Assembly (NCBI GenBank): GCA_018673255.1
Contig: JABHDC010000253.1
Location: 1 to 64,000 of the forward strand
Direction of reading: 5' to 3'
Length of the DNA stretch: 64,000 bases
Origin: Gemmatimonadota bacterium
GTDB taxonomy: Bacteria; Latescibacterota; UBA2968; UBA8231
The notes under the pieces were generated by a model. The model worked only from the letters and a program-made list of their open reading frames with translations. It searched no databases and was not told the origin of the DNA. Of this stretch, positions 1-64,000 are shown piece after piece. The stretch's first letter is position 1. Each line of letters opens with the position of its first letter. The position numbers and the translations under genes are program-made.

Positions 1-2
1 AG

Positions 3-185
3 GCCAAGGTGGTGACGGCTCGTCACGGTGAGTCGGAAGAAGCGTTTATCAATGGTGATCGACTGATCGTTGACAGCCATCGCGGCCTGGAGGTTGATGG
101 GGAATCGATTGAGGCACTGGCTGTGGCCGAGGTGGGTGGCGTGCGCTACCAGGTCGATGATGCGGGGATCCGCACCGTGGGCTGA
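3..185 (+). CDS. C-terminal end of an unrecognised protein (truncated by window edge)
   Basis: An open frame enters from the left edge and stops with TGA at 183-185, giving 60 residues. The visible part is hydrophilic with alternating acidic residues and short beta-like strands (RLIVDSHRGLEVDGE, VGGVRYQVDD). This would fit the end of a beta-rich domain, but I recognise no family. The start and most of the protein lie outside the window. It converges on the deacetylase gene downstream, with about 100 bases between them. Confidence 0.5.
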   Translation, partial: AKVVTARHGESEEAFINGDRLIVDSHRGLEVDGESIEALAVAEVGGVRYQVDDAGIRTVG

Positions 186-287
186 GGTTCATCAGCCACG
201 CGCGACGCTGCCTGTATCCCGACGGGTGGCGTGTCGGAGTGCCCGGTGGCATCGGTCGATGGTGCCGATGACATCAGGAGCAGTGGC

Positions 288-1076
288 CTACTGGAGAGCT
301 CCTTCCAGATAGGCACGGAATGCGGTTGGGTTATTCATCAACGGCGATTGCAGTTCCATCGACGGCAATCGATACGCCGGCGTATCCATGGTGATGTAAC
401 GGGCCGCCGCAGGTGGACCACCATCTGCTTGGTCTTCGCCCTCGACGCCGACAAGATCTGCGTATCGGACGGTTTCGCCATCGGCCTGGTATTCGGCCCC
501 AACGATCCAGAGCCGGCCGAAGCGGTAACGCTCCATCACCTTCTGCTCTGCCACCGACGACCAGCTCGTGCCCGTGAAGGCGAAGTCGCGTGGCGTGATG
601 CCCAGTTCGGCTCTGATCGTGGCGTCACAGGTTTCCAGCTCCCACTGCAGGCGATCACCATCGGGATCCTCGGCCACCAGTTGCGACAGATTCGGATGGG
701 TCACGGTGTGCGCGCCGATATGCCACCCGGCTTCGACCAACTGCCCGATCTGTGCCCACGTCATGGTCTCGGCCGATGCATTCTCCGGTGCCATGGGGCC
801 CGTGTTGACGAAGAGGTTGCCCGAAAAGCCATGCTCGGTCAGTACCTCGTTCACCTCGAGCATGGCGGTGACGGGATGGTCGAAGTCGAACATGATGGGA
901 TGATCTGGAAGACTGCCAGAACCCTCACGCCAGGCGGCGAGCTGATGGTAGTCGATCGATGAGAAGCCGAGTTCGGCGGCGATACCGATGAGAATGGCAA
1001 AGTGGTCGCGGGACAGGGGGTAGTCGCCTTCATCGCGCGTGCCGTGGCACATGGTGATGGGGATGCGAATTGGCAT
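288..1076 (-). CDS. Polysaccharide deacetylase (NodB-like) family protein
   Basis: This is a 262-aa protein of the polysaccharide deacetylase / carbohydrate esterase 4 fold. Such enzymes remove N- or O-acetyl groups from sugar polymers with a metal-bound Asp-His-His site. The metal-binding His pair appears as AHTVTHPN near residues 122-129, preceded by the usual W...G-H-I-G context. The first motif reads FDFDHP instead of the usual TFDDG, so the catalytic Asp region is atypical and activity is uncertain. I see no signal peptide, which suggests a cytoplasmic protein. I start at the ATG at 1076 because GGAAGA lies just upstream; an in-frame ATG at 1088 would add four residues. A truncated transporter fragment lies directly upstream on the same strand. 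Confidence 0.72.
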   Translation of the reverse strand: MPIRIPITMCHGTRDEGDYPLSRDHFAILIGIAAELGFSSIDYHQLAAWREGSGSLPDHPIMFDFDHPVTAMLEVNEVLTEHGFSGNLFVNTGPMAPENASAETMTWAQIGQLVEAGWHIGAHTVTHPNLSQLVAEDPDGDRLQWELETCDATIRAELGITPRDFAFTGTSWSSVAEQKVMERYRFGRLWIVGAEYQADGETVRYADLVGVEGEDQADGGPPAAARYITMDTPAYRLPSMELQSPLMNNPTAFRAYLEGALQ

Positions 1077-1092
1077 GGAAGACTCCATCGTG

Positions 1093-1440
1093 TCAGCTGC
1101 GTGGTCTCGGTGTTTCCATCAGTCTACACGGTCGGTGCGCAACGAGGTAGGAGACGACCACCGTCAACAGGGTCGAAGCGGCGGCTGTGTAGAAGATGGC
1201 GGTGTAGCCCCAGTGTTCGATGATCTGGCCTCCGGCCAGAGCCGTCACGGCCCAGCCGAATCCCATGACCGTGTTGAGAACCCCCGACATCAGCGTGCGC
1301 CACCGTTCATCCACGATAGACTGAGAGTGGATGGTGAAGGTCTGCTGACTGATCGCGGCGGTCGATGCGATGACGAGCATCGTGATCGTCGCCGCGGCCC
1401 CAAGTTGCGACTTCAGGCTTGGGGCTCCAGGGCAACTCAC
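1093..1440 (-). pseudogene. C-terminal fragment of an MFS transporter
   Basis: The 115-residue frame opens with a GTG directly after the stop codon of the small HTH gene. It contains about three hydrophobic segments: LGAAATITMLVIAS, VLNTVMGFGWAVTALAGG, and one in the stretch FYTAAASTLLTVVVSYLVA. A polar loop lies between the first and second. This matches the last three or so helices of a major facilitator superfamily permease, which normally has 12 helices and about 400 residues. The N-terminal three quarters are absent, and the upstream sequence is an unrelated DNA-binding ORF. I therefore read it as a remnant left by deletion or recombination. Expression as a short membrane peptide cannot be excluded. 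Confidence 0.65.
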
Positions 1441-1623
1441 CTAAGCGGCGCGGCGACAGGAAGCCAGGTCACGACGCTTGCGGGCATAGGGTGTTTCCAC
1501 CTCGTAACGTTTACACAGGCGGCTGAAGCTGCGAAGGGCGATACCGAGGGCTCGGGAGGCATCCTGATTGGTATGGTAAACGCGGGCGACACGTTCGATC
1601 TGGTCTCTGGGTACGCTGGTCAT
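1441..1623 (-). CDS. Small Fis-type helix-turn-helix protein
   Basis: This 60-aa protein has a helix-turn-helix resembling the C-terminal domain of Fis/NtrC proteins. The segment NQDASRALGIALRSFSRLC has the A-x3-LGI-x-RSFSRLCKRY pattern of a recognition helix, followed by a basic tail (ARKRRDL). It has no partner domain, so it would be a stand-alone DNA-binding protein. The ATG at 1623 is preceded by GGAGACC at good spacing; an in-frame ATG at 1698 lacks such a site. Its TAG stop is followed immediately, in the same frame, by the MFS fragment. Whether it regulates anything here is unknown. Confidence 0.6.
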   Translation of the reverse strand: MTSVPRDQIERVARVYHTNQDASRALGIALRSFSRLCKRYEVETPYARKRRDLASCRRAA

Positions 1624-2015
1624 CACATGGTCTCCAAGAGGTGAATTGGTTGAAATCAGTGGTGTATTCCGCCTATTCCTTGGCAACCGCTGTGCCAACC
1701 GGAGATCGAGTGACGGGGTGGGACTTGTAAGTAATTGATTTGGTTAGAGTTATGATTTGTTTCTTGAATCAGGTGCATGTCTTCATGGAGATTCGGGCCT
1801 GACCGCGTAGCCGACAACAGGATGGGCAGACTGCCAGTCCATACTCTCTAACTGAATACGGACACTTGACTTACGTCGTACGTCCGTATTCTTGGCAGGC
1901 GCTGTCAACGAACTGGTCATCGACGGTGACCCAGCTCAGACTACACCAGAACGGCAGACGCGGCACAGCCCCAGAGGGCCGCGCCGCGCGGCGGATTGAT
2001 CTCTTCCATCGTTCC
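1624..2015. other. Intergenic region with one inverted repeat
   Basis: About 390 bases lie between two minus-strand genes. The stretch 1720-1790 is richer in A/T than its surroundings. The only clear structure is the perfect inverted repeat listed at 1854-1891. I found no convincing ORF, RNA gene or sigma70 promoter for the HTH gene. Confidence 0.5.
1854..1891. repeat. Perfect 10-bp inverted repeat
   Basis: GAATACGGAC at 1854-1863 is the exact reverse complement of GTCCGTATTC at 1882-1891, with an 18-base spacer. No T-tract follows on either strand, so it is not a typical terminator. It could be an operator for the nearby HTH protein or a relic of a mobile element end. Both are inference. 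Confidence 0.55.
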
Positions 2016-2288
2016 TCAGGCAGCAATCACCATGTAGGTGTAAATGGGCAAGGCGAAGAAGCTGACGAAGATGACGAAGGGGACGGCCAGTTCGCGGATC
2101 GTGCTGTACCTGTGCATCACGGGTTCCTCTCTCTGAGAATGTGGTGTCGACCGGGGTTTGGGCTCCGGGTCGTAGAGCTCATTCATCTGCTGCTTCTGCA
2201 GGGTGGCGATCAAGTGCAGGTTTTCGAAGTCGCTGACGCCGGGGGCGGCCAGCAGAAACGTGTTGGGGAACGGTATGTTGCTGAACAT
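2016..2288 (-). CDS. Small membrane protein of unknown function
   Basis: The 90-residue frame ends with one strong hydrophobic segment (VPFVIFVSFFALPIYTYMVI) at its C-terminus. The ATG at 2288 is preceded by GGAGACC, the same ribosome-site sequence seen before the ankyrin gene 42 bases upstream, which suggests one transcript. The N-terminal 55 residues are polar and proline-rich and match nothing I know. An internal ATG at 2118 is preceded by GAGAGG and would encode a 33-residue single-span peptide, so the real product may be that shorter one. Function is unknown. Confidence 0.45.
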   Translation of the reverse strand: MFSNIPFPNTFLLAAPGVSDFENLHLIATLQKQQMNELYDPEPKPRSTPHSQREEPVMHRYSTIRELAVPFVIFVSFFALPIYTYMVIAA

Positions 2289-2330
2289 GATCTGGGTCTC
2301 CAGGTGATGGTAAATCGAAAGGGCAGCAGA

Positions 2331-2888
2331 TCAGTGGGCGGCCCGAGCCAGGGTGTGTGTCGGTGTAAGAGATCTGTGGATCTCGCTCACGACGGCGGCC
2401 AGCAGGGCGATCGACAGCACGGCCATGACATAGGGCCAGTGCTGCACTGGAGCGGGAGTCGGCACGACGGGCGTCAGGATACGGACCAGGTCGCGGTGAC
2501 CGTTGCCACGGGCGTAACTCAGTGCGCTGCCGCCAGAAAAGCTGCCAGCTGTGCGATCGGCGCCGGCGGCAAGCAGTAGCAGAGCGTTGTCGACGTGCCC
2601 CGACTGGGCGGCAAGGATCAACGGCGTATTGCCCAGGTGGTCGCGGGCATCGACGTGGGCGCCGGCGTCCAGCAGCTCGGCGGTGATCCTGCCATAGCCA
2701 TAGGCGGCGGCAAGATGAAGGGCCGTGGTGCCATTGGCGCTGGCGAGATTCACATCGTGGGCATCGTTGACCAGCACGGTGCGCAGCATGTCGATATCGT
2801 TGGCGAGGGTCGCGTCCATCACGTTCTCGGCGCGAGCGGCCAGGGGCAGGATCATGAGGGTGATGAATGTTGTAGCGAAGCGTTTCAT
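2331..2888 (-). CDS. Exported ankyrin-repeat protein with C-terminal membrane anchor
   Basis: This 185-aa protein has an N-terminal signal sequence (FATTFITLMILPLAARA). About four ankyrin repeats follow at residues 22-140, shown by GTTALHLAAAYGY, GNTPLILAAQSGH and GSALSYARGNGH. A hydrophobic span at about 148-168 (WPYVMAVLSIALLAAVV) would anchor the repeats on the periplasmic side. Ankyrin repeats bind proteins; the partner is unknown. The start follows GGAGACC. The gene lies upstream of the small membrane protein on the same strand, so the two may act together at the inner membrane. Confidence 0.78.
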   Translation of the reverse strand: MKRFATTFITLMILPLAARAENVMDATLANDIDMLRTVLVNDAHDVNLASANGTTALHLAAAYGYGRITAELLDAGAHVDARDHLGNTPLILAAQSGHVDNALLLLAAGADRTAGSFSGGSALSYARGNGHRDLVRILTPVVPTPAPVQHWPYVMAVLSIALLAAVVSEIHRSLTPTHTLARAAH

Positions 2889-3278
2889 GCTGGTCTCCGT
2901 TGGTTAGGCTCTGCCCTCCCTAATGCAATGACTGTGCCAATATCACGGTCTGTCGAGGAATTCGGTTGTAACTGATTGTTTTTACGGTGGATGCGACATG
3001 TGGAAGTTCGCCGGACTGAGGTCGTCAGTGGCGTGTGTGGCCGGCCATTCTCTTGTCAGTTGGCCGAATTTCACAGTCGCAAGTGCTTGAAAATCATGTC
3101 AGTTACGACTGAGTCTGCCGAATATATTGGCAGTTGACAAAAGAATTGTCACCCCTGCCAGGAGCCATAGTCATGCGACATCTCGATGGTCAATCGGGGA
3201 TTGACCGTGGCCGGCCTCTTGCCTTTATCAATGGATCGCATATCGACCCACAGCAGACTCCTTTGGAGGCAGACTCAC
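2889..3278. other. Divergent intergenic region
   Basis: About 390 bases separate the ankyrin operon (minus) from the amidohydrolase gene (plus), so promoters for both should lie here. A small perfect inverted repeat, TGACAA at 3135-3140 and TTGTCA at 3146-3151, has a 5-base spacer and could be a regulator site. I found no convincing -10/-35 pair and no RNA gene. Confidence 0.4.
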
Positions 3279-4109
3279 ATGATCGTCGACTCCCACACAC
3301 ACGCCTGGGAATTCTGGCCCTATGATCCACCCGTGCCGGATCATGAGCAGCGTGGCAAAGCCGAGAATCTGTTGTGGGAGATGGATCGCGTCGGTGTCGA
3401 CCAGGCGGTATTAGTGTGCGCCCGGATCGACCACAATCCCGGTAACAACGACTATGTCGCCGGCGTCGTGAATGAGCATCGTGACCGCCTGATCCAGTTT
3501 GCCGATGTCGATTGCTCGTGGTCACCCGAATACCATACGCCGGGGGCGGCGGATCGGCTTCGACAGGCGGCAGAGCGTTACGGCCTCAAGGGATTCACTC
3601 ACTATGTGAAGTCTGACACGGACTGGTTCGCCTCAGAGGAGGGGCTGGCCTTCTTTGAGGTCGCCGCCGAGATGAAGCTGATCGCCAGTCTGGCCATGGG
3701 CCCGCAATGGCAACCGGCGCTACGCGATTTGGCGACGCGATTCCCCACGGTGCCCTTTCTCCTGCATCATATGGCGGGATGCCGAGTCGACAATCCTGAG
3801 CCGCTGGCACAGGTCACAGCGTCAGCTGGCGTGCCCAACATCCACATCAAAATGTCCGGGTTTCACTACGTATCGCCGACGCGCTGGAACTTCCCGTATG
3901 AGAACTGCCGGGACACGGTTCGCGGTCTCTACGAGGCATTCGGTCCGGAGCGCCTCTGCTGGGGCTCCGACTACCCCGTCGTGCGCACCGCGATGACCTA
4001 CGAGCATGCGCTGGAGGCATTCCGGGCCTGTGATTTCATACCTGGCGCCGATCAGGAGCGGATCCTTGGTGGTGCACTCGGTGATCTGCTCGCCGCAGCC
4101 GGGTCGTAG
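3279..4109 (+). CDS. Amidohydrolase family 2 (metal-dependent hydrolase)
   Basis: This 276-aa TIM-barrel hydrolase belongs to the amidohydrolase-2 family, whose members include lactonases and decarboxylases acting on small carboxylated compounds. It opens with the metal motif VDSHTH at residues 3-8. It keeps LLHHMAG around residue 165 and the late WGSDYPV motif, whose Asp is catalytic in the family. Length is normal. The ATG at 3279 is preceded by GGAGG nine bases upstream; an upstream in-frame ATG at 3186 would add a tail with no match. The substrate cannot be told from the neighbours. Confidence 0.85.
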   Translation: MIVDSHTHAWEFWPYDPPVPDHEQRGKAENLLWEMDRVGVDQAVLVCARIDHNPGNNDYVAGVVNEHRDRLIQFADVDCSWSPEYHTPGAADRLRQAAERYGLKGFTHYVKSDTDWFASEEGLAFFEVAAEMKLIASLAMGPQWQPALRDLATRFPTVPFLLHHMAGCRVDNPEPLAQVTASAGVPNIHIKMSGFHYVSPTRWNFPYENCRDTVRGLYEAFGPERLCWGSDYPVVRTAMTYEHALEAFRACDFIPGADQERILGGALGDLLAAAGS

Positions 4110-4212
4110 GTGACCCCGGAGTCGGCGTGCTTGTCTATATTTCCAGAGACTGAATTTCCGGAGATTGACCCATTTTCGAGACTGACCCGACTCACCCGAA
4201 GCTGATCCGACG

Positions 4213-5778
4213 ATGACGACGATTCCCACAACTGCCGCCTCGAGCGATGAATTGCTGCCGGCCGACCTGCGCGTCGAGTTGTGGAAACGTGTCGAACGTC
4301 GCCTGAGCAAAGGCGAGGTGCTGATTACCAACGAGCAGTTCTTCAGGGCCATGTCGAAGGACTTCAGGCGCATGGTGCGGGTCGGACCGGACCGGCGCAT
4401 CAAGCTTGAACTGCTGCAGATGATCATCCAGGTCAACGAAACGCGCCCCGAGACGTATCTGACCATGGGTATCAAGAATGCGGTGCGCACCTTCATGCAG
4501 GCTGCCCACAAGGGAGGCTCTGATGAAGAGGGGGCCGGAGAACTGCACGACATGATGGCGAGTATGGTGCGCGAGGGGCGTACGGCCATGTGGCTGGAAG
4601 GCATGGGGATCAACATCGATGAGCGCACCCTGACCGGCCATCTGGAGCGGACCATCCTCAGCATCATCGAGGGGAAGAAGGTCAAGGGGCGTCCCCAGCG
4701 GCGGCCAACACAGCGTCGGCAGCGGCGATCTGCCTCAGAGATGGTCGGTGTGCGCAAGACGGAGATGGAAAGCCCCCCAGGTGCGGCTGAGCCACCGGCT
4801 GTTGAAGGTCCGCCGACGATGGAAGAGCAGCAGCAGCGGCAGGCTGAAGAGAAGGCGCATGCCGAGGAGATCATCAGCGAAGAGATCCGACGGGCGCCTC
4901 GCAATCTCGAGGCGTATCAGCAGCAGAAGCTGCTCAATGAAGACGAGTCCAATAAGTTGCGTGAGCTGTATGGCATCGATCAGCGCCTGGCCGCAGGTGA
5001 GATCGATGACCCCGAGGCGGAGCGGCTCCGAGAAGAGATCGGCGAAGCTGTCCGCGAGAGGTTAGAGTCCCGCTTGCGCGAAGCGGTCGATCACACCCTG
5101 CACTACATCACGACCTTCGAGGCGCTCAAGCGACTGCCCCACGACCGCGATGAGGCCCTGCTTCTGCTGATCAAGCACAAGAATCAGGTCGTGGCCGACG
5201 ATGACGAGAAGATCGATCTGTCCGTCGTGACGGGAACGTTGGAGAAAGACGACGAGTTGCTTGAGAATCTCGGTCTCATGATGGAGCGCAAGGATCATGA
5301 GATGCGCATGCTTGCCGCTGACATGCCACCCTATCGGCACATTTACAGTGGTGAGACACTTGGCAAATACACTGTCGGCGTCGGCTTCGTAGAGAATCTG
5401 CGCGAGTGGGAACGGGATGATCTGTCCGAGCGACTGAACTCGGAAGATGGCGACGAACGCCTCAAGGCGGCGGCCGATATCAAGTCGATGCTTGCCTTGC
5501 TCAATGCATTCATGAAGACCGACATGCCCTTCCACAAAGAGGTGCGGCGGCTGCGAGTTGTGTTGCGCATGAAGAATCTCTTCAGTGGCGCTGTCGACGA
5601 GAAGGATGGCCGCAGTCGCGTGCAGCAATTCCTGCGTCGTCGCCTCAACAATCTCTATCCGGATCTGTCGCGCGAGGAGAGAGCAGCGATCGAAGAAGCT
5701 GGAAACAGTATCTGCGAGGGGCGCGGCGGTGACGAAGAGGAGGGCGGCGACAAGACGAAGCGTGTCTATCGCGTATGA
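4213..5778 (+). CDS. Unrecognised 521-aa charged, partly coiled-coil cytoplasmic protein
   Basis: I do not recognise this family. The protein is 521 residues with no signal peptide or membrane span. The N-terminal 155 residues look folded. A strongly basic linker follows (RGRPQRRPTQRRQRR, about 158-173), then a Pro/Glu/Gln stretch, then a highly charged helical region from about 205 to 335 likely to form coiled coil. A second ordered region (about 340-500) includes PPYRHIYSGETLGKYTVGVG, and the tail is acidic then basic. Its TGA overlaps the ATG of the next gene by four bases, so it is translationally coupled to a secreted LTxxQ-like protein. A run of imperfect GAGACTGA-like repeats lies just upstream (4140-4205). 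Confidence 0.7.
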   Translation: MTTIPTTAASSDELLPADLRVELWKRVERRLSKGEVLITNEQFFRAMSKDFRRMVRVGPDRRIKLELLQMIIQVNETRPETYLTMGIKNAVRTFMQAAHKGGSDEEGAGELHDMMASMVREGRTAMWLEGMGINIDERTLTGHLERTILSIIEGKKVKGRPQRRPTQRRQRRSASEMVGVRKTEMESPPGAAEPPAVEGPPTMEEQQQRQAEEKAHAEEIISEEIRRAPRNLEAYQQQKLLNEDESNKLRELYGIDQRLAAGEIDDPEAERLREEIGEAVRERLESRLREAVDHTLHYITTFEALKRLPHDRDEALLLLIKHKNQVVADDDEKIDLSVVTGTLEKDDELLENLGLMMERKDHEMRMLAADMPPYRHIYSGETLGKYTVGVGFVENLREWERDDLSERLNSEDGDERLKAAADIKSMLALLNAFMKTDMPFHKEVRRLRVVLRMKNLFSGAVDEKDGRSRVQQFLRRRLNNLYPDLSREERAAIEEAGNSICEGRGGDEEEGGDKTKRVYRV

Positions 5779-6518
5779 TGAATCTGATGACAAGATCTGC
5801 TGCCGGAATTCGCCACACGCTCTGCCTGTTGCTGACCGCATTCCTCTGCCACATGCCAGCGTCAGTGTCCGCTTTCGACGAGGGCACCTTTCGTCAGCGA
5901 CTGCAGGAAGCACTCGAACTGAGTCTCGAACAGAATGACAGCCTGCGATTTCTTCGGGCGGACCTGGAGGCCCATCTGGCGCTGCTGCGCAGCCAGGTGC
6001 TGGATGGTGAGTTGTTGGCCATTGAGGGGCGCCTAAGATACCGCGAGGTCATCGACAGCTACCGGATTGCCCGGCACGAGATCCTCACTGACGAACAGCG
6101 CGAACTACTGGCCCGGGCCCAGCAGTTGGCACGTGAACGCCTGCTCACAGATGGTCAGCCTCCGGAGCGGCCGCCTCTGCACCAGCTGCCGGAAGTGCTC
6201 GACCTCACCCTCGACCAGATCGAGAGATGGCGAGCTCTACTGAAGCGGCAACGCGAAGAGGTGAGCCAGATCCGCGACGAGGGGGAGACCCTGCAGCCGG
6301 AAGACTATCGGCGTCTGCGCGAATCCCATCGCATCGCCTTCGAGTCGATGTTGAGTCCCCAGCAGCGTCTTCTGCTGGAGCGGGTCAGACATCAGTGGCG
6401 ATCAGCTCGGGAGCTGGCCGTCTCGATGCCCGACAGCCTGGTCACCGGTGACCGGCTGCCCTTCCCTGACGAATTTGGTCACGACGACGACGCACCCCTT
6501 CCGGATCTGCCAGAATGA
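5775..6518 (+). CDS. Periplasmic protein with two LTxxQ/Spy-like helical repeats
   Basis: This 247-aa protein has a signal peptide (LCLLLTAFLCHMPASVSA, cleavage near residue 33). The mature part is almost wholly helical and charged. It contains two similar halves: LSLEQNDSLRFLR with ILTDEQRELLARA, and LTLDQIERWRALL with MLSPQQRLLLERV. These resemble the LTxxQ motifs of Spy/CpxP periplasmic proteins, which bind misfolded proteins or modulate envelope stress signalling. It overlaps the upstream 521-aa gene by ATGA. The tail is acidic and Pro-rich. Assignment to the Spy/CpxP group is by motif and composition only. Confidence 0.62.
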   Translation: MMNLMTRSAAGIRHTLCLLLTAFLCHMPASVSAFDEGTFRQRLQEALELSLEQNDSLRFLRADLEAHLALLRSQVLDGELLAIEGRLRYREVIDSYRIARHEILTDEQRELLARAQQLARERLLTDGQPPERPPLHQLPEVLDLTLDQIERWRALLKRQREEVSQIRDEGETLQPEDYRRLRESHRIAFESMLSPQQRLLLERVRHQWRSARELAVSMPDSLVTGDRLPFPDEFGHDDDAPLPDLPE

Positions 6519-6528
6519 GGACATCGCG

Positions 6529-7878
6529 ATGAGCTTGAAGCCCTGGATCCGAATCGGTCAGCCCCTCGAAGCGGTCATCGACGATTGGGAGGCCATCCTG
6601 GATGCCTGGGAGGCTGGAGGAATTCGTGGCCTCGTCTTCGGTCGGCTCGTCTTCCAGGACGAAGAGGGTGGCTTCACGGTTCCGGCATTCCAGAGCAACT
6701 CCCAGATCTTCCGCGACCGGGGTTTCGAGGTCGATGAGGGAAGCGGGAAGGCCACGGATCCGGCCAAGGAGAAGAAGCTCCACGACATGCTGGCCAGTGC
6801 GCGGGAACGTGACTGGCAGGTGTTGATCTTCTGTCCAGGGCAGGCGACGCACAGTATCAAGCCCATGGGCGTCGAGGACGATCCCTATGGCGCGCGTTTG
6901 CAGGCGGCCGTCTGGCAGGATGTCTTCGAAGCATTTCCCGAGGCGCACGGCGGTCTGATGGATGGGTGGACGGAATCACCCTACGAGCTGATCTACCACC
7001 ATGGCAATGCCGTTTTTCGCGAATTGAGAGACACCGAACGTGAGGCCGCCGGGGCGCGTGGCTGGGATGCAGCCCGCCTGGATCGTGGGCGGGTGCACAT
7101 GGAAGCGAGCTTCAAGAAGCTGACGTCGAAGAAGGTCGGCTACTACGGGCATCATGGATTGCTATCGACATTGAATCTGTTCGATGTCAACGAGGACGCA
7201 CTCTACTGGCTGCGCTGGCGTCGCGAGGACGGACTCGACGTGGGACGCGCATTTCGTGAGCAACTCGATCAGATGCCACGCAAGCTGCTGCTGGGCAATG
7301 GACTGCGCTCCGCCGTCTTTAGTGGCATGACGGCCTTCGATTACCACGCCTGGGACGAGATCCTCGACATCTTTCAGGTGAAGCACTACTTCTGGCATCG
7401 AGGTTTCGACGGCATGTATGGAACTGTGGCTCGCTGGGTGCAACAGATCGGCACCTGGAATCCGGAGCTCACCGAGCAGGAGTGTTTCACCGTAGCGCGG
7501 GCCTGGCTCGGTGTGCAGCTGCCCCAGATCGAATCCCTCGCCGACATGGAACTCGGGTTCCCGCAGGCCTTCTTTGACGAGGTGGTCCAGGAGGAGACGC
7601 GTCGTGCCGTGGCGGCTGTCAGTGACCCGTGGAAGTTGCTGCCCTGGGTCGACACGGGGCGCATGCCTCATGCCGGTGATCCCATGACATCGGGTGATCT
7701 CTATCGGATCCTGAGAGCTTCCGAAGAAGCAGGCCTGCAGCGGTTCCTGTTCCACAATCACGCTCATCTCACGGCGGCGGAGTGGAAGGTGATCTCGCGT
7801 ATGTGCGGACAGGAGTGGGACGAGAACCCCAAAGGATACTGGCCACCGGCGACGCCGAAGCCGATGCAATTCGGCTGA
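6529..7878 (+). CDS. Uncharacterised 449-aa protein, possibly a TIM-barrel enzyme
   Basis: I do not recognise a named family. The 449-aa protein has no signal peptide or membrane span. It is rich in Trp and His and has an alternating helix/strand layout (for example IRGLVFGRLVF, WQVLIFCPGQATHS, VGYYGHHGLLSTLNLF, LQRFLFHNHAHLT) that suggests a TIM-barrel, as in glycoside hydrolases or sugar-metabolising enzymes. Conserved-looking His pairs (YHHGN, GHHG, HNHAH) could bind a metal or sugar. The ATG at 6529 follows TGAGGA. The next gene, an isochorismatase-type hydrolase, starts 13 bases after the stop, so the two probably form one unit. Confidence 0.6.
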   Translation: MSLKPWIRIGQPLEAVIDDWEAILDAWEAGGIRGLVFGRLVFQDEEGGFTVPAFQSNSQIFRDRGFEVDEGSGKATDPAKEKKLHDMLASARERDWQVLIFCPGQATHSIKPMGVEDDPYGARLQAAVWQDVFEAFPEAHGGLMDGWTESPYELIYHHGNAVFRELRDTEREAAGARGWDAARLDRGRVHMEASFKKLTSKKVGYYGHHGLLSTLNLFDVNEDALYWLRWRREDGLDVGRAFREQLDQMPRKLLLGNGLRSAVFSGMTAFDYHAWDEILDIFQVKHYFWHRGFDGMYGTVARWVQQIGTWNPELTEQECFTVARAWLGVQLPQIESLADMELGFPQAFFDEVVQEETRRAVAAVSDPWKLLPWVDTGRMPHAGDPMTSGDLYRILRASEEAGLQRFLFHNHAHLTAAEWKVISRMCGQEWDENPKGYWPPATPKPMQFG

Positions 7879-7891
7879 CTGAGAGACTCGG

Positions 7892-8599
7892 ATGACGACC
7901 TTCGCACTGCCCGTTCGCTGGTATCACGGCGCCGGTTACTACCAGGGCCAGCACCACGAAGACGGACATCGGTACCAGGACATGGATCTGGATCTCGAGC
8001 AGACGGCCTTCATGATCGTGGACAGCGACTGCGGCGAGGGCAATCCGTATGTGGAGGATGGAATTGCACCGGCGCTGCGCGCAGCACGCCGGGCGAGCAT
8101 GCACGTCATCTACATCCATAATGACTTCTCGCTGGCTGACGAACCGGGCAGCATCAAGCGCGAGATCCACGGGACACGCTGGGGAACGGCCGATGCGGCG
8201 ACGAGGCCTGCGCCGGACCGGGCCCCGGTTCAGCCCGGATACAGTGCCTCGATCCAGCCGCTGGCGCACGAGCCGGATTTCCCCAAGCGGGAGTGGTCTG
8301 GATTTCACGAGACGCACGTGGACTACCACCTGCGTTGCCACGGCATCAAGACGCTGATTGCCGTCGGCTTCTCACAGCGGGCCTGCCTCTATCTGACCTG
8401 CGCGGGGGCGGTGGAGCACAACTACCGTGTCATCATGCTCAGGGACTGCACGCATTCGGCCGAATACCCCGACACGGTGGATGAGTCGCTGGACGAAGGC
8501 GGATGGCTGCGCAAGATCATGGAGCGGAACTTCGAGCACGTGATCGGCTACACGTCGACCAGCGATGAGATGGTCGAGGCCCTGGGCAAGATGACCTGA
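7892..8599 (+). CDS. Isochorismatase-like cysteine hydrolase
   Basis: This 235-aa protein has the isochorismatase/nicotinamidase fold. The Asp-Lys-Cys triad is visible: Asp in FMIVDSD near residue 44, Lys in FPKREWSGFHETHVD near 132, and Cys in GFSQRACLYLT near 163. The nucleophile loop (FSQRAC) differs from the usual G-x-x-T-x-x-C, so the substrate may be unusual. Family members hydrolyse amides or vinyl ethers such as nicotinamide, ureidoacrylate and N-carbamoyl compounds. It follows the unrecognised 449-aa gene by 13 bases and converges with the methyltransferase gene. Confidence 0.82.
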   Translation: MTTFALPVRWYHGAGYYQGQHHEDGHRYQDMDLDLEQTAFMIVDSDCGEGNPYVEDGIAPALRAARRASMHVIYIHNDFSLADEPGSIKREIHGTRWGTADAATRPAPDRAPVQPGYSASIQPLAHEPDFPKREWSGFHETHVDYHLRCHGIKTLIAVGFSQRACLYLTCAGAVEHNYRVIMLRDCTHSAEYPDTVDESLDEGGWLRKIMERNFEHVIGYTSTSDEMVEALGKMT

Positions 8600-8620
8600 C
8601 GGGCGCCGAGTATTGCGGCG

Positions 8621-9538
8621 TTACACCGTCGACTCGGCCCCGGGTTCAGCGCCGGTGTTGATCGCTTCCTCGATCACCGTACGTGACTGCTTGCAGTAGT
8701 CGGTATCCGTCTCGAAACCGACGAAATCCACACCAAGATTCACTGCGGCGAGCGCACTGTGGCCAATCCCAAGAAAGGGATCCAGGACCCGTCGAGTGCG
8801 CTCCATTCCATGCAATTGAATGCACATCTGCGGAATCTTCACGGGGAAGGTCGCGGGATGGGGGCGATGTTTGTCCCGACTCTGGATCGTGCGGTAGGGG
8901 ACAAACCAGGTATTGCCCCGGCAGCGCCGGTCTTCCTTCACGCCACCCCAGCGGGCGACGTTGGACTTGTCCTGGTATTCCACGCCGATCGCCAGCCGAT
9001 CCAGGGGCGTAGCACCCGCCTTGGTGAGATGGAAGATGTATTCGTGGCAATCGTTGACGTAGCGGGGTGAGTTGATCGGCTTGTAGTGCCCGACGGACAC
9101 ATTGCCCGTGATGCCGGGGTAGCGGCCGACATCTTCCTTCTGGATCGCGATCGATTTCACCCAGTGGATGACGTTCTGGAGTTCGAAGTGTTCGCGCAGC
9201 TTCAGCAACACCTCGAAGGGACCCCAGGGATCTGACGGCTTGCCGCCGATGTTGAGGAACACGGAGCCCTCATCGGACAACACGTCGTGCACGGCGGCAC
9301 CCCACTTGCCCATCCAATCCACGTAGTCGGTGCGTTCGACGGTGTCGTCGTAGCTGCCATACCGCGTGCCGAGATTGTACGGAGGTGAGGTGACCACGAC
9401 GTCGACGGAGCCCGATTCGAGATGTCGGGGTATGCCAGCGACGCAGTCTTCGCACCACACCTGGGTGCTGTGACCATCGTGTTTCAGATGGAAACCGACA
9501 TCCTCACGTCTCGAGTCATCCGGTGCATCAGCAGCCAA
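8621..9538 (-). CDS. Solitary DNA methyltransferase (N4-cytosine/N6-adenine, beta-type order)
   Basis: This protein of about 305 aa carries the catalytic motif IV VVTSPPYNLG near residue 50 and the AdoMet-binding motif DPFLGIGHSALAA near the C-terminus. That order is typical of beta-class N4-cytosine or N6-adenine DNA methyltransferases; the SPPY form favours N4-cytosine. No restriction endonuclease is adjacent, so it looks like an orphan methyltransferase. The frame is open far into the upstream gene. I choose a TTG start at 9538, which overlaps the end of the gamma-glutamyltransferase gene by 11 bases; a GTG further upstream is also possible. Confidence 0.82.
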   Translation of the reverse strand: MAADAPDDSRREDVGFHLKHDGHSTQVWCEDCVAGIPRHLESGSVDVVVTSPPYNLGTRYGSYDDTVERTDYVDWMGKWGAAVHDVLSDEGSVFLNIGGKPSDPWGPFEVLLKLREHFELQNVIHWVKSIAIQKEDVGRYPGITGNVSVGHYKPINSPRYVNDCHEYIFHLTKAGATPLDRLAIGVEYQDKSNVARWGGVKEDRRCRGNTWFVPYRTIQSRDKHRPHPATFPVKIPQMCIQLHGMERTRRVLDPFLGIGHSALAAVNLGVDFVGFETDTDYCKQSRTVIEEAINTGAEPGAESTV

Positions 9539-11165
9539 GGGCGTATCCGTCCCGTCGCGGGTCGGCGCCACCCATGAAGGCGCCCGAATCCGGGTCGACC
9601 ATGATTCCCTGACCGCCGCCCACACCGGCTGACCAGTCACCCAGATTGTTGATCTGGTGACCGCGTCGTTCGAGTTCGGCCAGCACATCGGCAGGGATAC
9701 GCGATTCTGCATCGACCGAGCGATTGCGCGTCGCCTTGCAGCGCGCCGCTTCGATGGCTGCCTGCACATTCATCTTGTGGTCGATGACATTCATGATCAT
9801 CTGCGGTGTCGTCTGCAGGATCCCATAGGAACCCGGCGTGCCGATGAGCAGACGCAGGCCATCGTCGTCCCACACCTGCGCCGGCGACACACACATCTCG
9901 TTTTTCTTGGACGGGCCGATCGCATTCGGGCTGTTGGCGACGCGGTCGAACCAGCGCATGAAGTTGTTAAGGGCGATACCCGTGCCCGGCACGACCATGG
10001 CAGATCCGAAACCGGAACCGAGGCTCTGGGTGCAGGCGACGGCGTTCCCTTCGGCGTCGATCGCATCGAAGTGGGTCGTGCACTCATTCTTCATCCAGGG
10101 CTCGGGATCTCCCGGGGCCACCTCGCCTTCCTGACGTTCATCGCGATAGGTGTCACCCATGGAGACGGCGGCCGCTTCGGCCGAGATGTGCTGACGTCGC
10201 TCGGCGGCAAAGTCGGGGGAGAGCAGCCCGGACGTGGGCGGACTGTCGATGGCGGTGTAATGGATGCGATCGATGCAGGCGAGTTTGGCCGCCTCGATGA
10301 AGTGGTGGAGGGCATCGGCTGAGTTGTGGCCCATGGCGCCGATGTCGAAACCCTCGAGGATAGCCAGGGTCTCCAGATACTGCACCGCCTGACAGGGTGG
10401 CGCTGGTGCAAAGATACGGTGGCCGCGGTAGGCGACCTCGACCGGATCGAGCCAGACAGGTTCGAAGTTGGTCAGATCCTTCTTGGTCAGCAGGCCACCC
10501 GTGTCGGCCATGTAGGCGGCCATGACATCGGCGATCGGACCGCGATAGAAAGCCTCAGCCCCTTCAGCGGCGATGGTGCGGAAGGTCTCGGCCAGATCGT
10601 CCTGCACCAGTACCTGGCCCGGCTCGGGACTGGCGCCATCGATCAGGTAAGTGGAAGCGGCGGAGGGGAAACGACGCAGGTCATTGGAATTGCCGGAGAA
10701 GAACTCGGCATTCTTCACCGTCAGTGCGAAGCCATTCTCAGCGTATTCAATGGCCGGGGCGAAGACGTCGGCCGGTTCCATCGATCCGTAACGACGCAGC
10801 GCTTCCAGCCAGCCACCGCACGCACCGGGTACCAGAGGCGACAGCGGGCCCCGGTCCTGCTTGGCGTCATCGTCGTAGAGGGCCAGATCCGTGTCGGCCG
10901 GGGTGAGCCCAACGTAGTCACAGATCTTGTGCTCTTTGTTGCGAGCCGAATAGATGTGCATATAGCCGACACCACCGATCCCTGACATATAGGGTTCGAC
11001 GACGTTGAGGGCGGCCGCTGTGGCGATGGCCGCATCTATGGCGTTGCCACCCTCCAGCAGGATGCGGACCCCGGCCAGTGAGGCCAGTGGGTGTCCGGAG
11101 GCGATCATGCCGCGACGTCCGGTCACGGTGGAGCGATGAGACAGTCCGTGCGATGAGAAGGCCAT
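9528..11165 (-). CDS. ggt: Gamma-glutamyltransferase
   Basis: This 545-aa Ntn-hydrolase transfers or hydrolyses the gamma-glutamyl group of glutathione and related compounds. It is made as a precursor that cuts itself before a catalytic Thr. The processing site is visible at NECTTHFDAIDAEGNAVA near residue 361, so TTH begins the small subunit. The Gly-rich loop GSGFGSAMVV and the N-terminal GGNAIDAAIA motif also fit. No signal peptide is present, unlike many periplasmic members, so it may be cytoplasmic. I use the ATG at 11165, preceded by GGAG; an upstream GTG at 11204 lacks a ribosome site. The gene diverges from the threonine aldolase gene. Confidence 0.88.
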   Translation of the reverse strand: MAFSSHGLSHRSTVTGRRGMIASGHPLASLAGVRILLEGGNAIDAAIATAAALNVVEPYMSGIGGVGYMHIYSARNKEHKICDYVGLTPADTDLALYDDDAKQDRGPLSPLVPGACGGWLEALRRYGSMEPADVFAPAIEYAENGFALTVKNAEFFSGNSNDLRRFPSAASTYLIDGASPEPGQVLVQDDLAETFRTIAAEGAEAFYRGPIADVMAAYMADTGGLLTKKDLTNFEPVWLDPVEVAYRGHRIFAPAPPCQAVQYLETLAILEGFDIGAMGHNSADALHHFIEAAKLACIDRIHYTAIDSPPTSGLLSPDFAAERRQHISAEAAAVSMGDTYRDERQEGEVAPGDPEPWMKNECTTHFDAIDAEGNAVACTQSLGSGFGSAMVVPGTGIALNNFMRWFDRVANSPNAIGPSKKNEMCVSPAQVWDDDGLRLLIGTPGSYGILQTTPQMIMNVIDHKMNVQAAIEAARCKATRNRSVDAESRIPADVLAELERRGHQINNLGDWSAGVGGGQGIMVDPDSGAFMGGADPRRDGYALGC

Positions 11166-11239
11166 TCGACATTGATCTCCAGCGCCGTTAGTTTTTTCCG
11201 TCACACCAGAATAAAAGCCTACGACCCACCGGAGCCAAC

Positions 11240-12295
11240 ATGGATCGCGTCGTCGACCTACGCAGTGACACCCAGACCCAGCCTACCGACCAGATGCGCC
11301 AGGCCATGGCGAGGGCCGTTGTCGGGGACGATGTCTACGGCGAAGACCCCACCGTGCAGCGTCTGCAGGAGCTGGCTGCAGCTCGTGTGGGCAAGGAAGC
11401 GGCCCTGTACATGCCGACGGGCACGATGGCCAATACCTGCGCCCTGCTGGCCCATACGAGTCCTGGCGAAGAGGTGATCTTCGAGGAATTGGCCCATCTG
11501 TACAACTGGGAGGCGGGGACCTACGCCAATGTGGCTGGACTCTCGGCCCGTACCGTGCGCGGCGAAGACGGGATCTACACACCTGAACAGCTCTTCGGTG
11601 TCCTGCGTGCCGACAATCCACACTTCCCGCCCACGACACTGGCCTGTATCGAGAATACGCACAATAACCATGCCGGATCGGTGTGGACGGCGGATGAGAC
11701 GCAGGTGCTGTGTGATGCCGCACATGAGCGGGGGCTGAAAGTACATCTGGACGGGGCGCGGATCTTCAATGCCGCCATCGCCCTGAAGGTGGATGTGAAG
11801 GAACTGACCGGCCCCGTCGACTCACTCATGTTCTGCTTCTCCAAGGGGCTGAGTGCTCCCGTCGGGTCGATTCTGTGCGGCAGCCGGCCGTTCATCGACC
11901 GGGCCTACCGCATGCGCAAACGTCTGGGTGGTGCCATGCGCCAGGTGGGGATCATCGGCGCTGCAGCGATTGTCGCTCTCGAGACGATGGTGGACCGTTT
12001 GGCTGAAGACCACGAGACGGCCCGCCTGTTGGAAGAAGGGCTCAATGCCATCGACGGTGTGAAGGCGCATCGCGCCAAACGCCCGACGAATATTCTCATG
12101 GTCGATGTGGGTGGCGCCGGTTGGACGACGGAAGCGCTGATCGAAGGGTGGCAGGCGGCCGGGATCCGCTGTAATCCGCGTCCCCCTACGGCCGTGCGTC
12201 TGGTGACGAACCGGCACTTCGAGCGCGGCGATGTGGATTACGTGCTCGACGTGAGCCGGCAGATGTTTGCCGCCGGTGTCCAGGCCGGCGGTTAG
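11240..12295 (+). CDS. ltaE: Low-specificity L-threonine aldolase
   Basis: This 351-aa PLP enzyme cleaves L-threonine or L-allo-threonine to glycine and acetaldehyde. It shows the family start [11 protein letters not shown], the substrate-region motif [11 protein letters not shown], the LDGARIFNA motif with the PLP-binding Asp, and the Schiff-base Lys in [12 protein letters not shown] near residue 200. Length is normal. The ATG follows GGAGCCAAC. The 74-base gap to the divergent ggt gene should hold promoters for both. Confidence 0.9.
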
Positions 12296-12342
12296 GCCTG
12301 AACTACGTCCCCGCATCACCGGTTCTCCAACGGGCAGATTCT

Positions 12343-14685
12343 TTGGAGCCGGCGCGGTTGCCAGCGCACCCGGTCGGTCCCGATATCACCCGGCATCGGT
12401 CCCTGGTGTGGCTCTTGGGAACCGTCGTCGGGCTGATTTTCGCCGGCTCGCAAGCCTGGGCCGAGGTCGAGGCACCCGCCAATCGACTCGCCCACGAGGC
12501 GAGTCCCTATCTGCAGCTTCACGCCCACAATCCCGTCGACTGGTATCCCTGGGGCCCCGAGGCGCTGGCCCGCGCCAGGGATGAGGACAAGCCCATCTTC
12601 CTGTCCGTGGGCTACTCGACCTGCTACTGGTGTCACGTGATGGAACGGCTGGTCTTCTCCGACCTGGAGATCGCCGCGCAGATGAACCGTGATTTCATCA
12701 ACATCAAAGTGGATCGCGAAGAGCGGCCCGATATCGACCGCCTCTACATGACGGCGACTCAGTTGATGACGGGGCGGGGCGGCTGGCCCAATTCCGTCTT
12801 CCTGACACCCGATCTGCGACCCTTCTTCGCCGGCACCTATTACCCGCCGGAGGATCTGCCTGGGCGAGCCGGATTCCCCCGTGTTCTGCGAGGAATCTCC
12901 ACGGCCTGGTCGGACCGCCGCAACGAAGTGGAGGATGTCGCCACGCGGTTGCAGAGTGAGATTGCCGCGATCCAGTCGGGGCATGCAGGCGCGGCCCCCG
13001 ATTCGCAACTGGTGGCCAGGGCAGTGGGTCAGATCAAGGGGCGTTTCGACGCAACGAATGGTGGATTCGGCTCAGCACCGAAATTCCCACCTGCGATCAC
13101 TCTGGAATTTCTGTTGGATGAGATTGAGGTGCGGGATGATCCGGAGACGCGCCGGATCGTGAAGGCAACGCTGAACGCCATGGCACGCGGTGGCATTCGC
13201 GATCACGTAGGTGGGGGTTTTCATCGCTATGCGACAGATGCGCGATGGCGGGTGCCGCACTTTGAGAAGATGCTCTACAATCAGGCCCAGCTGGCCCGAC
13301 TCTATGCCCGTGCAGCGGTTGTCATGGATGAACCGGAATGGCGCCCGGTGGCACGAGAGATTCTCGATTTCGTCGCCGCCGAATTGACTTCGCCTGAAGG
13401 CGGCTTCTATACGGCGCTGGATGCCGAGGTCGACGGCACCGAGGGCAGTTCGTACACGTGGACGGAATCGCAGCTGGATTCAACATTGGGCACCGAGGCT
13501 GCAACCGCCCTTCTGCAAGTTTTCGATCTGGAGGAAGTACCTGAAGGAGATGGGGGACACGCCCTGTTTCTGCGCCCGTCCGACGGCCTGTCGCCTGCCG
13601 ATGACCTGGCAAATGGCACAACCGTCGTCAACCGGGCGCTCGGCCTTCTACGGGCGGTGCGCGCGTTGCGTGAGCAGCCGCGACGCGATGATAAGGTGCT
13701 GACCGCGTGGAATGGTATGATGATCGCCGCGGCCGCCGACGTGGGACGCTGGCTTGAAGATGACGAGGCCGTGGAGATGGCACGGCATGCGGCGGATTTC
13801 ACCTGGTCGAATCTGCGCACCAAGGATGGGCGCCTGTGGCGCAGTTGGCGGGCCGGTCAGGCGTATCAACCCGGGTTTCTCGAGGACTACGCACATCTGG
13901 TGGTAGGATACCTGGCTGTGTCGCGGGCCACGGGTGACATCACCTGGCGCCAGCGTGCGCGCGAACTGCTGCACGTTGCGATTGATGATTTTGGTGATCC
14001 CGTGGCGGGTGGTTTCTACAACACGCGACCCGATCCGGGGTTGATCGTGCGGAGCAAGAGTGCCACCGATGGTGCCCTGCCGTCAGCCAATGCGGTGCTC
14101 GCTCATGCCCTGCTGGATCTGGGCGTGGCAGAAGCCGACGATGATCTGCAGTGGCGCGCCCGGCGTGTATTCGCCGCCTTTGGCGATGACCTGCGGCAAC
14201 ATCCCTCTGCCTATACCCACCTGATCGCTGCCATCGGCAGGATGATGAAGGGGACGTCAACTGCCGTCTCCGCGTCTCCGGGGCGCCCTCTGGTTCAAGG
14301 CGATCTCACGATCGAGCCGCAGCCCCAGAAAGTGGGCGAGTCGATGGTAGTGACGCTGCATCTGCAGATCGAGGATGGTTGGCACATCAACGCCCACCCC
14401 GCCGCCGCGGGGCTGCTGCCGACGACCATGTCGTTGTGGTCGCACGAGGGAGAGCTGGAAGTCGACGAGGTGACATATCCGTCGGGTGAGAGCCATGTGA
14501 TTGCCGAAGTGGAGGACACTCTTTCCGTCTGGACGGGCAGCGTCGTGTTGTCGGCCGGATGTCGTGTGTCGACGGCCGGGGCAGGCGAACTGGTGGCGCT
14601 CATCGACTATCAGGCTTGTGACGAGAGCCGCTGTCTGGCTCCAGCGCAGCTTGCTGTGCGTGCGGCGCTCATGGTGGAACCGTAG
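12343..14685 (+). CDS. Exported thioredoxin-like DUF255 protein (YyaL/SSP411 family) with C-terminal DsbD-like domain
   Basis: This 780-aa protein has three parts. Residues 1-40 hold a signal sequence ([19 protein letters not shown]). Residues 45-220 are the thioredoxin-like DUF255 domain with [21 protein letters not shown] and the CxxC site [10 protein letters not shown] near residue 93. An (alpha/alpha)6-barrel-like region follows to about 635. The last 130 residues resemble the N-terminal domain of DsbD/Scs[29 protein letters not shown], and [12 protein letters not shown] with a Cys pair near residue 757. Typical YyaL proteins end near 680 aa, are cytoplasmic and lack this tail. The start is a TTG with no strong ribosome site and is uncertain. 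A role in periplasmic thiol chemistry is inferred. Confidence 0.82.
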
Positions 14686-14693
14686 TAAAACGC

Positions 14694-15533
14694 TCAGGGT
14701 GTTCCGAGGAAGCGAATCTCCCGCGCGCCCGTATTGCCACCCGTCGAAGTGACGATGTCCAGACGGACTGCATCGGCTTCGACTCCATCCAGCTCGAAGC
14801 GATAGACCTGCTCCGGTTCCGGCGTGTCGAATGGCCCCAACGGATCACTGTCGCCGAAGACCAACTGGACCGACGTGGCGATGGCTGAACCGTCGGGCAT
14901 CTGACGACTGCGGAATTCAAAGTGTGAGAGTCGTCGACGCTGGCCTAAATTCAGGGATATCCAGGCATCATCCCCGTCTCCATTGCTGGACCATTCGCTG
15001 CTCATCAGGCCATCGATGGCATTGTTGGCGCCCCAGAAGCTGTCGTTGGCACCGCCACCGAAGTTGCTGCTGACACCACTCACGGTTGTGCTGTTTGCTG
15101 ACAGGCCGAAGTTGACGAGACTGTCTCCGGCCGTGGCATCAACCGTCGAGAACTCGATCATCTCAGAGAAGAAGACGTCACCGGAGGGCAGTTCGGCACG
15201 GGCCCGTACGTAATAGTGTGTCGTCGGCTCGAGGTCTTCCAGCGGCACATCATGCTCGGTCAGATACGACTCTGGTTCCATCGATGGATCGGTGGCCATC
15301 TGGTCGAGCGCGTCCGCGGCGGTGCCAAATTCTGCCTCGCAGGTGGTGGGTTCGCTCGTCTCGAAACGGACCACAGCCCGGTTGGGGCCGATCTCTTCGA
15401 CCCGCAGGTCGATGAAATCGACGATCTGGGGAGAGGTGGGATCATCGCTGCATCCCCAGACTGCCAGACCCAGAACCAGACTCAAGACCAGACGGCGAAT
15501 TGGGGTGACCCACTTCGAGGGTGAATACTTCAC
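14694..15533 (-). CDS. Lipoprotein with fibronectin-III-like and discoidin (F5/8 type C)-like domains
   Basis: This 279-aa protein starts with a lipoprotein signal (RRLVLSLVLGLAVWGC, lipidated Cys at residue 28). Residues 35-130 look like a fibronectin type III domain (IVDFIDLRVEEIGPNRAVVR, TTHYYVRARAELPSGDVFFS). The C-terminal half resembles a discoidin/F5-8C carbohydrate-binding domain (AIDGLMSSEWSSNGDGDDA, WISLNLGQRRRLSHFEFRS, ending in TGAREIRFLG). These domains bind sugars or surfaces, so a cell-surface adhesion role is likely. The GTG at 15533 is preceded by GGAGA; the frame extends 22 codons further without a ribosome site. Confidence 0.72.
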   Translation of the reverse strand: MKYSPSKWVTPIRRLVLSLVLGLAVWGCSDDPTSPQIVDFIDLRVEEIGPNRAVVRFETSEPTTCEAEFGTAADALDQMATDPSMEPESYLTEHDVPLEDLEPTTHYYVRARAELPSGDVFFSEMIEFSTVDATAGDSLVNFGLSANSTTVSGVSSNFGGGANDSFWGANNAIDGLMSSEWSSNGDGDDAWISLNLGQRRRLSHFEFRSRQMPDGSAIATSVQLVFGDSDPLGPFDTPEPEQVYRFELDGVEADAVRLDIVTSTGGNTGAREIRFLGTP

Positions 15534-15592
15534 GGCTTTCTCCGATGCTGTGCACCATACTTGTTCCGCTGAACCTCCTTGCCTGGTCCAGG

Positions 15593-15621
15593 TTGTCAAT
15601 GGCCCTGCCCGTTGCTACAAG
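15593..15621 (+). promoter_or_regulatory. Possible sigma70 promoter for the DUF3179 gene
   Basis: TTGTCA at 15593-15598 and TACAAG at 15616-15621 are separated by 17 bases and lie about 90 bases before the DUF3179 gene. The -10 element is only a partial match. Confidence 0.3.
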
Positions 15622-15709
15622 TGAATCCCCGGGCTCTGGTGGGCATCCAACGAAGCGCGGTGAACAACACCAGGTGCAACACTTCACGACGACGTAAGGT
15701 GACAACACA

Positions 15710-17182
15710 ATGAACACCCATCGCAGCGGGCGCACATACGCCGGTGGCGGGTGGATCTTCGCTCTGCTGTTCGCGAGCCTGGTCACCGCCCATGCCAGTC
15801 CCATCGACCATCTGGCAGGCATCGACCTGACCCAACACCTCCGGGGCGGGGGCGTGTCGAAAGATGGGATTCCGGCCATGACGAATCCCTCCTCTGTGCC
15901 AGCTGGCGAAGCATTCCATATCGACGATCAGGACCCGGTCATCGGCGTGTATCTAGATGGGATTGCCAGGGCATATCCGGAGTCGATCGGCTGGTGGCAC
16001 GAGATCGTCAACGACCAGATCGGGGACCGATTCATCACGGTCACCCTGTGCCCCCTCACCGGCACGCCTCAGGTCTTTGATGCGACGGATGAGAATGGGG
16101 AGCAGATCGAGTTCGGCGTCTCGGGACTGCTGATCAACAGCAATCTGGTGATGTATGATCGCCGGGATAACTCCACCCTCTATCCGCAGATGATCTATAC
16201 GGCGATCAATGGTGACGACGAAGGCGAACGTCTGACATTACTCCCCGTCGTGCATACGACCTTCGCGCGATGGAAGCAGCTTCACCCCGATACACAGGTG
16301 GTAGAATTCGGCACGGGACTGGAGCGTTACGGCACCAGAATTCAGACCGCCTATGCCGACGAGCTTCGCTTCGATCGGTACCCCTACGGTGACTACCGCA
16401 CCAACGATTCCTACCTGCTGTTCTCGTGGACGACCAGCACGCCGGATCTGAGTGTCTTCGACACGAAGGACCTGGTCCTGGGCGTCTGTATCGGAGACGA
16501 ATTGCGTGCCTATCCCTTCAGTCGGATGGGGCGTCAGGCGGTGATCAATGATGAGCTTGGTGGCCAGTCTCTGCTCGTCATCTACGAGCAGGGAACAACA
16601 ATCCCGTATTCACGCGTAGTCGAAGGCAGGACGCTGACCTTCTATGAGGTCGAAGGTTCCGGTGACCTGCCCGTGTGGTTCGAAGATGTCGAGACGCGAA
16701 GCCTCTGGAATATGGCGGGTCAGGCTGTCGATGGTCCCCTGTCAGGCTCACAACTGGAGCAGATTCCAGCCTACAACAGCATGTGGTTCGCCTGGCACAC
16801 CTACTGGCCGCAGACGAGTATCTGGGAGGGAGACGGGATCATCGACGAGCCGCTGCCGATCACGGCCGTCCTGGAGCCGGGGGATGGCGCTGTGCCGTCC
16901 AGTGTCTCTCTGCACCAGAACTTCCCGAATCCATTCAACCCCACGACCCGCATCCACTTCGATCTGCCTCGCGATGAAGAGATGCGATTGACGATCTACA
17001 ACATCACCGGACAGCGGATACGACATCTCGCCGATGGATTCCATCGGGCCGGGGCCTATCAGATCACCTGGGATGGTCGCGATGACGCGGGCAGCGCTGT
17101 GGCCAGTGGCGCCTACGTGTATCGCCTTGAACTGGTCGATCAGGGGACCGTGACAAGTCGCAGGATGGTGCTCGCGCGCTGA
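15710..17182 (+). CDS. Secreted DUF3179 protein with FlgD-like C-terminal sorting domain
   Basis: This 490-aa protein has a signal peptide (GGWIFALLFASLVTAHA). A DUF3179 domain spans about residues 30-380 (DGIPAMTNPSSV, VIGVYLDGIARAYPES, VTLCPLTGTPQVFDA, RYPYGDYRTND, AYPFSRM). The last 85 residues form the FlgD-like/type A C-terminal domain beginning QNFPNPFNPTTRIHFDLP and ending with WDGRDDAGSAVASGAYVYRL. That tail directs export or surface attachment in the FCB group and related phyla. DUF3179 has no assigned activity; the conserved Cys and paired repeats suggest an enzyme or redox role but this is unproven. A strong hairpin follows the gene. Confidence 0.82.
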   Translation: MNTHRSGRTYAGGGWIFALLFASLVTAHASPIDHLAGIDLTQHLRGGGVSKDGIPAMTNPSSVPAGEAFHIDDQDPVIGVYLDGIARAYPESIGWWHEIVNDQIGDRFITVTLCPLTGTPQVFDATDENGEQIEFGVSGLLINSNLVMYDRRDNSTLYPQMIYTAINGDDEGERLTLLPVVHTTFARWKQLHPDTQVVEFGTGLERYGTRIQTAYADELRFDRYPYGDYRTNDSYLLFSWTTSTPDLSVFDTKDLVLGVCIGDELRAYPFSRMGRQAVINDELGGQSLLVIYEQGTTIPYSRVVEGRTLTFYEVEGSGDLPVWFEDVETRSLWNMAGQAVDGPLSGSQLEQIPAYNSMWFAWHTYWPQTSIWEGDGIIDEPLPITAVLEPGDGAVPSSVSLHQNFPNPFNPTTRIHFDLPRDEEMRLTIYNITGQRIRHLADGFHRAGAYQITWDGRDDAGSAVASGAYVYRLELVDQGTVTSRRMVLAR

Positions 17183-17214
17183 TTCTGCTCCCGGTTCGAG
17201 CTTTCTGTACACAT

Positions 17215-17243
17215 GGCGCCCGGCTTTCGAGCCGGGCGCCTTT
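17215..17243 (+). terminator. Rho-independent terminator after the DUF3179 gene
   Basis: An 11-bp perfect stem (GGCGCCCGGCT at 17215-17225 with AGCCGGGCGCC at 17230-17240) closes on a TTCG tetraloop and is followed by TTT. The T-run is short, but stem and loop are ideal. Confidence 0.75.
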
Positions 17244-17311
17244 CGGTTATCTTCTCCGGCTCGGAACTATCGTAAAAACAACCCCTTGGTCGTGCACGAA
17301 GGTGGCATTGG

Positions 17312-18784
17312 ATGAATGACGCGAGAGGACTGACACGCTACGCCGTGTGGGCATTGAGTCTGCTGATGTTGCCCGCAGTGGCCCCAGCTCAGGATTCGAC
17401 GGTCGAAACCCTGAAAGAGCTGCAGGAATTGCGTAAGGAAGTCGAGCGTCGGCGTAACGAGATGCGCCGTGAATTGCAGTTGCTACGGCAAGTTCTCGGC
17501 CACGATGTGGAGCCGGGTCTCGAGGGCGGATACACCTCCACAGGTGGAATGACACCTGACGAATTTGCTGCCGAATTGCGGATTCTGCGGGAAGAGATCG
17601 AACGGCTGCGGGACAAGATCACCCAGGAGCAGCTGGAGGCTCGCCAGGAGCGTTTCAACATCACCGGCATCGTGCGGTCACGGCTGGAATGGTCAGACAC
17701 CGACTTTGTCAGTGGCGATGCGGACGTGCGGCAGTTGCTCCGTTCAAGGATCCTGTTCACGGGTCGCCCCCGGCACGACACAAGGGTGATCCTCGAAATC
17801 CAGGATGGCCGTGACTGGGGTGGCGAAACCGGTTTCGATCCCACCTACGACTCGGATGCCAACCAGATTGATTTCCAGCAGGCCTATGTGGAACTGCAGG
17901 ATATCTATGGCAAGCCTTTATCGATGAGAGTCGGCCGACAGGAGTTGGCCTACGGGAGTCACCATCTGATCGGGCGTGGTGGCTGGGGAAATCGTGGTCG
18001 AGCCTTCGATGGCATCGTTTTTCGATATGGCGAGAAGTCCTTCGTGGATCTGTTTGTCGCCAAGATCGCTGAGCAGGGCGTGAGAGATGAGAATCTTTAC
18101 GGCCTGTTCGTCGACGCGATTCTCAATGAGGGACACCGGGCAGAACCCTACGTGTTCTTCGAGCACGACAAGTCGGCGGGCCCTGAGCGTCTGCTGCGGG
18201 CAACCGGTGGACTTCGTCTGCACGGCTCGGCGACGGGCGAAACGGGCCACACCTTTGGTTATGAACTGGAGGGCATCGGCCAGGCTGGTGAGGTGGCCGA
18301 AGAGGATGTCCTGGCTTACATGGGAACGGCCACATTCCGCTATCGCGGTTCGTCCTGGACCCAGCCGGAAGTGAAGATCGGCTTCGACTACCTGTCGGGA
18401 GATGATGCGCCCCTCGATGGGGAGCGCGAAGCCTTTGACACGCTCTATCCCTCGCGGCACAGGTTCTTTGGTCTGATGGATCTGTTCCGCGACATCCCGG
18501 AAGACACGGGAAATGGCGGCCTGATGGACTTCCGCGTGCAGGGAGATATGTCCGCGTCGGAGACGGTGCGTGTGGGACTGCACGTCCACCACTTCGCTCT
18601 CGCCAAGGGCGAGGAGACCAGCCTGGGCCAGGAGGCGGATGCGGTCGTGACCTATCGATACAGCGACGCAACGACGGTGTATTGGAGTGGGATGATCTTC
18701 GTGCCGAGCGATGGGATGAAGCTGAGTCGTGGCGGTGAAGATCCCGCCTTCAAGACCTTGCTGCAGCTCGAAGTGCGCTTCTAG
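17312..18784 (+). CDS. Outer-membrane beta-barrel, alginate-export-like, with N-terminal coiled coil
   Basis: This 490-aa protein has a signal peptide ending near PAVAPAQ (residue 27). A coiled coil covers about residues 32-65 and 85-115 (LKELQELRKEVERRRNEMR; LRILREEIERLRDKITQEQ). The rest is a beta-barrel of the alginate-export/porin type: RSRLEWSDTDF, RVGRQELAYGSHHLIG and HRFFGLMDLF are typical, and the last residue is Phe, as in outer-membrane barrels. The N-terminal coiled coil may trimerise it or anchor it to the wall. The true substrate is unknown; alginate genes are not nearby. Its TAG stop lies in a CTAG palindrome shared with the stop of the convergent HDOD gene. Confidence 0.78.
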   Translation: MNDARGLTRYAVWALSLLMLPAVAPAQDSTVETLKELQELRKEVERRRNEMRRELQLLRQVLGHDVEPGLEGGYTSTGGMTPDEFAAELRILREEIERLRDKITQEQLEARQERFNITGIVRSRLEWSDTDFVSGDADVRQLLRSRILFTGRPRHDTRVILEIQDGRDWGGETGFDPTYDSDANQIDFQQAYVELQDIYGKPLSMRVGRQELAYGSHHLIGRGGWGNRGRAFDGIVFRYGEKSFVDLFVAKIAEQGVRDENLYGLFVDAILNEGHRAEPYVFFEHDKSAGPERLLRATGGLRLHGSATGETGHTFGYELEGIGQAGEVAEEDVLAYMGTATFRYRGSSWTQPEVKIGFDYLSGDDAPLDGEREAFDTLYPSRHRFFGLMDLFRDIPEDTGNGGLMDFRVQGDMSASETVRVGLHVHHFALAKGEETSLGQEADAVVTYRYSDATTVYWSGMIFVPSDGMKLSRGGEDPAFKTLLQLEVRF

Positions 18785-20919
18785 TCAGCCTGCGGGGCGT
18801 CAAGATTGGGTCCCTGTTGCGTCTTCTGGACCCGCTGGCGCAGGGGCTCGGCCAGTACCTGCGCCAATTCAATCACCTTCTCAATACTTAGATCCAAGCG
18901 CTCGAGCAGCCCGCCCGGGAGGAATGGCGCCAATTGCTCGGGTTCAGGTGGGACGTCCTCGACGGTGGACTCAGGTTCGGGCTTGTCTGCTGCTGGGTCG
19001 GATTCGTCCTTGCCGTCAGCAGGTGGTGCCTGGAGCGTGCCCGCCAGACGACCGAGTGGGAAGGTGGCTCCCGCAGGCAGGGGGAAGATGGCGTTGGTGA
19101 GCAGGTCCGCGATGGCCACCAGGTCGAGCAACGGATCCTGTCCGTCGGTTCGGTGGTGATCGCTGATCACGGCACGAATTGTCTCTCCCAACTGCCATGT
19201 TTCTGCGAGCAGCCCCCCGACGACGGTGTGGTCGGCCCCTCCTGCCACGATCTCCTCCGCCCTGCGCATGGGCACCAGATACTGCTGGCGCTCCAATTCC
19301 TCACAGACGGCTCGATACAACCCCGGGTAGCTCTCAACGAGGGCGACCTTGCCGATGTCGTGCATGACGCCGACGACGAAGGGGTTCTCGTGGTCTCTGA
19401 TCTTGATTCTGGTGACCAGCCCGGCCCGCTCGATGGCCGCCATGGCCACATCATCCAGTTCGAAGGCGTCGTAATCTTTCTGTTGCGCTGGCGTGCGTTG
19501 ATCGGCTTGCAGTGGCAGGGACAACAACTGTGTCAGGTGCCCTACGGCGATACTGTGCGCGCCGAATTCTTCAATCTTGAAGTCGTCGTCGCGGACCGTC
19601 TCAAACGCCCGCTGCACGGCCTCGGAGACGATGATCTCGGAAACGGCATTCTTGCCGAGCAGGACGACAGCCTGGTCGAGTTGTCGAACTTCTCCCCGGA
19701 ATCCGTATGCGGGGGATCGGGCTCGCCGCACGATCTGGGCTGCCGCCAATGGATCGCGTTCGATGACTTCGGCCCAGTGCGCCAGGTCGCTGTCAGGGTC
19801 TCGTGACAGGGTTGCGATCTCATGGAAGACCTGGGGCAGCACGGGCAGGGCAACCGTCGTGCGGATATCGGCTTCCAGGCGGTTGCGGATCTGATCGGGC
19901 GTTGGCAATTGTGATGGTCGACGACTTTCGGCATGGACCAGCACTTCATCGACCAGCAACTGCTGAAAGCTGGCTGCGTCCAGACGACCTCGTTCAAACA
20001 TCTGGACGCCCATGCTGGTCAGGTTCAAGCGCTCACGATCCGTGATCTCATTGTGCTGATCGTAGACGAGTGCCACGTTGAGATCACTGCGCTTGTTGAT
20101 TGACGTCAGGCGTGCCAGGGTCAATCCACTGCCATGCACTTTCGTGGTCAGGATGAGAAGCTTCGTCCGTTGCCCGATCGCACGCAGGGCCCGACTCAGG
20201 TCGCCTGAGTCGTGACCGATGACGACACCGAGTAGGGGTGGTTCCGCGTCGCCGTTGAGTCGCTTGGTTGCCTCGGCTGCGTCGGCCAGCGTATGGAGCG
20301 TGCGTGCGTGTTCTGGTCGTACCAACTGACTTGGGACACTCATTCCGTCGCCGATAACCATCAACGGATAGGTGTCCTCGCGCCGCATGGGATCCTTGGA
20401 TTCAGCGACTTGCCGTGCCAGCTTCTCCGTCTGGCGTTTGAGGATGAAGTCGATGCGCTGCTTCAGTTGCGGTCGAGTGAAGGGCTTGGCGAGATACCCG
20501 TTGACGCCAACCTTGAGGGCCTCGACGACATCCTTCCTGGAGGAGCGGGTGCTGAACATCAGGATGGGCAGGCGTGCATTCTCCACCCGCTCTCGCAGGC
20601 GACGAACCAGTTCGAGCCCATCCATGACGGGCATATTCCAGTTCGTCAGCAGCAGATCGACGACGCGAGCGTCGAGCAGGCCGAGTGCCTCCTGTCCGTT
20701 AGCGGCCAGCATCACGTCGTCGTAGCCCAGATCATCAAGCATCTTGGCGACGATCTTCCGCATGCCTTCTGCATCTTCGACAAGCAGTGTGCGCAAGAGG
20801 TTAAGCCCTGTGCTGCTGAGAGGGGCGGTGATCGTTGAAGATAGTGACGGGACACAAGGGCGCATACCGATATTGACGATCTGGCAGGAGGCGTGTTGGT
20901 TGAGGTCTGTCAGAGCCAA
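18781..20919 (-). CDS. Degenerate receiver domain fused to HDOD domain
   Basis: This protein of up to 712 aa combines a CheY-like receiver (about residues 42-160) with an HDOD domain (about 350-600). The receiver keeps the acidic pair (LLVEDAEG) and the Lys (YLAKPF), but the phosphoacceptor position reads LLLTNWNMPVMDG, Asn instead of Asp, so phosphorylation is not expected. A middle region (about 175-330) looks like a second alpha/beta domain. The HDOD part keeps GVMHDIGKVAL and ADHTVVGGLLA. HDOD proteins act in signalling, often with motility or cyclic-di-GMP. The start is uncertain: the ATG at 20919 gives a 40-residue leader, and an internal ATG at 20865 is possible. The C-terminal 110 residues are Pro/Glu-rich. 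Confidence 0.82.
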   Translation of the reverse strand: MALTDLNQHASCQIVNIGMRPCVPSLSSTITAPLSSTGLNLLRTLLVEDAEGMRKIVAKMLDDLGYDDVMLAANGQEALGLLDARVVDLLLTNWNMPVMDGLELVRRLRERVENARLPILMFSTRSSRKDVVEALKVGVNGYLAKPFTRPQLKQRIDFILKRQTEKLARQVAESKDPMRREDTYPLMVIGDGMSVPSQLVRPEHARTLHTLADAAEATKRLNGDAEPPLLGVVIGHDSGDLSRALRAIGQRTKLLILTTKVHGSGLTLARLTSINKRSDLNVALVYDQHNEITDRERLNLTSMGVQMFERGRLDAASFQQLLVDEVLVHAESRRPSQLPTPDQIRNRLEADIRTTVALPVLPQVFHEIATLSRDPDSDLAHWAEVIERDPLAAAQIVRRARSPAYGFRGEVRQLDQAVVLLGKNAVSEIIVSEAVQRAFETVRDDDFKIEEFGAHSIAVGHLTQLLSLPLQADQRTPAQQKDYDAFELDDVAMAAIERAGLVTRIKIRDHENPFVVGVMHDIGKVALVESYPGLYRAVCEELERQQYLVPMRRAEEIVAGGADHTVVGGLLAETWQLGETIRAVISDHHRTDGQDPLLDLVAIADLLTNAIFPLPAGATFPLGRLAGTLQAPPADGKDESDPAADKPEPESTVEDVPPEPEQLAPFLPGGLLERLDLSIEKVIELAQVLAEPLRQRVQKTQQGPNLDAPQAD

Positions 20920-20960
20920 CGTCTGCCGACGTCATCCACACTGTTCAGGAGTCCCATGCC

Positions 20961-21731
20961 ATGGCTTCCGCTAAGATCACCTTCCTCGGACACGCTTCTT
21001 TCCGCTTCGAGTCGGAGAAGGGGACGGTCATCTATTTCGACCCGTGGCTGGATGCCAATCCCACGGCCACGATGAAGGTGTCGCAGATCCGCAAGGCGGA
21101 CATCGTCATCGCCTCGCATGGTCACAATGACCACTGCGCCGATGCCTTCAATATCTGCCAGCGGACCAGGGCGAAGTTCGTCGGCGGGTACGAGATGTGC
21201 ATGGTCGCTGATGCACACGGTCTCAAGTTGGGCTCGCGAGCTGTGCCGCTGAATCCTGGGGGGACCACGAAGATCAAGGATGTCAGCATTACGATGACGC
21301 AGGCGATCCATTCTCTTTCGTTGTCACCCAATCTCAACAAGGGTGCGACGCCCGAGGATGGCTACTATCGGCCGGATGGCTCGGTGAGTGGATTTGTGCT
21401 GGCCTTTGACAATGGGATCACCCTCTACGACAGTGCCGACACCTGTCTCTTTTCGGACATGCAGCTCATTGGTCAGATGCACGGGCCCCAGATCGCGATC
21501 CTCCCCGTAGGCGGGAAGTTCACCATGGGCGTACGCGAAGCGGCGCGTGCGGCCAGTCTGATCCGGCCGGATATCGTGATTCCCTGCCACTACGGGGAGA
21601 CCCTTCACCAGCCCGCCGATATCGACGAGTTGAAGCGCGGCGTGGAATTCCTCTCGGCCAATACACGAGTCGAAGAGCTGAAAGTCGGCCAGACGCTGAC
21701 CTACACCGGCAGCCAGAGTCGTATCAGTTAA
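20961..21731 (+). CDS. UPF0173 metal-dependent hydrolase (metallo-beta-lactamase fold)
   Basis: This 256-aa protein belongs to the UPF0173/YtkL group of the metallo-beta-lactamase fold. It shows the metal ligands SHGHNDHCADA near residues 53-63, the later TQAIHS, SADTCLFSDM and PCHYGE, and the early FLGHASFRFE typical of UPF0173. Function in this group is not established. Family members are usually about 230 aa, so this one is slightly long. It diverges from the HDOD gene (41 bases between starts) and precedes the efflux operon. Confidence 0.85.
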   Translation: MASAKITFLGHASFRFESEKGTVIYFDPWLDANPTATMKVSQIRKADIVIASHGHNDHCADAFNICQRTRAKFVGGYEMCMVADAHGLKLGSRAVPLNPGGTTKIKDVSITMTQAIHSLSLSPNLNKGATPEDGYYRPDGSVSGFVLAFDNGITLYDSADTCLFSDMQLIGQMHGPQIAILPVGGKFTMGVREAARAASLIRPDIVIPCHYGETLHQPADIDELKRGVEFLSANTRVEELKVGQTLTYTGSQSRIS

Positions 21732-21786
21732 ACGGCGGCGACACACCGGACGTCGAATCACTGAGTTTGGGCTGGCATCTTCGCAG

Positions 21787-21814
21787 TTGCTAAGGAGCAG
21801 TCGGCCCATAACTT
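21787..21814 (+). promoter_or_regulatory. Possible promoter of the efflux operon
   Basis: TTGCTA at 21787-21792 and TAACTT at 21809-21814 are 16 bases apart. They sit directly before the palindromic operator, where a bound repressor would block transcription. The -10 match is modest. Confidence 0.35.
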
Positions 21815-21817
21815 CGA

Positions 21818-21837
21818 TACTGACTGACCAGTCAGTA
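21818..21837. promoter_or_regulatory. TetR-type palindromic operator upstream of the efflux operon
   Basis: TACTGACTGACCAGTCAGTA reads as a near-palindrome: arms TACTGAC (21818-21824) and GTCAGTA (21831-21837), with a nested ACTGAC/GTCAGT pair. Such TGACTGAC-type palindromes are bound by TetR-family repressors of RND pumps. It lies 21 bases before the tetR start, so autoregulation of the whole operon is the simplest reading. Confidence 0.75.
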
Positions 21838-21858
21838 CCACTTTCTCGTGCGGAGCGA

Positions 21859-22455
21859 ATGACCGACACGTTGACCACCGCCCAGGCCCGGCGCCGACAC
21901 AACATCGTCCGTGCCGCAGAGCACCAATTCGCCGAACGGCGCTTTGACGAGGTGCTGATGGCTGAAGTTGCTGCCGAGGCCGGCGTCGGCAAGGGCACAC
22001 TCTATCGGTATTTCGAAGACAAGGAGACCCTCTATTTCGCCGTCGTCATGGAGGGCTTCGAGGCGCTCATCGAACGACTGCGCGGGGCCGATACCACCGG
22101 TGATCCAGTCGAACGTCTGCAACAGACGGTGGCCAGCATCGTCGGGTATCTGCGTCGGGACCGCTTCTTCTTTCGTCTCATGGGGCGCGACGAGGGAGAG
22201 GGGCAGCGACGCCGAAGCTTCAGAGCCGAATGGAAGCAGCGTCGTGCAGCGCTCATCGACGAGGTCGCCCAGATCCTGCAAGACGGGGCTGCGGCCGGCG
22301 TTTTTGAGATTCGGCATCTGCACACGGACGCCCAGCTGCTGCTGGGCATGGTCCGTACGTGCATGCGATTCAACGAGCAGGGACTCGACGACGAACAGGT
22401 CGTTGCTGAGATCATGCGCATCTACACACGCGGCATCTGCCGCGATGATGCCTGA
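21859..22455 (+). CDS. TetR family transcriptional repressor of the efflux operon
   Basis: This 198-aa protein has the TetR N-terminal HTH: AEHQFAERRFDEVLMAEVA then AGVGKGTLYRYFEDKETLY at about residues 17-60. The C-terminal ligand-binding half is variable, as usual. The ATG at 21859 is preceded by GGAG; an in-frame ATG at 21787 would place the operator inside the gene. It is the first gene of tetR-MFP-RND-RND-tolC, with 21 bases to the next gene, and very likely represses the operon through the palindrome upstream until a pump substrate binds. Confidence 0.88.
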   Translation: MTDTLTTAQARRRHNIVRAAEHQFAERRFDEVLMAEVAAEAGVGKGTLYRYFEDKETLYFAVVMEGFEALIERLRGADTTGDPVERLQQTVASIVGYLRRDRFFFRLMGRDEGEGQRRRSFRAEWKQRRAALIDEVAQILQDGAAAGVFEIRHLHTDAQLLLGMVRTCMRFNEQGLDDEQVVAEIMRIYTRGICRDDA

Positions 22456-22476
22456 CTACGAAATGGGACATGGGCA

Positions 22477-23778
22477 ATGAGGCAGCAACACAGTGACAAG
22501 CAGCCGCGCAGCTTGACGTATCTGCGCCTGATTCTTGGCAGTCTTGCAGTCGTTGCATTGCAGGCCTGCGGTGGATCGGAAGAGGAGGGCGGCAGTCGCC
22601 CTTCAGGCGCTCAGCGCGGTGCATGGGGTGATCGCTCTGGCGGTGGTGCAACCGCATCGATCCCGGTCAAGACCGAGGCCGTCGAGCGTGCCGAAATGAC
22701 CAGCTACATCGAGACCCATGCACGCCTGGAAGCCGAACGCTGGGTCGACGTCGTCTCCCGCACGCAGGGCCTGGTGGAGCGATTGGCGGTTGAAGAGGGT
22801 GACGAGGTCCAGGCTGGTGATGTACTGGTGCAACTGGACAAGAGTGAGCTCAAACTGCAGATGGAGCAGGCCCGTGTTACCCTGGAGGGAGCCCAGGCGA
22901 GACACGATCGGGCCGAGGCTCTGCATGAACGGCAGCTGGTCAGTCAGGAAGAATTCGAGGATGCCATTCACCAGTTGCAGAATGCCGAAGTCAACCTGAA
23001 GGCGGCCCGCCTCCAGCTTGAGTATGCCGACGTGCGCGCGTCGATCGCCGGCGTGGTGATGGTGCGCAATGTCGAGCAGGGCGATCTGGTGCGGTCGAAT
23101 GAGGTTGTGTTTTCCGTCGCGGATCTGGAACCGCTGCAGGCACGGATCCGCGTGCCGGAGAAGCGCATGACCCAGCTGCGCAAGGGCCAGGAGGCGCGTG
23201 TCACTGTCGATCCCGTTCCCGATCGGGTATTCCCTGCGCAGGTACGAATGATCAGCCCTGGTGTCGACCCCACCAGCGGGACCGTGAAGGTGACCCTCGA
23301 CATCCCATCCAATGGCATGCTGCGGCCCGGCATGTTCGCCACGATCCGCATCGTCACCGATCGCCGGCCCAATGCACTCGTCATCCCGAAGAAGGCGCTC
23401 GTATTGGAAACGGACGAGGAGGATGTTTATGTCGTGCGCGAAGGGAAAGCGGAACGGGTCCAGGTCGATCTCGGGTACGTAGATGGTGATCGCGTGGAAG
23501 TGCGCGGCGGGCTGCGGCCCGGTGACCAGGTCGTCACCGTCGGCCACGAGGGCCTGAAGGAGGGTGCCAGTGTGAGAGTCGTAGGGGCTGACACTTCCCA
23601 CGAAGCGCCGGCGTCGGTCGATGCCGGTGGCCGGGAACAACGCGCCTTGCCCGACTCAGCGACTTTCATCGCCCGGGCCAAGGAGCGCGGCCTGAGTGAT
23701 GAAGATGCCGCGGCGCGATATACGGCAATGAAGAAACGGATGGCGGAGGGGGGCGGCAGTAGCCGAGGCGGTCGATGA
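22477..23778 (+). CDS. RND efflux membrane fusion protein (lipoprotein)
   Basis: This 433-aa periplasmic adaptor links the inner-membrane pumps to the TolC-type channel. It has a lipoprotein signal with Cys at residue 31 (LAVVALQAC). A biotinyl-lipoyl-like domain (SRTQGLVERLAVEEGDEVQAG) is split by a helical hairpin (about 120-165). Beta-barrel and membrane-proximal domains follow (GMFATIRIV, VIPKKALV). The Gly/Ser-rich stretch after the Cys and the last 60 residues are low in complexity and extend past the usual end. Its stop overlaps the start of the first pump gene (ATGA). It is the only adaptor for two pumps in this operon. Confidence 0.9.
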   Translation: MRQQHSDKQPRSLTYLRLILGSLAVVALQACGGSEEEGGSRPSGAQRGAWGDRSGGGATASIPVKTEAVERAEMTSYIETHARLEAERWVDVVSRTQGLVERLAVEEGDEVQAGDVLVQLDKSELKLQMEQARVTLEGAQARHDRAEALHERQLVSQEEFEDAIHQLQNAEVNLKAARLQLEYADVRASIAGVVMVRNVEQGDLVRSNEVVFSVADLEPLQARIRVPEKRMTQLRKGQEARVTVDPVPDRVFPAQVRMISPGVDPTSGTVKVTLDIPSNGMLRPGMFATIRIVTDRRPNALVIPKKALVLETDEEDVYVVREGKAERVQVDLGYVDGDRVEVRGGLRPGDQVVTVGHEGLKEGASVRVVGADTSHEAPASVDAGGREQRALPDSATFIARAKERGLSDEDAAARYTAMKKRMAEGGGSSRGGR

Positions 23779-26700
23779 AGCTCGTCGATTTCTCCACGAC
23801 TCGACGCGTGACCGTGGCGATGATCATGGTCGCCGTTGTCGTTTTCGGGACCGTGGGATTCTCACGGCTGTCTCTCAATCTGCTGCCGGACATCACCTAC
23901 CCGACGATCACCGTACGGACCGAATACGCTGGCACAGCGCCGGCGGAGATGGAGCGTCTGATTACGGAACCCGTCGAAGGGCTGGTCGGTGTTGTCAGCA
24001 ATGTGGTCCGTGTGACCTCCGTCTCACGACCCGGGCTGTCGGATGTCATCGTCGAGTTCGGGTGGGGCACCCAGATGGATTTCGCCGCCCTGGACGTGCG
24101 GGAGAAACTCGACCTGCTGAATCTCCCGCAGGATGCAACGAAACCGGTCCTGTTGCGCTTCGATCCCTCTCTGGATCCAGTGATGCGCATCGCGCTCTAC
24201 GGTGGCAACAGCCTGATGGAATTGCGCCGTGTCGCCGAGGAGCGCATCCGTCTGGATCTGGAGAGTCTGGAAGGCGTGGCGGCGGTTCGCGTCCAGGGGG
24301 GGCTCGAAGAGGAGATTCACGTCGAAGTCGAAACCCATCGCCTCGCGAGTCTGGGGATCCCGATATCGCAAGTGACCCAGCGCCTGGCGGCGGAGAATGT
24401 GAATCTCACCGGTGGTCTGCTGAGGGACGGTGAAGCCGAGTTCCTCGTGCGCACGCTCAACGAATTCACCGACCCCGAATCGATGATGGATCTCGTGGTT
24501 GCCGAGATCGGTGGCGCACCGGTGGTGCTGGCTGATGTGGGCCGCGTGGTCCGCGGGCACCGGGAGCGTGATGTGGTGACGCGGATCAATGGTCGGGAAG
24601 GTGTAGAGATTGCCATCTTCAAGGAAGGTGACGCCAATACGGTCTCCGTGTCGTCGACCATCAAGGAGCGACTGGGCGACTTCTCGCAGCGATATGCTGA
24701 CCTGCTGGGCGATGCCGAGGTCAATATCGTCGTCGATCAGGCGATCTTCATCGAACAGTCCGTCAGCGAGGTCCTCTCGACGGGCCTCATCGGTGGCCTG
24801 TTGGCTATCATCGTGCTCTTCCTGTTCCTGCGGGATCTCAAGAGCACAGTGATCATCGGTCTGTCGATTCCCATCTCGGTGGTGGCCACATTCTTCCTGA
24901 TGTATAGCACCGATGTGAGCCTCAATATCATGTCGCTGGGTGGATTGGCGTTGGGCATCGGCATGCTGGTGGACAGCTCGATCGTCGTCCTCGAGAATGT
25001 CCAGCGCTACCGCGATGAGGGGCGCGACGCGCTCGCCTCGGCTCGAGGCGGGACCAGCGAGGTCGCGCAAGCTGTCATCGCGGCGACATTGACGACGATC
25101 TGCGTTTTCGTACCGATCGTCTTCGTGGAAGGTGTCGCCGGTCAGTTGTTCCGCGACCAGGCGCTGACCGTGACCTATTCGCTGGTGGCGGCGCTCTTCG
25201 TTGCGCTTATGCTGCTGCCCATGCTCTCATCTATCGCGCTGAGACCTCTTGAGAAAGAGGAAGGGGGCGACCCTGATGCGATCATCGTGCGTGGTCCGGC
25301 GGCTCTGCTTGGTCTGGTCGGGCGCCTGCTGCGAAGTGCAGGGCGCTTTATCCTGCTGCTGCTGACACCGGCCCTCTGGATCTTCGATCGAGTCTATGGC
25401 ACGACAGAACGGGCATACCTGCCGCTCCTGCGGTGGGCTCTGGCGCACCGTCTTGTTACCCTGGGTGTCTTCGCCTTACTGAGCCTGGGTGTCCTGCAGA
25501 AGGGCCGCTCCCTGGGAGTGGAACTGATCCCCGAAATGAGTCAGGGCGAGCTTCTCGTGGACCTCGAATGGCCTGCGGGCACACCCCTTGAGGCCACTGC
25601 ATCTCAAGTGGCTCGAATCGATGATCATCTGAGGGACCTGCGAGGCATCACGACCGCCTTCAGTCTCGTGGGTGCCAGTGGCCAGACCGGCGGCTACGCG
25701 GATGAGAAGAAGGAGAATCTGGCGCAGACCTTCATCCGCATGGCGGCCGGTTCGACCAAGGCAACGGAGGAAGAGACGATGGCCGAGATCCGCGGCCTGC
25801 TCTCCGACGTGCCGGATCTCAACTTCAAATTTTCGAGGCCATCCTACTTCTCCTTCCGAACGCCGATCGAAGTCGAAGTGACCGGTTACAGTCTGACGAC
25901 ACTGCAACAACTGGCGGCACAGGTCGTGGAGCGCATGCGCCAGATTCCGGGACTCGTCGATGTGCGGTCCAGTGCGGAGGGGGGACAACCGGAGATCCAG
26001 ATCCTCTTCGACCGACACCGTGTGGCTGAGTTGGGGACGACGATTCTGGCGATCGGCAATCTGCTGCGGAACAAGCTTCAGGGAGAAGTCTCCACCGAGT
26101 TGATCCAGCAGGATCGTCGCATCGATGTGCGTGTGCGTGCAGTCGAAGATGAGCGGCAGAGCGTTGAGGATCTTCGTCGCATGATCATCAGCCCTGCAAG
26201 CTACCCCGTGCCGATCCCTCTGGAAGCGGTTGCCGAGGTCATCGTCGTGGAAGGGCCGGCGGAGATTCGGCGTCTCGATCAGGAGCGGGCCGTCCTGATC
26301 ACGGCGAATCTGAGTGGCAGAGATCTGGGATCAGCCGTCGCCGATATCGAGGCATCGACGGCGAATCTGGCCCTGCCCGATGGCTTCAGCATCGGTGTGG
26401 GGGGGCAGAATGAGGAGATGGTGCGCAGCTTCGACAGCATGAAGTTCGCACTGACCCTGGCGGTCTTCCTCGTCTATCTCGTTATGGCTTCGCAATTCGA
26501 ATCCCTCCTGCATCCCCTCGTGATCATGTTCACGATCCCTCTGGGATTGGTGGGGTCGGTTCTGGCCTTGCTGCTGACCGGATCCACGATCAGTGTCGTC
26601 GTCCTCATTGGATTGATCATGCTGGCCGGAATCGTGGTGAATAATGCCATCGTACTCGTCGACTACATCAATCAGCTGCGTCGTCGCGAGGACGGCCTGG

Positions 26701-26927
26701 CGAAGGTTGCCGCCGTGCTCGAAGCGGGCCGGTTGCGATTTCGGCCGATCCTGATGACGACGTCGACGACCGTACTGGCACTGCTGCCGATGGCACTCGG
26801 CCTCGGCGAGGGGGCTGAAATCCGAGCGCCCATGGCGATCACCGTCATCGGTGGACTGCTCGTGTCGACGATTCTGACCCTCGTTGTGATCCCTGTGGTC
26901 TATACGATCCTTGATCGCTCGAAATGA
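23775..26927 (+). CDS. RND efflux pump subunit 1 (AcrB/HAE1 family)
   Basis: This 1050-aa inner-membrane transporter exports hydrophobic compounds using the proton gradient. It has the RND pattern of one N-terminal helix (VTVAMIMVAVVVFGTVGF), a large periplasmic domain, six helices, a second periplasmic domain and five helices. Helix 4 carries GIGMLVDSSIVVLENVQRY; Asp is present, and the second Asp of AcrB (VDDA) is Ser here. The N-terminal YPTITVRTEYAGTAPAEME and C-terminal IVVNNAIVLVDYINQLRRR are typical. It overlaps the adaptor gene and is followed by a second, different RND gene 16 bases later. Confidence 0.93.
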   Translation: MKLVDFSTTRRVTVAMIMVAVVVFGTVGFSRLSLNLLPDITYPTITVRTEYAGTAPAEMERLITEPVEGLVGVVSNVVRVTSVSRPGLSDVIVEFGWGTQMDFAALDVREKLDLLNLPQDATKPVLLRFDPSLDPVMRIALYGGNSLMELRRVAEERIRLDLESLEGVAAVRVQGGLEEEIHVEVETHRLASLGIPISQVTQRLAAENVNLTGGLLRDGEAEFLVRTLNEFTDPESMMDLVVAEIGGAPVVLADVGRVVRGHRERDVVTRINGREGVEIAIFKEGDANTVSVSSTIKERLGDFSQRYADLLGDAEVNIVVDQAIFIEQSVSEVLSTGLIGGLLAIIVLFLFLRDLKSTVIIGLSIPISVVATFFLMYSTDVSLNIMSLGGLALGIGMLVDSSIVVLENVQRYRDEGRDALASARGGTSEVAQAVIAATLTTICVFVPIVFVEGVAGQLFRDQALTVTYSLVAALFVALMLLPMLSSIALRPLEKEEGGDPDAIIVRGPAALLGLVGRLLRSAGRFILLLLTPALWIFDRVYGTTERAYLPLLRWALAHRLVTLGVFALLSLGVLQKGRSLGVELIPEMSQGELLVDLEWPAGTPLEATASQVARIDDHLRDLRGITTAFSLVGASGQTGGYADEKKENLAQTFIRMAAGSTKATEEETMAEIRGLLSDVPDLNFKFSRPSYFSFRTPIEVEVTGYSLTTLQQLAAQVVERMRQIPGLVDVRSSAEGGQPEIQILFDRHRVAELGTTILAIGNLLRNKLQGEVSTELIQQDRRIDVRVRAVEDERQSVEDLRRMIISPASYPVPIPLEAVAEVIVVEGPAEIRRLDQERAVLITANLSGRDLGSAVADIEASTANLALPDGFSIGVGGQNEEMVRSFDSMKFALTLAVFLVYLVMASQFESLLHPLVIMFTIPLGLVGSVLALLLTGSTISVVVLIGLIMLAGIVVNNAIVLVDYINQLRRREDGLAKVAAVLEAGRLRFRPILMTTSTTVLALLPMALGLGEGAEIRAPMAITVIGGLLVSTILTLVVIPVVYTILDRSK

Positions 26928-26943
26928 CGGTAGGGACAATCAC

Positions 26944-29900
26944 ATGAATCTGGCTCGATATGCTGTGAACCGACCCGTCACACTGGGCATGATCACTCTC
27001 TCGCTGGTGGTTCTGGGCGTGATTTCCTTTGGTCGGATTCCACTGGAGCAGATGCCGTCCTTTTCCTCTTCAGGGATTACCGTCAGCGTCACCTACCCGT
27101 CGGCTTCGCCGGAAGAGATCGAGCGTGAGGTCACCCTTCCTCTCGAACAGTCACTGGCTCTGCTGGGTAATCTGGAACGTGTCAGTTCGTCCTCCCGGGG
27201 TAGTTCCAGTTCGGTGCGAGTCGAGTTTGCCGCTGGAACCGACATGGATCTGGCGGTGATGGATGTCCGGGATCGTGTCGATCAGGTTCGCGGGCTGCTG
27301 CCCGATGGCGTCGAGCGCATCCGGATCCGGAGATTTCAATCGGACGACCGACCGATTCTGGATGCCGATCTGGCCTGGACCGGTGATGGGGAGCGGCTGT
27401 TCGACATTGTCCGCAAGATCGTCGAACCCCGTCTGCTGCGGGTCGATGGCGTGGCCAATGTCACGATCGACGGAATCGAGGAGAAGCAACTGACCGTCGC
27501 CCTCGACCAGCAGCGGTTGTCGGCACACGATGTATCGATCCAGTTGCTGGCCAATCAGTTACGTGGCAACAACGTCAATGTTTCTGTTGGTCGCGTGATG
27601 GATGGCGACCTGCGATACCAGGTGCGTGCCAAGGGCGAATTCGAGTCTGTCGAGCAGATTGGGGCACAGCCGGTGCCCCGCCGTGAGATCACCCTGGCGG
27701 ATCTGGGCGAGGTCAGATACGAGTATCCTGAACGCACTCGCATTGAGCGCTTGAATGGCTCGGAGGCAGTAGAGGTCGAACTCTACAAGGCGTCCACGGC
27801 GAATGTGATCGATGTGGCCCAGCAGGCCCGAGCGGTGCTGGCCGACATCGACGCACAATTTGGCGACGAACTGGATATCGTGATCACGCGCGATCGGGCA
27901 CACGAGGTACTGCGCGAACTCAACAACCTGCGAGACACGGCGCTGCTCGGTGGCATTCTGGCCATTGGGATCATCTTCATCTTCCTGCGCTCGGTCCGCA
28001 GCACGATTGTGATCGGTGTGGCCATCCCCGTGTCGGTCTGTTGTGTCTTTACCGGCATCTACATCGCTCGTGAGGTCTTCGGTTCGCCGATCACGCTCAA
28101 TATGGTGTCGATGCTCGGGCTGATGCTGGCTGTGGGGATGCTGGTGGATCCGGCCGTTGTCACATTGGAGAGCATCTTCCGACGTCGCCAGGAAGAGGGT
28201 GCCGGTCCAGTCGAGGCCGCCATCGAGGGAAGTCGCGAGATCGGCCTGGCCGTCATTGCTTCAGCCCTCACGACGATGTGTGTGTTCATCCCCTTCTTCT
28301 TTGTGAACACGGGGCGCATGAGCCGATTCATGGGCGATGCGGGCGTGACGATCTGCCTGGCCATCGGCGTATCCGCCATCGTGTCGCTGGCCGTGATCCC
28401 GCTGGCCAGCTCCAGACTCTTCCGGGATGGCTGGGAGCGCTACGACCCTCTGCTCAAGTTTGTCGTGGTGGTGGGGGTGTTGGCCATGGCCGCGTGGAAG
28501 TTCAGCACCGTCGGGATGGAGGGTTTCATCGCCTGGGGCCAGACGACGGGTCATCGGGTCGTGACGCAGACCCTGAGTATGGGGGCGACAACGGCGGCCA
28601 TTCTGGTTGGGATCGGACTGCTGCTGGCAGGACTGGCGTGGTATTTCCGTCGTCACGGGATGCGGTCCTCCTACGTGCGCCTCGTCAACTGGACCCTCGA
28701 TCATCGTGCCGTGACCCTGGGCGTCACAATCGGATTTTTCGGACTCGGAATCTGGCTGATGACGCAACTCGAGCAACAAGGCATGGCCTGGACGCCGGAG
28801 CGGCGTGTGGATCTCTCCATCGAGGTCGAGCGCAGTTACAGCCTGGCCGAGACAGACTCTCTCTTCCACCGGGTCGAGCTACAACTGCTGGCTCGCAAGA
28901 ATGAGCTCGATATCGAGTCGGTCTCGTCCCGATTCAGTCAGCGCGGCGGATCCATTTCGGCACGCCTGGTCGATGCGGACGAAGGCAATCTGTCGACGAT
29001 GGAGGCCAGTTCGGCGATCCGGCAGATCCTGCCGGAGAAGGTGGGTGTCACCTACAAGATGGGCCGTTCGCGCAGCTGGTCGGGGCCTCAACTCGGCGTG
29101 GAGATCCAGTTGAAGGGGATCGACATGGCTGTGCTCGAGATCCTGGCTGAAGACGTCCAGCTGCGCTTGAGCAGGATTCCGGGCGTCATCGACGTCGATA
29201 CGAGTCTGGAAGATGGAGAAGAAGAGATCCAGGTCAGCGTGGATCGTGAACAGGCACTCGGGTATGGACTGTCGGCCCGTGACGTGGCCTCGACGATCGC
29301 CACGGCCCTGGGGACGCGCCGCACGACAGATTTCAAGGCACCGGAGCGCGAGATCGGTGTCGTGATGCAGCTAGAGGAGGCGGATCGTGTCAGCGTGGAG
29401 CAGATCAAGAACACGACCTTCGAGGGGCGTGATGACAGTCGCGTTCAGCTGGGGGCGCTGGCTGATTTCCAGTTTGCCAAGGGGCCCCGAACACTGCAAC
29501 GCGAAGATCGCCAGCAGACCCTGACCGTCTTCGCCAATACCGAGGATCGTCGTGCGGCGATGCGGCTCACGCCTGTCGTCACCCAGATGATGTCAGACCT
29601 GAGTTTGCCCCCGGGGTACTCGTGGCAGACGGGACGGGCGACGCGTTGGATGCAACAGGACACACAGGATAACACCTTCGTCCTCGTCTTTGCCCTCCTG
29701 CTCATCTACCTGATCATGGCATCACTCTTTGAGTCCCTGATTCATCCCTTCACGATCATGTTCGCCATCCCCTTCTCGCTGATCGGTGTGGCGATCGGTT
29801 TCTTCGCCCTCGATCAACCACTGGACATGAATGGCATTCTCGGGTTGCTGATTCTGTTCGGGATCGTCGTGAACAATGGCATTGTGCTCGTGGATCATAT

Positions 29901-30204
29901 CAACCAGTATCGCCGTGAGGGTCTCGACCGCCGGTCGGCGATCCTGCGGGGCGGGCAGAATCGGATGCGACCGATTCTGATGACGGCGGCCACGACGATT
30001 CTCAACCTGATGCCGCTGGTGCTGCCCATGATCTATGGCACCTCCGAAGGTTTTGCCAAACGCTGGGGCCCGGTCGGCCTCGTCGTTGTCAGTGGCCTGA
30101 CGACATCGACGATTCTGACGTTGGTTCTGGCACCGACTCTCTATTCTCTTCTCGACGATCTGGCGCTGTGGATGCGTCGTGTCATGCGCGCCGTTCGCGT
30201 GTGA
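26944..30204 (+). CDS. RND efflux pump subunit 2 (AcrB/HAE1 family)
   Basis: This 1086-aa RND transporter is paralogous to the gene before it. It starts RYAVNRPVTLGMITLSLVVL, has the FPSASPEEIE-like adaptor region (TYPSASPEEIEREVTLPLE), and a central insertion (about residues 510-600) carrying two extra hydrophobic stretches (LKFVVVVGVLAMAAWKF; AAILVGIGLLLAGLAWYF) not usual in AcrB. In helix 4 the motif reads GMLVDPAVVTLESI, so the second Asp of AcrB is Pro. The ATG at 26944 follows TAGGGAC. Two tandem pumps with one adaptor recall MdtBC, which work as a mixed trimer; that is inference here. Confidence 0.92.
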   Translation: MNLARYAVNRPVTLGMITLSLVVLGVISFGRIPLEQMPSFSSSGITVSVTYPSASPEEIEREVTLPLEQSLALLGNLERVSSSSRGSSSSVRVEFAAGTDMDLAVMDVRDRVDQVRGLLPDGVERIRIRRFQSDDRPILDADLAWTGDGERLFDIVRKIVEPRLLRVDGVANVTIDGIEEKQLTVALDQQRLSAHDVSIQLLANQLRGNNVNVSVGRVMDGDLRYQVRAKGEFESVEQIGAQPVPRREITLADLGEVRYEYPERTRIERLNGSEAVEVELYKASTANVIDVAQQARAVLADIDAQFGDELDIVITRDRAHEVLRELNNLRDTALLGGILAIGIIFIFLRSVRSTIVIGVAIPVSVCCVFTGIYIAREVFGSPITLNMVSMLGLMLAVGMLVDPAVVTLESIFRRRQEEGAGPVEAAIEGSREIGLAVIASALTTMCVFIPFFFVNTGRMSRFMGDAGVTICLAIGVSAIVSLAVIPLASSRLFRDGWERYDPLLKFVVVVGVLAMAAWKFSTVGMEGFIAWGQTTGHRVVTQTLSMGATTAAILVGIGLLLAGLAWYFRRHGMRSSYVRLVNWTLDHRAVTLGVTIGFFGLGIWLMTQLEQQGMAWTPERRVDLSIEVERSYSLAETDSLFHRVELQLLARKNELDIESVSSRFSQRGGSISARLVDADEGNLSTMEASSAIRQILPEKVGVTYKMGRSRSWSGPQLGVEIQLKGIDMAVLEILAEDVQLRLSRIPGVIDVDTSLEDGEEEIQVSVDREQALGYGLSARDVASTIATALGTRRTTDFKAPEREIGVVMQLEEADRVSVEQIKNTTFEGRDDSRVQLGALADFQFAKGPRTLQREDRQQTLTVFANTEDRRAAMRLTPVVTQMMSDLSLPPGYSWQTGRATRWMQQDTQDNTFVLVFALLLIYLIMASLFESLIHPFTIMFAIPFSLIGVAIGFFALDQPLDMNGILGLLILFGIVVNNGIVLVDHINQYRREGLDRRSAILRGGQNRMRPILMTAATTILNLMPLVLPMIYGTSEGFAKRWGPVGLVVVSGLTTSTILTLVLAPTLYSLLDDLALWMRRVMRAVRV

Positions 30205-30236
30205 TCTGTCGAGGACAACAAGGACATCACCCACTC

Positions 30237-31613
30237 ATGCGCACCGTGGTCATCTCTGCAGTTCTGTGTGCCGCCATCACCGTGGCAGCCGAATCCAAGC
30301 CTCTGACATTGGTCGAGTGTATCGACCTGGCATTGAGTCAGAATGCCGATGTTCGCCTGGCCGAAGAAGGGTTGGCTCGATCTCACGCCGATGCCAAGTC
30401 GGCCTATGCTCGTCGTCTGCCCAGTGTAAATGCCAATCTGCTCAGCTATTCACACTCCCGGACCGGCCCGTCGGTGCGAATTCAAGACAATCCAGCGGGG
30501 ATCGATCCGGCTACTGGCGAGCGGCTGTTCGTCGAAGAAGAGACCCGAATACCGGCCGTTGATCGCAACAACTACTCACTCAGCGCGAATCTGAGTCACA
30601 CGATCTATGACGCGGGAGAGGGTCGGCATTCTCACCATGCCGCCCGGGCATCCGTCGAGGGCGCCTTGTCGGACTATGACGCCCGCCAGGCTCTGGTCGT
30701 CTTCGCCGTGAAGCAGGGGTACTTCACTCTGCTGCAGGCGATCGAATTGACGCAGGTACAGCAGGAGAGTCTCGAACTGAGCCAGCGTCGCCTGGATGAG
30801 GCCCGGGCGCGTCTGGAAGTCGGTGCAGGTACGAGGGTGGATGTGTTGCGTCTGCAGGTGGCGGCTGAGAACACGCAGACGAATCTGATCAATTCTCAGC
30901 AGCAGGAACGGCTGGCCATCGCGCGGCTCAACTACCAGATGGGACGAGATGTGCAGTCCCCGCTCGTGGTCGCGCCACTGAGCGAGGAGGAGTTGCATTT
31001 TGACGCACCGGGCCCCCTCCCGGCGCTGGTTGATCAAGTGCAGGCGCGCAATCCCGATTTGCGGCGTTTCCAGTCATCGGTTCGTTCGGCTGAATCGTTT
31101 GTCAAGTCGAGTCAGGCCGCGTATCTGCCTCGCGTGACGGGCAACGTGTCTTACAGCCGCAGCAATGAGGTGCTGGATCGTGTCTACGGAGATCTGTCCC
31201 AGGAGTACCGCCTGAATGCCGGTGTCGGGGTCAGTTACAATGTCTTCGATGGGGGGATCCGCGCCGCCAGCGTGAGTCGATCGAAGTCGTCGTTGAATAC
31301 GGCCCGACTCACCCTCGAGCAACGGCAGCGGGATATCGCGCTGGCCGTGGAGACGACGTGGCTCGAACTGGATCGCCTGCGCCGGATTCTCGAGATCAAT
31401 GGTAGTACCGTCGAGCTGGCGACAGAGGATCTGCACCTGGCTGAAGAACGGTACCGGGTCGGCAAGGGGACACTGCTGGAGGCACTGGATGCGCAGGTGA
31501 ATTTCACGGATGCGCGCAGTTCACTGGTGCGGACGCGATATGATCTGGCCGTGTCGCATGCGGACCTGCAACGTCTACTCGGCGTCACCGGCACGCAGCT
31601 GAACACAGAGTAG
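30237..31613 (+). CDS. TolC family outer-membrane efflux channel
   Basis: This 458-aa protein has a short signal peptide (VVISAVLCAAITVAAE) and the two TolC repeats: LTLVECIDLALSQNADVRLA at residues 20-40 and the second at about 250. Long helices with GAGTRVDVLRLQVAAENT and GKGTLLEALDAQVNFTDAR are typical of the channel tunnel. Strand segments such as AYLPRVTGNVSYS and YNVFDGGIRAA form the barrel. It is the last gene of the operon, 32 bases after the second pump, and a hairpin terminator follows. It should complete the tripartite pump. Confidence 0.9.
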   Translation: MRTVVISAVLCAAITVAAESKPLTLVECIDLALSQNADVRLAEEGLARSHADAKSAYARRLPSVNANLLSYSHSRTGPSVRIQDNPAGIDPATGERLFVEEETRIPAVDRNNYSLSANLSHTIYDAGEGRHSHHAARASVEGALSDYDARQALVVFAVKQGYFTLLQAIELTQVQQESLELSQRRLDEARARLEVGAGTRVDVLRLQVAAENTQTNLINSQQQERLAIARLNYQMGRDVQSPLVVAPLSEEELHFDAPGPLPALVDQVQARNPDLRRFQSSVRSAESFVKSSQAAYLPRVTGNVSYSRSNEVLDRVYGDLSQEYRLNAGVGVSYNVFDGGIRAASVSRSKSSLNTARLTLEQRQRDIALAVETTWLELDRLRRILEINGSTVELATEDLHLAEERYRVGKGTLLEALDAQVNFTDARSSLVRTRYDLAVSHADLQRLLGVTGTQLNTE

Positions 31614-31669
31614 CTGCGCTCAGAAACGCCGCATATTGCCGACCATCGCATGATCTGGCAGTCACAGAA

Positions 31670-31704
31670 AAGGGCCGGTCACCGCACAGCGGCGACCGGC
31701 CCTT
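31670..31704. terminator. Hairpin between convergent tolC-like and EF-hand genes
   Basis: AAGGGCCGGTC (31670-31680) pairs exactly with GACCGGCCCTT (31694-31704) around a 13-base loop. It lies between two convergent stops and can serve both strands, although long T-runs are absent. Confidence 0.6.
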
Positions 31705-31733
31705 CGTATTGCGATCGAATCAGTCTGTGAGGA

Positions 31734-32516
31734 TCAGTCCCTCGGGGCGTCTGTAAAGCGAACCGTCACACCACCGTCAGGTGAGCCATCGGTGGACCTG
31801 ATGTGGAAGATTCCCGGGCCATCAATCTTCAGGCCCATGAAGGCTTCTTTGCCCATGCTGGTGTCGAAGATGGGCGTGCCATCTTCGGCGACGATCTCGA
31901 AGGCGATCTCACCACGCAATGCTTCCAGACCAAAGCAACCGGCGGCGCGACCATCGGGCAGGCTGATGGCTTGCGTACCAAAGCCCGGCATGTTGCAGAT
32001 GGTGCGGAAGACCAGATTGCCTTCGCGGTCGCCGCACGGGATCCCCTCGGCCTGCGGGTCCTGCTCGTTCTCGCGCAGAGTGTCGGAGCACTCCGGAGCC
32101 AACGGCAGATCGGCCAGGTCGCCTTCGCCTTCCATCAGAATACCGCCACCCCCCATGGGATCACCCATCGGGTCGCCCATGGGATCCATCATCATGCCCT
32201 CTTCACCGTGCATGGGCGGAGGGGGTATGTGTGCAGCGCGTACCCAGGGCTGGAACTCGTCGAAATCGATGGCGCCATCGCCATTGGCATCCATCAGCTG
32301 GAAGAACTTCTCGACCATCATGTCTTCCATCTCTTCGGGAGCCATGCCTTCCGGCGGCGGTCCTTCCATGTCGCCAGGAGGCGGTTCGAAACCCTCTGGG
32401 GGGCCAAGAACGATTTCCGGATGCATCGGGGGCTCGCCTTCCATGTGGTGGTCGGCCAGCACAGGCGCTGCCAGAACGGCCAGCAATGCCAGAGAAAGCG
32501 TGAGCTTGCGGATCAT
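31734..32516 (-). CDS. Exported EF-hand protein with Met/Gly/Pro-rich linker
   Basis: This 260-aa protein has a signal peptide (LTLSLALLAVLAAPVLA). A Pro/Glu/Met-rich stretch follows, and then one perfect EF-hand loop at residues 76-87 (DANGDGAIDFDE), which should bind calcium. After it comes a Met-rich segment with tandem GDPM units (about 105-125). The C-terminal half contains two Cys pairs and reads like a small beta domain (GNLVFRTICNMPGFG, AAGCFGLEALRGE, GIFHIRSTDGSP). The ATG at 32516 follows GGAGG at good distance. No named family is recognised beyond the EF-hand. Met-rich stretches sometimes bind copper; that is only a possibility here. Confidence 0.72.
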   Translation of the reverse strand: MIRKLTLSLALLAVLAAPVLADHHMEGEPPMHPEIVLGPPEGFEPPPGDMEGPPPEGMAPEEMEDMMVEKFFQLMDANGDGAIDFDEFQPWVRAAHIPPPPMHGEEGMMMDPMGDPMGDPMGGGGILMEGEGDLADLPLAPECSDTLRENEQDPQAEGIPCGDREGNLVFRTICNMPGFGTQAISLPDGRAAGCFGLEALRGEIAFEIVAEDGTPIFDTSMGKEAFMGLKIDGPGIFHIRSTDGSPDGGVTVRFTDAPRD

Positions 32517-32922
32517 GAGTGTGCTCCTCCAAGGGCTGGGTGATGGCATGTCAGCGGCAGAATAGAGGGCGAGCAGATGTCCGCTCACCAACTGGGTCTT
32601 TCAGTTCGTTGCATGGTAAGATGGCGAAAAAACTGGCGAATGCTGTGAGAATCCTCACAAGACGCAAATGGACAGATTATCGCCAGACCTCCATATATAC
32701 GAATTCGTGCAGCGATTCCCAAGAAGAACGCCTTACCCTCCATGATGTTTCAACTGGATGAATCTTCATTAACTCACTGTCAAAGCTTCACTTACGGATC
32801 CGGCACTTTGCGATGGGCGAAATCGCCCCGTACATTTGGACACGCAAGCAAGGTACTGCAGGCCGCCCGCTGTGCGGCCATCCGTTCCTCAATATCAGCA
32901 CACAACCGAAAGCGGAATTCTC
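32517..32922. other. Divergent intergenic region, relatively A/T-rich
   Basis: About 400 bases separate the EF-hand gene (minus) from aroC (plus) and should contain promoters for both. The stretch 32590-32780 is A/T-richer than the rest of the window. A short palindrome TGTGAG-AATC-CTCACA lies at 32644-32659. I could not assign a -10/-35 pair with confidence and saw no RNA gene. Confidence 0.4.
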
Positions 32923-34167
32923 GTGGAATTGCTCGGTGGATCCTGCTTTGCCGTAGCGGGTGCCGGTGAGTCGCACGGTCCTGGCATCACCACCATCGTC
33001 TCCGGCTGTCCCGCTGGTCTGCGTCTGTCCCGCAGCGATCTGCAGCAGCAATTGGATCGCCGCCGCCCGGGCAGTAGCAAACTGGGTACGCCGCGCCGCG
33101 AAGGTGACAAGGTCGTCATTCTGAGCGGGTTGTACGATGATGACCACGATACACTTCTGGGCAGCGCCGAGGTCTCAACCCGCGTCGATGATGACGAGAC
33201 ACGGGTTGCTGGCTACGAGACGGGATGGACCACGGGCGAACCGATCGCAGCGATTGTTTTGTCGGCGGCGAAGCGTTCAGCTGACTACGATCAGTTCCTC
33301 GGTGCCACGGGCGATGTGCGACCCGGTCATGCGGACCTGGTCAAATACCACAAGTCGATGGGATTCACCGATCCGCGGGGCGGGGGAAGAACCTCCTTCC
33401 GTTCCATGATCAGTGATGTCATCGGCGGTACTGTGGCCCGACGCTTCCTGGCCGAGCGATTCGGGACCTTCTTCCTATCTGCCATCTGTCAGGTCGGTGA
33501 GTTGCGTGCAGAGAAGTCGCTGTCCGATCTGGTGGCATCCAGTGATGACCCCCATGATCTGAGGTCGCTGCAGCAGCGACTCTGTGAGGCAGAACTGCCT
33601 GCCACAGACGATGGATTTGCCGAGGAAGCGTCACGACTGATCACGCAGACGCGCAAGGAGGGTGATTCCCTGGGCGCCATGCTCGAGATCGTCGGCGTAC
33701 ATGTGCCGGCCCTGGCAGGTGAACCACTCTACAACAGTCTGAAGATGAGGCTCATGGGCAGCCTTGGCGGTCTGAATGCGGTCCAGTCCTGTGAGATGGG
33801 CTCCGGCCAGGCGTCGGTGTCCCGCCACGGGAGCGAGCACAACGATCCCATTCGGCAGGATGGTTATGCGACCAACCACCATGGTGGCTTGCTGGGGGGG
33901 ATCACGACCGGGTCACCCCTCGTTTTCCGGGTAGGCTTTAAGCCCACATCGACGATCACGGCCAGGCAGCCGTCGATCCGGAAGAACTTCGAAGAGATCG
34001 ATTTTCAGCTGGGCAAGGGACGTCACGATCCCTGTGTCGGGGTCCGTGCCGGCGTCGCCCTCGAATCACGGATGGCGATCGAGGTGATGGATGCCGTCCT
34101 CGCCCACCAGTCAGGTCGCGTCGATCCGGATGCATTCAGGCTTTTTGGTGATGGAGAGCAGGCATGA
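32923..34167 (+). CDS. aroC: Chorismate synthase
   Basis: This 414-aa enzyme converts EPSP to chorismate, the last common step of aromatic biosynthesis, using reduced FMN. It has the signatures GESHGPG near the start, RPGHADLVKYHKSMGFTDPRGGGRTS, SEHNDPIRQDGYATNHHGG and KPTSTI. Length is slightly above the usual 360-390. I use the GTG at 32923, which puts GESHG near residue 16 as in homologues; the frame is open upstream with no match. Its TGA overlaps the ATG of the dehydratase-like gene, so the two are cotranscribed. No other aro genes are in the window. Confidence 0.92.
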   Translation: MELLGGSCFAVAGAGESHGPGITTIVSGCPAGLRLSRSDLQQQLDRRRPGSSKLGTPRREGDKVVILSGLYDDDHDTLLGSAEVSTRVDDDETRVAGYETGWTTGEPIAAIVLSAAKRSADYDQFLGATGDVRPGHADLVKYHKSMGFTDPRGGGRTSFRSMISDVIGGTVARRFLAERFGTFFLSAICQVGELRAEKSLSDLVASSDDPHDLRSLQQRLCEAELPATDDGFAEEASRLITQTRKEGDSLGAMLEIVGVHVPALAGEPLYNSLKMRLMGSLGGLNAVQSCEMGSGQASVSRHGSEHNDPIRQDGYATNHHGGLLGGITTGSPLVFRVGFKPTSTITARQPSIRKNFEEIDFQLGKGRHDPCVGVRAGVALESRMAIEVMDAVLAHQSGRVDPDAFRLFGDGEQA

Positions 34168-36842
34168 CAGCCTTGAGCTTTGATGAAGTCGGTCGTCTGC
34201 CGGCTGACGGTGACAATGTGGCTATCGCGATCCAACGTCTGGAGGCGGGTACCCTGGTGCACCTCGCTTCCGGCGACACTCAGCTATCTCACACGATCCT
34301 CGAGGGACATCGCTTCGCCGTGGCAGGCATCGCCGCGGGGGAGTCGCTGCTCTCGTGGGGACTGCCCTTTGGTGTCGCGCTTCGGGCCATTGCGCCCGGT
34401 GAATACGTGACCAATCCTGGTATGCTGGAGGCACTGGGCGGTCGGGCCATCGATTTCGAGTTGCCTGGCGTCCCGAACTTTGAGGACCGCGTCGTGCCTT
34501 ACGTGCTGGATGAAGCGAGTTTCGAGGTGGCCGCGGCACTGCCTCTGCGAACGGATGCGCCCACCTTCCGTGGATTTGATCGCGGGAAGCGTGGCGTCGG
34601 TACGCGCAATCACATTGTCGTGCTGGGGACGACGTCTCGTACTGCGGCATTTGCCAGACAGTTGGCAGCGCGTTGCAGCGATCTGCCGACGGGTGACCAC
34701 TTCGACGGTGTCGTCGCCGTGGCGCACACCGAAGGTGGCGGTCACCAGGCACCCAACAATCGGGATCTGTTGCTGCGCACGTTGTCGGGGTTTGCCACTC
34801 ATCCCAACGTCGGGGCTGTCCTGGCAGTTGACTACGGCAGCGAGGCTGTGACCAACGTCCAGTTGCAGAATGAGCTGCGGACGCGCGGATGCGACACGGG
34901 TGACATGCCGATGGCTTTTCTGTCGATCGATGGTGCATACGATTCGGTCCTGGACCGGGCTGAGTGTCAGATCCGTGAATGGGTAGCCCCCGTGTCGGCC
35001 ATCGAGCGCGTCGAGCGGGGCGCAGGAGATCTGAAACTGGCGCTGCAGTGCGGTGGCTCGGATGCCTTCTCCGGCGTATCGGGGAATCCCTTGGCCGCCT
35101 GGGTGGCGCGTGAGTTGATCCGCTGCGGCGGAGCGGCCAATCTGGCTGAGACCGACGAACTCATCGGTGCCGAACCCTACGTGCTCGACAAAGTCGCAGA
35201 CGTCGACACGGCGAGGCGATTCCTTGAGATGGTCGCTCGCTTCAAGGCCCGCGCCGCCGATCACGGGACGTCCGCAGAGGGGAATCCCTCGGGCGGTAAC
35301 AAGTATCGTGGCCTGTACAACATCGTCTTGAAGTCCATCGGGGCAGCGATGAAGCGCCACCCGGATGTCAGACTGGATGGATGTCTGGAGTATTCCGAAC
35401 CGATTCCGGCGCCGGGCTACTACTTCATGGACAGCCCGGGCAATGACCTGGAGTCCATCGCCGGCCAGGTCGCCTCGGGATGCAATCTGATCTACTTCGT
35501 GACCGGCAATGGATCGATCACGAATTTCCCCTTCGTGCCGACACTCAAACTGCTCACGACGACGGCACGTTTCGAGTTGCTCCGTGAAGACATGGACGTC
35601 AATGCTGGTGCCTATCAGGACGGCGCGTCGATGGATGACCTCGGCCAGAGGCTGCTGGATCTCAGCCTGCGCGTTTCCTCCGGCGAACGGAGTCGGGGCG
35701 AGGCGGCCGGTCATTCGCAGGTGTCGATCTGGCGCGATTGGCCCCGTACTTCAGCAGCAGGGCTGGAACAGGCGCTGGATACGAAGGAGCCGGATGGCAG
35801 ACCACTGCTGCTGACGCCACCCACAGGTGATCCGGCACCGGTGGTCCAGCTGCATGGTTTTGACTCTCCAGCCGGCTTCCATCTTCAGCGGATCGGCTTG
35901 GTCATGCCCACCAGTCTCTGTTCGGGACAGGTGGCACGCATGGCAGCCGAGCGTCTGCAGTCAAGGCACGGCGATGGGGAGATTCGATACTGTGCCCTCG
36001 TTCATACCGAGGGCTGCGGTGTATCGAGTGGGCCGAATGAAGACATCTACTCCCGCTCTCTCATCGGATACCTCACGCATCCATCCGTTGAGCAGGCGCT
36101 GCTGATCGAGCATGGTTGCGAGAAGACGCACAATGACTACATGCGCGCCTGCTTCGAGGCAGCTGGGGTTGATGGATCTCAGTTCGGCTATGCGAGTGTG
36201 CAACTCGATGGTGGGATCGACCGGTCCCTGCAGGTCGTCGACGACTGGTTCGCCCAGGTGTCTCCCGTGGTATCCATGGCGACGGTCACCGATCTGTCGA
36301 GACTACGGCTCGGACTGCTGTCCGGTGGTGAGCTGTCAGATGTGGCTGCCAGGGCAGTGGCACGAGTGACGGCGTGGATCGTCGGCGCAGGTGGCACGGT
36401 TGTGACGCCCGAGGCAGATCCCCTGCTGAGTGCGCAGGGCTTCATCGATTATCTCGGGTTGGAAGCTGCGCCGTCGCCGACTCTGGCCCATGGCCAGATT
36501 GCTGCAGCCGGCTTTCACGTGATGGAGGCGCCCGGTAAGATCTGGACCGAGAGTGTCACCGGTCTGGGCGCGACCGGCGTTGATGTCATGCTGGCGCATG
36601 TGGGCGAGCACCCATTGCCGGGGCATCCGATGATCCCGCTGCTGCAGTGGACGAGTTCGCCGCAGGTGGCATCGCTGTTCAGTGACGATCTGGATGCACA
36701 GACCGAGGGTGATGGCGCTGATTGGCCCGAGCAACTGGTGCGGCTGATTGAAGCCATGTCGCGCCAGGAAGTGATGCCGCTGTCGTTGCGTGGCAATGCC
36801 GACTTCCAGATCACCCGCGGACCGCTGGGCGTTTCGATGTAG
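34164..36842 (+). CDS. Double-length altronate/galactarate dehydratase (UxaA)-like protein
   Basis: UxaA/GarD enzymes dehydrate sugar acids such as altronate and galactarate and are about 500 aa; this one is 892 aa. Residues 10-95 are an SAF-type domain. Residues 130-555 match UxaA with RGVGTRNHIVVLG, LQCGGSDAFSGVSGNPLA, NPSGGNKYRGL and GYYFMDSPGNDLES. From about 560 a second UxaA-like module begins (FHLQRIGLVMPTSLCSGQVA). The Cys motifs are split: module 1 has HTEGGG (about 187), DYGSEAV (about 223) and DMDVNAG, while module 2 keeps HTEGCG (about 614) and EHGCEKTHND (about 650) but has lost the CGGSDAFSG region. One active site may form from both halves. It is coupled to aroC. Substrate unknown. 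Confidence 0.8.
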   Translation: MTALSFDEVGRLPADGDNVAIAIQRLEAGTLVHLASGDTQLSHTILEGHRFAVAGIAAGESLLSWGLPFGVALRAIAPGEYVTNPGMLEALGGRAIDFELPGVPNFEDRVVPYVLDEASFEVAAALPLRTDAPTFRGFDRGKRGVGTRNHIVVLGTTSRTAAFARQLAARCSDLPTGDHFDGVVAVAHTEGGGHQAPNNRDLLLRTLSGFATHPNVGAVLAVDYGSEAVTNVQLQNELRTRGCDTGDMPMAFLSIDGAYDSVLDRAECQIREWVAPVSAIERVERGAGDLKLALQCGGSDAFSGVSGNPLAAWVARELIRCGGAANLAETDELIGAEPYVLDKVADVDTARRFLEMVARFKARAADHGTSAEGNPSGGNKYRGLYNIVLKSIGAAMKRHPDVRLDGCLEYSEPIPAPGYYFMDSPGNDLESIAGQVASGCNLIYFVTGNGSITNFPFVPTLKLLTTTARFELLREDMDVNAGAYQDGASMDDLGQRLLDLSLRVSSGERSRGEAAGHSQVSIWRDWPRTSAAGLEQALDTKEPDGRPLLLTPPTGDPAPVVQLHGFDSPAGFHLQRIGLVMPTSLCSGQVARMAAERLQSRHGDGEIRYCALVHTEGCGVSSGPNEDIYSRSLIGYLTHPSVEQALLIEHGCEKTHNDYMRACFEAAGVDGSQFGYASVQLDGGIDRSLQVVDDWFAQVSPVVSMATVTDLSRLRLGLLSGGELSDVAARAVARVTAWIVGAGGTVVTPEADPLLSAQGFIDYLGLEAAPSPTLAHGQIAAAGFHVMEAPGKIWTESVTGLGATGVDVMLAHVGEHPLPGHPMIPLLQWTSSPQVASLFSDDLDAQTEGDGADWPEQLVRLIEAMSRQEVMPLSLRGNADFQITRGPLGVSM

Positions 36843-36860
36843 CCGTCGCGCAACAGGGTA

Positions 36861-37904
36861 CTAGTCGATCAGGGGCATCGTCACATTCATCTCGTCGGCC
36901 ACTTCGGCGATCTTCTCCCACACCATCTCGGGTAGATCGATGCCGGAGACCATGCGCTGCTGTCGTGTCTCTTCCTCGATCTCTCCAGGTGCGTAGATCT
37001 TGTCGACACCGGGTAGCGGACGGGCGGAGCAGACCCATTCAGCCAGGGCCTCGACTTCGTCCGTGTAGCTGTCCAGATCGGTGAAGGCGGAGATGTCGAT
37101 GGCGAGCACCATCACGCCACCACCACCGCCATCCTCCTTCGTACAGCCAGCGTGGGTCAGCGGGCCAACGAGCATTTCCACCATCATGGCGAGGCCGTGT
37201 CCCTTGTGACCAAATTGCCGCCCGCCGAGGGGAAGCACGCCTGTTGAGGTGTCGCGATACTGCTCGGCGTCGGTGACATCGTTGCCCTGCTGGTCGATGA
37301 GCCATCCCGGTGGCAAGGGCTCCCCCCGGATGATCTTCTGCTCGATTTTGCCCCCGGCGACAACGGTCATGGTCATGTCCAACATGAACGGGGGCTGGCC
37401 ATTTGCACGGGGGGCCGAGAAAGCGATCGGCTCCGGCCGTAAGCGGCGATCGGCACTGCCATGGGGGGCGAGGAACAGACCGCCCCCATTCAACCACACC
37501 ATACCGAGCATGCCCTGTGCGGCGATTCGGGGTGGATAATCGCCAAGACGACCTATGTGGCTGACCGATTTCAGGCCGATGAAGCCAAAGGTTGTGGTTC
37601 GGGCCTTCTCGATAGCGAGGTCGACGGCCCGCGTCACGGCGACGATGCCATTGCCACCCTTGCCGTCGTAGAGTGCGATCGCTGGGTTCTCGCGAATGAG
37701 ATCTCGATCTTCCCAGGGGATATAACCCTTCTTCATGGAACGGGCGTAACTCGGCAGAAACCAGGTGCCGTGGGAATCATGGCCGAGGAGGTGGCTGTCG
37801 ACGAGATGGTCGGCGACAATTCGGGCATCATCGTCGGGGATACCGGTAGCGGAGAAGATGTCGACGGCCAACTGACGCAACACAGCCTGGGGGACGATCG
37901 GCAT
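36861..37904 (-). CDS. Ldh_2 family (malate/L-lactate/ureidoglycolate-type) dehydrogenase
   Basis: This 347-aa NAD(P)-dependent oxidoreductase belongs to the malate/L-lactate dehydrogenase type 2 family, which reduces 2-keto acids or related compounds. It shows the family signature LLGHDSHGTWFLPSY near residue 40, SHIGRLGDYPPRIAAQG, FMLDMTMTVVAGGKI, and the Gly-rich PLGGRQFGHKGHGLAMMVE. Length is normal. GAGGAG precedes the ATG. It is the last gene of a minus-strand run with the ceramidase-like gene and carA and converges on the UxaA-like gene. Substrate unknown; a role in sugar-acid breakdown with the UxaA-like protein is possible but unproven. Confidence 0.87.
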   Translation of the reverse strand: MPIVPQAVLRQLAVDIFSATGIPDDDARIVADHLVDSHLLGHDSHGTWFLPSYARSMKKGYIPWEDRDLIRENPAIALYDGKGGNGIVAVTRAVDLAIEKARTTTFGFIGLKSVSHIGRLGDYPPRIAAQGMLGMVWLNGGGLFLAPHGSADRRLRPEPIAFSAPRANGQPPFMLDMTMTVVAGGKIEQKIIRGEPLPPGWLIDQQGNDVTDAEQYRDTSTGVLPLGGRQFGHKGHGLAMMVEMLVGPLTHAGCTKEDGGGGGVMVLAIDISAFTDLDSYTDEVEALAEWVCSARPLPGVDKIYAPGEIEEETRQQRMVSGIDLPEMVWEKIAEVADEMNVTMPLID

Positions 37905-37965
37905 GGGGCGATGGCTCCTCGTGAATGCGGTAGGGTGGTAAGGCGTCCTGTCGTCGAACCCTCTG

Positions 37966-39432
37966 TCAGCCTATCTCTGCGACAGGACGCTCGTCCATGC
38001 CCCACGTCAGCAGGCGCTCGGAGATCGCTTCCTCCAGGGCCTCCAGACAGCCAGGTGCGAGCGTGGCGACTTCCTCCTGATAGAGGCCGATGCCGTAGCG
38101 CTCGCGGGGTAGCATGTACGATTGAGACATGTTGCACAGCTCAATGATGAGCAGGGGAGTACCAGGAAAGCGGCGACGCAGATTCTGCTGCAACTGCTGA
38201 TACGGTTCGCCGCCCAGCATCACCCAGACACACTCGCCGATCTGCCACATCCACACGGTGACGTCGACGTGTGATGTGCCGGACGGGATCGCCTGGACCT
38301 TGCGCAGCATTCGCCGGCAACGCTCCACCCGCGCACGGCACTCGCGCACTGTCTCTGTCACTGTCTCATCGTCGGCTTCGGCCTGTTGCTGCCGCTGCAG
38401 CCAGGAATCGATGTCAGCCTCGATCTGTTCGACGGTGGGCAGGTCGATGATTGGCAGGGACAGATCAACGGTCTCGCTGCGGAAGCAATCGACGGGGCGC
38501 GAGGCATCCGGTGCCGCCCAGGACCAGACGCCGACGGTGGCACCCGAGACGATGGGATGTTCGTAGGTGAGTTGACGGCCAGCAGGTGGCATGCCTTCGA
38601 GGGTCGACAACACGGCGTGTCCCAGCTGGCGACCATTGCGGTCGGCAACCGCTGGATCTCCGACGAAACCTTCTGCCGGGCCGAGATTGCCGGCTGCCCC
38701 TTGCAGGAACAGGCAGGTCGCCGGCGAGTGCTGTTCGACCAACTCGCGCATGGCGCCGATATAGTCGGGGCTGATCAGCCGATTGCCCCAGGCCAATGTC
38801 GTCGGATGACAGGCGTAGTTTGCCAGCACGAGGCGGGCCCCCTGCTCTGTGTCGGCGCGCAGGACGATGAGAGTGTCGTCCGATTCTCCTTCAGGATTCG
38901 GGCCGCACACGAACATATCCCGCTCTTCGTCGCGGAAATCACGCTCCACGGCCAGGTCACAGTGGCCACGACCGACACTGATGTCGACAGGAGACAGGTT
39001 GGATCGGGCTTGCTCAAAGGCTTGCAAGCAGAGGCCAGGCAGGGCGTCCAGATAGGGGGCGATATGCTCGCCCCCCGGCTCCTGCGCCCGTTCACGATCG
39101 AGATTGATGGAGGCGTGGGTGTGCGAGAAGGTGACGATCAGTTGGTGTGGTGCACGACCGGTCCCGGCGGCCAGCGACGACAGCACGTCGTCCATCTCCG
39201 TGTCGCGCATCCAGCCCAGGTCCAGGCCGAAGAGCACGTGAAGATTCTCAGGATCGTCGACAGGGGCGATGCACAGGCAGGTGGCCATCAAGGGCCGGTG
39301 GATGCCTTCAGCCTGGTCGTGGAGTGCCGCGCCCCAGTTGCGGTGATACGCGTCGGCCGGCGGCGTGATGTCGATGCGGCCGATTCCCAGCTGACAGCGG
39401 CCGAGGGCAGTGTGCAGAGTCGGCGTCGGCAT
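37966..39432 (-). CDS. Neutral/alkaline ceramidase-like hydrolase
   Basis: This 488-aa protein resembles the N-terminal zinc domain of neutral ceramidases and related hydrolases. It has GIGRIDITPP at the start, VTFSHTHASIN near residue 100 with the zinc-type His residues, LANYACHPTTLAW near 205, and LFLQGAAGNLGP near 245. True ceramidases hydrolyse the amide of ceramide; the many bacterial relatives lacking the C-terminal domain have unknown substrates. No signal peptide is evident with the ATG at 39432. The frame continues upstream into carA without a likely start. Confidence 0.78.
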   Translation of the reverse strand: MPTPTLHTALGRCQLGIGRIDITPPADAYHRNWGAALHDQAEGIHRPLMATCLCIAPVDDPENLHVLFGLDLGWMRDTEMDDVLSSLAAGTGRAPHQLIVTFSHTHASINLDRERAQEPGGEHIAPYLDALPGLCLQAFEQARSNLSPVDISVGRGHCDLAVERDFRDEERDMFVCGPNPEGESDDTLIVLRADTEQGARLVLANYACHPTTLAWGNRLISPDYIGAMRELVEQHSPATCLFLQGAAGNLGPAEGFVGDPAVADRNGRQLGHAVLSTLEGMPPAGRQLTYEHPIVSGATVGVWSWAAPDASRPVDCFRSETVDLSLPIIDLPTVEQIEADIDSWLQRQQQAEADDETVTETVRECRARVERCRRMLRKVQAIPSGTSHVDVTVWMWQIGECVWVMLGGEPYQQLQQNLRRRFPGTPLLIIELCNMSQSYMLPRERYGIGLYQEEVATLAPGCLEALEEAISERLLTWGMDERPVAEIG

Positions 39433-39443
39433 CAGTGGTCGCC

Positions 39444-40550
39444 TTACGCCGAGTGACGCTGCATCAGTTCGGCGAAATAGCCGAACAGGTGATCGCTGTC
39501 GTGCGGCCCGGGAGATGCTTCCGGGTGACACTGAATCGAGAAGATTGGCCGCTGGCGATGCTGGAAACCTTCCACGCAGCCATCGTTGAGATTGTTGCGA
39601 GTGACTTCCAGCACATCCGGCAGGCTGTCACCCTTGACGCCCCATCCGTGGTTTTCCGACGTGATCAGGATGCGGTCGGAGGCGTGTTCCTTGATAGGCT
39701 GGTTGGCGCCACGATGGCCGAACTTCAGCTTGTAGATCTCGGCACCGAAGGCCAGGCCGAGGATTTCGTGGCCCAGGCAGATGCCGAACATCGGCAGATC
39801 GGCGGTCTCGATGAGCTGCCGTGTCGTGGCGATCGCATAATCGAGGGGGCGAGGATCACCGGGACCATTGGACAGGAAGATCCCGTCCGGCTTGTGAGCC
39901 AGTGCCTCCTGCGCGCTGGTCCTGGCGGGCACGACCGTCACACGGCAGCCGGCTTCGACAAGCTTGCGGACGATGCTCCGCTTGATGCCAAAGTCATAGG
40001 CCACCACGTGGGCACGCGCTTCTGACTCGGGCTCGACCACATAGGTCTCTTCACACGTGACCTCTCCGGCCATGTCCCTGCCCTCAAGGCCCTCCCATGC
40101 ACGGGCCCGCTCGACCAAGGCTTCAGGATCTGTCTCGGTTGTGGAGACGGCGGCATTCATCGCGCCTTCGGTGCGCACGTGGCGGACCAGCTGGCGTGTG
40201 TCGATGTCTTCGACGCCGATGACACCGTGCTCCTCCATGTATTCGACCAGCCCGCTTGTGGCGCGCTGATTCGATGGCCGACGACAGCACTGTTTCATGA
40301 CAAAGGCACGCACGTGCGGCCTCGAGGACTCATCATCCTCGGGTGTGACACCGTAGTTGCCAATGTGCGGGTAGGTCATCGTGACCATCTGGCCAGCATA
40401 AGAGGGATCGGTGAGGATCTCCTGGTAGCCGGTCATACTGGTATTGAAGACCATCTCACCAAAGACCTCGCCGCTGCCGGCGACACAGTGGCCTTGGAAG
40501 GTGGTTCCATCGGCGAGGGCGATCAGGGCGGGGCGAGTCGGCGGCGTCAT
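39444..40550 (-). CDS. carA: Carbamoyl-phosphate synthase small (glutaminase) subunit
   Basis: This 368-aa subunit hydrolyses glutamine and passes ammonia to CarB for carbamoyl phosphate, the entry to pyrimidines and arginine. The N-terminal domain has GEMVFNTSMTGYQEILTDPS. The class I glutaminase has the nucleophile in MFGICLGHEILGLAFG, ENHGWGV, and the His-Glu pair in SIQCHPEASPGP. The ATG at 40550 aligns with family starts; an upstream in-frame ATG at 40661 would run into the terminator of the SWIB gene. carB is not in this window. Confidence 0.93.
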   Translation of the reverse strand: MTPPTRPALIALADGTTFQGHCVAGSGEVFGEMVFNTSMTGYQEILTDPSYAGQMVTMTYPHIGNYGVTPEDDESSRPHVRAFVMKQCCRRPSNQRATSGLVEYMEEHGVIGVEDIDTRQLVRHVRTEGAMNAAVSTTETDPEALVERARAWEGLEGRDMAGEVTCEETYVVEPESEARAHVVAYDFGIKRSIVRKLVEAGCRVTVVPARTSAQEALAHKPDGIFLSNGPGDPRPLDYAIATTRQLIETADLPMFGICLGHEILGLAFGAEIYKLKFGHRGANQPIKEHASDRILITSENHGWGVKGDSLPDVLEVTRNNLNDGCVEGFQHRQRPIFSIQCHPEASPGPHDSDHLFGYFAELMQRHSA

Positions 40551-40660
40551 CTGTTGCTGGAATCCGAAAGTGAGTAGGGGCGAACGTATACGATTCGAGC
40601 AGTCTGTATTTCGGACGGGTAATATACAGGACCACCAGCAGCCGTCGAGAGGACCGTACA

Positions 40661-40698
40661 TAAAAAGAGAGGAGCTCCCTATACTGGGAACTCCTCTC
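40661..40698 (-). terminator. Rho-independent terminator of the SWIB gene
   Basis: On the minus strand GAGAGGAGTTCCC (40698-40686) and GGGAGCTCCTCTC (40679-40667) form a 13-bp stem with one wobble pair and a 6-base loop. TTTTTA follows. It lies 42 bases past the stop of the SWIB gene and separates it from carA. Confidence 0.88.
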
Positions 40699-40740
40699 CG
40701 TGCTGTGGTAAGGTCTACTGCAGGTACAGGATACGGCGCC

Positions 40741-41352
40741 TTACTTCAGGTGCTTGTTGACGAGTTTGATCATCTCAAACATACTGACCTGCTTCTTCCC
40801 ACCAAAGATGTTCCGAAGCTTCTCGTCGGCGTTGATCATGCGCCGATTCTGCGTGTCCTGCAGGTTGTTCTTCTTGATGTAAGCCCACAGCTTCTTGACG
40901 ACCTGTGTGCGAGGCAGCGGCTTGCCACCTACAACAACCCCGAGGGCTGTGTCCGGCTGAAGCGGACGCATGAACGAGGGATTGGGCTTACGCTTTACCT
41001 TCTTATCTTTTTTTTTTGCCGCTGTCTTCTTAGCGGCAGGCTTCTTTGCGACAACCTTCTTGGCGGCTGCCTTCTTTTTCGGTGCGGCTTTCTTGGCTGC
41101 GGCCTTCTTCGGTGCGGCCTTCTTCACCGTCTTCTTAGCTGCTGCCTTCTTCACCGTCTTCTTGGCTGCTGCCTTTTTCACCGTCTTCTTAGCTGCTGCC
41201 TTCTTCACCGTCTTCTTGGCTGCGGGCTTCTTCTTCGCGACAACCTTCTTCTTGGCGGCTGCCTTCTTCTTCGGTGCCGTCTTCTTCGCCGCAGTCTTCT
41301 TCGGTGCGGCCTTCTTGGCCACCTTCTTCTTTGCGGCCTTCTTCTTCGCCAT
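40741..41352 (-). CDS. SWIB/MDM2-domain protein with histone-H1-like Lys/Ala-rich tail
   Basis: This 203-aa protein has two parts. Residues 1-120 are almost only Lys, Ala, Pro, Thr and Val ([18 protein letters not shown] and similar) and include four tandem AAAKKTVKK units. This is like the C-terminal tail of histone H1 and bacterial H1-like proteins, which bind DNA without sequence preference. Residues 125-203 form a SWIB domain ([52 protein letters not shown]), a fold named after chromatin-remodelling subunits and also found in Chlamydiae and some other bacteria. AAGGAG precedes the ATG. A monocistronic unit with its own terminator suggests an abundant nucleoid protein; that is inference. 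Confidence 0.92.
41117..41224. repeat. Four tandem 27-bp repeats inside the SWIB gene
   Basis: Units start at 41117, 41144, 41171 and 41198 and are nearly identical (alternating ttag/ttgg at one position and one ttttt variant). Each encodes nine residues of the basic tail. Such runs can change copy number by slippage, so tail length may differ between strains. Confidence 0.85.
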
Positions 41353-41745
41353 CGTGCTTTCTCCTTATGTGCGCGTTTGGCAACTCATCGAGGCCGGTGG
41401 CCTCAAGCAAGGCAAATTGATGTTCTCCCTAAGTCGTTGTCGCATGCGTCAACCCGGAGCGGCCGTCACATCGTCTCCGGGGCAACTTTGCCGATTCCCT
41501 CCCTCATCAAGAACCGGCATGCTAAGTACCTGTGCGACAATCAGGTGAAAGATAGCGAGCGATTTTTCCTCAGGTCAAGGAGAAAGTCGCGACTTTACAG
41601 AGAGCGGGGGGGGTAGCGTGCCTGATATTGGGCATGCTTTGGGGTGCGAATTCTTTGACAGTATTTCGGCCCCCGGCTATCATAGAAATCTGCCTCGCCC
41701 CGCGTCCCATCAGTTGTCAATCACACGCCATCAGGAGATCCGCCG
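41353..41745. other. Divergent intergenic region between the SWIB gene and proC
   Basis: About 390 bases hold the start region of the SWIB gene (minus) and the proC operon (plus). The proC-side promoter is listed separately. I did not find an equally clear promoter for the SWIB gene, and no RNA gene is visible. Confidence 0.45.
41655..41683 (+). promoter_or_regulatory. Near-consensus sigma70 promoter of the proC operon
   Basis: TTGACA at 41655-41660 and TATCAT at 41678-41683 are separated by exactly 17 bases. The start of proC lies 63 bases after the -10 box. This is the best promoter match I found in the window. Confidence 0.78.
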
Positions 41746-42570
41746 GTGACCTCGGCCAAACCGTGCAGCGTCGGAATCGTGGGTGCCGGGAACATGGGTG
41801 GCAGTTTGCTTCACGGGCTGCTCGACGCCGGCATGGAGCCGGATCGACTGACGGCCGTGGACCAGCGCGCTGACATCCTCGCCCCTCTGAACGAACGCGG
41901 CGTGATCACCGGAGCCGACCTGGCGTTGGCGTGTGATCAGCGTGATATCGTCATCGTCGGTGTGAAGCCAACCGGTGCTCCTGGACTGCTCAAGGCACTG
42001 TCTGCTCACCTCTCCGAGACCCAGCCTCTGGTCTCCATCATGGCGGGTGTCCCGATGGCGAGGATCGCCGAATTGCTCGGTCGGTCGCAGCCGATTGTTC
42101 GGGTCATGCCACAGACCCTGGTGCGACTGCAGGCCGGTGCCACCGCAGTCGCTGGTGGTGAGCACGCATCTGCTGCGCAGGTTCAAATGGTCGTAGACCT
42201 CTTTGCACAGGTCGGCACCACCGTCGAGGTCAGCGAGTCACTGCTCGACGCTGTGACCGGCCTGTCGGGCAGCGGGCCGGCGTACGTCTATACCGTCATC
42301 GAAGCACTCGCCGATGGTGGCGTGAAGGCAGGGCTGCCCCGCGAGACGGCACTGCAGCTGGCGGCGCAGACCGTTGCCGGTGCGGGGCGCATGGTGCTGG
42401 AGTCGCAGCAGCATCCGGCGCAACTGCGTGATCAGGTGACCTCGCCCGGCGGCACGACCATTGCAGGACTTGCCGAACTCGAAGCGGGCGGCGTGAGGCA
42501 TGCATTCATCCGCGCCGTCGAAGCTGCTGCCAAGCGTGCGCAGGAATTGGGGCGGGAGAGTGGTTCGTGA
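41746..42570 (+). CDS. proC: Pyrroline-5-carboxylate reductase
   Basis: This 274-aa enzyme makes proline from pyrroline-5-carboxylate with NAD(P)H. The dinucleotide-binding motif SVGIVGAGNMGGSLLHGLL is at residues 8-26. The family signature is near the C-terminus: SGSGPAYVYTVIEALADGG and QVTSPGGTTIAGLAELE. The start is a GTG preceded by AGGAG. It is the first gene after the near-consensus promoter and overlaps hisH by GTGA. proB lies three genes downstream, so both ends of the proline pathway share the transcript; proA is not here. Confidence 0.95.
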   Translation: MTSAKPCSVGIVGAGNMGGSLLHGLLDAGMEPDRLTAVDQRADILAPLNERGVITGADLALACDQRDIVIVGVKPTGAPGLLKALSAHLSETQPLVSIMAGVPMARIAELLGRSQPIVRVMPQTLVRLQAGATAVAGGEHASAAQVQMVVDLFAQVGTTVEVSESLLDAVTGLSGSGPAYVYTVIEALADGGVKAGLPRETALQLAAQTVAGAGRMVLESQQHPAQLRDQVTSPGGTTIAGLAELEAGGVRHAFIRAVEAAAKRAQELGRESGS

Positions 42571-43169
42571 TTGCCATCATCGACTATGGGATGGGCAATC
42601 TTCGCAGTGTAGAAAAGGCCTTTCAGTTCCTCGGCTTCGATGCACAGATCATCACCGACGCCGATGAACTGACCGACGCAATGCACCTGGTCCTGCCAGG
42701 AGACGCGGCCTTCGGTGATGCCATGCGCAATCTGTGCGACGGAGGATGGGATCAACGGATCCGCGATCACGTATCCACAGGGAGACCCTTCCTGGGGATC
42801 TGCGTGGGATTGCAGTTGATGTTCGCTACCTCAGAAGAGATGGGTGAACACACCGGACTCAGTCTGTTGCCCGGTCGCTGCGTGCGATTCCCAAAGACGG
42901 AGAAGGTACCGCAGATCGGCTGGAACCAGATCGACGCCCACACGCCATCGCCCCTGCTGGAAGGCATCGAGGATGGCAGCTTCTTCTACTTTGTCCACTC
43001 CTACTATGTGCAGGCAGATGTCGATGCCGATCAACTGGCAACGACACAATACGGTATCCAGTACACCAGCGTTGCCGGTCGCGACAATGTATTCGGGGTG
43101 CAGTTCCATCCGGAGAAGAGCCAGAAGATCGGTCTGAGACTGCTTACCAATTTCGCGAACTTCAAGTAG
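42567..43169 (+). CDS. hisH: Imidazole glycerol phosphate synthase, glutaminase subunit
   Basis: This 200-aa class I glutamine amidotransferase supplies ammonia to HisF in histidine synthesis. It has [15 protein letters not shown] at the start, the nucleophile in [13 protein letters not shown] near residue 79, and the His-Glu pair in [13 protein letters not shown]. The GTG start overlaps the stop of proC, showing coupling. hisF follows after 28 bases. hisA, which usually lies between hisH and hisF, is absent. Confidence 0.95.
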
Positions 43170-43197
43170 AGTCTTCCCCTCGCACGAGAAGAGCGCC

Positions 43198-43980
43198 GTG
43201 CTCGCCAAACGCATCATTCCCTGTCTCGATGTGAAGAATGGCCGCAATGTCCGAGGCGTGCGGTTCTCCGCCGACAAAGACGCCGGCGATCCGGTCGAAC
43301 TGGCTACGCGCTATGACAAGGAAGGGGCGGACGAACTCGTCTTCTACGATATCACCGCCTCATCAGACGGACGTGCCATCGTCATGGATCTGGTGCGTGA
43401 GGTGTCCGAGCAGGTCTTCATTCCGCTCACCGTCGGCGGCGGTATCCGCACCTTCGCCGATGTCCGGGAGATCCTCAAGGGCGGGGCAGACAAGGTATCG
43501 CTCAACTCCGCACCCGTGCACAATCCTGAGGTCATCACCCAGAGCGCCGAGAGTTTCGGATCACAGTGCATCGTGGCCGCCATCGACGTCTTGCGCACCG
43601 AGACGGCACCTGGCGAACCTCCGGCATGGGAGATCTATATCAACGGGGGACGCAAGGCGACGGGGATCGATGCCCTCGAATGGGTCGATGAACTCGTCGA
43701 CCGTGGCGCAGGCGAACTCGTCCTCAACAGCATCGACGCCGATGGCACGCGCGACGGCTATGACCTCGAGCTGAATCGCGCCGTGTCGCGCCGCGTGGAT
43801 GTGCCCATCGTCGCATCCGGCGGCGCCGGTTCGACCCAACACATCTATGAAGTACTGACCGCCGGTGAAGCGGATGCCGCCCTGGCTGCATCGATCTTCC
43901 ACTACGAGGTCTACAGTATTCCCGAGGTCAAGACCTATCTGGCTGACCGCGGCGTCGTCGTGCGGCCCTACGTGGGTTGA
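43198..43980 (+). CDS. hisF: Imidazole glycerol phosphate synthase, cyclase subunit
   Basis: This 260-aa TIM barrel forms imidazole glycerol phosphate and AICAR. The two catalytic Asp are visible, in [11 protein letters not shown] near residue 11 and VAAIDVLR near 130. The phosphate loops are [14 protein letters not shown] and ASGGAGS. The stretch after the second Asp ([16 protein letters not shown]) is a few residues longer than usual, and VLR replaces the common AKR/AKK. The start is a GTG at 43198. It pairs with hisH just upstream. Confidence 0.94.
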
Positions 43981-43999
43981 GGCGACGAGACGATCTGCG

Positions 44000-45133
44000 A
44001 TGACCGTGTCCATCGATCCACAACGCGCCAGGCGCCTGGGCTCTGTCCGGCGTCTCGTGGTCAAGATCGGCTCGAGCAGCCTGACCGGCAGTGATGGTCA
44101 GTTGCATCGGCCGACGATTCGTCGCCTTGTGACCGACCTGGTGGCTCTGCGCGAACAGGGCCGCGAGGTCGTGCTGGTGTCATCCGGCGCCGTCGCCGCC
44201 GGGATGGGCCGGTTGGGTCTGGCGGATCGTCCAAAGGCGATCGCCGAATTGCAGGCAGTGGCCGCCGTCGGACAGAATCTGCTGGTGCATACCTACGAGA
44301 GTCTCTTTCGACGGCACGGCGTACCCGTGGGACAGGTTCTGCTCACGGCAGGAGACATTCTCGATGACCGGCAGCGTTACAATCACCTGCACAACACATT
44401 TCGGCAGCTGTTTGCCCTTGGTGTTGTGCCCGTCATCAACGAGAATGACTCGGTCGCAGTTGCCGAATTGCGGCAGTCACTTGGCGACAATGACATGCTG
44501 GCCGCCTATGTGGCCAATCTGGTGCAGGCTCAGTTGCTCGTGGTGCTGTCCGATGTGGAGGGCGTCTATCGCCGCTATGTCGGCGGGCGGGGAGAAGAGC
44601 TGATTTCCGAGATTCGGACTGGCGACGAGGTCGATGCGTCTGGCGGGGGCAGCAAACTCGGGCGAGGCGGGATGGAGACCAAACTGCGAGCGGCTCGGCT
44701 GCTGGCCGTCTGTGGTGAAATGACGATCGTGGCACACGCCCGACGTCATCGTCTCCCGGATCTTCTCGCGGGAGAGCCCAAAGGCACCCTCTTCCTGCCG
44801 CGGGGCAAACGCATGGGCAGCCGCAAGCGCTGGATCGGCTTTGCCTCACCACCTCGGGGTGCGGTCGTTGTGGACGATGGCGCCGTCAAGGCGATCGTGA
44901 CCCTTGGTCGATCGCTGTTGCCTGCAGGAGTGACGGCGGTCGATGGCTCATTTTCTATCGGTGATGTGGTACGCATCGCCGATGGCCAGGGCCGGGAAGT
45001 CGGCCGTGGCGTTTGCCGTTACTCGCACGATGATCTGACCCGGATCATGGGACAGAGCTCTCCAGCCGTGACAAAGATCCTCGGGATCAAGGCGCAGGAG
45101 GTCATTCATCGTGATGATCTCGTGCTGATGTAG
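44000..45133 (+). CDS. proB: Glutamate 5-kinase with PUA domain
   Basis: This 377-aa enzyme phosphorylates glutamate in the first step of proline synthesis and is usually feedback-inhibited by proline. The kinase domain has RLVVKIGSSSLTG near residue 17, VLVSSGAVAAGMGRLGL, INENDSVAVAEL, and GRGGMETKLRAARL. The C-terminal PUA domain (about 285-377) is present, as in E. coli. The ATG at 44000 gives normal length. proA, the usual neighbour, is missing; a DivIC/FtsB-like gene follows after one base. Confidence 0.95.
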   Translation: MTVSIDPQRARRLGSVRRLVVKIGSSSLTGSDGQLHRPTIRRLVTDLVALREQGREVVLVSSGAVAAGMGRLGLADRPKAIAELQAVAAVGQNLLVHTYESLFRRHGVPVGQVLLTAGDILDDRQRYNHLHNTFRQLFALGVVPVINENDSVAVAELRQSLGDNDMLAAYVANLVQAQLLVVLSDVEGVYRRYVGGRGEELISEIRTGDEVDASGGGSKLGRGGMETKLRAARLLAVCGEMTIVAHARRHRLPDLLAGEPKGTLFLPRGKRMGSRKRWIGFASPPRGAVVVDDGAVKAIVTLGRSLLPAGVTAVDGSFSIGDVVRIADGQGREVGRGVCRYSHDDLTRIMGQSSPAVTKILGIKAQEVIHRDDLVLM

Positions 45134-45134
45134 C

Positions 45135-45500
45135 TTGGCAAAACTCGCATCACGCGCCGTGCCCCTGGCCGAACGGAAGAAGCGTCGCTGGTGGGGTTTG
45201 CTGATCCTGCTGGCCATGATCATCGGCTGGGCGTACATCTTCTTTACCGGGCAGGGCGGTTGGTTCGAGTTGCAGGCGGAGCGTGAGACACTGGCTGAAC
45301 TCGAGTCTGAGGTGACCGCGCTGGAAACAACCAACGACAGCCTGCGGGAAGTGCTGTGGCGGATGGAGAATGATCCGGCCTTTGTCGAACGCATGGCTCG
45401 AGAGGAATACGGGCTCGTGCTGCCCGGCGAGCATCTGTATCGATTGATCAAGCGGGATTCGGCTGCCGTCACTGCGGACAGCTTGCCAGCCAGCGACTGA
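45135..45500 (+). CDS. FtsB/DivIC-like septum formation protein
   Basis: This 121-aa bitopic membrane protein has a basic N-terminus, one span at residues 20-38 (WGLLILLAMIIGWAYIFF), and a periplasmic coiled coil (LQAERETLAELESEVTALE) followed by DPAFVERMAREEYGLVLPGE, the typical FtsB/DivIC end. Such proteins join FtsL and FtsQ in the divisome. The start is a TTG one base after the proB stop, so it depends on coupled translation. Family assignment is by layout and the last motif. Confidence 0.82.
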   Translation: MAKLASRAVPLAERKKRRWWGLLILLAMIIGWAYIFFTGQGGWFELQAERETLAELESEVTALETTNDSLREVLWRMENDPAFVERMAREEYGLVLPGEHLYRLIKRDSAAVTADSLPASD

Positions 45501-45512
45501 GAAGGCCGGACC

Positions 45513-46328
45513 ATGGCCAGAGTCATCGTCAAGACCGATGCCGTCGTCTTGCGCACGCGTCGCATGGGCGAGACGAGCAAGCTGGTAACCCTCTACAGTG
45601 AGGGACACGGCAAGCTCAAGATCGTTGCGAAGGGTGCCCGCAAGCCGAAGAGTAAATACGGCGGTTGCCTGGAAGTCACCAACGAGATTCGCGTCGTGTG
45701 TTATCTGCGCGATGATCGGGATCTGCAGACGCTGACGGACGCGGAAGTGATACGCACACATCCGCAGTTGCTTTGCGATCTGCCGCGGCTGGCCTATGCC
45801 GGCGCTGCCTCGGAAATGCTGGATCGCCTGACGATCGAGCACGAAGCCAATACCAAGCTCTACGCCTGTCTGGTCGGGATTCTCGCCGGGCTGGAAGAGG
45901 TGGAGCAGGCCCAGTTGGAGTCGCTGTTCTGGTACTTTCAGTTGCGTGTTGCCGCAGCACTGGGGTACCGACCTGAACTGACGATCTGCACCAATTGCGG
46001 CTGCGGGTTGGAGCCTGAGGCTTCGTGGTTCAGCCCCGCGATGGGCGGGGGTGTCTGTCCCACGTGCTCGCGTGAAGCGATCGCCGACGGTGCAGATGGT
46101 GGAGGCAATACGATCTACGGTACGATGACACGAAGAGTCAGTGGTGAGAGCCTGCATTTTCTCGCCACGTTGCAGGCGATGCGAACCTACACCCGTGAGA
46201 GTCTGCCTGCAGCACCAGCACGCCATGGCGAGATCCGCGGGATGCTGCGCAGTTTTCTGGAATACCATGCCGGGGCCAGCGGTCGTCTGCGCTCGCTGGA
46301 GTTTCTCGATGCTTTAGGAGGCCGTTGA
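45513..46328 (+). CDS. recO: DNA repair protein RecO
   Basis: This 271-aa protein acts in the RecFOR pathway, loading RecA on gapped DNA. It has the N-terminal OB fold (TDAVVLRTRRMGETSKLVTLYS, KIVAKGARKPKSKYGG), a helical middle, and a zinc-type cluster CTNCG at about residue 154 with CPTC about 23 residues later. Length is normal. It lies 12 bases after the divIC/ftsB-like gene and before glyQS. Confidence 0.9.
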   Translation: MARVIVKTDAVVLRTRRMGETSKLVTLYSEGHGKLKIVAKGARKPKSKYGGCLEVTNEIRVVCYLRDDRDLQTLTDAEVIRTHPQLLCDLPRLAYAGAASEMLDRLTIEHEANTKLYACLVGILAGLEEVEQAQLESLFWYFQLRVAAALGYRPELTICTNCGCGLEPEASWFSPAMGGGVCPTCSREAIADGADGGGNTIYGTMTRRVSGESLHFLATLQAMRTYTRESLPAAPARHGEIRGMLRSFLEYHAGASGRLRSLEFLDALGGR

Positions 46329-46403
46329 CGAAGCGGCTCAGGCAACGGTCTCCCGGACCATACCAGCCGCCGGATCACGCGGCCGCAAATGATGAGGACT
46401 GAT

Positions 46404-47783
46404 ATGTCGGATGTGATGGAAAAGCTCGTTTCCCTGTGCAAGCGCAAGGGATTCATCTTCCAGAGTTCGGAGATCTACGGTGGTCTGAATGGCTGCTGGG
46501 ATTACGGCCCACTGGGGGTCGAATTGCTGCGCAATATCAAGGAGTCATGGTGGCGCGCCATGACGTATCGCGACGACGTGGAGGGGATCGATGCGTCGAT
46601 CCTCATGCACGCGCGAGTGTGGGAAGCTTCCGGGCACGTGGAAGGCTTCAACGATCCCATGGTGGAGGACAGCAAGACGAACGAGCGTTTCCGGCTCGAC
46701 CATCTTCTCACAGAGGCCGGTGTCGATTGCGCCGGCCTCGATTTCGACGGCATGACGGCGAAGATGGCCGAACTTGCGTTGAAGAGTCCGAAAGGCAACG
46801 AGCTGACGCCGCCGCGCCAGTTCAACATGATGTTCAAGACGCACGTTGGTCCCGTTGAGGATTCGGCCAGTGTCGTCTATCTGCGTCCCGAGACGGCGCA
46901 GGGCATCTTCGTCAACTATCTCAATGTGCAGCAGGCCATGCGCCAGAAGCTGCCCTTTGGTATCGCCCAGATCGGCAAGGCCTTCCGCAACGAGATCACG
47001 ACAAAGAATTTCCTCTTCCGTACCCGCGAATTCGAGCAGATGGAGATGCAGTATTTCGTCAGGCCCGGCGAGGAAGAGAAGTGGTTCGACTACTGGAAAC
47101 AGGAGCGGCGCAAGTGGTTCACTGAAGCTCTGGGTATTCCCGACAGTCGATTGCGCTGGCACGAACACGGAGCCGGTGAACTGGCCCACTACGCCAGGCA
47201 GGCCTACGATATCCACTTCGAATTCCCCTTTGGTTGGGACGAGGTGGAGGGCATTCACAATCGCGGGCAATTCGACCTGGGCCAGCACGAGGAATTCTCC
47301 GGCAAACAGCTGAAGTATTTCGATGAAGAGGCGAAGGACAAGGTCCTGCCCGCCGTCGTGGAGACCTCCATCGGGGCAAGCCGTTCGACCATGATGGTTC
47401 TGGCCAATGCCTACGACGAGGAAGAAGTGAAGGGTGATACACGCACGGTCATGCGTTTTCATCCGCAGATCGCGCCAATCAAGGTGGCCATTCTGCCCCT
47501 GGTGAAGCGCGATGGCATGCCGGAGATTGCCCGCAAGGTCGAGGCTGACCTGCGTCCCCACCTGCGGGTTTTTTACGATGAAAGGGGCGCCATCGGTCGA
47601 CGCTACCGGCGGATGGACGAAGTGGGCACGCCATTCTGCGTGACTGTCGACTCGGATACGCTCACCGATGACACCGTGACGGTCCGGGAGCGGGATTCGA
47701 TGGCTCAGGATCGGGTCAAGAAATCTGAACTGCTCGCCGTGCTCACCGGTCGTATGGCAGACTGGAAGCACCCGGCGGCCTGA
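46404..47783 (+). CDS. glyQS: Glycyl-tRNA synthetase, dimeric (eukaryote/archaea-like single-chain) type
   Basis: This 459-aa class II synthetase charges tRNA-Gly. It is the single-chain alpha2 form, not the alpha2beta2 type of E. coli. Visible motifs are GFIFQSSEIYGGLNGCWDYG at the start, YLRPETAQGIFVNY, FRNEITTKNFLFRTREFEQ (motif 2), and ASRSTMM near the end of the catalytic core. The anticodon-binding domain follows (IAPIKVAILPLVK). I choose the ATG at 46404 because TGAGGA precedes it; another in-frame ATG is at 46389. Confidence 0.95.
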   Translation: MSDVMEKLVSLCKRKGFIFQSSEIYGGLNGCWDYGPLGVELLRNIKESWWRAMTYRDDVEGIDASILMHARVWEASGHVEGFNDPMVEDSKTNERFRLDHLLTEAGVDCAGLDFDGMTAKMAELALKSPKGNELTPPRQFNMMFKTHVGPVEDSASVVYLRPETAQGIFVNYLNVQQAMRQKLPFGIAQIGKAFRNEITTKNFLFRTREFEQMEMQYFVRPGEEEKWFDYWKQERRKWFTEALGIPDSRLRWHEHGAGELAHYARQAYDIHFEFPFGWDEVEGIHNRGQFDLGQHEEFSGKQLKYFDEEAKDKVLPAVVETSIGASRSTMMVLANAYDEEEVKGDTRTVMRFHPQIAPIKVAILPLVKRDGMPEIARKVEADLRPHLRVFYDERGAIGRRYRRMDEVGTPFCVTVDSDTLTDDTVTVRERDSMAQDRVKKSELLAVLTGRMADWKHPAA

Positions 47784-47869
47784 GGCGATGTGTCAGGCTG
47801 ACTGAAGGCGAACAGACACTCGGTTTGTACTGGGGCCGGTCCCTCCGGTGAGGGGGGCCGGGCTCTCTC

Positions 47870-47898
47870 TTGTATCCTTATATCAGGGCCTGTATATT
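47870..47898 (+). promoter_or_regulatory. Possible promoter for tRNA-Leu/tig
   Basis: TTGTAT at 47870-47875 and TATATT at 47893-47898 are 17 bases apart, about 175 bases before the tRNA. It follows a GC-rich weak hairpin (about 47832-47862) that may end the glyQS transcript. Confidence 0.45.
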
Positions 47899-48072
47899 CA
47901 AGTCTTGTTCGGGACCGCCACTGCACCGGGGCCCGAGGAGCCCGTGCATCGGCTCCCGACGGGGTTTCGGTGTCTTTCTTTGTGCGTCCGCCTCAACCTC
48001 GTGCGTCCAGTTCGACGCTCCTGGTTGAATCGGACGAAGGTTCACCAGCACAGGAGTGGCGCACAGGCAAGC

Positions 48073-48156
48073 GCGAAAGTGGCGGAACTGGCAGACGCGC
48101 CAGATTTAGGATCTGGTGCCCGAGAGGGCTTGGGGGTTCGAGTCCCCCCTTTCGCA
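48073..48156 (+). tRNA. tRNA-Leu (anticodon TAG)
   Basis: The sequence folds as a class II tRNA. The acceptor stem GCGAAAG pairs with CTTTCGC. The anticodon stem CCAGA/TCTGG carries a TTTAGGA loop with anticodon TAG at 48107-48109. There is a long variable arm (GCCCGAGAGGGC) and a T arm GGGGG-TTCGAGT-CCCCC. The 3' CCA is not encoded and must be added. It reads CUA leucine codons. It lies about 100 bases before tig, so both may be on one transcript. Confidence 0.95.
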
Positions 48157-48259
48157 CGGACTCATTCAGATAGATCTGATTTCAGTTAGATCTCATTCAA
48201 GACAGGATGCGATCGCAGACTCCAGAGCGATTCGTGGCCGCCCTTCACAAGAAGCGATC

Positions 48260-49555
48260 GTGCAGACCAACGTAATCGAAACCGGTAAGTGGGAACGCGA
48301 CCTCGAGGTCGAGATTCCCGCAGAGCGTGTGGCCAAGGAGTTGTCCGCCGCCATCCGCACCTATCAGAAGCGCCTCGAGATGCCCGGCTTCCGCAAGGGC
48401 AAGGTTCCCCTGACTCTCATCGAGAAGCGCTATGGTGATGGCATTCGTGCCGGCGTGATCGAAGATCTGTTGCCGCGGCTGCTGCAGGAAGCGATGCAGG
48501 AAGCTGGCCTCAATCCGGCGGGGACCCCCAGGATCACCAAGCTCGATCACGAACCGGGTGAGGGGCTCAAGTTCACGGCCAGTATCGACGTCTGGCCGGA
48601 GGTCGAACTGGACAACTACGAGGGCCTCGAGATCAGCCGCGTCGCCCATGAGATCACCGATGAGGAGATCGACGAGCAACTGACCGAGCTGCGTGGCCGA
48701 CAGGCGACGGAGAAATCGGTGGAGCGTGCGCTCGAAAAGGGTGATGTCCTGATCGCCGACCTGCAGCGTCTGGAAGATGGCGTGGCCGTGGTGGGTGATC
48801 GCTACGAAGAACGCTATTTCCACATCGGCAACGCAGAAGCGCCCAGCCCGGAGTTCGAGGAAGCACTCATCGGGATCACGGCCGGCGAAGAGCGGACGAT
48901 CGACTTCACCTACCGCGACGATCTGCCCAACGAGGAGCTGGCGGGCAAGCAGGAACACTTCATGGTGACTGCTCGCGAGATCCGTGAACGCGAGTTGCCC
49001 GAGCTCGATGACGAGTTTGCCAAGGATGTGGGCGAACAATTTGAGAGTCTCGATCAGCTGAAAGACCATATCCGCGGCCAGATGACGCAGCGTTGGGAGT
49101 TCATGGGTCGGCAGCAGATGCGCGGTGAGTTGATGGATGGTCTACTCAACAATCACGAGATCGAGATCCCCGAGGGTCTGCTCACCAACTATCTCGAGTC
49201 GATCCGGCAGGAGCGTGAGGAACAGGCGAACCAGCAGGGTCAGGACCACGGGCATGACCACGATCACGATCACGACCATGGCCACGAGGCCGAGTTCACC
49301 GACGAGGAACGGCAGTCGGGCGAGCGGCGCCTCAAGTCCTATCTCGTGATGGAGGCGCTGCGGGCCAAGATTACCGTGGAAGTCACCGAGGAGGAATTCG
49401 ACGCCTATCTCGAACGACGCTCGGGAGAGATGGGATTGAAGGCTGAAGATCTAAAGCGTTCTCCCCGGGTCGGTGATCTGCGCCGTGATCTGGAAGAGGA
49501 CAAGATCTTCGAGCAGCTCGAGTCGACGGCGAAAATCACTGAGAAGAAGGTGTAG
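48260..49555 (+). CDS. tig: Trigger factor (ribosome-bound chaperone/PPIase) with His-rich insert
   Basis: This 431-aa chaperone binds at the ribosome exit and helps new chains fold. The N-terminal domain has the ribosome-binding signature [18 protein letters not shown] near residue 45. The FKBP-like PPIase domain covers about 150-245, and the helical C-terminal domain follows. At about residues 326-342 there is an unusual stretch [15 protein letters not shown] that could bind nickel, zinc or cobalt. The start is a GTG at 48260; the open frame extends back into the tRNA. clpP begins five bases after the stop and clpX follows, a common order. Confidence 0.93.
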
Positions 49556-49560
49556 GTCTT

Positions 49561-50178
49561 ATGTCGCTCATTCCGATGGTCATCGAGCAGACGGGTCGTG
49601 GCGAACGTTCGTACGACATCTATTCCCGTCTGCTGAAGGAACGCATCGTCTTTATCGGCACGCCGATCAATGATGGGATCGCCAATCTCATCATCGCTCA
49701 GATGCTCTTCCTGGCTTCCGAGGACCCGAAGAAGGATATCTCCCTCTATATCAACACGCCGGGGGGATCGGTGACGGCCGGGCTGGCCATCTACGACACG
49801 ATGCATCATGTCGCATCTGATGTGGCTACCATGTGCATCGGCCAGGCGTCGAGCATGGGTGCCGTGTTGCTGGCTGGTGGCGCGAAGGGCAAAAGGCAGA
49901 GCTTGCCGAATGCCCGCATGCTTCTGCATCAGCCGATGGGGGGTATTGGTGGCCAGGCTGCGGACATGGAGATTCACGCCCGCGAGATCATCAAGATTCG
50001 CGAGCAACTGAATCAGATTATTGCCGATTGCACGGGTCAGGATCTGGAGACGATCAAGCACGACACGGAACGCGACTTCTTCATGAGCCCCGAAGAGTCA
50101 TGCGAGTACGGCCTGATCGATGAGATCATCCAGCCGTCGACCCTGTCGGTGTCGCCTCCTGCGGAGGCCGCCGGGTAA
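49561..50178 (+). CDS. clpP: ATP-dependent Clp protease proteolytic subunit
   Basis: This 205-aa serine protease forms the two-ring chamber used with ClpX. The catalytic residues are visible: Ser in [14 protein letters not shown] near residue 98, His in [14 protein letters not shown] near 123, and Asp in DTERDFFM near 172. The N-terminal region ([19 protein letters not shown]) is the usual axial segment. The ATG is preceded by TAGGT. It lies between tig and clpX. Confidence 0.96.
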
Positions 50179-50191
50179 GGCTCATAACGTC

Positions 50192-51439
50192 ATGAAACGT
50201 CGTCCGGCCAAGAGCGAGCCCCGTTGCTCCTTCTGTGCACGATCTGCCAGCCAGGTGGACAAGATCATCACTGGTCCCTCGGTGCATATCTGCAACGAGT
50301 GCGTCAAGCTGTGCAACGACGTGCTGTCCGAGGACAAGAAGCAGACGCTGCCGTGGGAAACGGGTACGCTTCCCAAGCCGATCGAAATCAAAGATTTTCT
50401 CGACGAATACGTCATCGGTCAGGATCGAGCCAAGAAGATCCTGTCCGTTGCCGTCTACAATCATTACAAGCGCATTCGCTCGAATGTAGATCTCGACGGC
50501 GTCGAAATCGACAAGAGCAATATCCTGCTCGTCGGCCCGACCGGTACCGGCAAGACCTTGCTGGCCCAGACACTGGCCAAGGTGTTGCAGGTACCTTTTT
50601 CGATTGCTGATGCGACGATTCTCACGGAGGCCGGTTACGTCGGTGAGGATGTTGAGAATCTGCTGGTCGGTCTGTTGCAGTCAGCAGACTACGATGTCAG
50701 TCGCGCCGAGAAGGGGATCGTCTATCTGGATGAGATCGACAAGATCGCCCGCAAGTCGTCGACGCCGGCTGTGAGTCGCGATGTTTCTGGCGAAGGTGTG
50801 CAGCAGGCCCTGTTGAAGATTCTCGAAGGGACAGTGGCCAACATCCCGCCGAAGGGTGGCCGCAAGCACCCCGAGCAGGCGATGATTCAGATTGATACGA
50901 GTAACATCCTCTTCGTCTGCGGTGGCGCCTTCGAGGGGCTCGAGAAAGTGATCTCGACACGGATCGGCAAATCGACGCTGGGATTTGGCGCGGGCGGTGC
51001 AGACCATGCCGATGAAGACACACTCGATGTCCTGGCCGAGGTCCAACCTGAAGATCTGCTGCAATTCGGTCTGATTCCGGAGTTTGTCGGCCGTGTGCCC
51101 GTCGTTTCCAATCTCGATCAACTGAGCGAAGGAGACCTCTTCCGGATTCTGACGGAGCCGAAGAATGCCATCATTCGCCAGGTGAGCCGCCTGTTTGAGA
51201 TCGATGGGGTCGATCTGACCTTCACCGAAGAGGCGCTGAGGCGAGTGGTCGATCTGACCGTTCAGAAGGGTACTGGTGCCAGGGGACTGAGATCGGTCCT
51301 GGAGCAGGCACTGATGGATGTCATGTATGACACGCCATCGCATGAAGAGATCACGGAAGTCCTCGTCACTGCCGAAATGATCGACGAAGGTGTCGAGCAT
51401 GGCGATGATGAAGACGAGTATCTGCGCAAGAGCGCGTAA
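50192..51439 (+). CDS. clpX: ATP-dependent Clp protease ATPase subunit ClpX
   Basis: This 415-aa AAA+ unfoldase delivers substrates to ClpP. The N-terminal zinc domain has CSFC and CNEC pairs (residues 11-40). The Walker A motif is [18 protein letters not shown] near residue 115, Walker B is [11 protein letters not shown], and the pore and sensor motifs [12 protein letters not shown] and [11 protein letters not shown] are present. The ATG at 50192 puts the zinc domain at the correct distance; the open frame upstream overlaps clpP. The acidic C-terminus is common. Confidence 0.96.
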
Positions 51440-51468
51440 ACGCCTGCGTCGCGGCGAACCGGTGAGAG

Positions 51469-52113
51469 ATGCGGGTCGATTCAGTCGAGTTTGTGATGGG
51501 CGCAGTCAGCGTCGGTGGTGCACCGACTGACGCACTGCCGGAGATCGCCTTTGCTGGCCGATCGAATGTCGGCAAGTCGTCCCTGATCAACCGACTCATA
51601 CAGCGCAAGAGTCTTGCCCGCACCAGTTCAACGCCCGGCAAGACTCAGCAGCTCAACTACTATCGCGTAAATGACAAGATGTATTTCGTCGATCTGCCCG
51701 GCTACGGCTTCGTGCATGGCGGCCAGGGTTTGCGCAAGAGTCTCGGCGACCTGACCGACAGTTACCTGAAGTCGCGGCAGCAGCTGCGCGCCGTCGTCCA
51801 GTTGATCGACGCGCGTCACGGTCCCAGCCCCCTCGATCTGCAGCTGACAGAATCGTTGCGAGCGTCATCGCAACCCTTTCTGCTGATCTTCACCAAGGTC
51901 GACAAGCTGACACGCGGCAAGCTCAACCAACAGATGAAACGTCTCGAAGACGAGGGGCACCTGGCAGATCTGCCGTATCTGACATTCTCAGCAGAGAGTG
52001 GCCAGGGACGCGGCGATTTGTGGCAATGGATCCTCGAAACAATCAGTGGCAGCGAAACCACCAGTAACAGTGGGGAATCGTTGCCGCCCAAGGGAGATAC
52101 TCCGTCCCAGTGA
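51469..52113 (+). CDS. engB: Ribosome biogenesis GTPase EngB (YihA/YsxC)
   Basis: This 214-aa TRAFAC GTPase is needed for 50S assembly. The G motifs are AFAGRSNVGKSSLINRL (G1), STPGKTQ (G2), VDLPGYGF (G3) and IFTKVDKL (G4), and SAESGQG (G5). The C-terminal 18 residues are low in complexity and not part of the fold. It lies 29 bases after clpX, and its stop overlaps the GTG start of serA by four bases. Confidence 0.93.
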   Translation: MRVDSVEFVMGAVSVGGAPTDALPEIAFAGRSNVGKSSLINRLIQRKSLARTSSTPGKTQQLNYYRVNDKMYFVDLPGYGFVHGGQGLRKSLGDLTDSYLKSRQQLRAVVQLIDARHGPSPLDLQLTESLRASSQPFLLIFTKVDKLTRGKLNQQMKRLEDEGHLADLPYLTFSAESGQGRGDLWQWILETISGSETTSNSGESLPPKGDTPSQ

Positions 52114-53696
52114 AGGTTCTTATCAGCGACAAGGTCGATACAGGCTGTGTCGCCATCCTCGAACAGGGCGGTGACATCACCGTCGATGTAAAGACCGATC
52201 TCACGCCTGATCAGCTACTCGAAGTAATCGGTGATTACGACGGTCTGATCGTCCGAAGTGCCACGAAGGTGACCAAGCAGGTCCTCGAGCGTGCGACGCG
52301 CCTGCGGGCGATCGGCCGAGCCGGCGCCGGTGTCGACAACATCGACTCTGAGGCGGCCACCCGGTCCGGTGTTGTCGTCATGAACACGCCTGGTGGCAAC
52401 TCGGTCAGCACTGCAGAGCACACCATCTCGATGATGATGTCTCTTGCTCGGAACATTCCTCAGGCAAATATCTCGGTGAAGAATGGGAAGTGGAACAAGT
52501 CCTCATTCACCGGTGTGGAGATGACGGGCAAGACGATCGGTGTTTTCGGTCTTGGTCAGGTGGGCCGCGAGGTGGCACGTCGTGCGGCCGCCCTCGGCAT
52601 GCGTGTGTTGGCCTTCGATCCTCCCTTCACACCTGAAGTCGCCCAGTCCTACGGTGCGCAGCTGGTGCCCGCAGAAGAGATCTGGCCTGAAGCCGACTTC
52701 CTCACCTTCCATCTGCCGCTGACCGATCAGACCCGTCACCGACTCTCGACTGCGGAGCTGGCTCTGTGCAAGGACGGTGTCCGGGTCATCAATTGCGCCA
52801 GAGGGGGCATCGTCGATGAGGCGGCGATCCTCGAGGGGCTTGAGTCCGGTAAGGTTGCCGGTCTCGCGGCGGATGTCTTTGAAGAAGAGCCGCCCCCCGC
52901 TGACTCGGCCCTGATCGCGCACGAGCGGGTCATCTGCACACCGCACCTGGCCGCGTCCACGAAGGAAGCCCAGGCGAATGTGGCGCTGCAGGTAGCAGAG
53001 CAGATACGCGAGGTCCTGATCGATGGCGTGATCCGCAATGCGGTCAACGTGCCTTCCATTGCCCCCGAGGTCTATGAGAAGATGCGTCCCTGGCTCCTAC
53101 TGGGTGAATGCCTGGGTAAAATCCAGGGTCAGCTGTCAGGTGGCGACGTCGATCGAATCACCGTGGAATTCCGTGGTGAAGTGGCCAATCACACAACATC
53201 ACCGCTGACCTCCGCCGTCCTCAAGGGGATCATGGAGTCCTTTGCCGCCGATGGATCGGTAAACTTCGTGAATGCGCCGGTACTGGCGCAGGAGCGCGGC
53301 ATCGGTATCGATGAGTTGCGCAGTACCGAGCCGGAAGACTACACCAGTCTGATCAGCGTCGTCTTCCAGCATGGTGAGAAGCGACGCGTGGTCTCCGGTA
53401 CGTTGTTCGGCAAGAGAGACCCCCGGATCGTGCGTTTCGATGATTTCGATCTGGATGCTGTTCCCGAAGGACACATGCTCTTCTATCGTAATGACGACGT
53501 GCCTGGTATCATCGGCCGTATCGGCTCGCTGCTGGGATCACAGGGCGTCAACATCGCACAACTGTCACTGGGACGAGACGCGCAGGGAGCCAGTGCGCTC
53601 TCCGTTCTCAATGTGGACAGCCGCATTTCCGACGATCTCCTTGAGCAGATCCTCGGAGACGGGCACGTGACGTGGGCGCGTCGCGTGGCACTCTAA
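52110..53696 (+). CDS. serA: D-3-phosphoglycerate dehydrogenase, long form with ACT domain
   Basis: This 528-aa enzyme begins serine synthesis by oxidising 3-phosphoglycerate. It is the long type: substrate/NAD domains with GVFGLGQVGREVARRA near residue 146, the catalytic Arg in NCARGGIVDEAAI, Glu in VFEEEPP, and His in TPHLAASTKEAQ. An intervening allosteric domain (about 320-450) and a C-terminal ACT domain (YRNDDVPGIIGRIGSLLGSQ) follow, usually sensing serine. The start is a GTG overlapping engB. Confidence 0.95.
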   Translation: MKVLISDKVDTGCVAILEQGGDITVDVKTDLTPDQLLEVIGDYDGLIVRSATKVTKQVLERATRLRAIGRAGAGVDNIDSEAATRSGVVVMNTPGGNSVSTAEHTISMMMSLARNIPQANISVKNGKWNKSSFTGVEMTGKTIGVFGLGQVGREVARRAAALGMRVLAFDPPFTPEVAQSYGAQLVPAEEIWPEADFLTFHLPLTDQTRHRLSTAELALCKDGVRVINCARGGIVDEAAILEGLESGKVAGLAADVFEEEPPPADSALIAHERVICTPHLAASTKEAQANVALQVAEQIREVLIDGVIRNAVNVPSIAPEVYEKMRPWLLLGECLGKIQGQLSGGDVDRITVEFRGEVANHTTSPLTSAVLKGIMESFAADGSVNFVNAPVLAQERGIGIDELRSTEPEDYTSLISVVFQHGEKRRVVSGTLFGKRDPRIVRFDDFDLDAVPEGHMLFYRNDDVPGIIGRIGSLLGSQGVNIAQLSLGRDAQGASALSVLNVDSRISDDLLEQILGDGHVTWARRVAL

Positions 53697-53734
53697 ACAA
53701 TTCTCGACTCGTCTGAACCAGAAAGGCACATCGC

Positions 53735-55015
53735 ATGCCCGCAACGATCGTACTCGGCGCCCAGTGGGGCGACGAGGGCAAAGCCAAGATTGTCGATTTT
53801 CTTGGCGCAGAGGCTGAAGTTGTCGTCCGCTTTCAGGGGGGAGCCAATGCCGGCCACACCGTGAAGGTCGATGACCAGACTTACATCTTTCACGCCCTGC
53901 CTGTGGGCGGGATCAATCCGAACACGAAATGTGTCGTGGGCAATGGTGTGGTGCTTGATCTCGAAGCCTTCTTTGAAGAACTCGACGATCTCACCGAGCG
54001 TGGGCTCAGTGTTGGCAAAGACCGGGTCTTCGTCAGCAGTTGTGCTCACGTCGTGATGCCCTACCACAAGGCACTTGATCAAGCGGCTGAGGCGAAGAAG
54101 GGGAGTGGAGCGATCGGCACGACCGGTCGCGGGATCGGACCCGCCTATCGTGACAAGATCGACCGCACGCACGGCGTGCGTGTTATGGACCTGCTCGACA
54201 CGGATCATCTGCCGGATCGTCTGCGTGCAGCCGTTGAAGAAAAGAACACACTGCTCACGCAGATCTATGGCGCTGAAGCGCTCGACGCCGAACAGATCAT
54301 CCGTGACTATCTCGCTTTTGCTGAGCGTCTTCGGCCGCTGGTGACCGACACATCGATTCTGCTGAATCGTGCACTGGACGATGGCAAGAAGATCCTGTTC
54401 GAGGGTGCTCAGGGTACCCTGCTGGACGTCGATCATGGCACGTATCCCTTTGTCACGTCTTCGAATACGACGGCAGGGGGCGCCTGTAGCGGTGCCGGTG
54501 TCGGACCTACCCGGATCGACGAGATCATCGGCGTCACGAAGGCCTACATGACGCGTGTCGGCAACGGGCCCTTCCCGACGGAACTACTGGATGACGAAGG
54601 AGAGCGGATCCGCGAACTTGGCCAGGAGTATGGTGCCACGACCGGACGGGCTCGTCGGTGTGGCTGGTTCGATGCCACCATTGCGCGGATGTCCTCTCGG
54701 ATCAATGGACTCACGAGTCTGGCTCTCACGCGGATGGACATTCTCGATACAGTAGAGAGTTTGAAGTTGTGTACGGCCTATCGCTGCGGCGACGAGACGC
54801 TGGAGGAGTTTCCCGCCGATCCGCGTGTGCTGGCAAAGTGCACGCCGATCTACGAGGAGATCGAAGGCTGGTGCGCACCCACGACCGAGGCGCGCACATT
54901 CGATGCCCTGCCGGAGAAGGCGCAGGCCTACGTCCACCGTATTGAGGAGCTGAGTCGTACGAAAGTCTCCCTGGTTTCGGTGGGTGCCAAACGTGACGCC
55001 ACGATTCGCGTGTAG
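53735..55015 (+). CDS. purA: Adenylosuccinate synthetase
   Basis: This 426-aa enzyme joins IMP and aspartate with GTP, the first step to AMP. Visible motifs are QWGDEGKAKIVDFLG at the N-terminus, GGANAGHTV, GTTGRGIGPAYRDK, the IMP-binding GAQGTLLDVDHGTYPFVTSS and the late RRCGWFD. The P-loop reads GDEGKAK where E. coli has GDEGKGK, a change I believe also occurs in some other phyla. Length is normal. prpB follows after six bases. Confidence 0.95.
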   Translation: MPATIVLGAQWGDEGKAKIVDFLGAEAEVVVRFQGGANAGHTVKVDDQTYIFHALPVGGINPNTKCVVGNGVVLDLEAFFEELDDLTERGLSVGKDRVFVSSCAHVVMPYHKALDQAAEAKKGSGAIGTTGRGIGPAYRDKIDRTHGVRVMDLLDTDHLPDRLRAAVEEKNTLLTQIYGAEALDAEQIIRDYLAFAERLRPLVTDTSILLNRALDDGKKILFEGAQGTLLDVDHGTYPFVTSSNTTAGGACSGAGVGPTRIDEIIGVTKAYMTRVGNGPFPTELLDDEGERIRELGQEYGATTGRARRCGWFDATIARMSSRINGLTSLALTRMDILDTVESLKLCTAYRCGDETLEEFPADPRVLAKCTPIYEEIEGWCAPTTEARTFDALPEKAQAYVHRIEELSRTKVSLVSVGAKRDATIRV

Positions 55016-55021
55016 AATCTC

Positions 55022-55948
55022 ATGAATCTGACACCCGGCGTTACGGCTGCTGACAAGGCTGCTCGCCTTCGGCAGGCGATCGGTGAGGGCACGGTGACGA
55101 TGCCCGGCTGTTTCAATGCGCCTGTGGCCATGATGGCCCAACAACTTGGCTTTGAGGCGATCTACATCTCCGGGGCTGGCATCATCAATGGTGTCAGCGG
55201 TTACCCGGACATCGCCCTGATGGGCGTGGAAGAGGTCGCCCGCATCGCCGGATACATCGCCCAGGCTGTCGATGTGCCGGCCCTGTGTGATGCCGATACC
55301 GGATTTGGTGAAGCCCTGCAGGTCATGCGAACCATCCAGTGCTTCGAGCGGGCCGGCGTGGCCGGTGTTCACCTGGAGGATCAGGTGATGCCCAAGCGTT
55401 GCGGGCACCTGGACGGCAAGAGGCTGGTTCCCTCTCAGGACATGGAGACGAAGCTGAAGGCGGCCGCCACAGCACGGTCGAATCCGGATTTCCTCCTCGT
55501 CGCCCGTACTGATGCGCGCGCCGTGGAAGGTTTCGACGCCGCCGTCGAACGAGGACTGCGATATCTGGATGCCGGTGCAGATGTCATCTTCATCGAGGCG
55601 CTGCAGACGGAGGAGGAGTTCGGTCGTTACGCCGAGTTGGTACAGGCTCCGCTGCTGGCCAATATGACGGAATTTGGCAAGACGCCGCTGCTTTCGGTCG
55701 ATCAGTTCCGGGAGCTCGGTTACCGAATGGTGATCTTCCCGATGACGGCCTTCCGCGTGATGATGAAGGCCGTAGAAGGCGTCCTCACCGATCTGCGTGA
55801 CACGGGGAGCGCCACGGGCTGGATCGATCGTATGCAGACACGAACCGAGCTCTACGAGCTACTAGACTATGAGTCCTATCACGAGTTGGATCGACACCTG
55901 GCCACTGATCAGGATGTTGGGGATCAGAAGCCCCAGGATGCGACATAG
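55022..55948 (+). CDS. prpB: Methylisocitrate lyase / PEP mutase family
   Basis: This 308-aa TIM barrel of the isocitrate lyase/PEP mutase superfamily most likely cleaves 2-methylisocitrate to pyruvate and succinate. It has the family start LRQAIGEGTVTMPGCFNAPVA, DADTGFGEALQV, HLEDQVMPKRCGH with the catalytic Cys in KRCGH near residue 121, and VARTDARAVEGFD. The neighbouring prpC-type citrate synthase supports the PrpB reading over carboxyphosphonoenolpyruvate-type enzymes. The ATG lies six bases after purA. Confidence 0.86.
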   Translation: MNLTPGVTAADKAARLRQAIGEGTVTMPGCFNAPVAMMAQQLGFEAIYISGAGIINGVSGYPDIALMGVEEVARIAGYIAQAVDVPALCDADTGFGEALQVMRTIQCFERAGVAGVHLEDQVMPKRCGHLDGKRLVPSQDMETKLKAAATARSNPDFLLVARTDARAVEGFDAAVERGLRYLDAGADVIFIEALQTEEEFGRYAELVQAPLLANMTEFGKTPLLSVDQFRELGYRMVIFPMTAFRVMMKAVEGVLTDLRDTGSATGWIDRMQTRTELYELLDYESYHELDRHLATDQDVGDQKPQDAT

Positions 55949-56008
55949 CCACATGGCCGTTGCTGTGCCGATCCGGGAAGTGCGCGTTACGCGCGGGAGG
56001 TCAGGAAC

Positions 56009-57142
56009 ATGACAGATACCAGCAAGTACAGCCCAGGTCTGGCCGGTGTCATCGCCGGTGAGTCTGCGATCTCAAGCATCGATATGGAGCGGAATCGCCT
56101 GATTCTGAGAGGCTACGATCTCGTCGATCTTACCGAGGGAGGAGCCTCCTTCGAGGAGATCGCCTATCTGCTCCTGCACGACGATCTTCCAAATGAGCCG
56201 CAACTGGCGGCATTCAGCGACGTTCTGCTCTACGAGCGGCAGTTGCCTGATGTGGTGACGAAGCTGCTGCACGCTGCCCCGTCCAAGGCTCACCCCATGG
56301 CTCTGATGCGGACGGCTATTTCCGCCCTGGCCTTCGATGATGCCGACGCTGGTGATAACTCACACGAGGCGAATGTTCGCAAGACGGTGAGGCTGTTGGC
56401 GAAGATGCCGATGATCATCGGCATCGGTCATCGCCTCGCGCGCGGCCTGGAACCGGTCGACGCCCGTGACGATCTGAGTCATGTGGCCAATCTGCTCTAC
56501 ATGATCAATGGCGACGAGCCGGCGGCCTATGCGGTGGAGGCGATGAATGTCTCCCTCATCCTCTACAGTGAGCACGGCTTCAATGCCTCGGCATTTGCAG
56601 CCCGTGTTGCGGCTTCGACGATGAGCGATCTGCATGCGGCGATGACCGTCGGGATCGGCACGCTCGCAGGCCCACTGCATGGCGGAGCCAATGAGGCCGC
56701 CATGGAGATGATGTTGGAGATCGGCTCGCCGGACAATGCCCGCGCCTGGATCATGGAGGCGCTGGAGAAGAAGAAGAAGATCATGGGCTTCGGACACCGC
56801 GAGTACAAGAGTGGTGATTCGCGCGTGCCGGCCATGAAAGCGGCGGGCAAGAAAGTCAGTGAAGCGACCGGCGAAGATCGGTGGCGTCAGATCGCTGAGA
56901 TTGCAGAGGAGACGATGCTGTCAGAGAAGGGCATCTTCCCGAATCTGGATCTGCCGTGTGCCTACACCTACTACGGGATGGATATCCCCATCCCACTGTA
57001 CACGCCGATCTTCGTTGCCAGTCGAGTCGCAGGTTGGGCGGCCCACGTGATCGAGCAACAGGATAACAACCGGTTGATCCGCCCGAATCACATCTACACA
57101 GGGCCTGAGGGACGTCAGTTCAGGCCCGTCGAGCAACGGTGA
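56009..57142 (+). CDS. prpC: 2-methylcitrate synthase / citrate synthase
   Basis: This 377-aa citrate synthase-fold enzyme joins an acyl-CoA (propionyl- or acetyl-CoA) with oxaloacetate. Motifs include SYILLHGDLP-like YLLLHDDLPNE, the active His in SEHGFNASAFAARV, GPLHGGANEAAM, and GFGHREYKSGDSRVPAM. The GDSRVP form resembles PrpC/2-methylcitrate synthases of actinobacterial type, while HRE replaces the common HRV. GGGAGG precedes the ATG. It is 60 bases after prpB. No prpD or acn is in the window. Confidence 0.87.
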   Translation: MTDTSKYSPGLAGVIAGESAISSIDMERNRLILRGYDLVDLTEGGASFEEIAYLLLHDDLPNEPQLAAFSDVLLYERQLPDVVTKLLHAAPSKAHPMALMRTAISALAFDDADAGDNSHEANVRKTVRLLAKMPMIIGIGHRLARGLEPVDARDDLSHVANLLYMINGDEPAAYAVEAMNVSLILYSEHGFNASAFAARVAASTMSDLHAAMTVGIGTLAGPLHGGANEAAMEMMLEIGSPDNARAWIMEALEKKKKIMGFGHREYKSGDSRVPAMKAAGKKVSEATGEDRWRQIAEIAEETMLSEKGIFPNLDLPCAYTYYGMDIPIPLYTPIFVASRVAGWAAHVIEQQDNNRLIRPNHIYTGPEGRQFRPVEQR

Positions 57143-57153
57143 GGGAATCGAAG

Positions 57154-57483
57154 ATGGACGTCGTTCAATTGAGCGCAGTGGCGAACTTCTCGGACGAGAA
57201 ATTCCAGAAGGTGAGTCTCTTCGAATCTCCCCGCATGTTCAGCGACATCTATTGCTTCGAACCCGGGCAGTCGCAGGCTCTTCACAGCCACGCGGACAAT
57301 GACAAGATCTACTACGTCGTCGAAGGCAGCGGGACGTTCACGGTAGGGACCGAATCGCAGCAGTTGGAAGCGGGGTGGGCCGTCCTGTCACCACCGGGTG
57401 TGGATCATGGCGTGCTCAATGATTCGGCGGCACGCCTTGTGGTCCTGGTCTTCATGGCGCCTCATCCTCATCCGCCTGCCTGA
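57154..57483 (+). CDS. Small cupin-domain protein
   Basis: This 109-aa single cupin has the metal-type motif pattern GQSQALHSHADNDKIYYVVEG and later PPGVDHGVLN near residue 85. Two His, an Asp/Glu position and a last His could bind a metal. The ATG at 57154 follows GAGGG; a GTG at 57139 that overlaps the prpC stop is possible. Position after prpC suggests a role near propionate metabolism or as a sensor, but the family gives no clear function. Confidence 0.78.
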   Translation: MDVVQLSAVANFSDEKFQKVSLFESPRMFSDIYCFEPGQSQALHSHADNDKIYYVVEGSGTFTVGTESQQLEAGWAVLSPPGVDHGVLNDSAARLVVLVFMAPHPHPPA

Positions 57484-57489
57484 GTGCTG

Positions 57490-58041
57490 TCAGATCAGGG
57501 ACGGTCGCTGTCGCAGCAGAAAATCCTGCACGGCCGGTGACTGGTAGTCGCGATAGCTCCAGGGCAGCGGTCGGTATTCACCCTTCTCATACAGCAGCGT
57601 CACTTCCGCGAAGAGGGATGGCGCAATCGTGACGCGATGTCCGCTTGCCTTCGTTGTGGCCAATACCAGGCTGTGAGGTGACAGCAGGCCAGGATCGAGG
57701 TTGATCGTTCGCGTCAGGACCGCATCGTCACCGATGGCGGCGCGTCGTTCCAGCCGAAGAGTGTCGAGTTTGGCCGAAGCGAGTATGGAGGGCAGCACCA
57801 GGTCGCCATAACGGGCGACGCACTTGGACAATCCGGTGCCCATCTCTGGCGCGTAGTAGGTCGAGAAGGGGTCGAAGTCATAGAGGCTGGAGCGATCGCT
57901 CAACTCGCCGAAGATCGGCTCCAGATCACGACAGGTCTGCAGGACGGCCTCCTGGCCGCGTGCCATGACGGCACAGATCAGGGCGACAGGTGTTTCGGCT
58001 TGTAGGGTCAGAGGCATCTTACCCGGTTCGTTACAGATCAT
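57490..58041 (-). CDS. DUF4416 family protein
   Basis: This 183-aa protein resembles DUF4416. It has PVALICAVMARGQEAVLQTC at the start, DFDPFSTYYAPEMGTGLSK, INLDPGLLSPHSLVLATTK, and AEVTLLYEKGEYRPLPWSYRDY near the C-terminus. The family occurs in diverse bacteria and has no assigned role. The start is unsure: ATGs at 58041 and 58017 both lack a strong ribosome site, and the frame is open upstream to 58239 without homology. It converges on the cupin gene. Confidence 0.75.
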   Translation of the reverse strand: MICNEPGKMPLTLQAETPVALICAVMARGQEAVLQTCRDLEPIFGELSDRSSLYDFDPFSTYYAPEMGTGLSKCVARYGDLVLPSILASAKLDTLRLERRAAIGDDAVLTRTINLDPGLLSPHSLVLATTKASGHRVTIAPSLFAEVTLLYEKGEYRPLPWSYRDYQSPAVQDFLLRQRPSLI

Positions 58042-58289
58042 CGACCAGCATACAGCATCGAGCGTTAAGAGTAGAGCTGACGTGCGACCTGAACCAGTGA
58101 CAACAAGACAAGAGTCGGGTGGGCGTGCACGTCGGTCGCGCGCCTTGTGAGCCAGGCGCCGGAGGCCTGCGGATCTCATGCAGCAGAATTTCCCAATGCT
58201 GATTTCGTAACAGGGGATTATCACCTGCCTGCTTGCCATCGAGGAGGGGCGACGCTACCCTTTCGCCCGCCCTTTCCAGGAGCTGTCAG

Positions 58290-59351
58290 ATGAACGTACA
58301 CGACCTCGATACGCCCTACCTGCTAGTCGATCTCGATGGGTTGGAAGACAATCTCGATCGATACCAGGCCTACTTCGATACGCATGGTATTGGCCTGCGA
58401 CCCCACATCAAGACACACAAGTGCCTGGCCATCGCTCATATGCAGATGGCCCGGGGCGCCATGGGCATCACCTGTCAGAAGCTGGGCGAAGCGGAAGTCA
58501 TGGTGAATGGGGGGATCGATCAGGATATGCTGATACCCTTCAACATCATTGGTGAGCAGAAATTGCGGCGTCTGGTGGCGCTGACGAAGCGCACGAATCT
58601 CACCGTCGCCGCCGATTCCGAAATCACCCTGCAGGGGATCTCGGCAGCCACCTCGAAGGCCGGGGTCGAAGTAGGCGTCATCATCGAATTGGACGTGGGT
58701 GGTCGAGCCGGTGCAGAGACGCCCGAGCGCGGCGCCGAACTCGGTGCCCTGGCCCACTCTCTACCGGGTATTCAACTGAAGGGTGTGATGGCCATGCCAA
58801 CGCCTCCTGAATACCGGCCTTTCATCCAGCAGACGCTCGAATTGTTCGACAAGCAGGGGCTGCCCTATCCGATCGTGAGTGGCGGATCCACACCGGCCTC
58901 GTTCACGTCTCACGAGATCCCGGAGTTGACGGAGTTCCGAGCCGGTGAGTATCCCGTCGGAGGCATGAAGCACCTGCTGACATCAAAGACCCATACGGTC
59001 GAGCAGTGTGCCGGGCGCGTCCTGGCGACGGTCGTGAGTCGCCCGAATGCGAGTCGTGCGATCCTCGATGCGGGGAGCAAGTCGCTCAGTGCGGCGGTCC
59101 ACCATGATGATGACGGGGCTTTGATGGGGTACATCATCGAGTTCCCTGAGGCCCGACTCACCGGGGCTTCAGAGGAGCACGGTCACCTGGACGTGTCCGC
59201 CTGCGATCCTCAGCCTCAGATTGGCGACAGAGTGCAGGTCATCCCCGTTCATCCCTGTCCCTGCTTCAACGAACATGATGAGATGGCCGCAATACGGGGC
59301 GATCAGGTCGAGGCGATCTGGCCTGTCCACGCCCGCGGCAAGATCCGCTAA
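58290..59351 (+). CDS. D-threonine aldolase / D-serine dehydratase-like PLP enzyme (DSD1 family)
   Basis: This 353-aa protein has the alanine-racemase N-terminal barrel of the DSD1/D-threonine aldolase family. The family starts LDTPYLLVDLDGLEDNL. The Schiff-base Lys is in RPHIKTHKCLAIA near residue 41, and the metal site is in the C-terminal domain: EEHGHLDVS and VIPVHPCPCFNEHD, with His and Cys. Members cleave D-threonine/3-hydroxy-D-amino acids or dehydrate D-serine. AGGAG precedes the ATG at 58290. An RraA-like aldolase gene follows after 16 bases, so the two probably act in one pathway. Confidence 0.86.
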   Translation: MNVHDLDTPYLLVDLDGLEDNLDRYQAYFDTHGIGLRPHIKTHKCLAIAHMQMARGAMGITCQKLGEAEVMVNGGIDQDMLIPFNIIGEQKLRRLVALTKRTNLTVAADSEITLQGISAATSKAGVEVGVIIELDVGGRAGAETPERGAELGALAHSLPGIQLKGVMAMPTPPEYRPFIQQTLELFDKQGLPYPIVSGGSTPASFTSHEIPELTEFRAGEYPVGGMKHLLTSKTHTVEQCAGRVLATVVSRPNASRAILDAGSKSLSAAVHHDDDGALMGYIIEFPEARLTGASEEHGHLDVSACDPQPQIGDRVQVIPVHPCPCFNEHDEMAAIRGDQVEAIWPVHARGKIR

Positions 59352-59367
59352 CGACGAAAGAGAGCAG

Positions 59368-60090
59368 ATGACCGAACCGCATCGCGTATCCCAGGCCACG
59401 CTTGACCAGCTTCTCGTGCCGAGCACGGCGACGTTGACGTCCGTGCTCAAGGGGCTTGGCCTGGGCAACACATTCATGCACAACGTAACGCCCTTGAAGC
59501 CGGGCATGAAGATGGCAGGGAGTGCCTACACGCTGCGTTACATCCCTGCGCGCGAGGATCTCAACGATATCCCCATGGACAATCTCACCGACAAGCAGCG
59601 TGTCGGCATTGAGGCTATGGAACCGGGGGATATCCTGGTCATCGACGCTCGCGGCGACACGCGAGCGGGGACGATGGGCTCGATTCTGGCGATGCGGATG
59701 CAGCAGATGGGGGCGGCCGGCGTGGTGACCGATGGCGCCTATCGGGACAGTCCAGCGATCGCCGAATCCGGGATGCCGGCCTTTTGCCGGGCCATGAATG
59801 CGCACACCAACAAGAGCATCCACTATCCCAGTGAGATTCAGGTGCCTGTCGGGTGTGGCGATGTGGCTGTTCTCCCCGGAGATATCATCGTGGGGGATGG
59901 CGAAGGGGTCGTCGTGATTCCGTCACATCTGGCCGAACAGGTGGCGCAGACGGCTCACGAGATGGAGGAGAAGGAGATCTTCATCATGGAGAAGATCCGC
60001 GGTGGTGCCTCCATCGTCGGCACCTATCCGCCGGACGAGAAGACGATGGCTGAATTCGAGGCCTGGAAGAACGCGCGGGCAGCGAAGTAG
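59368..60090 (+). CDS. RraA-like / HMG-aldolase family protein
   Basis: This 240-aa protein belongs to the RraA/4-hydroxy-4-methyl-2-oxoglutarate aldolase family. The catalytic region is MGAAGVVTDGAYRDSPAI (Arg-Asp pair near residue 130), preceded by GDILVIDARGDTRAGTMGS and followed by VGDGEGVVVIPSHLAEQV. True RraA proteins that inhibit RNase E are about 160 aa; this longer form is more like the metal-dependent aldolase/decarboxylase relatives acting on oxaloacetate-like compounds. The ATG at 59368 follows GAGAG. It is paired with the DSD1-like gene upstream. Confidence 0.85.
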   Translation: MTEPHRVSQATLDQLLVPSTATLTSVLKGLGLGNTFMHNVTPLKPGMKMAGSAYTLRYIPAREDLNDIPMDNLTDKQRVGIEAMEPGDILVIDARGDTRAGTMGSILAMRMQQMGAAGVVTDGAYRDSPAIAESGMPAFCRAMNAHTNKSIHYPSEIQVPVGCGDVAVLPGDIIVGDGEGVVVIPSHLAEQVAQTAHEMEEKEIFIMEKIRGGASIVGTYPPDEKTMAEFEAWKNARAAK

Positions 60091-60140
60091 GATATAGTGG
60101 CGTCGGTCGCCAGCTAGGCTGCGGCCTCCATTTTCTGGAG

Positions 60141-61034
60141 TCAGGCCGTGAGCATGGCGGCGCCAAATACGCCGGCGCTGTCACCCAACTCGTTACGGGC
60201 AATACGCGTGTGGACGGCATCATTGAAGACCCAGCGATCAAGGGCGGCCACGCCCTGATCGTAGAGGGCGTCGATATTGCTCACGCCGCCGCCGAGAACG
60301 ACAACGTCCGGATCGAGGATGTTGATCACCGACGCAACACACCGGGCGAACCACTCGCACAGATGTTCGATGACGGCTGCAGCATGAGGATTGTCGGGTG
60401 CTGCTGCGACGATGTCACTCAAAGTCACCTGGTGCCCCGTCGCTTCCTGGAAGCGAGCCTCCAGATGTGGACCCGACAGTAGCGTCTCAACGCACCCCCG
60501 CCGACCGCAGTAACACTGGCGGCCATCGGGATCCATCACATTGTGGCCCCATTCGCCGGCGATGCCCTGGTGGCCATACAGGGCACGGCCATCGATGATG
60601 ACGCCGCCGCCGACACCAGTGCCAAGGATGATACCGAAGACGGTGTGCGCACCACGTCCGGCGCCGAGCCGGGCTTCGGCCAGGGCAAAGCAGTTGGCGT
60701 CGTTTGCCAGTTCGATGTCGATGCCGAGATCCTGCTGCAGGTCCTGCTGCAGGGGCTGGCCGATGAGGCACGTCGTATTCGAGTTCTTCAGTCTCAGCGT
60801 CCGAGGATCCAGGACACCGGGTGTGCCGATGCCAAGACTCGCGGGGCTATGGCCCACCTTCTGACTCATTTGCTCAACCAGAAGGCCGATCTGGCTACGA
60901 ACGTGATCGTAACCGCGATCGCGCTCCGTCGGAATTCGAAGTCGACACAGGGGCTCGGTCGATGTCGCCGATGGCAACACGACACCCTCGATCTTGGTGC
61001 CGCCCAGGTCGATTCCCCAATAGGACTGTCTCAC
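60141..61034 (-). CDS. ROK family sugar kinase
   Basis: This 297-aa ROK kinase phosphorylates a hexose or amino sugar with ATP. It has the ATP motif WGIDLGGTKIEGVVL at the start, NDANCFALAEARLGAGRG, the catalytic region HQGIAGEWGHNVM, and the zinc motif CYCGRRGCVETLLSG near residue 170. There is no N-terminal HTH, so it is a kinase, not a ROK repressor. The GTG start overlaps the stop of the MATE gene. Substrate unknown; glucose or N-acetylglucosamine-type sugars are usual. Confidence 0.9.
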   Translation of the reverse strand: MRQSYWGIDLGGTKIEGVVLPSATSTEPLCRLRIPTERDRGYDHVRSQIGLLVEQMSQKVGHSPASLGIGTPGVLDPRTLRLKNSNTTCLIGQPLQQDLQQDLGIDIELANDANCFALAEARLGAGRGAHTVFGIILGTGVGGGVIIDGRALYGHQGIAGEWGHNVMDPDGRQCYCGRRGCVETLLSGPHLEARFQEATGHQVTLSDIVAAAPDNPHAAAVIEHLCEWFARCVASVINILDPDVVVLGGGVSNIDALYDQGVAALDRWVFNDAVHTRIARNELGDSAGVFGAAMLTA

Positions 61035-62494
61035 TCTCGGTCTCCTTCACTGATGCCGCCCGTCGCAGCCGGGACGTGGCCTTCGGCGCAGATGTCATCG
61101 ATGATCGGTGCGTGGACCTCGATCACTCGCATCGATTTCCACTTCCCGCCACGGAATCTTCGATAGAACAACAGGCAGCCCCCGATCAGGAAGGCGACGA
61201 TGAAGGCCCAGACGGTATAGATACCGGCGTCGAACCAGGCAACCAGAACCAGCGGTGGTAGAACCATGACCGTCCACCCCAGGATCACGGATGCCCACAT
61301 GACGTAGCGTGTATCACCGGCGCCCTTCAATGCGGCTGTGAACATCATGAAACCTGCATCGAAGACGCAGTAAATGGCCACGATCCGCAAGAGCGAGCGT
61401 GCCAGATCGCGGGCCTGCACAAATTCAGGACCCGTGGCGCCCACACCATAGGGCATCAGGAAGAGGTCGGGCACCAGCAGATAGACGACGGACATGATGC
61501 TCATGTAACCGACGGCCAGGTGAACGCCACTCCAGGTGCAATATTCGGCGCCCTCCGGGTCGTTGGCACCCAGGCGTTTACCCACTTGAGTGGACAGAGC
61601 GATCGCGGCGCCGATGAGGGGCATGAAGGCCAGACTGTTGATGTTGAAGGCGAGATTGGTCGCAGTCAGCTGTAGTGTCCCGATACGCCCGACAATGAGG
61701 ACGAAGAAAGTGAAGGACAGCATGTCGAGCATGAAGTTGACGCCATTGGGGCCACCAAATCGCAGAAGTCGGCGGAAGAGTTTGAAGTCGAATCGCCAGC
61801 CCGAGAATGTGGCATAACGTTCACGGTAGCGTGGACGGGCCAGCAGAACCAGATAGAGCACGCAGGCAAAGGCCGCCGAGGCATTCGTTGCCCAGGCGGC
61901 GCCTTCGATTCCCATCTCGGGGGCGCCGAAGTTCCCGAAGATGAGTGCATAGTTGACGACGACATTGAAGGCTGTGGCCGCAGCGTTGACGGCGAAGATC
62001 GACCAGGTGCGTCCACGGCCGGAATAGAAGCAGGACAACGATGTCGCCAGGATCAGTGGCGCCAGTCCGTAGCACAAGACGCGGAAGTAGACGATTTCAT
62101 GCGCCCGAATCGATTCGTCATGCCCAATGAGATCGAAGATGGGGGCGGCCAGTCCCGCGACGCCCAAGCCGACGATGCCGGCGGCGATGGCGATGTAGTT
62201 CCCCTGCCAGACGGCCGGTCCCACACGATCGTCGCGTCCTGCACCGGAATACTGGGCAACGAAGGTGTTTACATACGAAGCGAGTCCCATGAAGAGACTG
62301 GCGGCGATGAAGTTCACCATGCCGGCGGGAAGGGCTGCCGCCAGAGCATCGGTCGCATACCACGTCAGAAAGACGCGGTCGACGAAGTGCTGGATACTCC
62401 AGCTTGCCGTCGACAGAATGAGGGGGATGGCGATGCGCAGGAATTCGGCGTAGCCGCCGGGCGCACCCCAACGAAGGCGGAGTCGATCAATCAC
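61031..62494 (-). CDS. MATE family exporter
   Basis: This 487-aa membrane protein has about 12 hydrophobic spans and the MATE pattern: FLRIAIPLILSTASWSIQHF at the start, ASLFMGLASYVNTFVAQYSG, FNVVVNYALIFG, and FMMFTAALKGAGDTRYVMWA in the second half. MATE proteins export drugs or metabolites with sodium or protons. The C-terminal 45 residues are hydrophilic. It overlaps the ROK kinase by four bases, and a Gfo/Idh dehydrogenase gene is upstream on the same strand, so transport of a sugar derivative is possible but unproven. Confidence 0.9.
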   Translation of the reverse strand: MIDRLRLRWGAPGGYAEFLRIAIPLILSTASWSIQHFVDRVFLTWYATDALAAALPAGMVNFIAASLFMGLASYVNTFVAQYSGAGRDDRVGPAVWQGNYIAIAAGIVGLGVAGLAAPIFDLIGHDESIRAHEIVYFRVLCYGLAPLILATSLSCFYSGRGRTWSIFAVNAAATAFNVVVNYALIFGNFGAPEMGIEGAAWATNASAAFACVLYLVLLARPRYRERYATFSGWRFDFKLFRRLLRFGGPNGVNFMLDMLSFTFFVLIVGRIGTLQLTATNLAFNINSLAFMPLIGAAIALSTQVGKRLGANDPEGAEYCTWSGVHLAVGYMSIMSVVYLLVPDLFLMPYGVGATGPEFVQARDLARSLLRIVAIYCVFDAGFMMFTAALKGAGDTRYVMWASVILGWTVMVLPPLVLVAWFDAGIYTVWAFIVAFLIGGCLLFYRRFRGGKWKSMRVIEVHAPIIDDICAEGHVPAATGGISEGDRE

Positions 62495-62571
62495 AGGGTG
62501 CCTGTCAAAACGAACACCCTGACAGGCTCCGAATGTAGCGTGCGCAATTCAGCTCAGGGGCCACGGTGCTC

Positions 62572-63588
62572 CTATCGTGCAGTAAAGGAGGCCACGTCGA
62601 TGACGCGCCCCCCACGATGGGCAGATTCCCAGCAGGCCAGCACGGGCGCCAGAGACTTGAGGCCATCTGCATAGTCGTTGAGCAGGCCACTTCCGTCATT
62701 GCGTTGCACGGCATCGATGAAGACGCGATCCTGCTCGTACCACGGATCGAAGTCATCCGCCTCGTAGACGACCTCACCATCAACTTCGATGCGCTCGTAT
62801 TTATGCACGGCGAGGTAGCCGCCGACGTAATAGATCGTGAACCAGGGCTCATTGGGCGGTGATGTGCTCGTGGCGGAAACGAAGCTCAACTGTGCCGTGG
62901 CGCCGGTCGTGAAGGCGAGTTGAAAAGCAGAAGAGAGTGGCATTGTGTAGGGATCGGGGTCGTGGTAGAAGGCCTGGGCCTTCGCCACGTCGAGACCGGT
63001 CATGAAGCGCAGGTAGTCTACAGCGTGTACACCCCAGTCAAAGGCACGGCTGCCGACTTTCGCCATCCAATGCCCCCAGGCGCGATCCTTGTGGCGGCTG
63101 CGTTCCTGGGTGGGCAGACCACCCGGGCTCTGGAAGCGGGCGTGCACGATCTGCTTGCCGGCCAGCAGGCGACGGGCCTCCTGAAACAGCGGCCTGTAGC
63201 GCTCACGGAAGCAGACGGTGCTCAACACCCCGCCGGCATCGACGGCCTCAGCGATCCGGCGGGCAACGCGGATACTCGTGGACTGCGGTTTCTCACTGAA
63301 CAGATGGATTCCCTGACGGGCGGCAGCAGCTTCGACGTCGACGCGCGCATAAGCCGGAACACATGAGTAGAGGACGTCGATCTGTTCGTCGGCCAGCATC
63401 TGGTGGCCGTCCGTATAGCGGCGCTCGATGCCGAATTCATCGCCGGCCGCATTGACGGCATCCTCATTGGCATCACACAGGCAGACGATCTGTGCGCCCA
63501 GGCTATTGAGGTGGGGGATATGGGTCCGGCGGGCCCAACCACCGGTTCCATAGATGCCGACACGCACGGCTGACTCGGTTGCTGCCAT
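62572..63588 (-). CDS. Gfo/Idh/MocA family oxidoreductase
   Basis: This 338-aa NAD(P)-dependent sugar or inositol dehydrogenase has the Rossmann motif VGIYGTGGWARRTHIPHL at residues 9-26, the LFSEKPQS motif (Glu-Lys-Pro) near 95, and GSRAFDWGVHAVDYLRFM near 190. It lacks a signal sequence. The ATG at 63588 follows AAGGA; the frame continues upstream into a low-complexity reverse of the next gene. It leads the minus-strand group with MATE and ROK genes. Confidence 0.9.
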   Translation of the reverse strand: MAATESAVRVGIYGTGGWARRTHIPHLNSLGAQIVCLCDANEDAVNAAGDEFGIERRYTDGHQMLADEQIDVLYSCVPAYARVDVEAAAARQGIHLFSEKPQSTSIRVARRIAEAVDAGGVLSTVCFRERYRPLFQEARRLLAGKQIVHARFQSPGGLPTQERSRHKDRAWGHWMAKVGSRAFDWGVHAVDYLRFMTGLDVAKAQAFYHDPDPYTMPLSSAFQLAFTTGATAQLSFVSATSTSPPNEPWFTIYYVGGYLAVHKYERIEVDGEVVYEADDFDPWYEQDRVFIDAVQRNDGSGLLNDYADGLKSLAPVLACWESAHRGGRVIDVASFTAR

Positions 63589-63652
63589 GGGGTGATTCCT
63601 TACCTTTTGCGCTCTGTTTTCGAAGGCACCTAATCTCCTCCTGCGGGACAAC

Positions 63653-64000
63653 ATGGGCAAGAAGAAAGACAAGAAAGACAAGAAGACGGAGCATGAGGCA
63701 TACGGTGTCACCGTCCTGCGGGGTTCACACCCGGATATCCGCTCCCTGAAAGAGGATCACGAGCCCGAAATCCACGGCGACAAGCTGTGGAATTCGAGCT
63801 ACCTGATCATGGACTATCTGCAACATCAGGGCATTCCGCCGGAGTCTCGCGTGCTCGAGGTCGGCTGCGGTTGGGGACTGCTCGGTATCTACTGTGCCAA
63901 GCAGTTTGGCGCCCAGGTGACCGGCGTGGATGCCGATCCGAATGTGTTCCCTTATCTGCACACGCAGGCGTCGGCCAACGATGTGTCGATTCAGACTCGC
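63653..64000 (+). CDS. Class I SAM-dependent methyltransferase (N-terminal part, cut by window edge)
   Basis: The frame runs from the ATG at 63653 off the right edge (116 residues). The first 14 residues are almost only Lys, Asp and Glu (KKKDKKDKKTEHE). The AdoMet-binding motif I is clear at SRVLEVGCGWGLLGIYCAKQ, followed by the acidic GVDADPN of motif II. The substrate cannot be seen. It diverges from the Gfo/Idh gene with 64 bases between starts. Confidence 0.82.
   Translation, partial: MGKKKDKKDKKTEHEAYGVTVLRGSHPDIRSLKEDHEPEIHGDKLWNSSYLIMDYLQHQGIPPESRVLEVGCGWGLLGIYCAKQFGAQVTGVDADPNVFPYLHTQASANDVSIQTR

What the first reader, a model, noticed from the sequence alone, without database searches (positions are those of the whole stretch)
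34164..36842. UxaA-type dehydratase with internal duplication and complementary loss of motifs
The protein is nearly twice the usual UxaA/GarD length. The first module keeps the SAF domain, the CGGSDAFSG region and the MDSPG region, but its Cys motifs have changed (HTEGGG, DYGSEA, DMDVNAG). The second module keeps HTEGCG and EHGCEKTHND but has lost the CGGSDAFSG region. The simplest reading is a duplication followed by division of labour, with one active site built from both halves or one half regulatory. Coupling to aroC by a 4-base overlap is also unusual.
Basis: partly seen in the sequence, partly recalled or inferred. Interest (0 to 1): 0.72.

Follow-up and report, generated by a model that had tools for sequence, protein, structure and literature searches.

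The report
Double dehydratase sharing one active site
A bacterial enzyme found in several phyla is two copies of a sugar-acid dehydratase fused end to end, each copy keeping active-site pieces that the other has lost, so that the pair most likely forms a single shared active site.

Summary

Four cysteines proposed as the iron site of UxaA/GarD enzymes (PMC6336799) are split 3+1: module 1 has R159/G192/S226/C296, module 2 has C586/C618/C652/S720. Of 305 distinct doubles compared (best-scoring hits, not the whole family), 294 show exactly this pattern, 5 carry one extra Cys, and 6 gapped or truncated rows agree where they reach.

The copies also divide other conserved D2 residues. Best reading: a fused pseudo-dimer with one shared active site, DC(M1) plus the Cys face of D2(M2). 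That these residues meet in space was not measured. In five Paenibacillus loci the gene heads a run resembling a non-phosphorylating L-fucose pathway, suggesting L-fuconate-type dehydration there; the window's substrate is open. The aroC overlap recurs only in close relatives. Nine literature searches found no description. New variant of a known kind.

The parts
34164..36842 (+). double UxaA/GarD-type dehydratase gene, 892 aa
   Evidence: 305 distinct doubles aligned
34164..34499 (+). SAF (beta-clip) domain, module 1 only, aa 1-112
34563..35009 (+). D2 of module 1 (aa 134-282): lacks the three D2 Cys (R159, G192, S226) and the Gln (S254); keeps G137, R140, G146, R148, N149, N215, R282
35010..35744 (+). 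DC of module 1 (aa 283-527): CGGSDAFSG with C296, NPSGGN, MDSPGND, TGNGSITNF; the most conserved domain
35745..35843 (+). inter-module linker, aa 528-560
   Evidence: domain edges chosen; AF2 secondary structure
35844..36278 (+). D2 of module 2 (aa 561-705): TSLC586, HTEGC618G, EHGC652EKTHND, Q680
36279..36839 (+). DC of module 2 (aa 706-892): degenerate; SGGELSD in place of CGGSDAFSG, segment around NPSPGNK missing
34638..34640 (+). R159, site 1, no Cys in module 1
34737..34739 (+). G192, site 2, no Cys in module 1
34839..34841 (+). S226, site 3, no Cys in module 1
35049..35051 (+). C296, site 4 Cys kept in module 1
35919..35921 (+). C586, site 1 Cys kept in module 2
36015..36017 (+). C618, site 2 Cys kept in module 2
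36117..36119 (+). C652, site 3 Cys kept in module 2
36321..36323 (+). S720, site 4, no Cys in module 2
32836..34167 (+). aroC (chorismate synthase), upstream; its stop overlaps the double's start by 4 nt (true start probably downstream of 32836)
36861..37904 (-). Ldh_2 family dehydrogenase, convergent; neighbour in 7 of 73 loci, the window among them

Best explanation
The protein is an old in-frame tandem duplication of a UxaA/GarD-type, Fe-dependent sugar-acid dehydratase. It folds as a pseudo-dimer of two GarD-like protomers (predicted). Only one of the two original active sites survives. It is built from the C-terminal domain of module 1 (Cys296 and the CGGSD, NPSGGN and MDSPGND loops), the three Cys and the Gln of the second domain of module 2 (C586, C618, C652, Q680), and probably residues of module 1's own second domain (R140, R148, N149, N215, R282). 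The mirror-image site, D2(M1) with DC(M2), is dead and structural. Shown: the complementary 3+1 Cys partition and its conservation in the proteins compared. Inferred: that these residues meet in space, that the site is intramolecular and lies at the pseudo-dimer interface (so trans in the ancestral homodimer), that it binds Fe, and that it dehydrates an aldonate, L-fuconate or similar in some Paenibacillus. The substrate in the window's organism is unknown.
Against: No coordinates were available, so the Cys-Cys distances in the model were not measured. Coevolution did not help: the only D2-DC pairing somewhat enriched throughout was D2(M1)-DC(M1) (1.3-1.4), while D2(M2)-DC(M1) was 0.95-1.25. 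15 columns conserved in singles are lost in BOTH modules (13 in DC, 2 in D2), so the surviving site is not simply the ancestral one divided up. The tendency of losses to avoid each other is not significant within D2 (Fisher p 0.62) or DC (p 0.09); the argument rests on which residues are split, not on a count. EPR in PMC6336799 leaves the metal centre open. Five doubles carry a Cys at site 4 of module 2. Only 5 of 73 loci show AKR, SDR, FAH and LutABC together and only 3 of these also the lactonase; the window's own neighbours are mostly housekeeping genes.
Confidence: 0.75

Rival explanations
1. The composite site forms between two chains of a homodimer of the double protein, or by D2(M2) swapping into the cis place beside DC(M1), rather than at an intramolecular pseudo-dimer interface.
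For: Sequence alone cannot tell intra- from inter-chain; the coevolution test was inconclusive.
Against: pTM 0.92 for one chain; in the model module 1 as a whole, its own D2 included, matches one GarD chain, and D2(M1) keeps 7 family-conserved residues that a displaced domain would not need.
Confidence: 0.13
2. Module 1 carries a Cys-independent catalytic DC, while module 2 is a regulatory or structural partner whose three Cys hold a separate centre (for example Fe-S or Zn).
For: DC(M1) is by far the most conserved domain (41% of positions); three Cys without C296 could hold a cluster; the EPR in PMC6336799 was not clear-cut.
Against: C296 is Cys in 303 of 303 rows that reach it and is the equivalent of the fourth Cys of the single-module enzymes; Q680 goes with the Cys into module 2.
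Confidence: 0.1
3. The window's enzyme acts on a sulfolactate-like substrate: SuyAB belongs to this superfamily (PMC6336799) and one L-sulfolactate dehydrogenase model matches the neighbouring Ldh_2 protein.
For: Ldh_2 neighbour with a match to the L-sulfolactate dehydrogenase model (E 2.2e-49, 168.5 bits against a cut-off of 500), a neighbour in 7 of 73 loci.
Against: PMC6336799 excepts SuyAB from conservation of the four Cys, which this protein keeps between its halves; the best Ldh_2 match is to malate/lactate/ureidoglycolate dehydrogenase (204.6 bits, also under its cut-off of 336); the neighbour is convergent, not in one operon.
Confidence: 0.06
4. Assembly or gene-calling artefact, or a decaying gene.
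For: Many records are MAG contigs; some database proteins are only module 2 in size; one genome holds an isolated 115-residue D2(M2)-like stretch (L165).
Against: Same architecture and pattern in 294 of 305 doubles, including two records titled complete genome (L061, L072).
Confidence: 0.01

Closest known systems
GarD, galactarate dehydratase (E. coli, PDB 6U7L)
   Same: SAF + D2 + DC architecture and fold; module 1 matches it over 447 residues, module 2 over 297
   Different: one module with all four Cys; the double scores 168.2 against a cut-off of 730.85 for the galactarate dehydratase model
UxaA, D-altronate dehydratase (E. coli)
   Same: same domains and conserved motifs; iron studied by EPR according to PMC6336799
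   Different: single module; Gly-Leu in place of E649-H650; 30% identity to module 1
D-arabinonate dehydratase C785_RS13685 (Herbaspirillum huttiense, PMC6336799)
   Same: same superfamily, four conserved Cys proposed as one Fe site
   Different: all four Cys in one single-module chain
SuyAB and the heteromeric L-fuconate dehydratase of Paraburkholderia mimosarum (PMC6336799)
   Same: superfamily members made of more than one polypeptide
   Different: heteromeric by separate genes, not a fused duplicated pair (how the domains are divided was not seen in the paper; that the small subunit is the SAF part is recalled); SuyAB is excepted from the four Cys
FucD, enolase-superfamily L-fuconate dehydratase (Xanthomonas; passages in PMC6336799, PMC13406643)
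   Same: proposed shared reaction, by gene context only
   Different: another superfamily

Membership tests
UxaA/GarD superfamily (COG2721) | GD_AH_second plus GD_AH_C domains | tested here: met
   second half by hhalign and fold
UxaA/GarD superfamily (COG2721) | N-terminal SAF domain | tested here: met
UxaA/GarD superfamily (COG2721) | four conserved Cys within one catalytic module | tested here: not met
   neither module has all four; the two together have exactly the set. Hence filed as a variant, not as an ordinary member
UxaA/GarD superfamily (COG2721) | Fe-dependent dehydration of a sugar acid | not testable with these tools
   needs assay
galactarate dehydratase (TIGR03248) | score over the equivalog cut-off | tested here: not met
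   168.2 against 730.85 bits
sulfolactate sulfo-lyase SuyAB | exception from the four conserved Cys (PMC6336799) | tested here: not met
   the four sites are all filled between the two modules
L-fuconate dehydratase by function | sits in a non-phosphorylating L-fucose gene cluster | tested here: inconclusive
   AKR+SDR+FAH+LutABC in 5 of 73 loci, lactonase too in 3 of these 5; none of these in the +-10 kb around the window's gene; lactonase search in relatives' genomes uninformative
standalone half-proteins (split form) | module 2 encoded as a separate gene | tested here: inconclusive
   all but three matches are in frames of 865 aa or more; two of the three end at contig edges, the third is an unexplained 115-residue stretch. 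A few module-2-sized database proteins (P0164, P0201, P0219, P0147) could not be seen in context

The most novel reading that the evidence does not exclude
The double is a separate, multi-phylum enzyme family fixed as a one-active-site fused pseudo-dimer. Its split shows that the whole UxaA/GarD superfamily builds its Fe site in trans across a dimer interface, three Cys from one subunit and one from the other. In some Paenibacillus it is the dehydratase of a non-phosphorylating L-fucose-type pathway.
Probability: 0.48. Interest if true: 0.68.

Novelty: new variant of a known kind. Interest (0 to 1): 0.57.

Why it matters
The papers open to me do not settle the geometry of the iron site of UxaA/GarD enzymes. 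A natural experiment in which the four proposed ligands are divided 3+1 between two fused copies, in some 300 sequences from several phyla, says which residues belong to one site and predicts a shared-interface active site that mutants and split constructs can test. It also means that proteins of about 900 aa labelled 'altronate dehydratase' or 'UxaA family hydrolase' may be a distinct enzyme, and it offers a candidate dehydratase for an L-fucose-type pathway in some Paenibacillus.

Tried and rejected
Coevolution between domains with 299 doubles (effective number about 150): pairs within a domain were enriched at most 4.7-fold and those between domains hardly; inconclusive, with a slight lean to D2(M1)-DC(M1). 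Tendency of losses to avoid each other: not significant within D2 or DC. Search for a split two-gene form with module-2-sized queries in 400, 296, 298 and 158 genomes (some genomes in more than one): none established. Three matches lie in short frames: G816 begins at its contig's edge by its coordinates, G922 (L164) ends at a contig edge, and G924 (L165) is an isolated 115-residue stretch, 1.3 kb from a 136-base N run, unexplained. A single-module protein with the module 1 pattern (L142) first looked like a split form; it is a frameshifted record with SAF and D2 in another frame. Fucono-lactonase as a marker in the genomes of relatives: matches in 10 of 10, none over the cut-off, a large amidohydrolase family; uninformative. 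The window's own genome is not held. GarD structure paper not held; that its second domain makes the dimer interface is recalled from its abstract and comes from no call. Figure 1C of PMC11199699, which draws gene clusters, could not be seen, so whether it already shows this gene is unknown. Searches for a fused or duplicated UxaA in print: (listings); passages in PMC6336799 (sections 7 and 8), PMC11199699 (introduction in 57), PMC11775122 and PMC13406643. Watanabe 2019 Mol. Microbiol. 112:147 is known only from reference lists. Structural matches below GarD and the SAF fragments were set aside as weak or common arrangements.

Rows dropped: the 305 doubles leave out the 120 module-2-query proteins P0121-P0240 (18 of them stand in alignment A3, where the three module 2 Cys are invariant in all 61 rows) and 9 duplicates; the 37 singles were thinned from 64 after 6 fragments were left out.
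Full report
WHAT IS THERE. The reading frame 34164-36842 (+) encodes 892 aa from an ATG that overlaps the aroC stop by four bases. Pfam finds GD_AH_second in two stretches, GD_AH_C over 289-526, and a SAF domain just under its cut-off. In the PDB by sequence two entries match at E <= 0.001: GarD (6u7l, E 1.1e-36) and the SAF fragment 3k3s. Of the NCBIfam models only that for galactarate dehydratase matches, at 168 bits, far under its cut-off of 730.85.

THE CYSTEINES. Watanabe et al. (PMC6336799, sections 7 and 8 read) report four Cys conserved across the superfamily except in SuyAB and propose that they hold one iron. By order and spacing I match these to TSC, HTxGC, GCE and CGGSD; their alignment figure was not seen. 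In 37 single-module proteins (under 75% identity to each other, E. coli UxaA and GarD included) these sites are Cys in 35, 35, 35 and 37. The two exceptions at sites 1-3 are L142, a frameshifted record whose D2 lies in another frame, and L159, a divergent protein next to a separate SAF ORF. In 93 doubles (under 80% identity) module 1 has Cys in 0, 0, 0 and 93, and module 2 in 93, 93, 93 and 4. In the larger set of 305 distinct doubles 294 fit exactly, 5 have a further Cys at site 4 of module 2, 1 has a gap there, and 5 are truncated and agree where they reach. The set comes from capped lists of best hits (120 of 6664, 120 of 4311, and loci), so more distant members were not seen.

MORE THAN THE CYSTEINES. 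Of columns conserved in at least 85% of singles, DC has 28 kept only in module 1, none only in module 2, 8 kept in both and 13 lost in both; D2 has 7 kept only in module 1 (G137, R140, G146, R148, N149, N215, R282), 4 only in module 2 (the three Cys and Q680), 5 in both and 2 lost in both; the rest are partly kept. D2 against DC: Fisher p 0.004; within D2 or DC the tendency of losses to avoid each other is not significant (p 0.62, 0.09). If the site were made of D2 and DC of one protomer, D2(M1) would be free to drift in a protein whose Cys come from D2(M2); instead its seven residues are unchanged in all 301 to 303 rows that reach them. I take this to mean that the ancestral site lay at a dimer interface and drew on both D2 domains. 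The columns lost in both modules show that the site has also changed. At least 98% conserved are 41% of positions in DC(M1), 21% in D2(M2), 20% in SAF, 16% in D2(M1) and 7.5% in DC(M2).

ORIGIN AND SPREAD. In a quick tree of 37 singles and 16 module pairs the singles, the module 1s and the module 2s each lie on one side of a starred branch (SH-aLRT 98, 99, 100), which fits one old duplication and fusion; the root is not inferred, and one of the singles is the frameshifted L142. Titles of the fetched records name Gemmatimonadetes, Latescibacterota, Chloroflexi (Caldilineaceae, Anaerolineae), Poribacteria, Paenibacillus and other Bacillota, Trueperaceae, Entotheonella, Acidobacteria and others. 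Queries of module 2 size (P0164, P0219) matched 4 of 400, 42 of 296, 29 of 298 and 7 of 158 genomes of four taxon samples. All but three matches lie in frames of 865 aa or more, one of them with a TGA inside. The three are G816 (frame from the contig edge, by coordinates), G922 (contig edge) and G924 (an isolated 115-residue stretch, not explained).

FUNCTION. In 26 of 73 loci (72 fetched and the window) an aldo-keto reductase lies within 300 bp. Five Paenibacillus loci (L042, L045, L047, L050, L075) also have an SDR, a FAH hydrolase and LutABC-like genes within 10 kb, three of them (L042, L045, L047) a lactonase too. Cluster representatives, not every gene, were annotated. The lactonase matches the L-fucono-1,5-lactonase model under its cut-off of 400 bits (286.9 for L074; 201.7 at the L042 locus's place in its genome), the FAH protein the didehydro-rhamnonate hydrolase model under its cut-off (244.8 against 500), and LutB is over its own. 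PMC11199699 (introduction and passages) describes a dehydrogenase, lactonase, dehydratase (FucC), SDR and hydrolase as the non-phosphorylating L-fucose route to pyruvate and L-lactate and measures an L-KDF dehydrogenase from Paenibacillus ehimensis. That the AKR is the sugar dehydrogenase and LutABC uses the lactate is my inference. In the runs of L042, L045 and L047 the double is the only candidate dehydratase; the rest of those genomes was not searched for others. Elsewhere neighbours differ: a tagaturonate reductase-like gene in 3 of 73 loci, an enolase-superfamily gene in 7. Around the window's gene are aroC, Ldh_2, a ceramidase-like gene and carA, and none of the pathway clusters. The substrate there is open.

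THE aroC OVERLAP. aroC lies directly upstream in L003, L004, L054 and L066 with the same four-base overlap (GTGA or TTGA) and in L006 with a short gap, and in no other of the loci L003-L103 (L083 and L084 repeat L003 and L004; some loci are cut short upstream). It is a trait of this lineage, next to housekeeping genes, and says little about function.

VERDICT. Real, widespread, and best read as a fused pseudo-dimer with one shared active site. The partition is shown; the meeting of the residues in space, the metal and the substrate are inferred. I found no description of it in the open-licence papers searched.

Noticed in passing
34164-36842, aa 649-658 and aa 382-466: The doubles have residues that single-module enzymes lack: E649-H650 in place of Gly-Leu before C652, and R382, N386, N449, N454 and T466 in DC(M1), invariant or nearly so. 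They may set substrate specificity or act in catalysis.
   Followed up: partly
P0057, P0104, P0344, P0046, P0091: Five doubles carry a Cys at site 4 of module 2 as well, so both DC domains have it.
   Followed up: no
P0164, P0201, P0219, P0147: Module-2-sized database proteins that begin near the module boundary; either mis-called starts, fragments or a genuine split form.
   Followed up: partly
L165:3863-4168: Isolated 115-residue stretch like D2 of module 2, neither at a contig edge nor beside a module 1; perhaps a decayed copy.
   Followed up: no
L148, L149, L150, L153, L156, L159, L162: Single UxaA-like catalytic ORFs with a SAF domain in a separate, overlapping ORF just upstream, i.e. two-gene forms; L159 lacks the first three Cys.
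   Followed up: no
L017, L071, L074: Double dehydratase near a tagaturonate reductase-like (UxaB) gene, which would fit altronate as substrate in those lineages.
   Followed up: no
genomes G858, G870, G879, G906, G931, G939, G947, G955: Eight genomes hold two module 2 matches in separate long frames, one more distant, so the family has paralogues.
   Followed up: no
40741-41352: SWIB domain protein with a long Lys/Ala-rich N-terminal part, weakly like histone H1-like HC2.
   Followed up: no
31734-32591: EF-hand protein with a low-complexity MGDP repeat stretch.
   Followed up: no
37966-39531: Neutral ceramidase-like protein beside Ldh_2, near the double in 5 of 73 loci, the window among them.
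   Followed up: no
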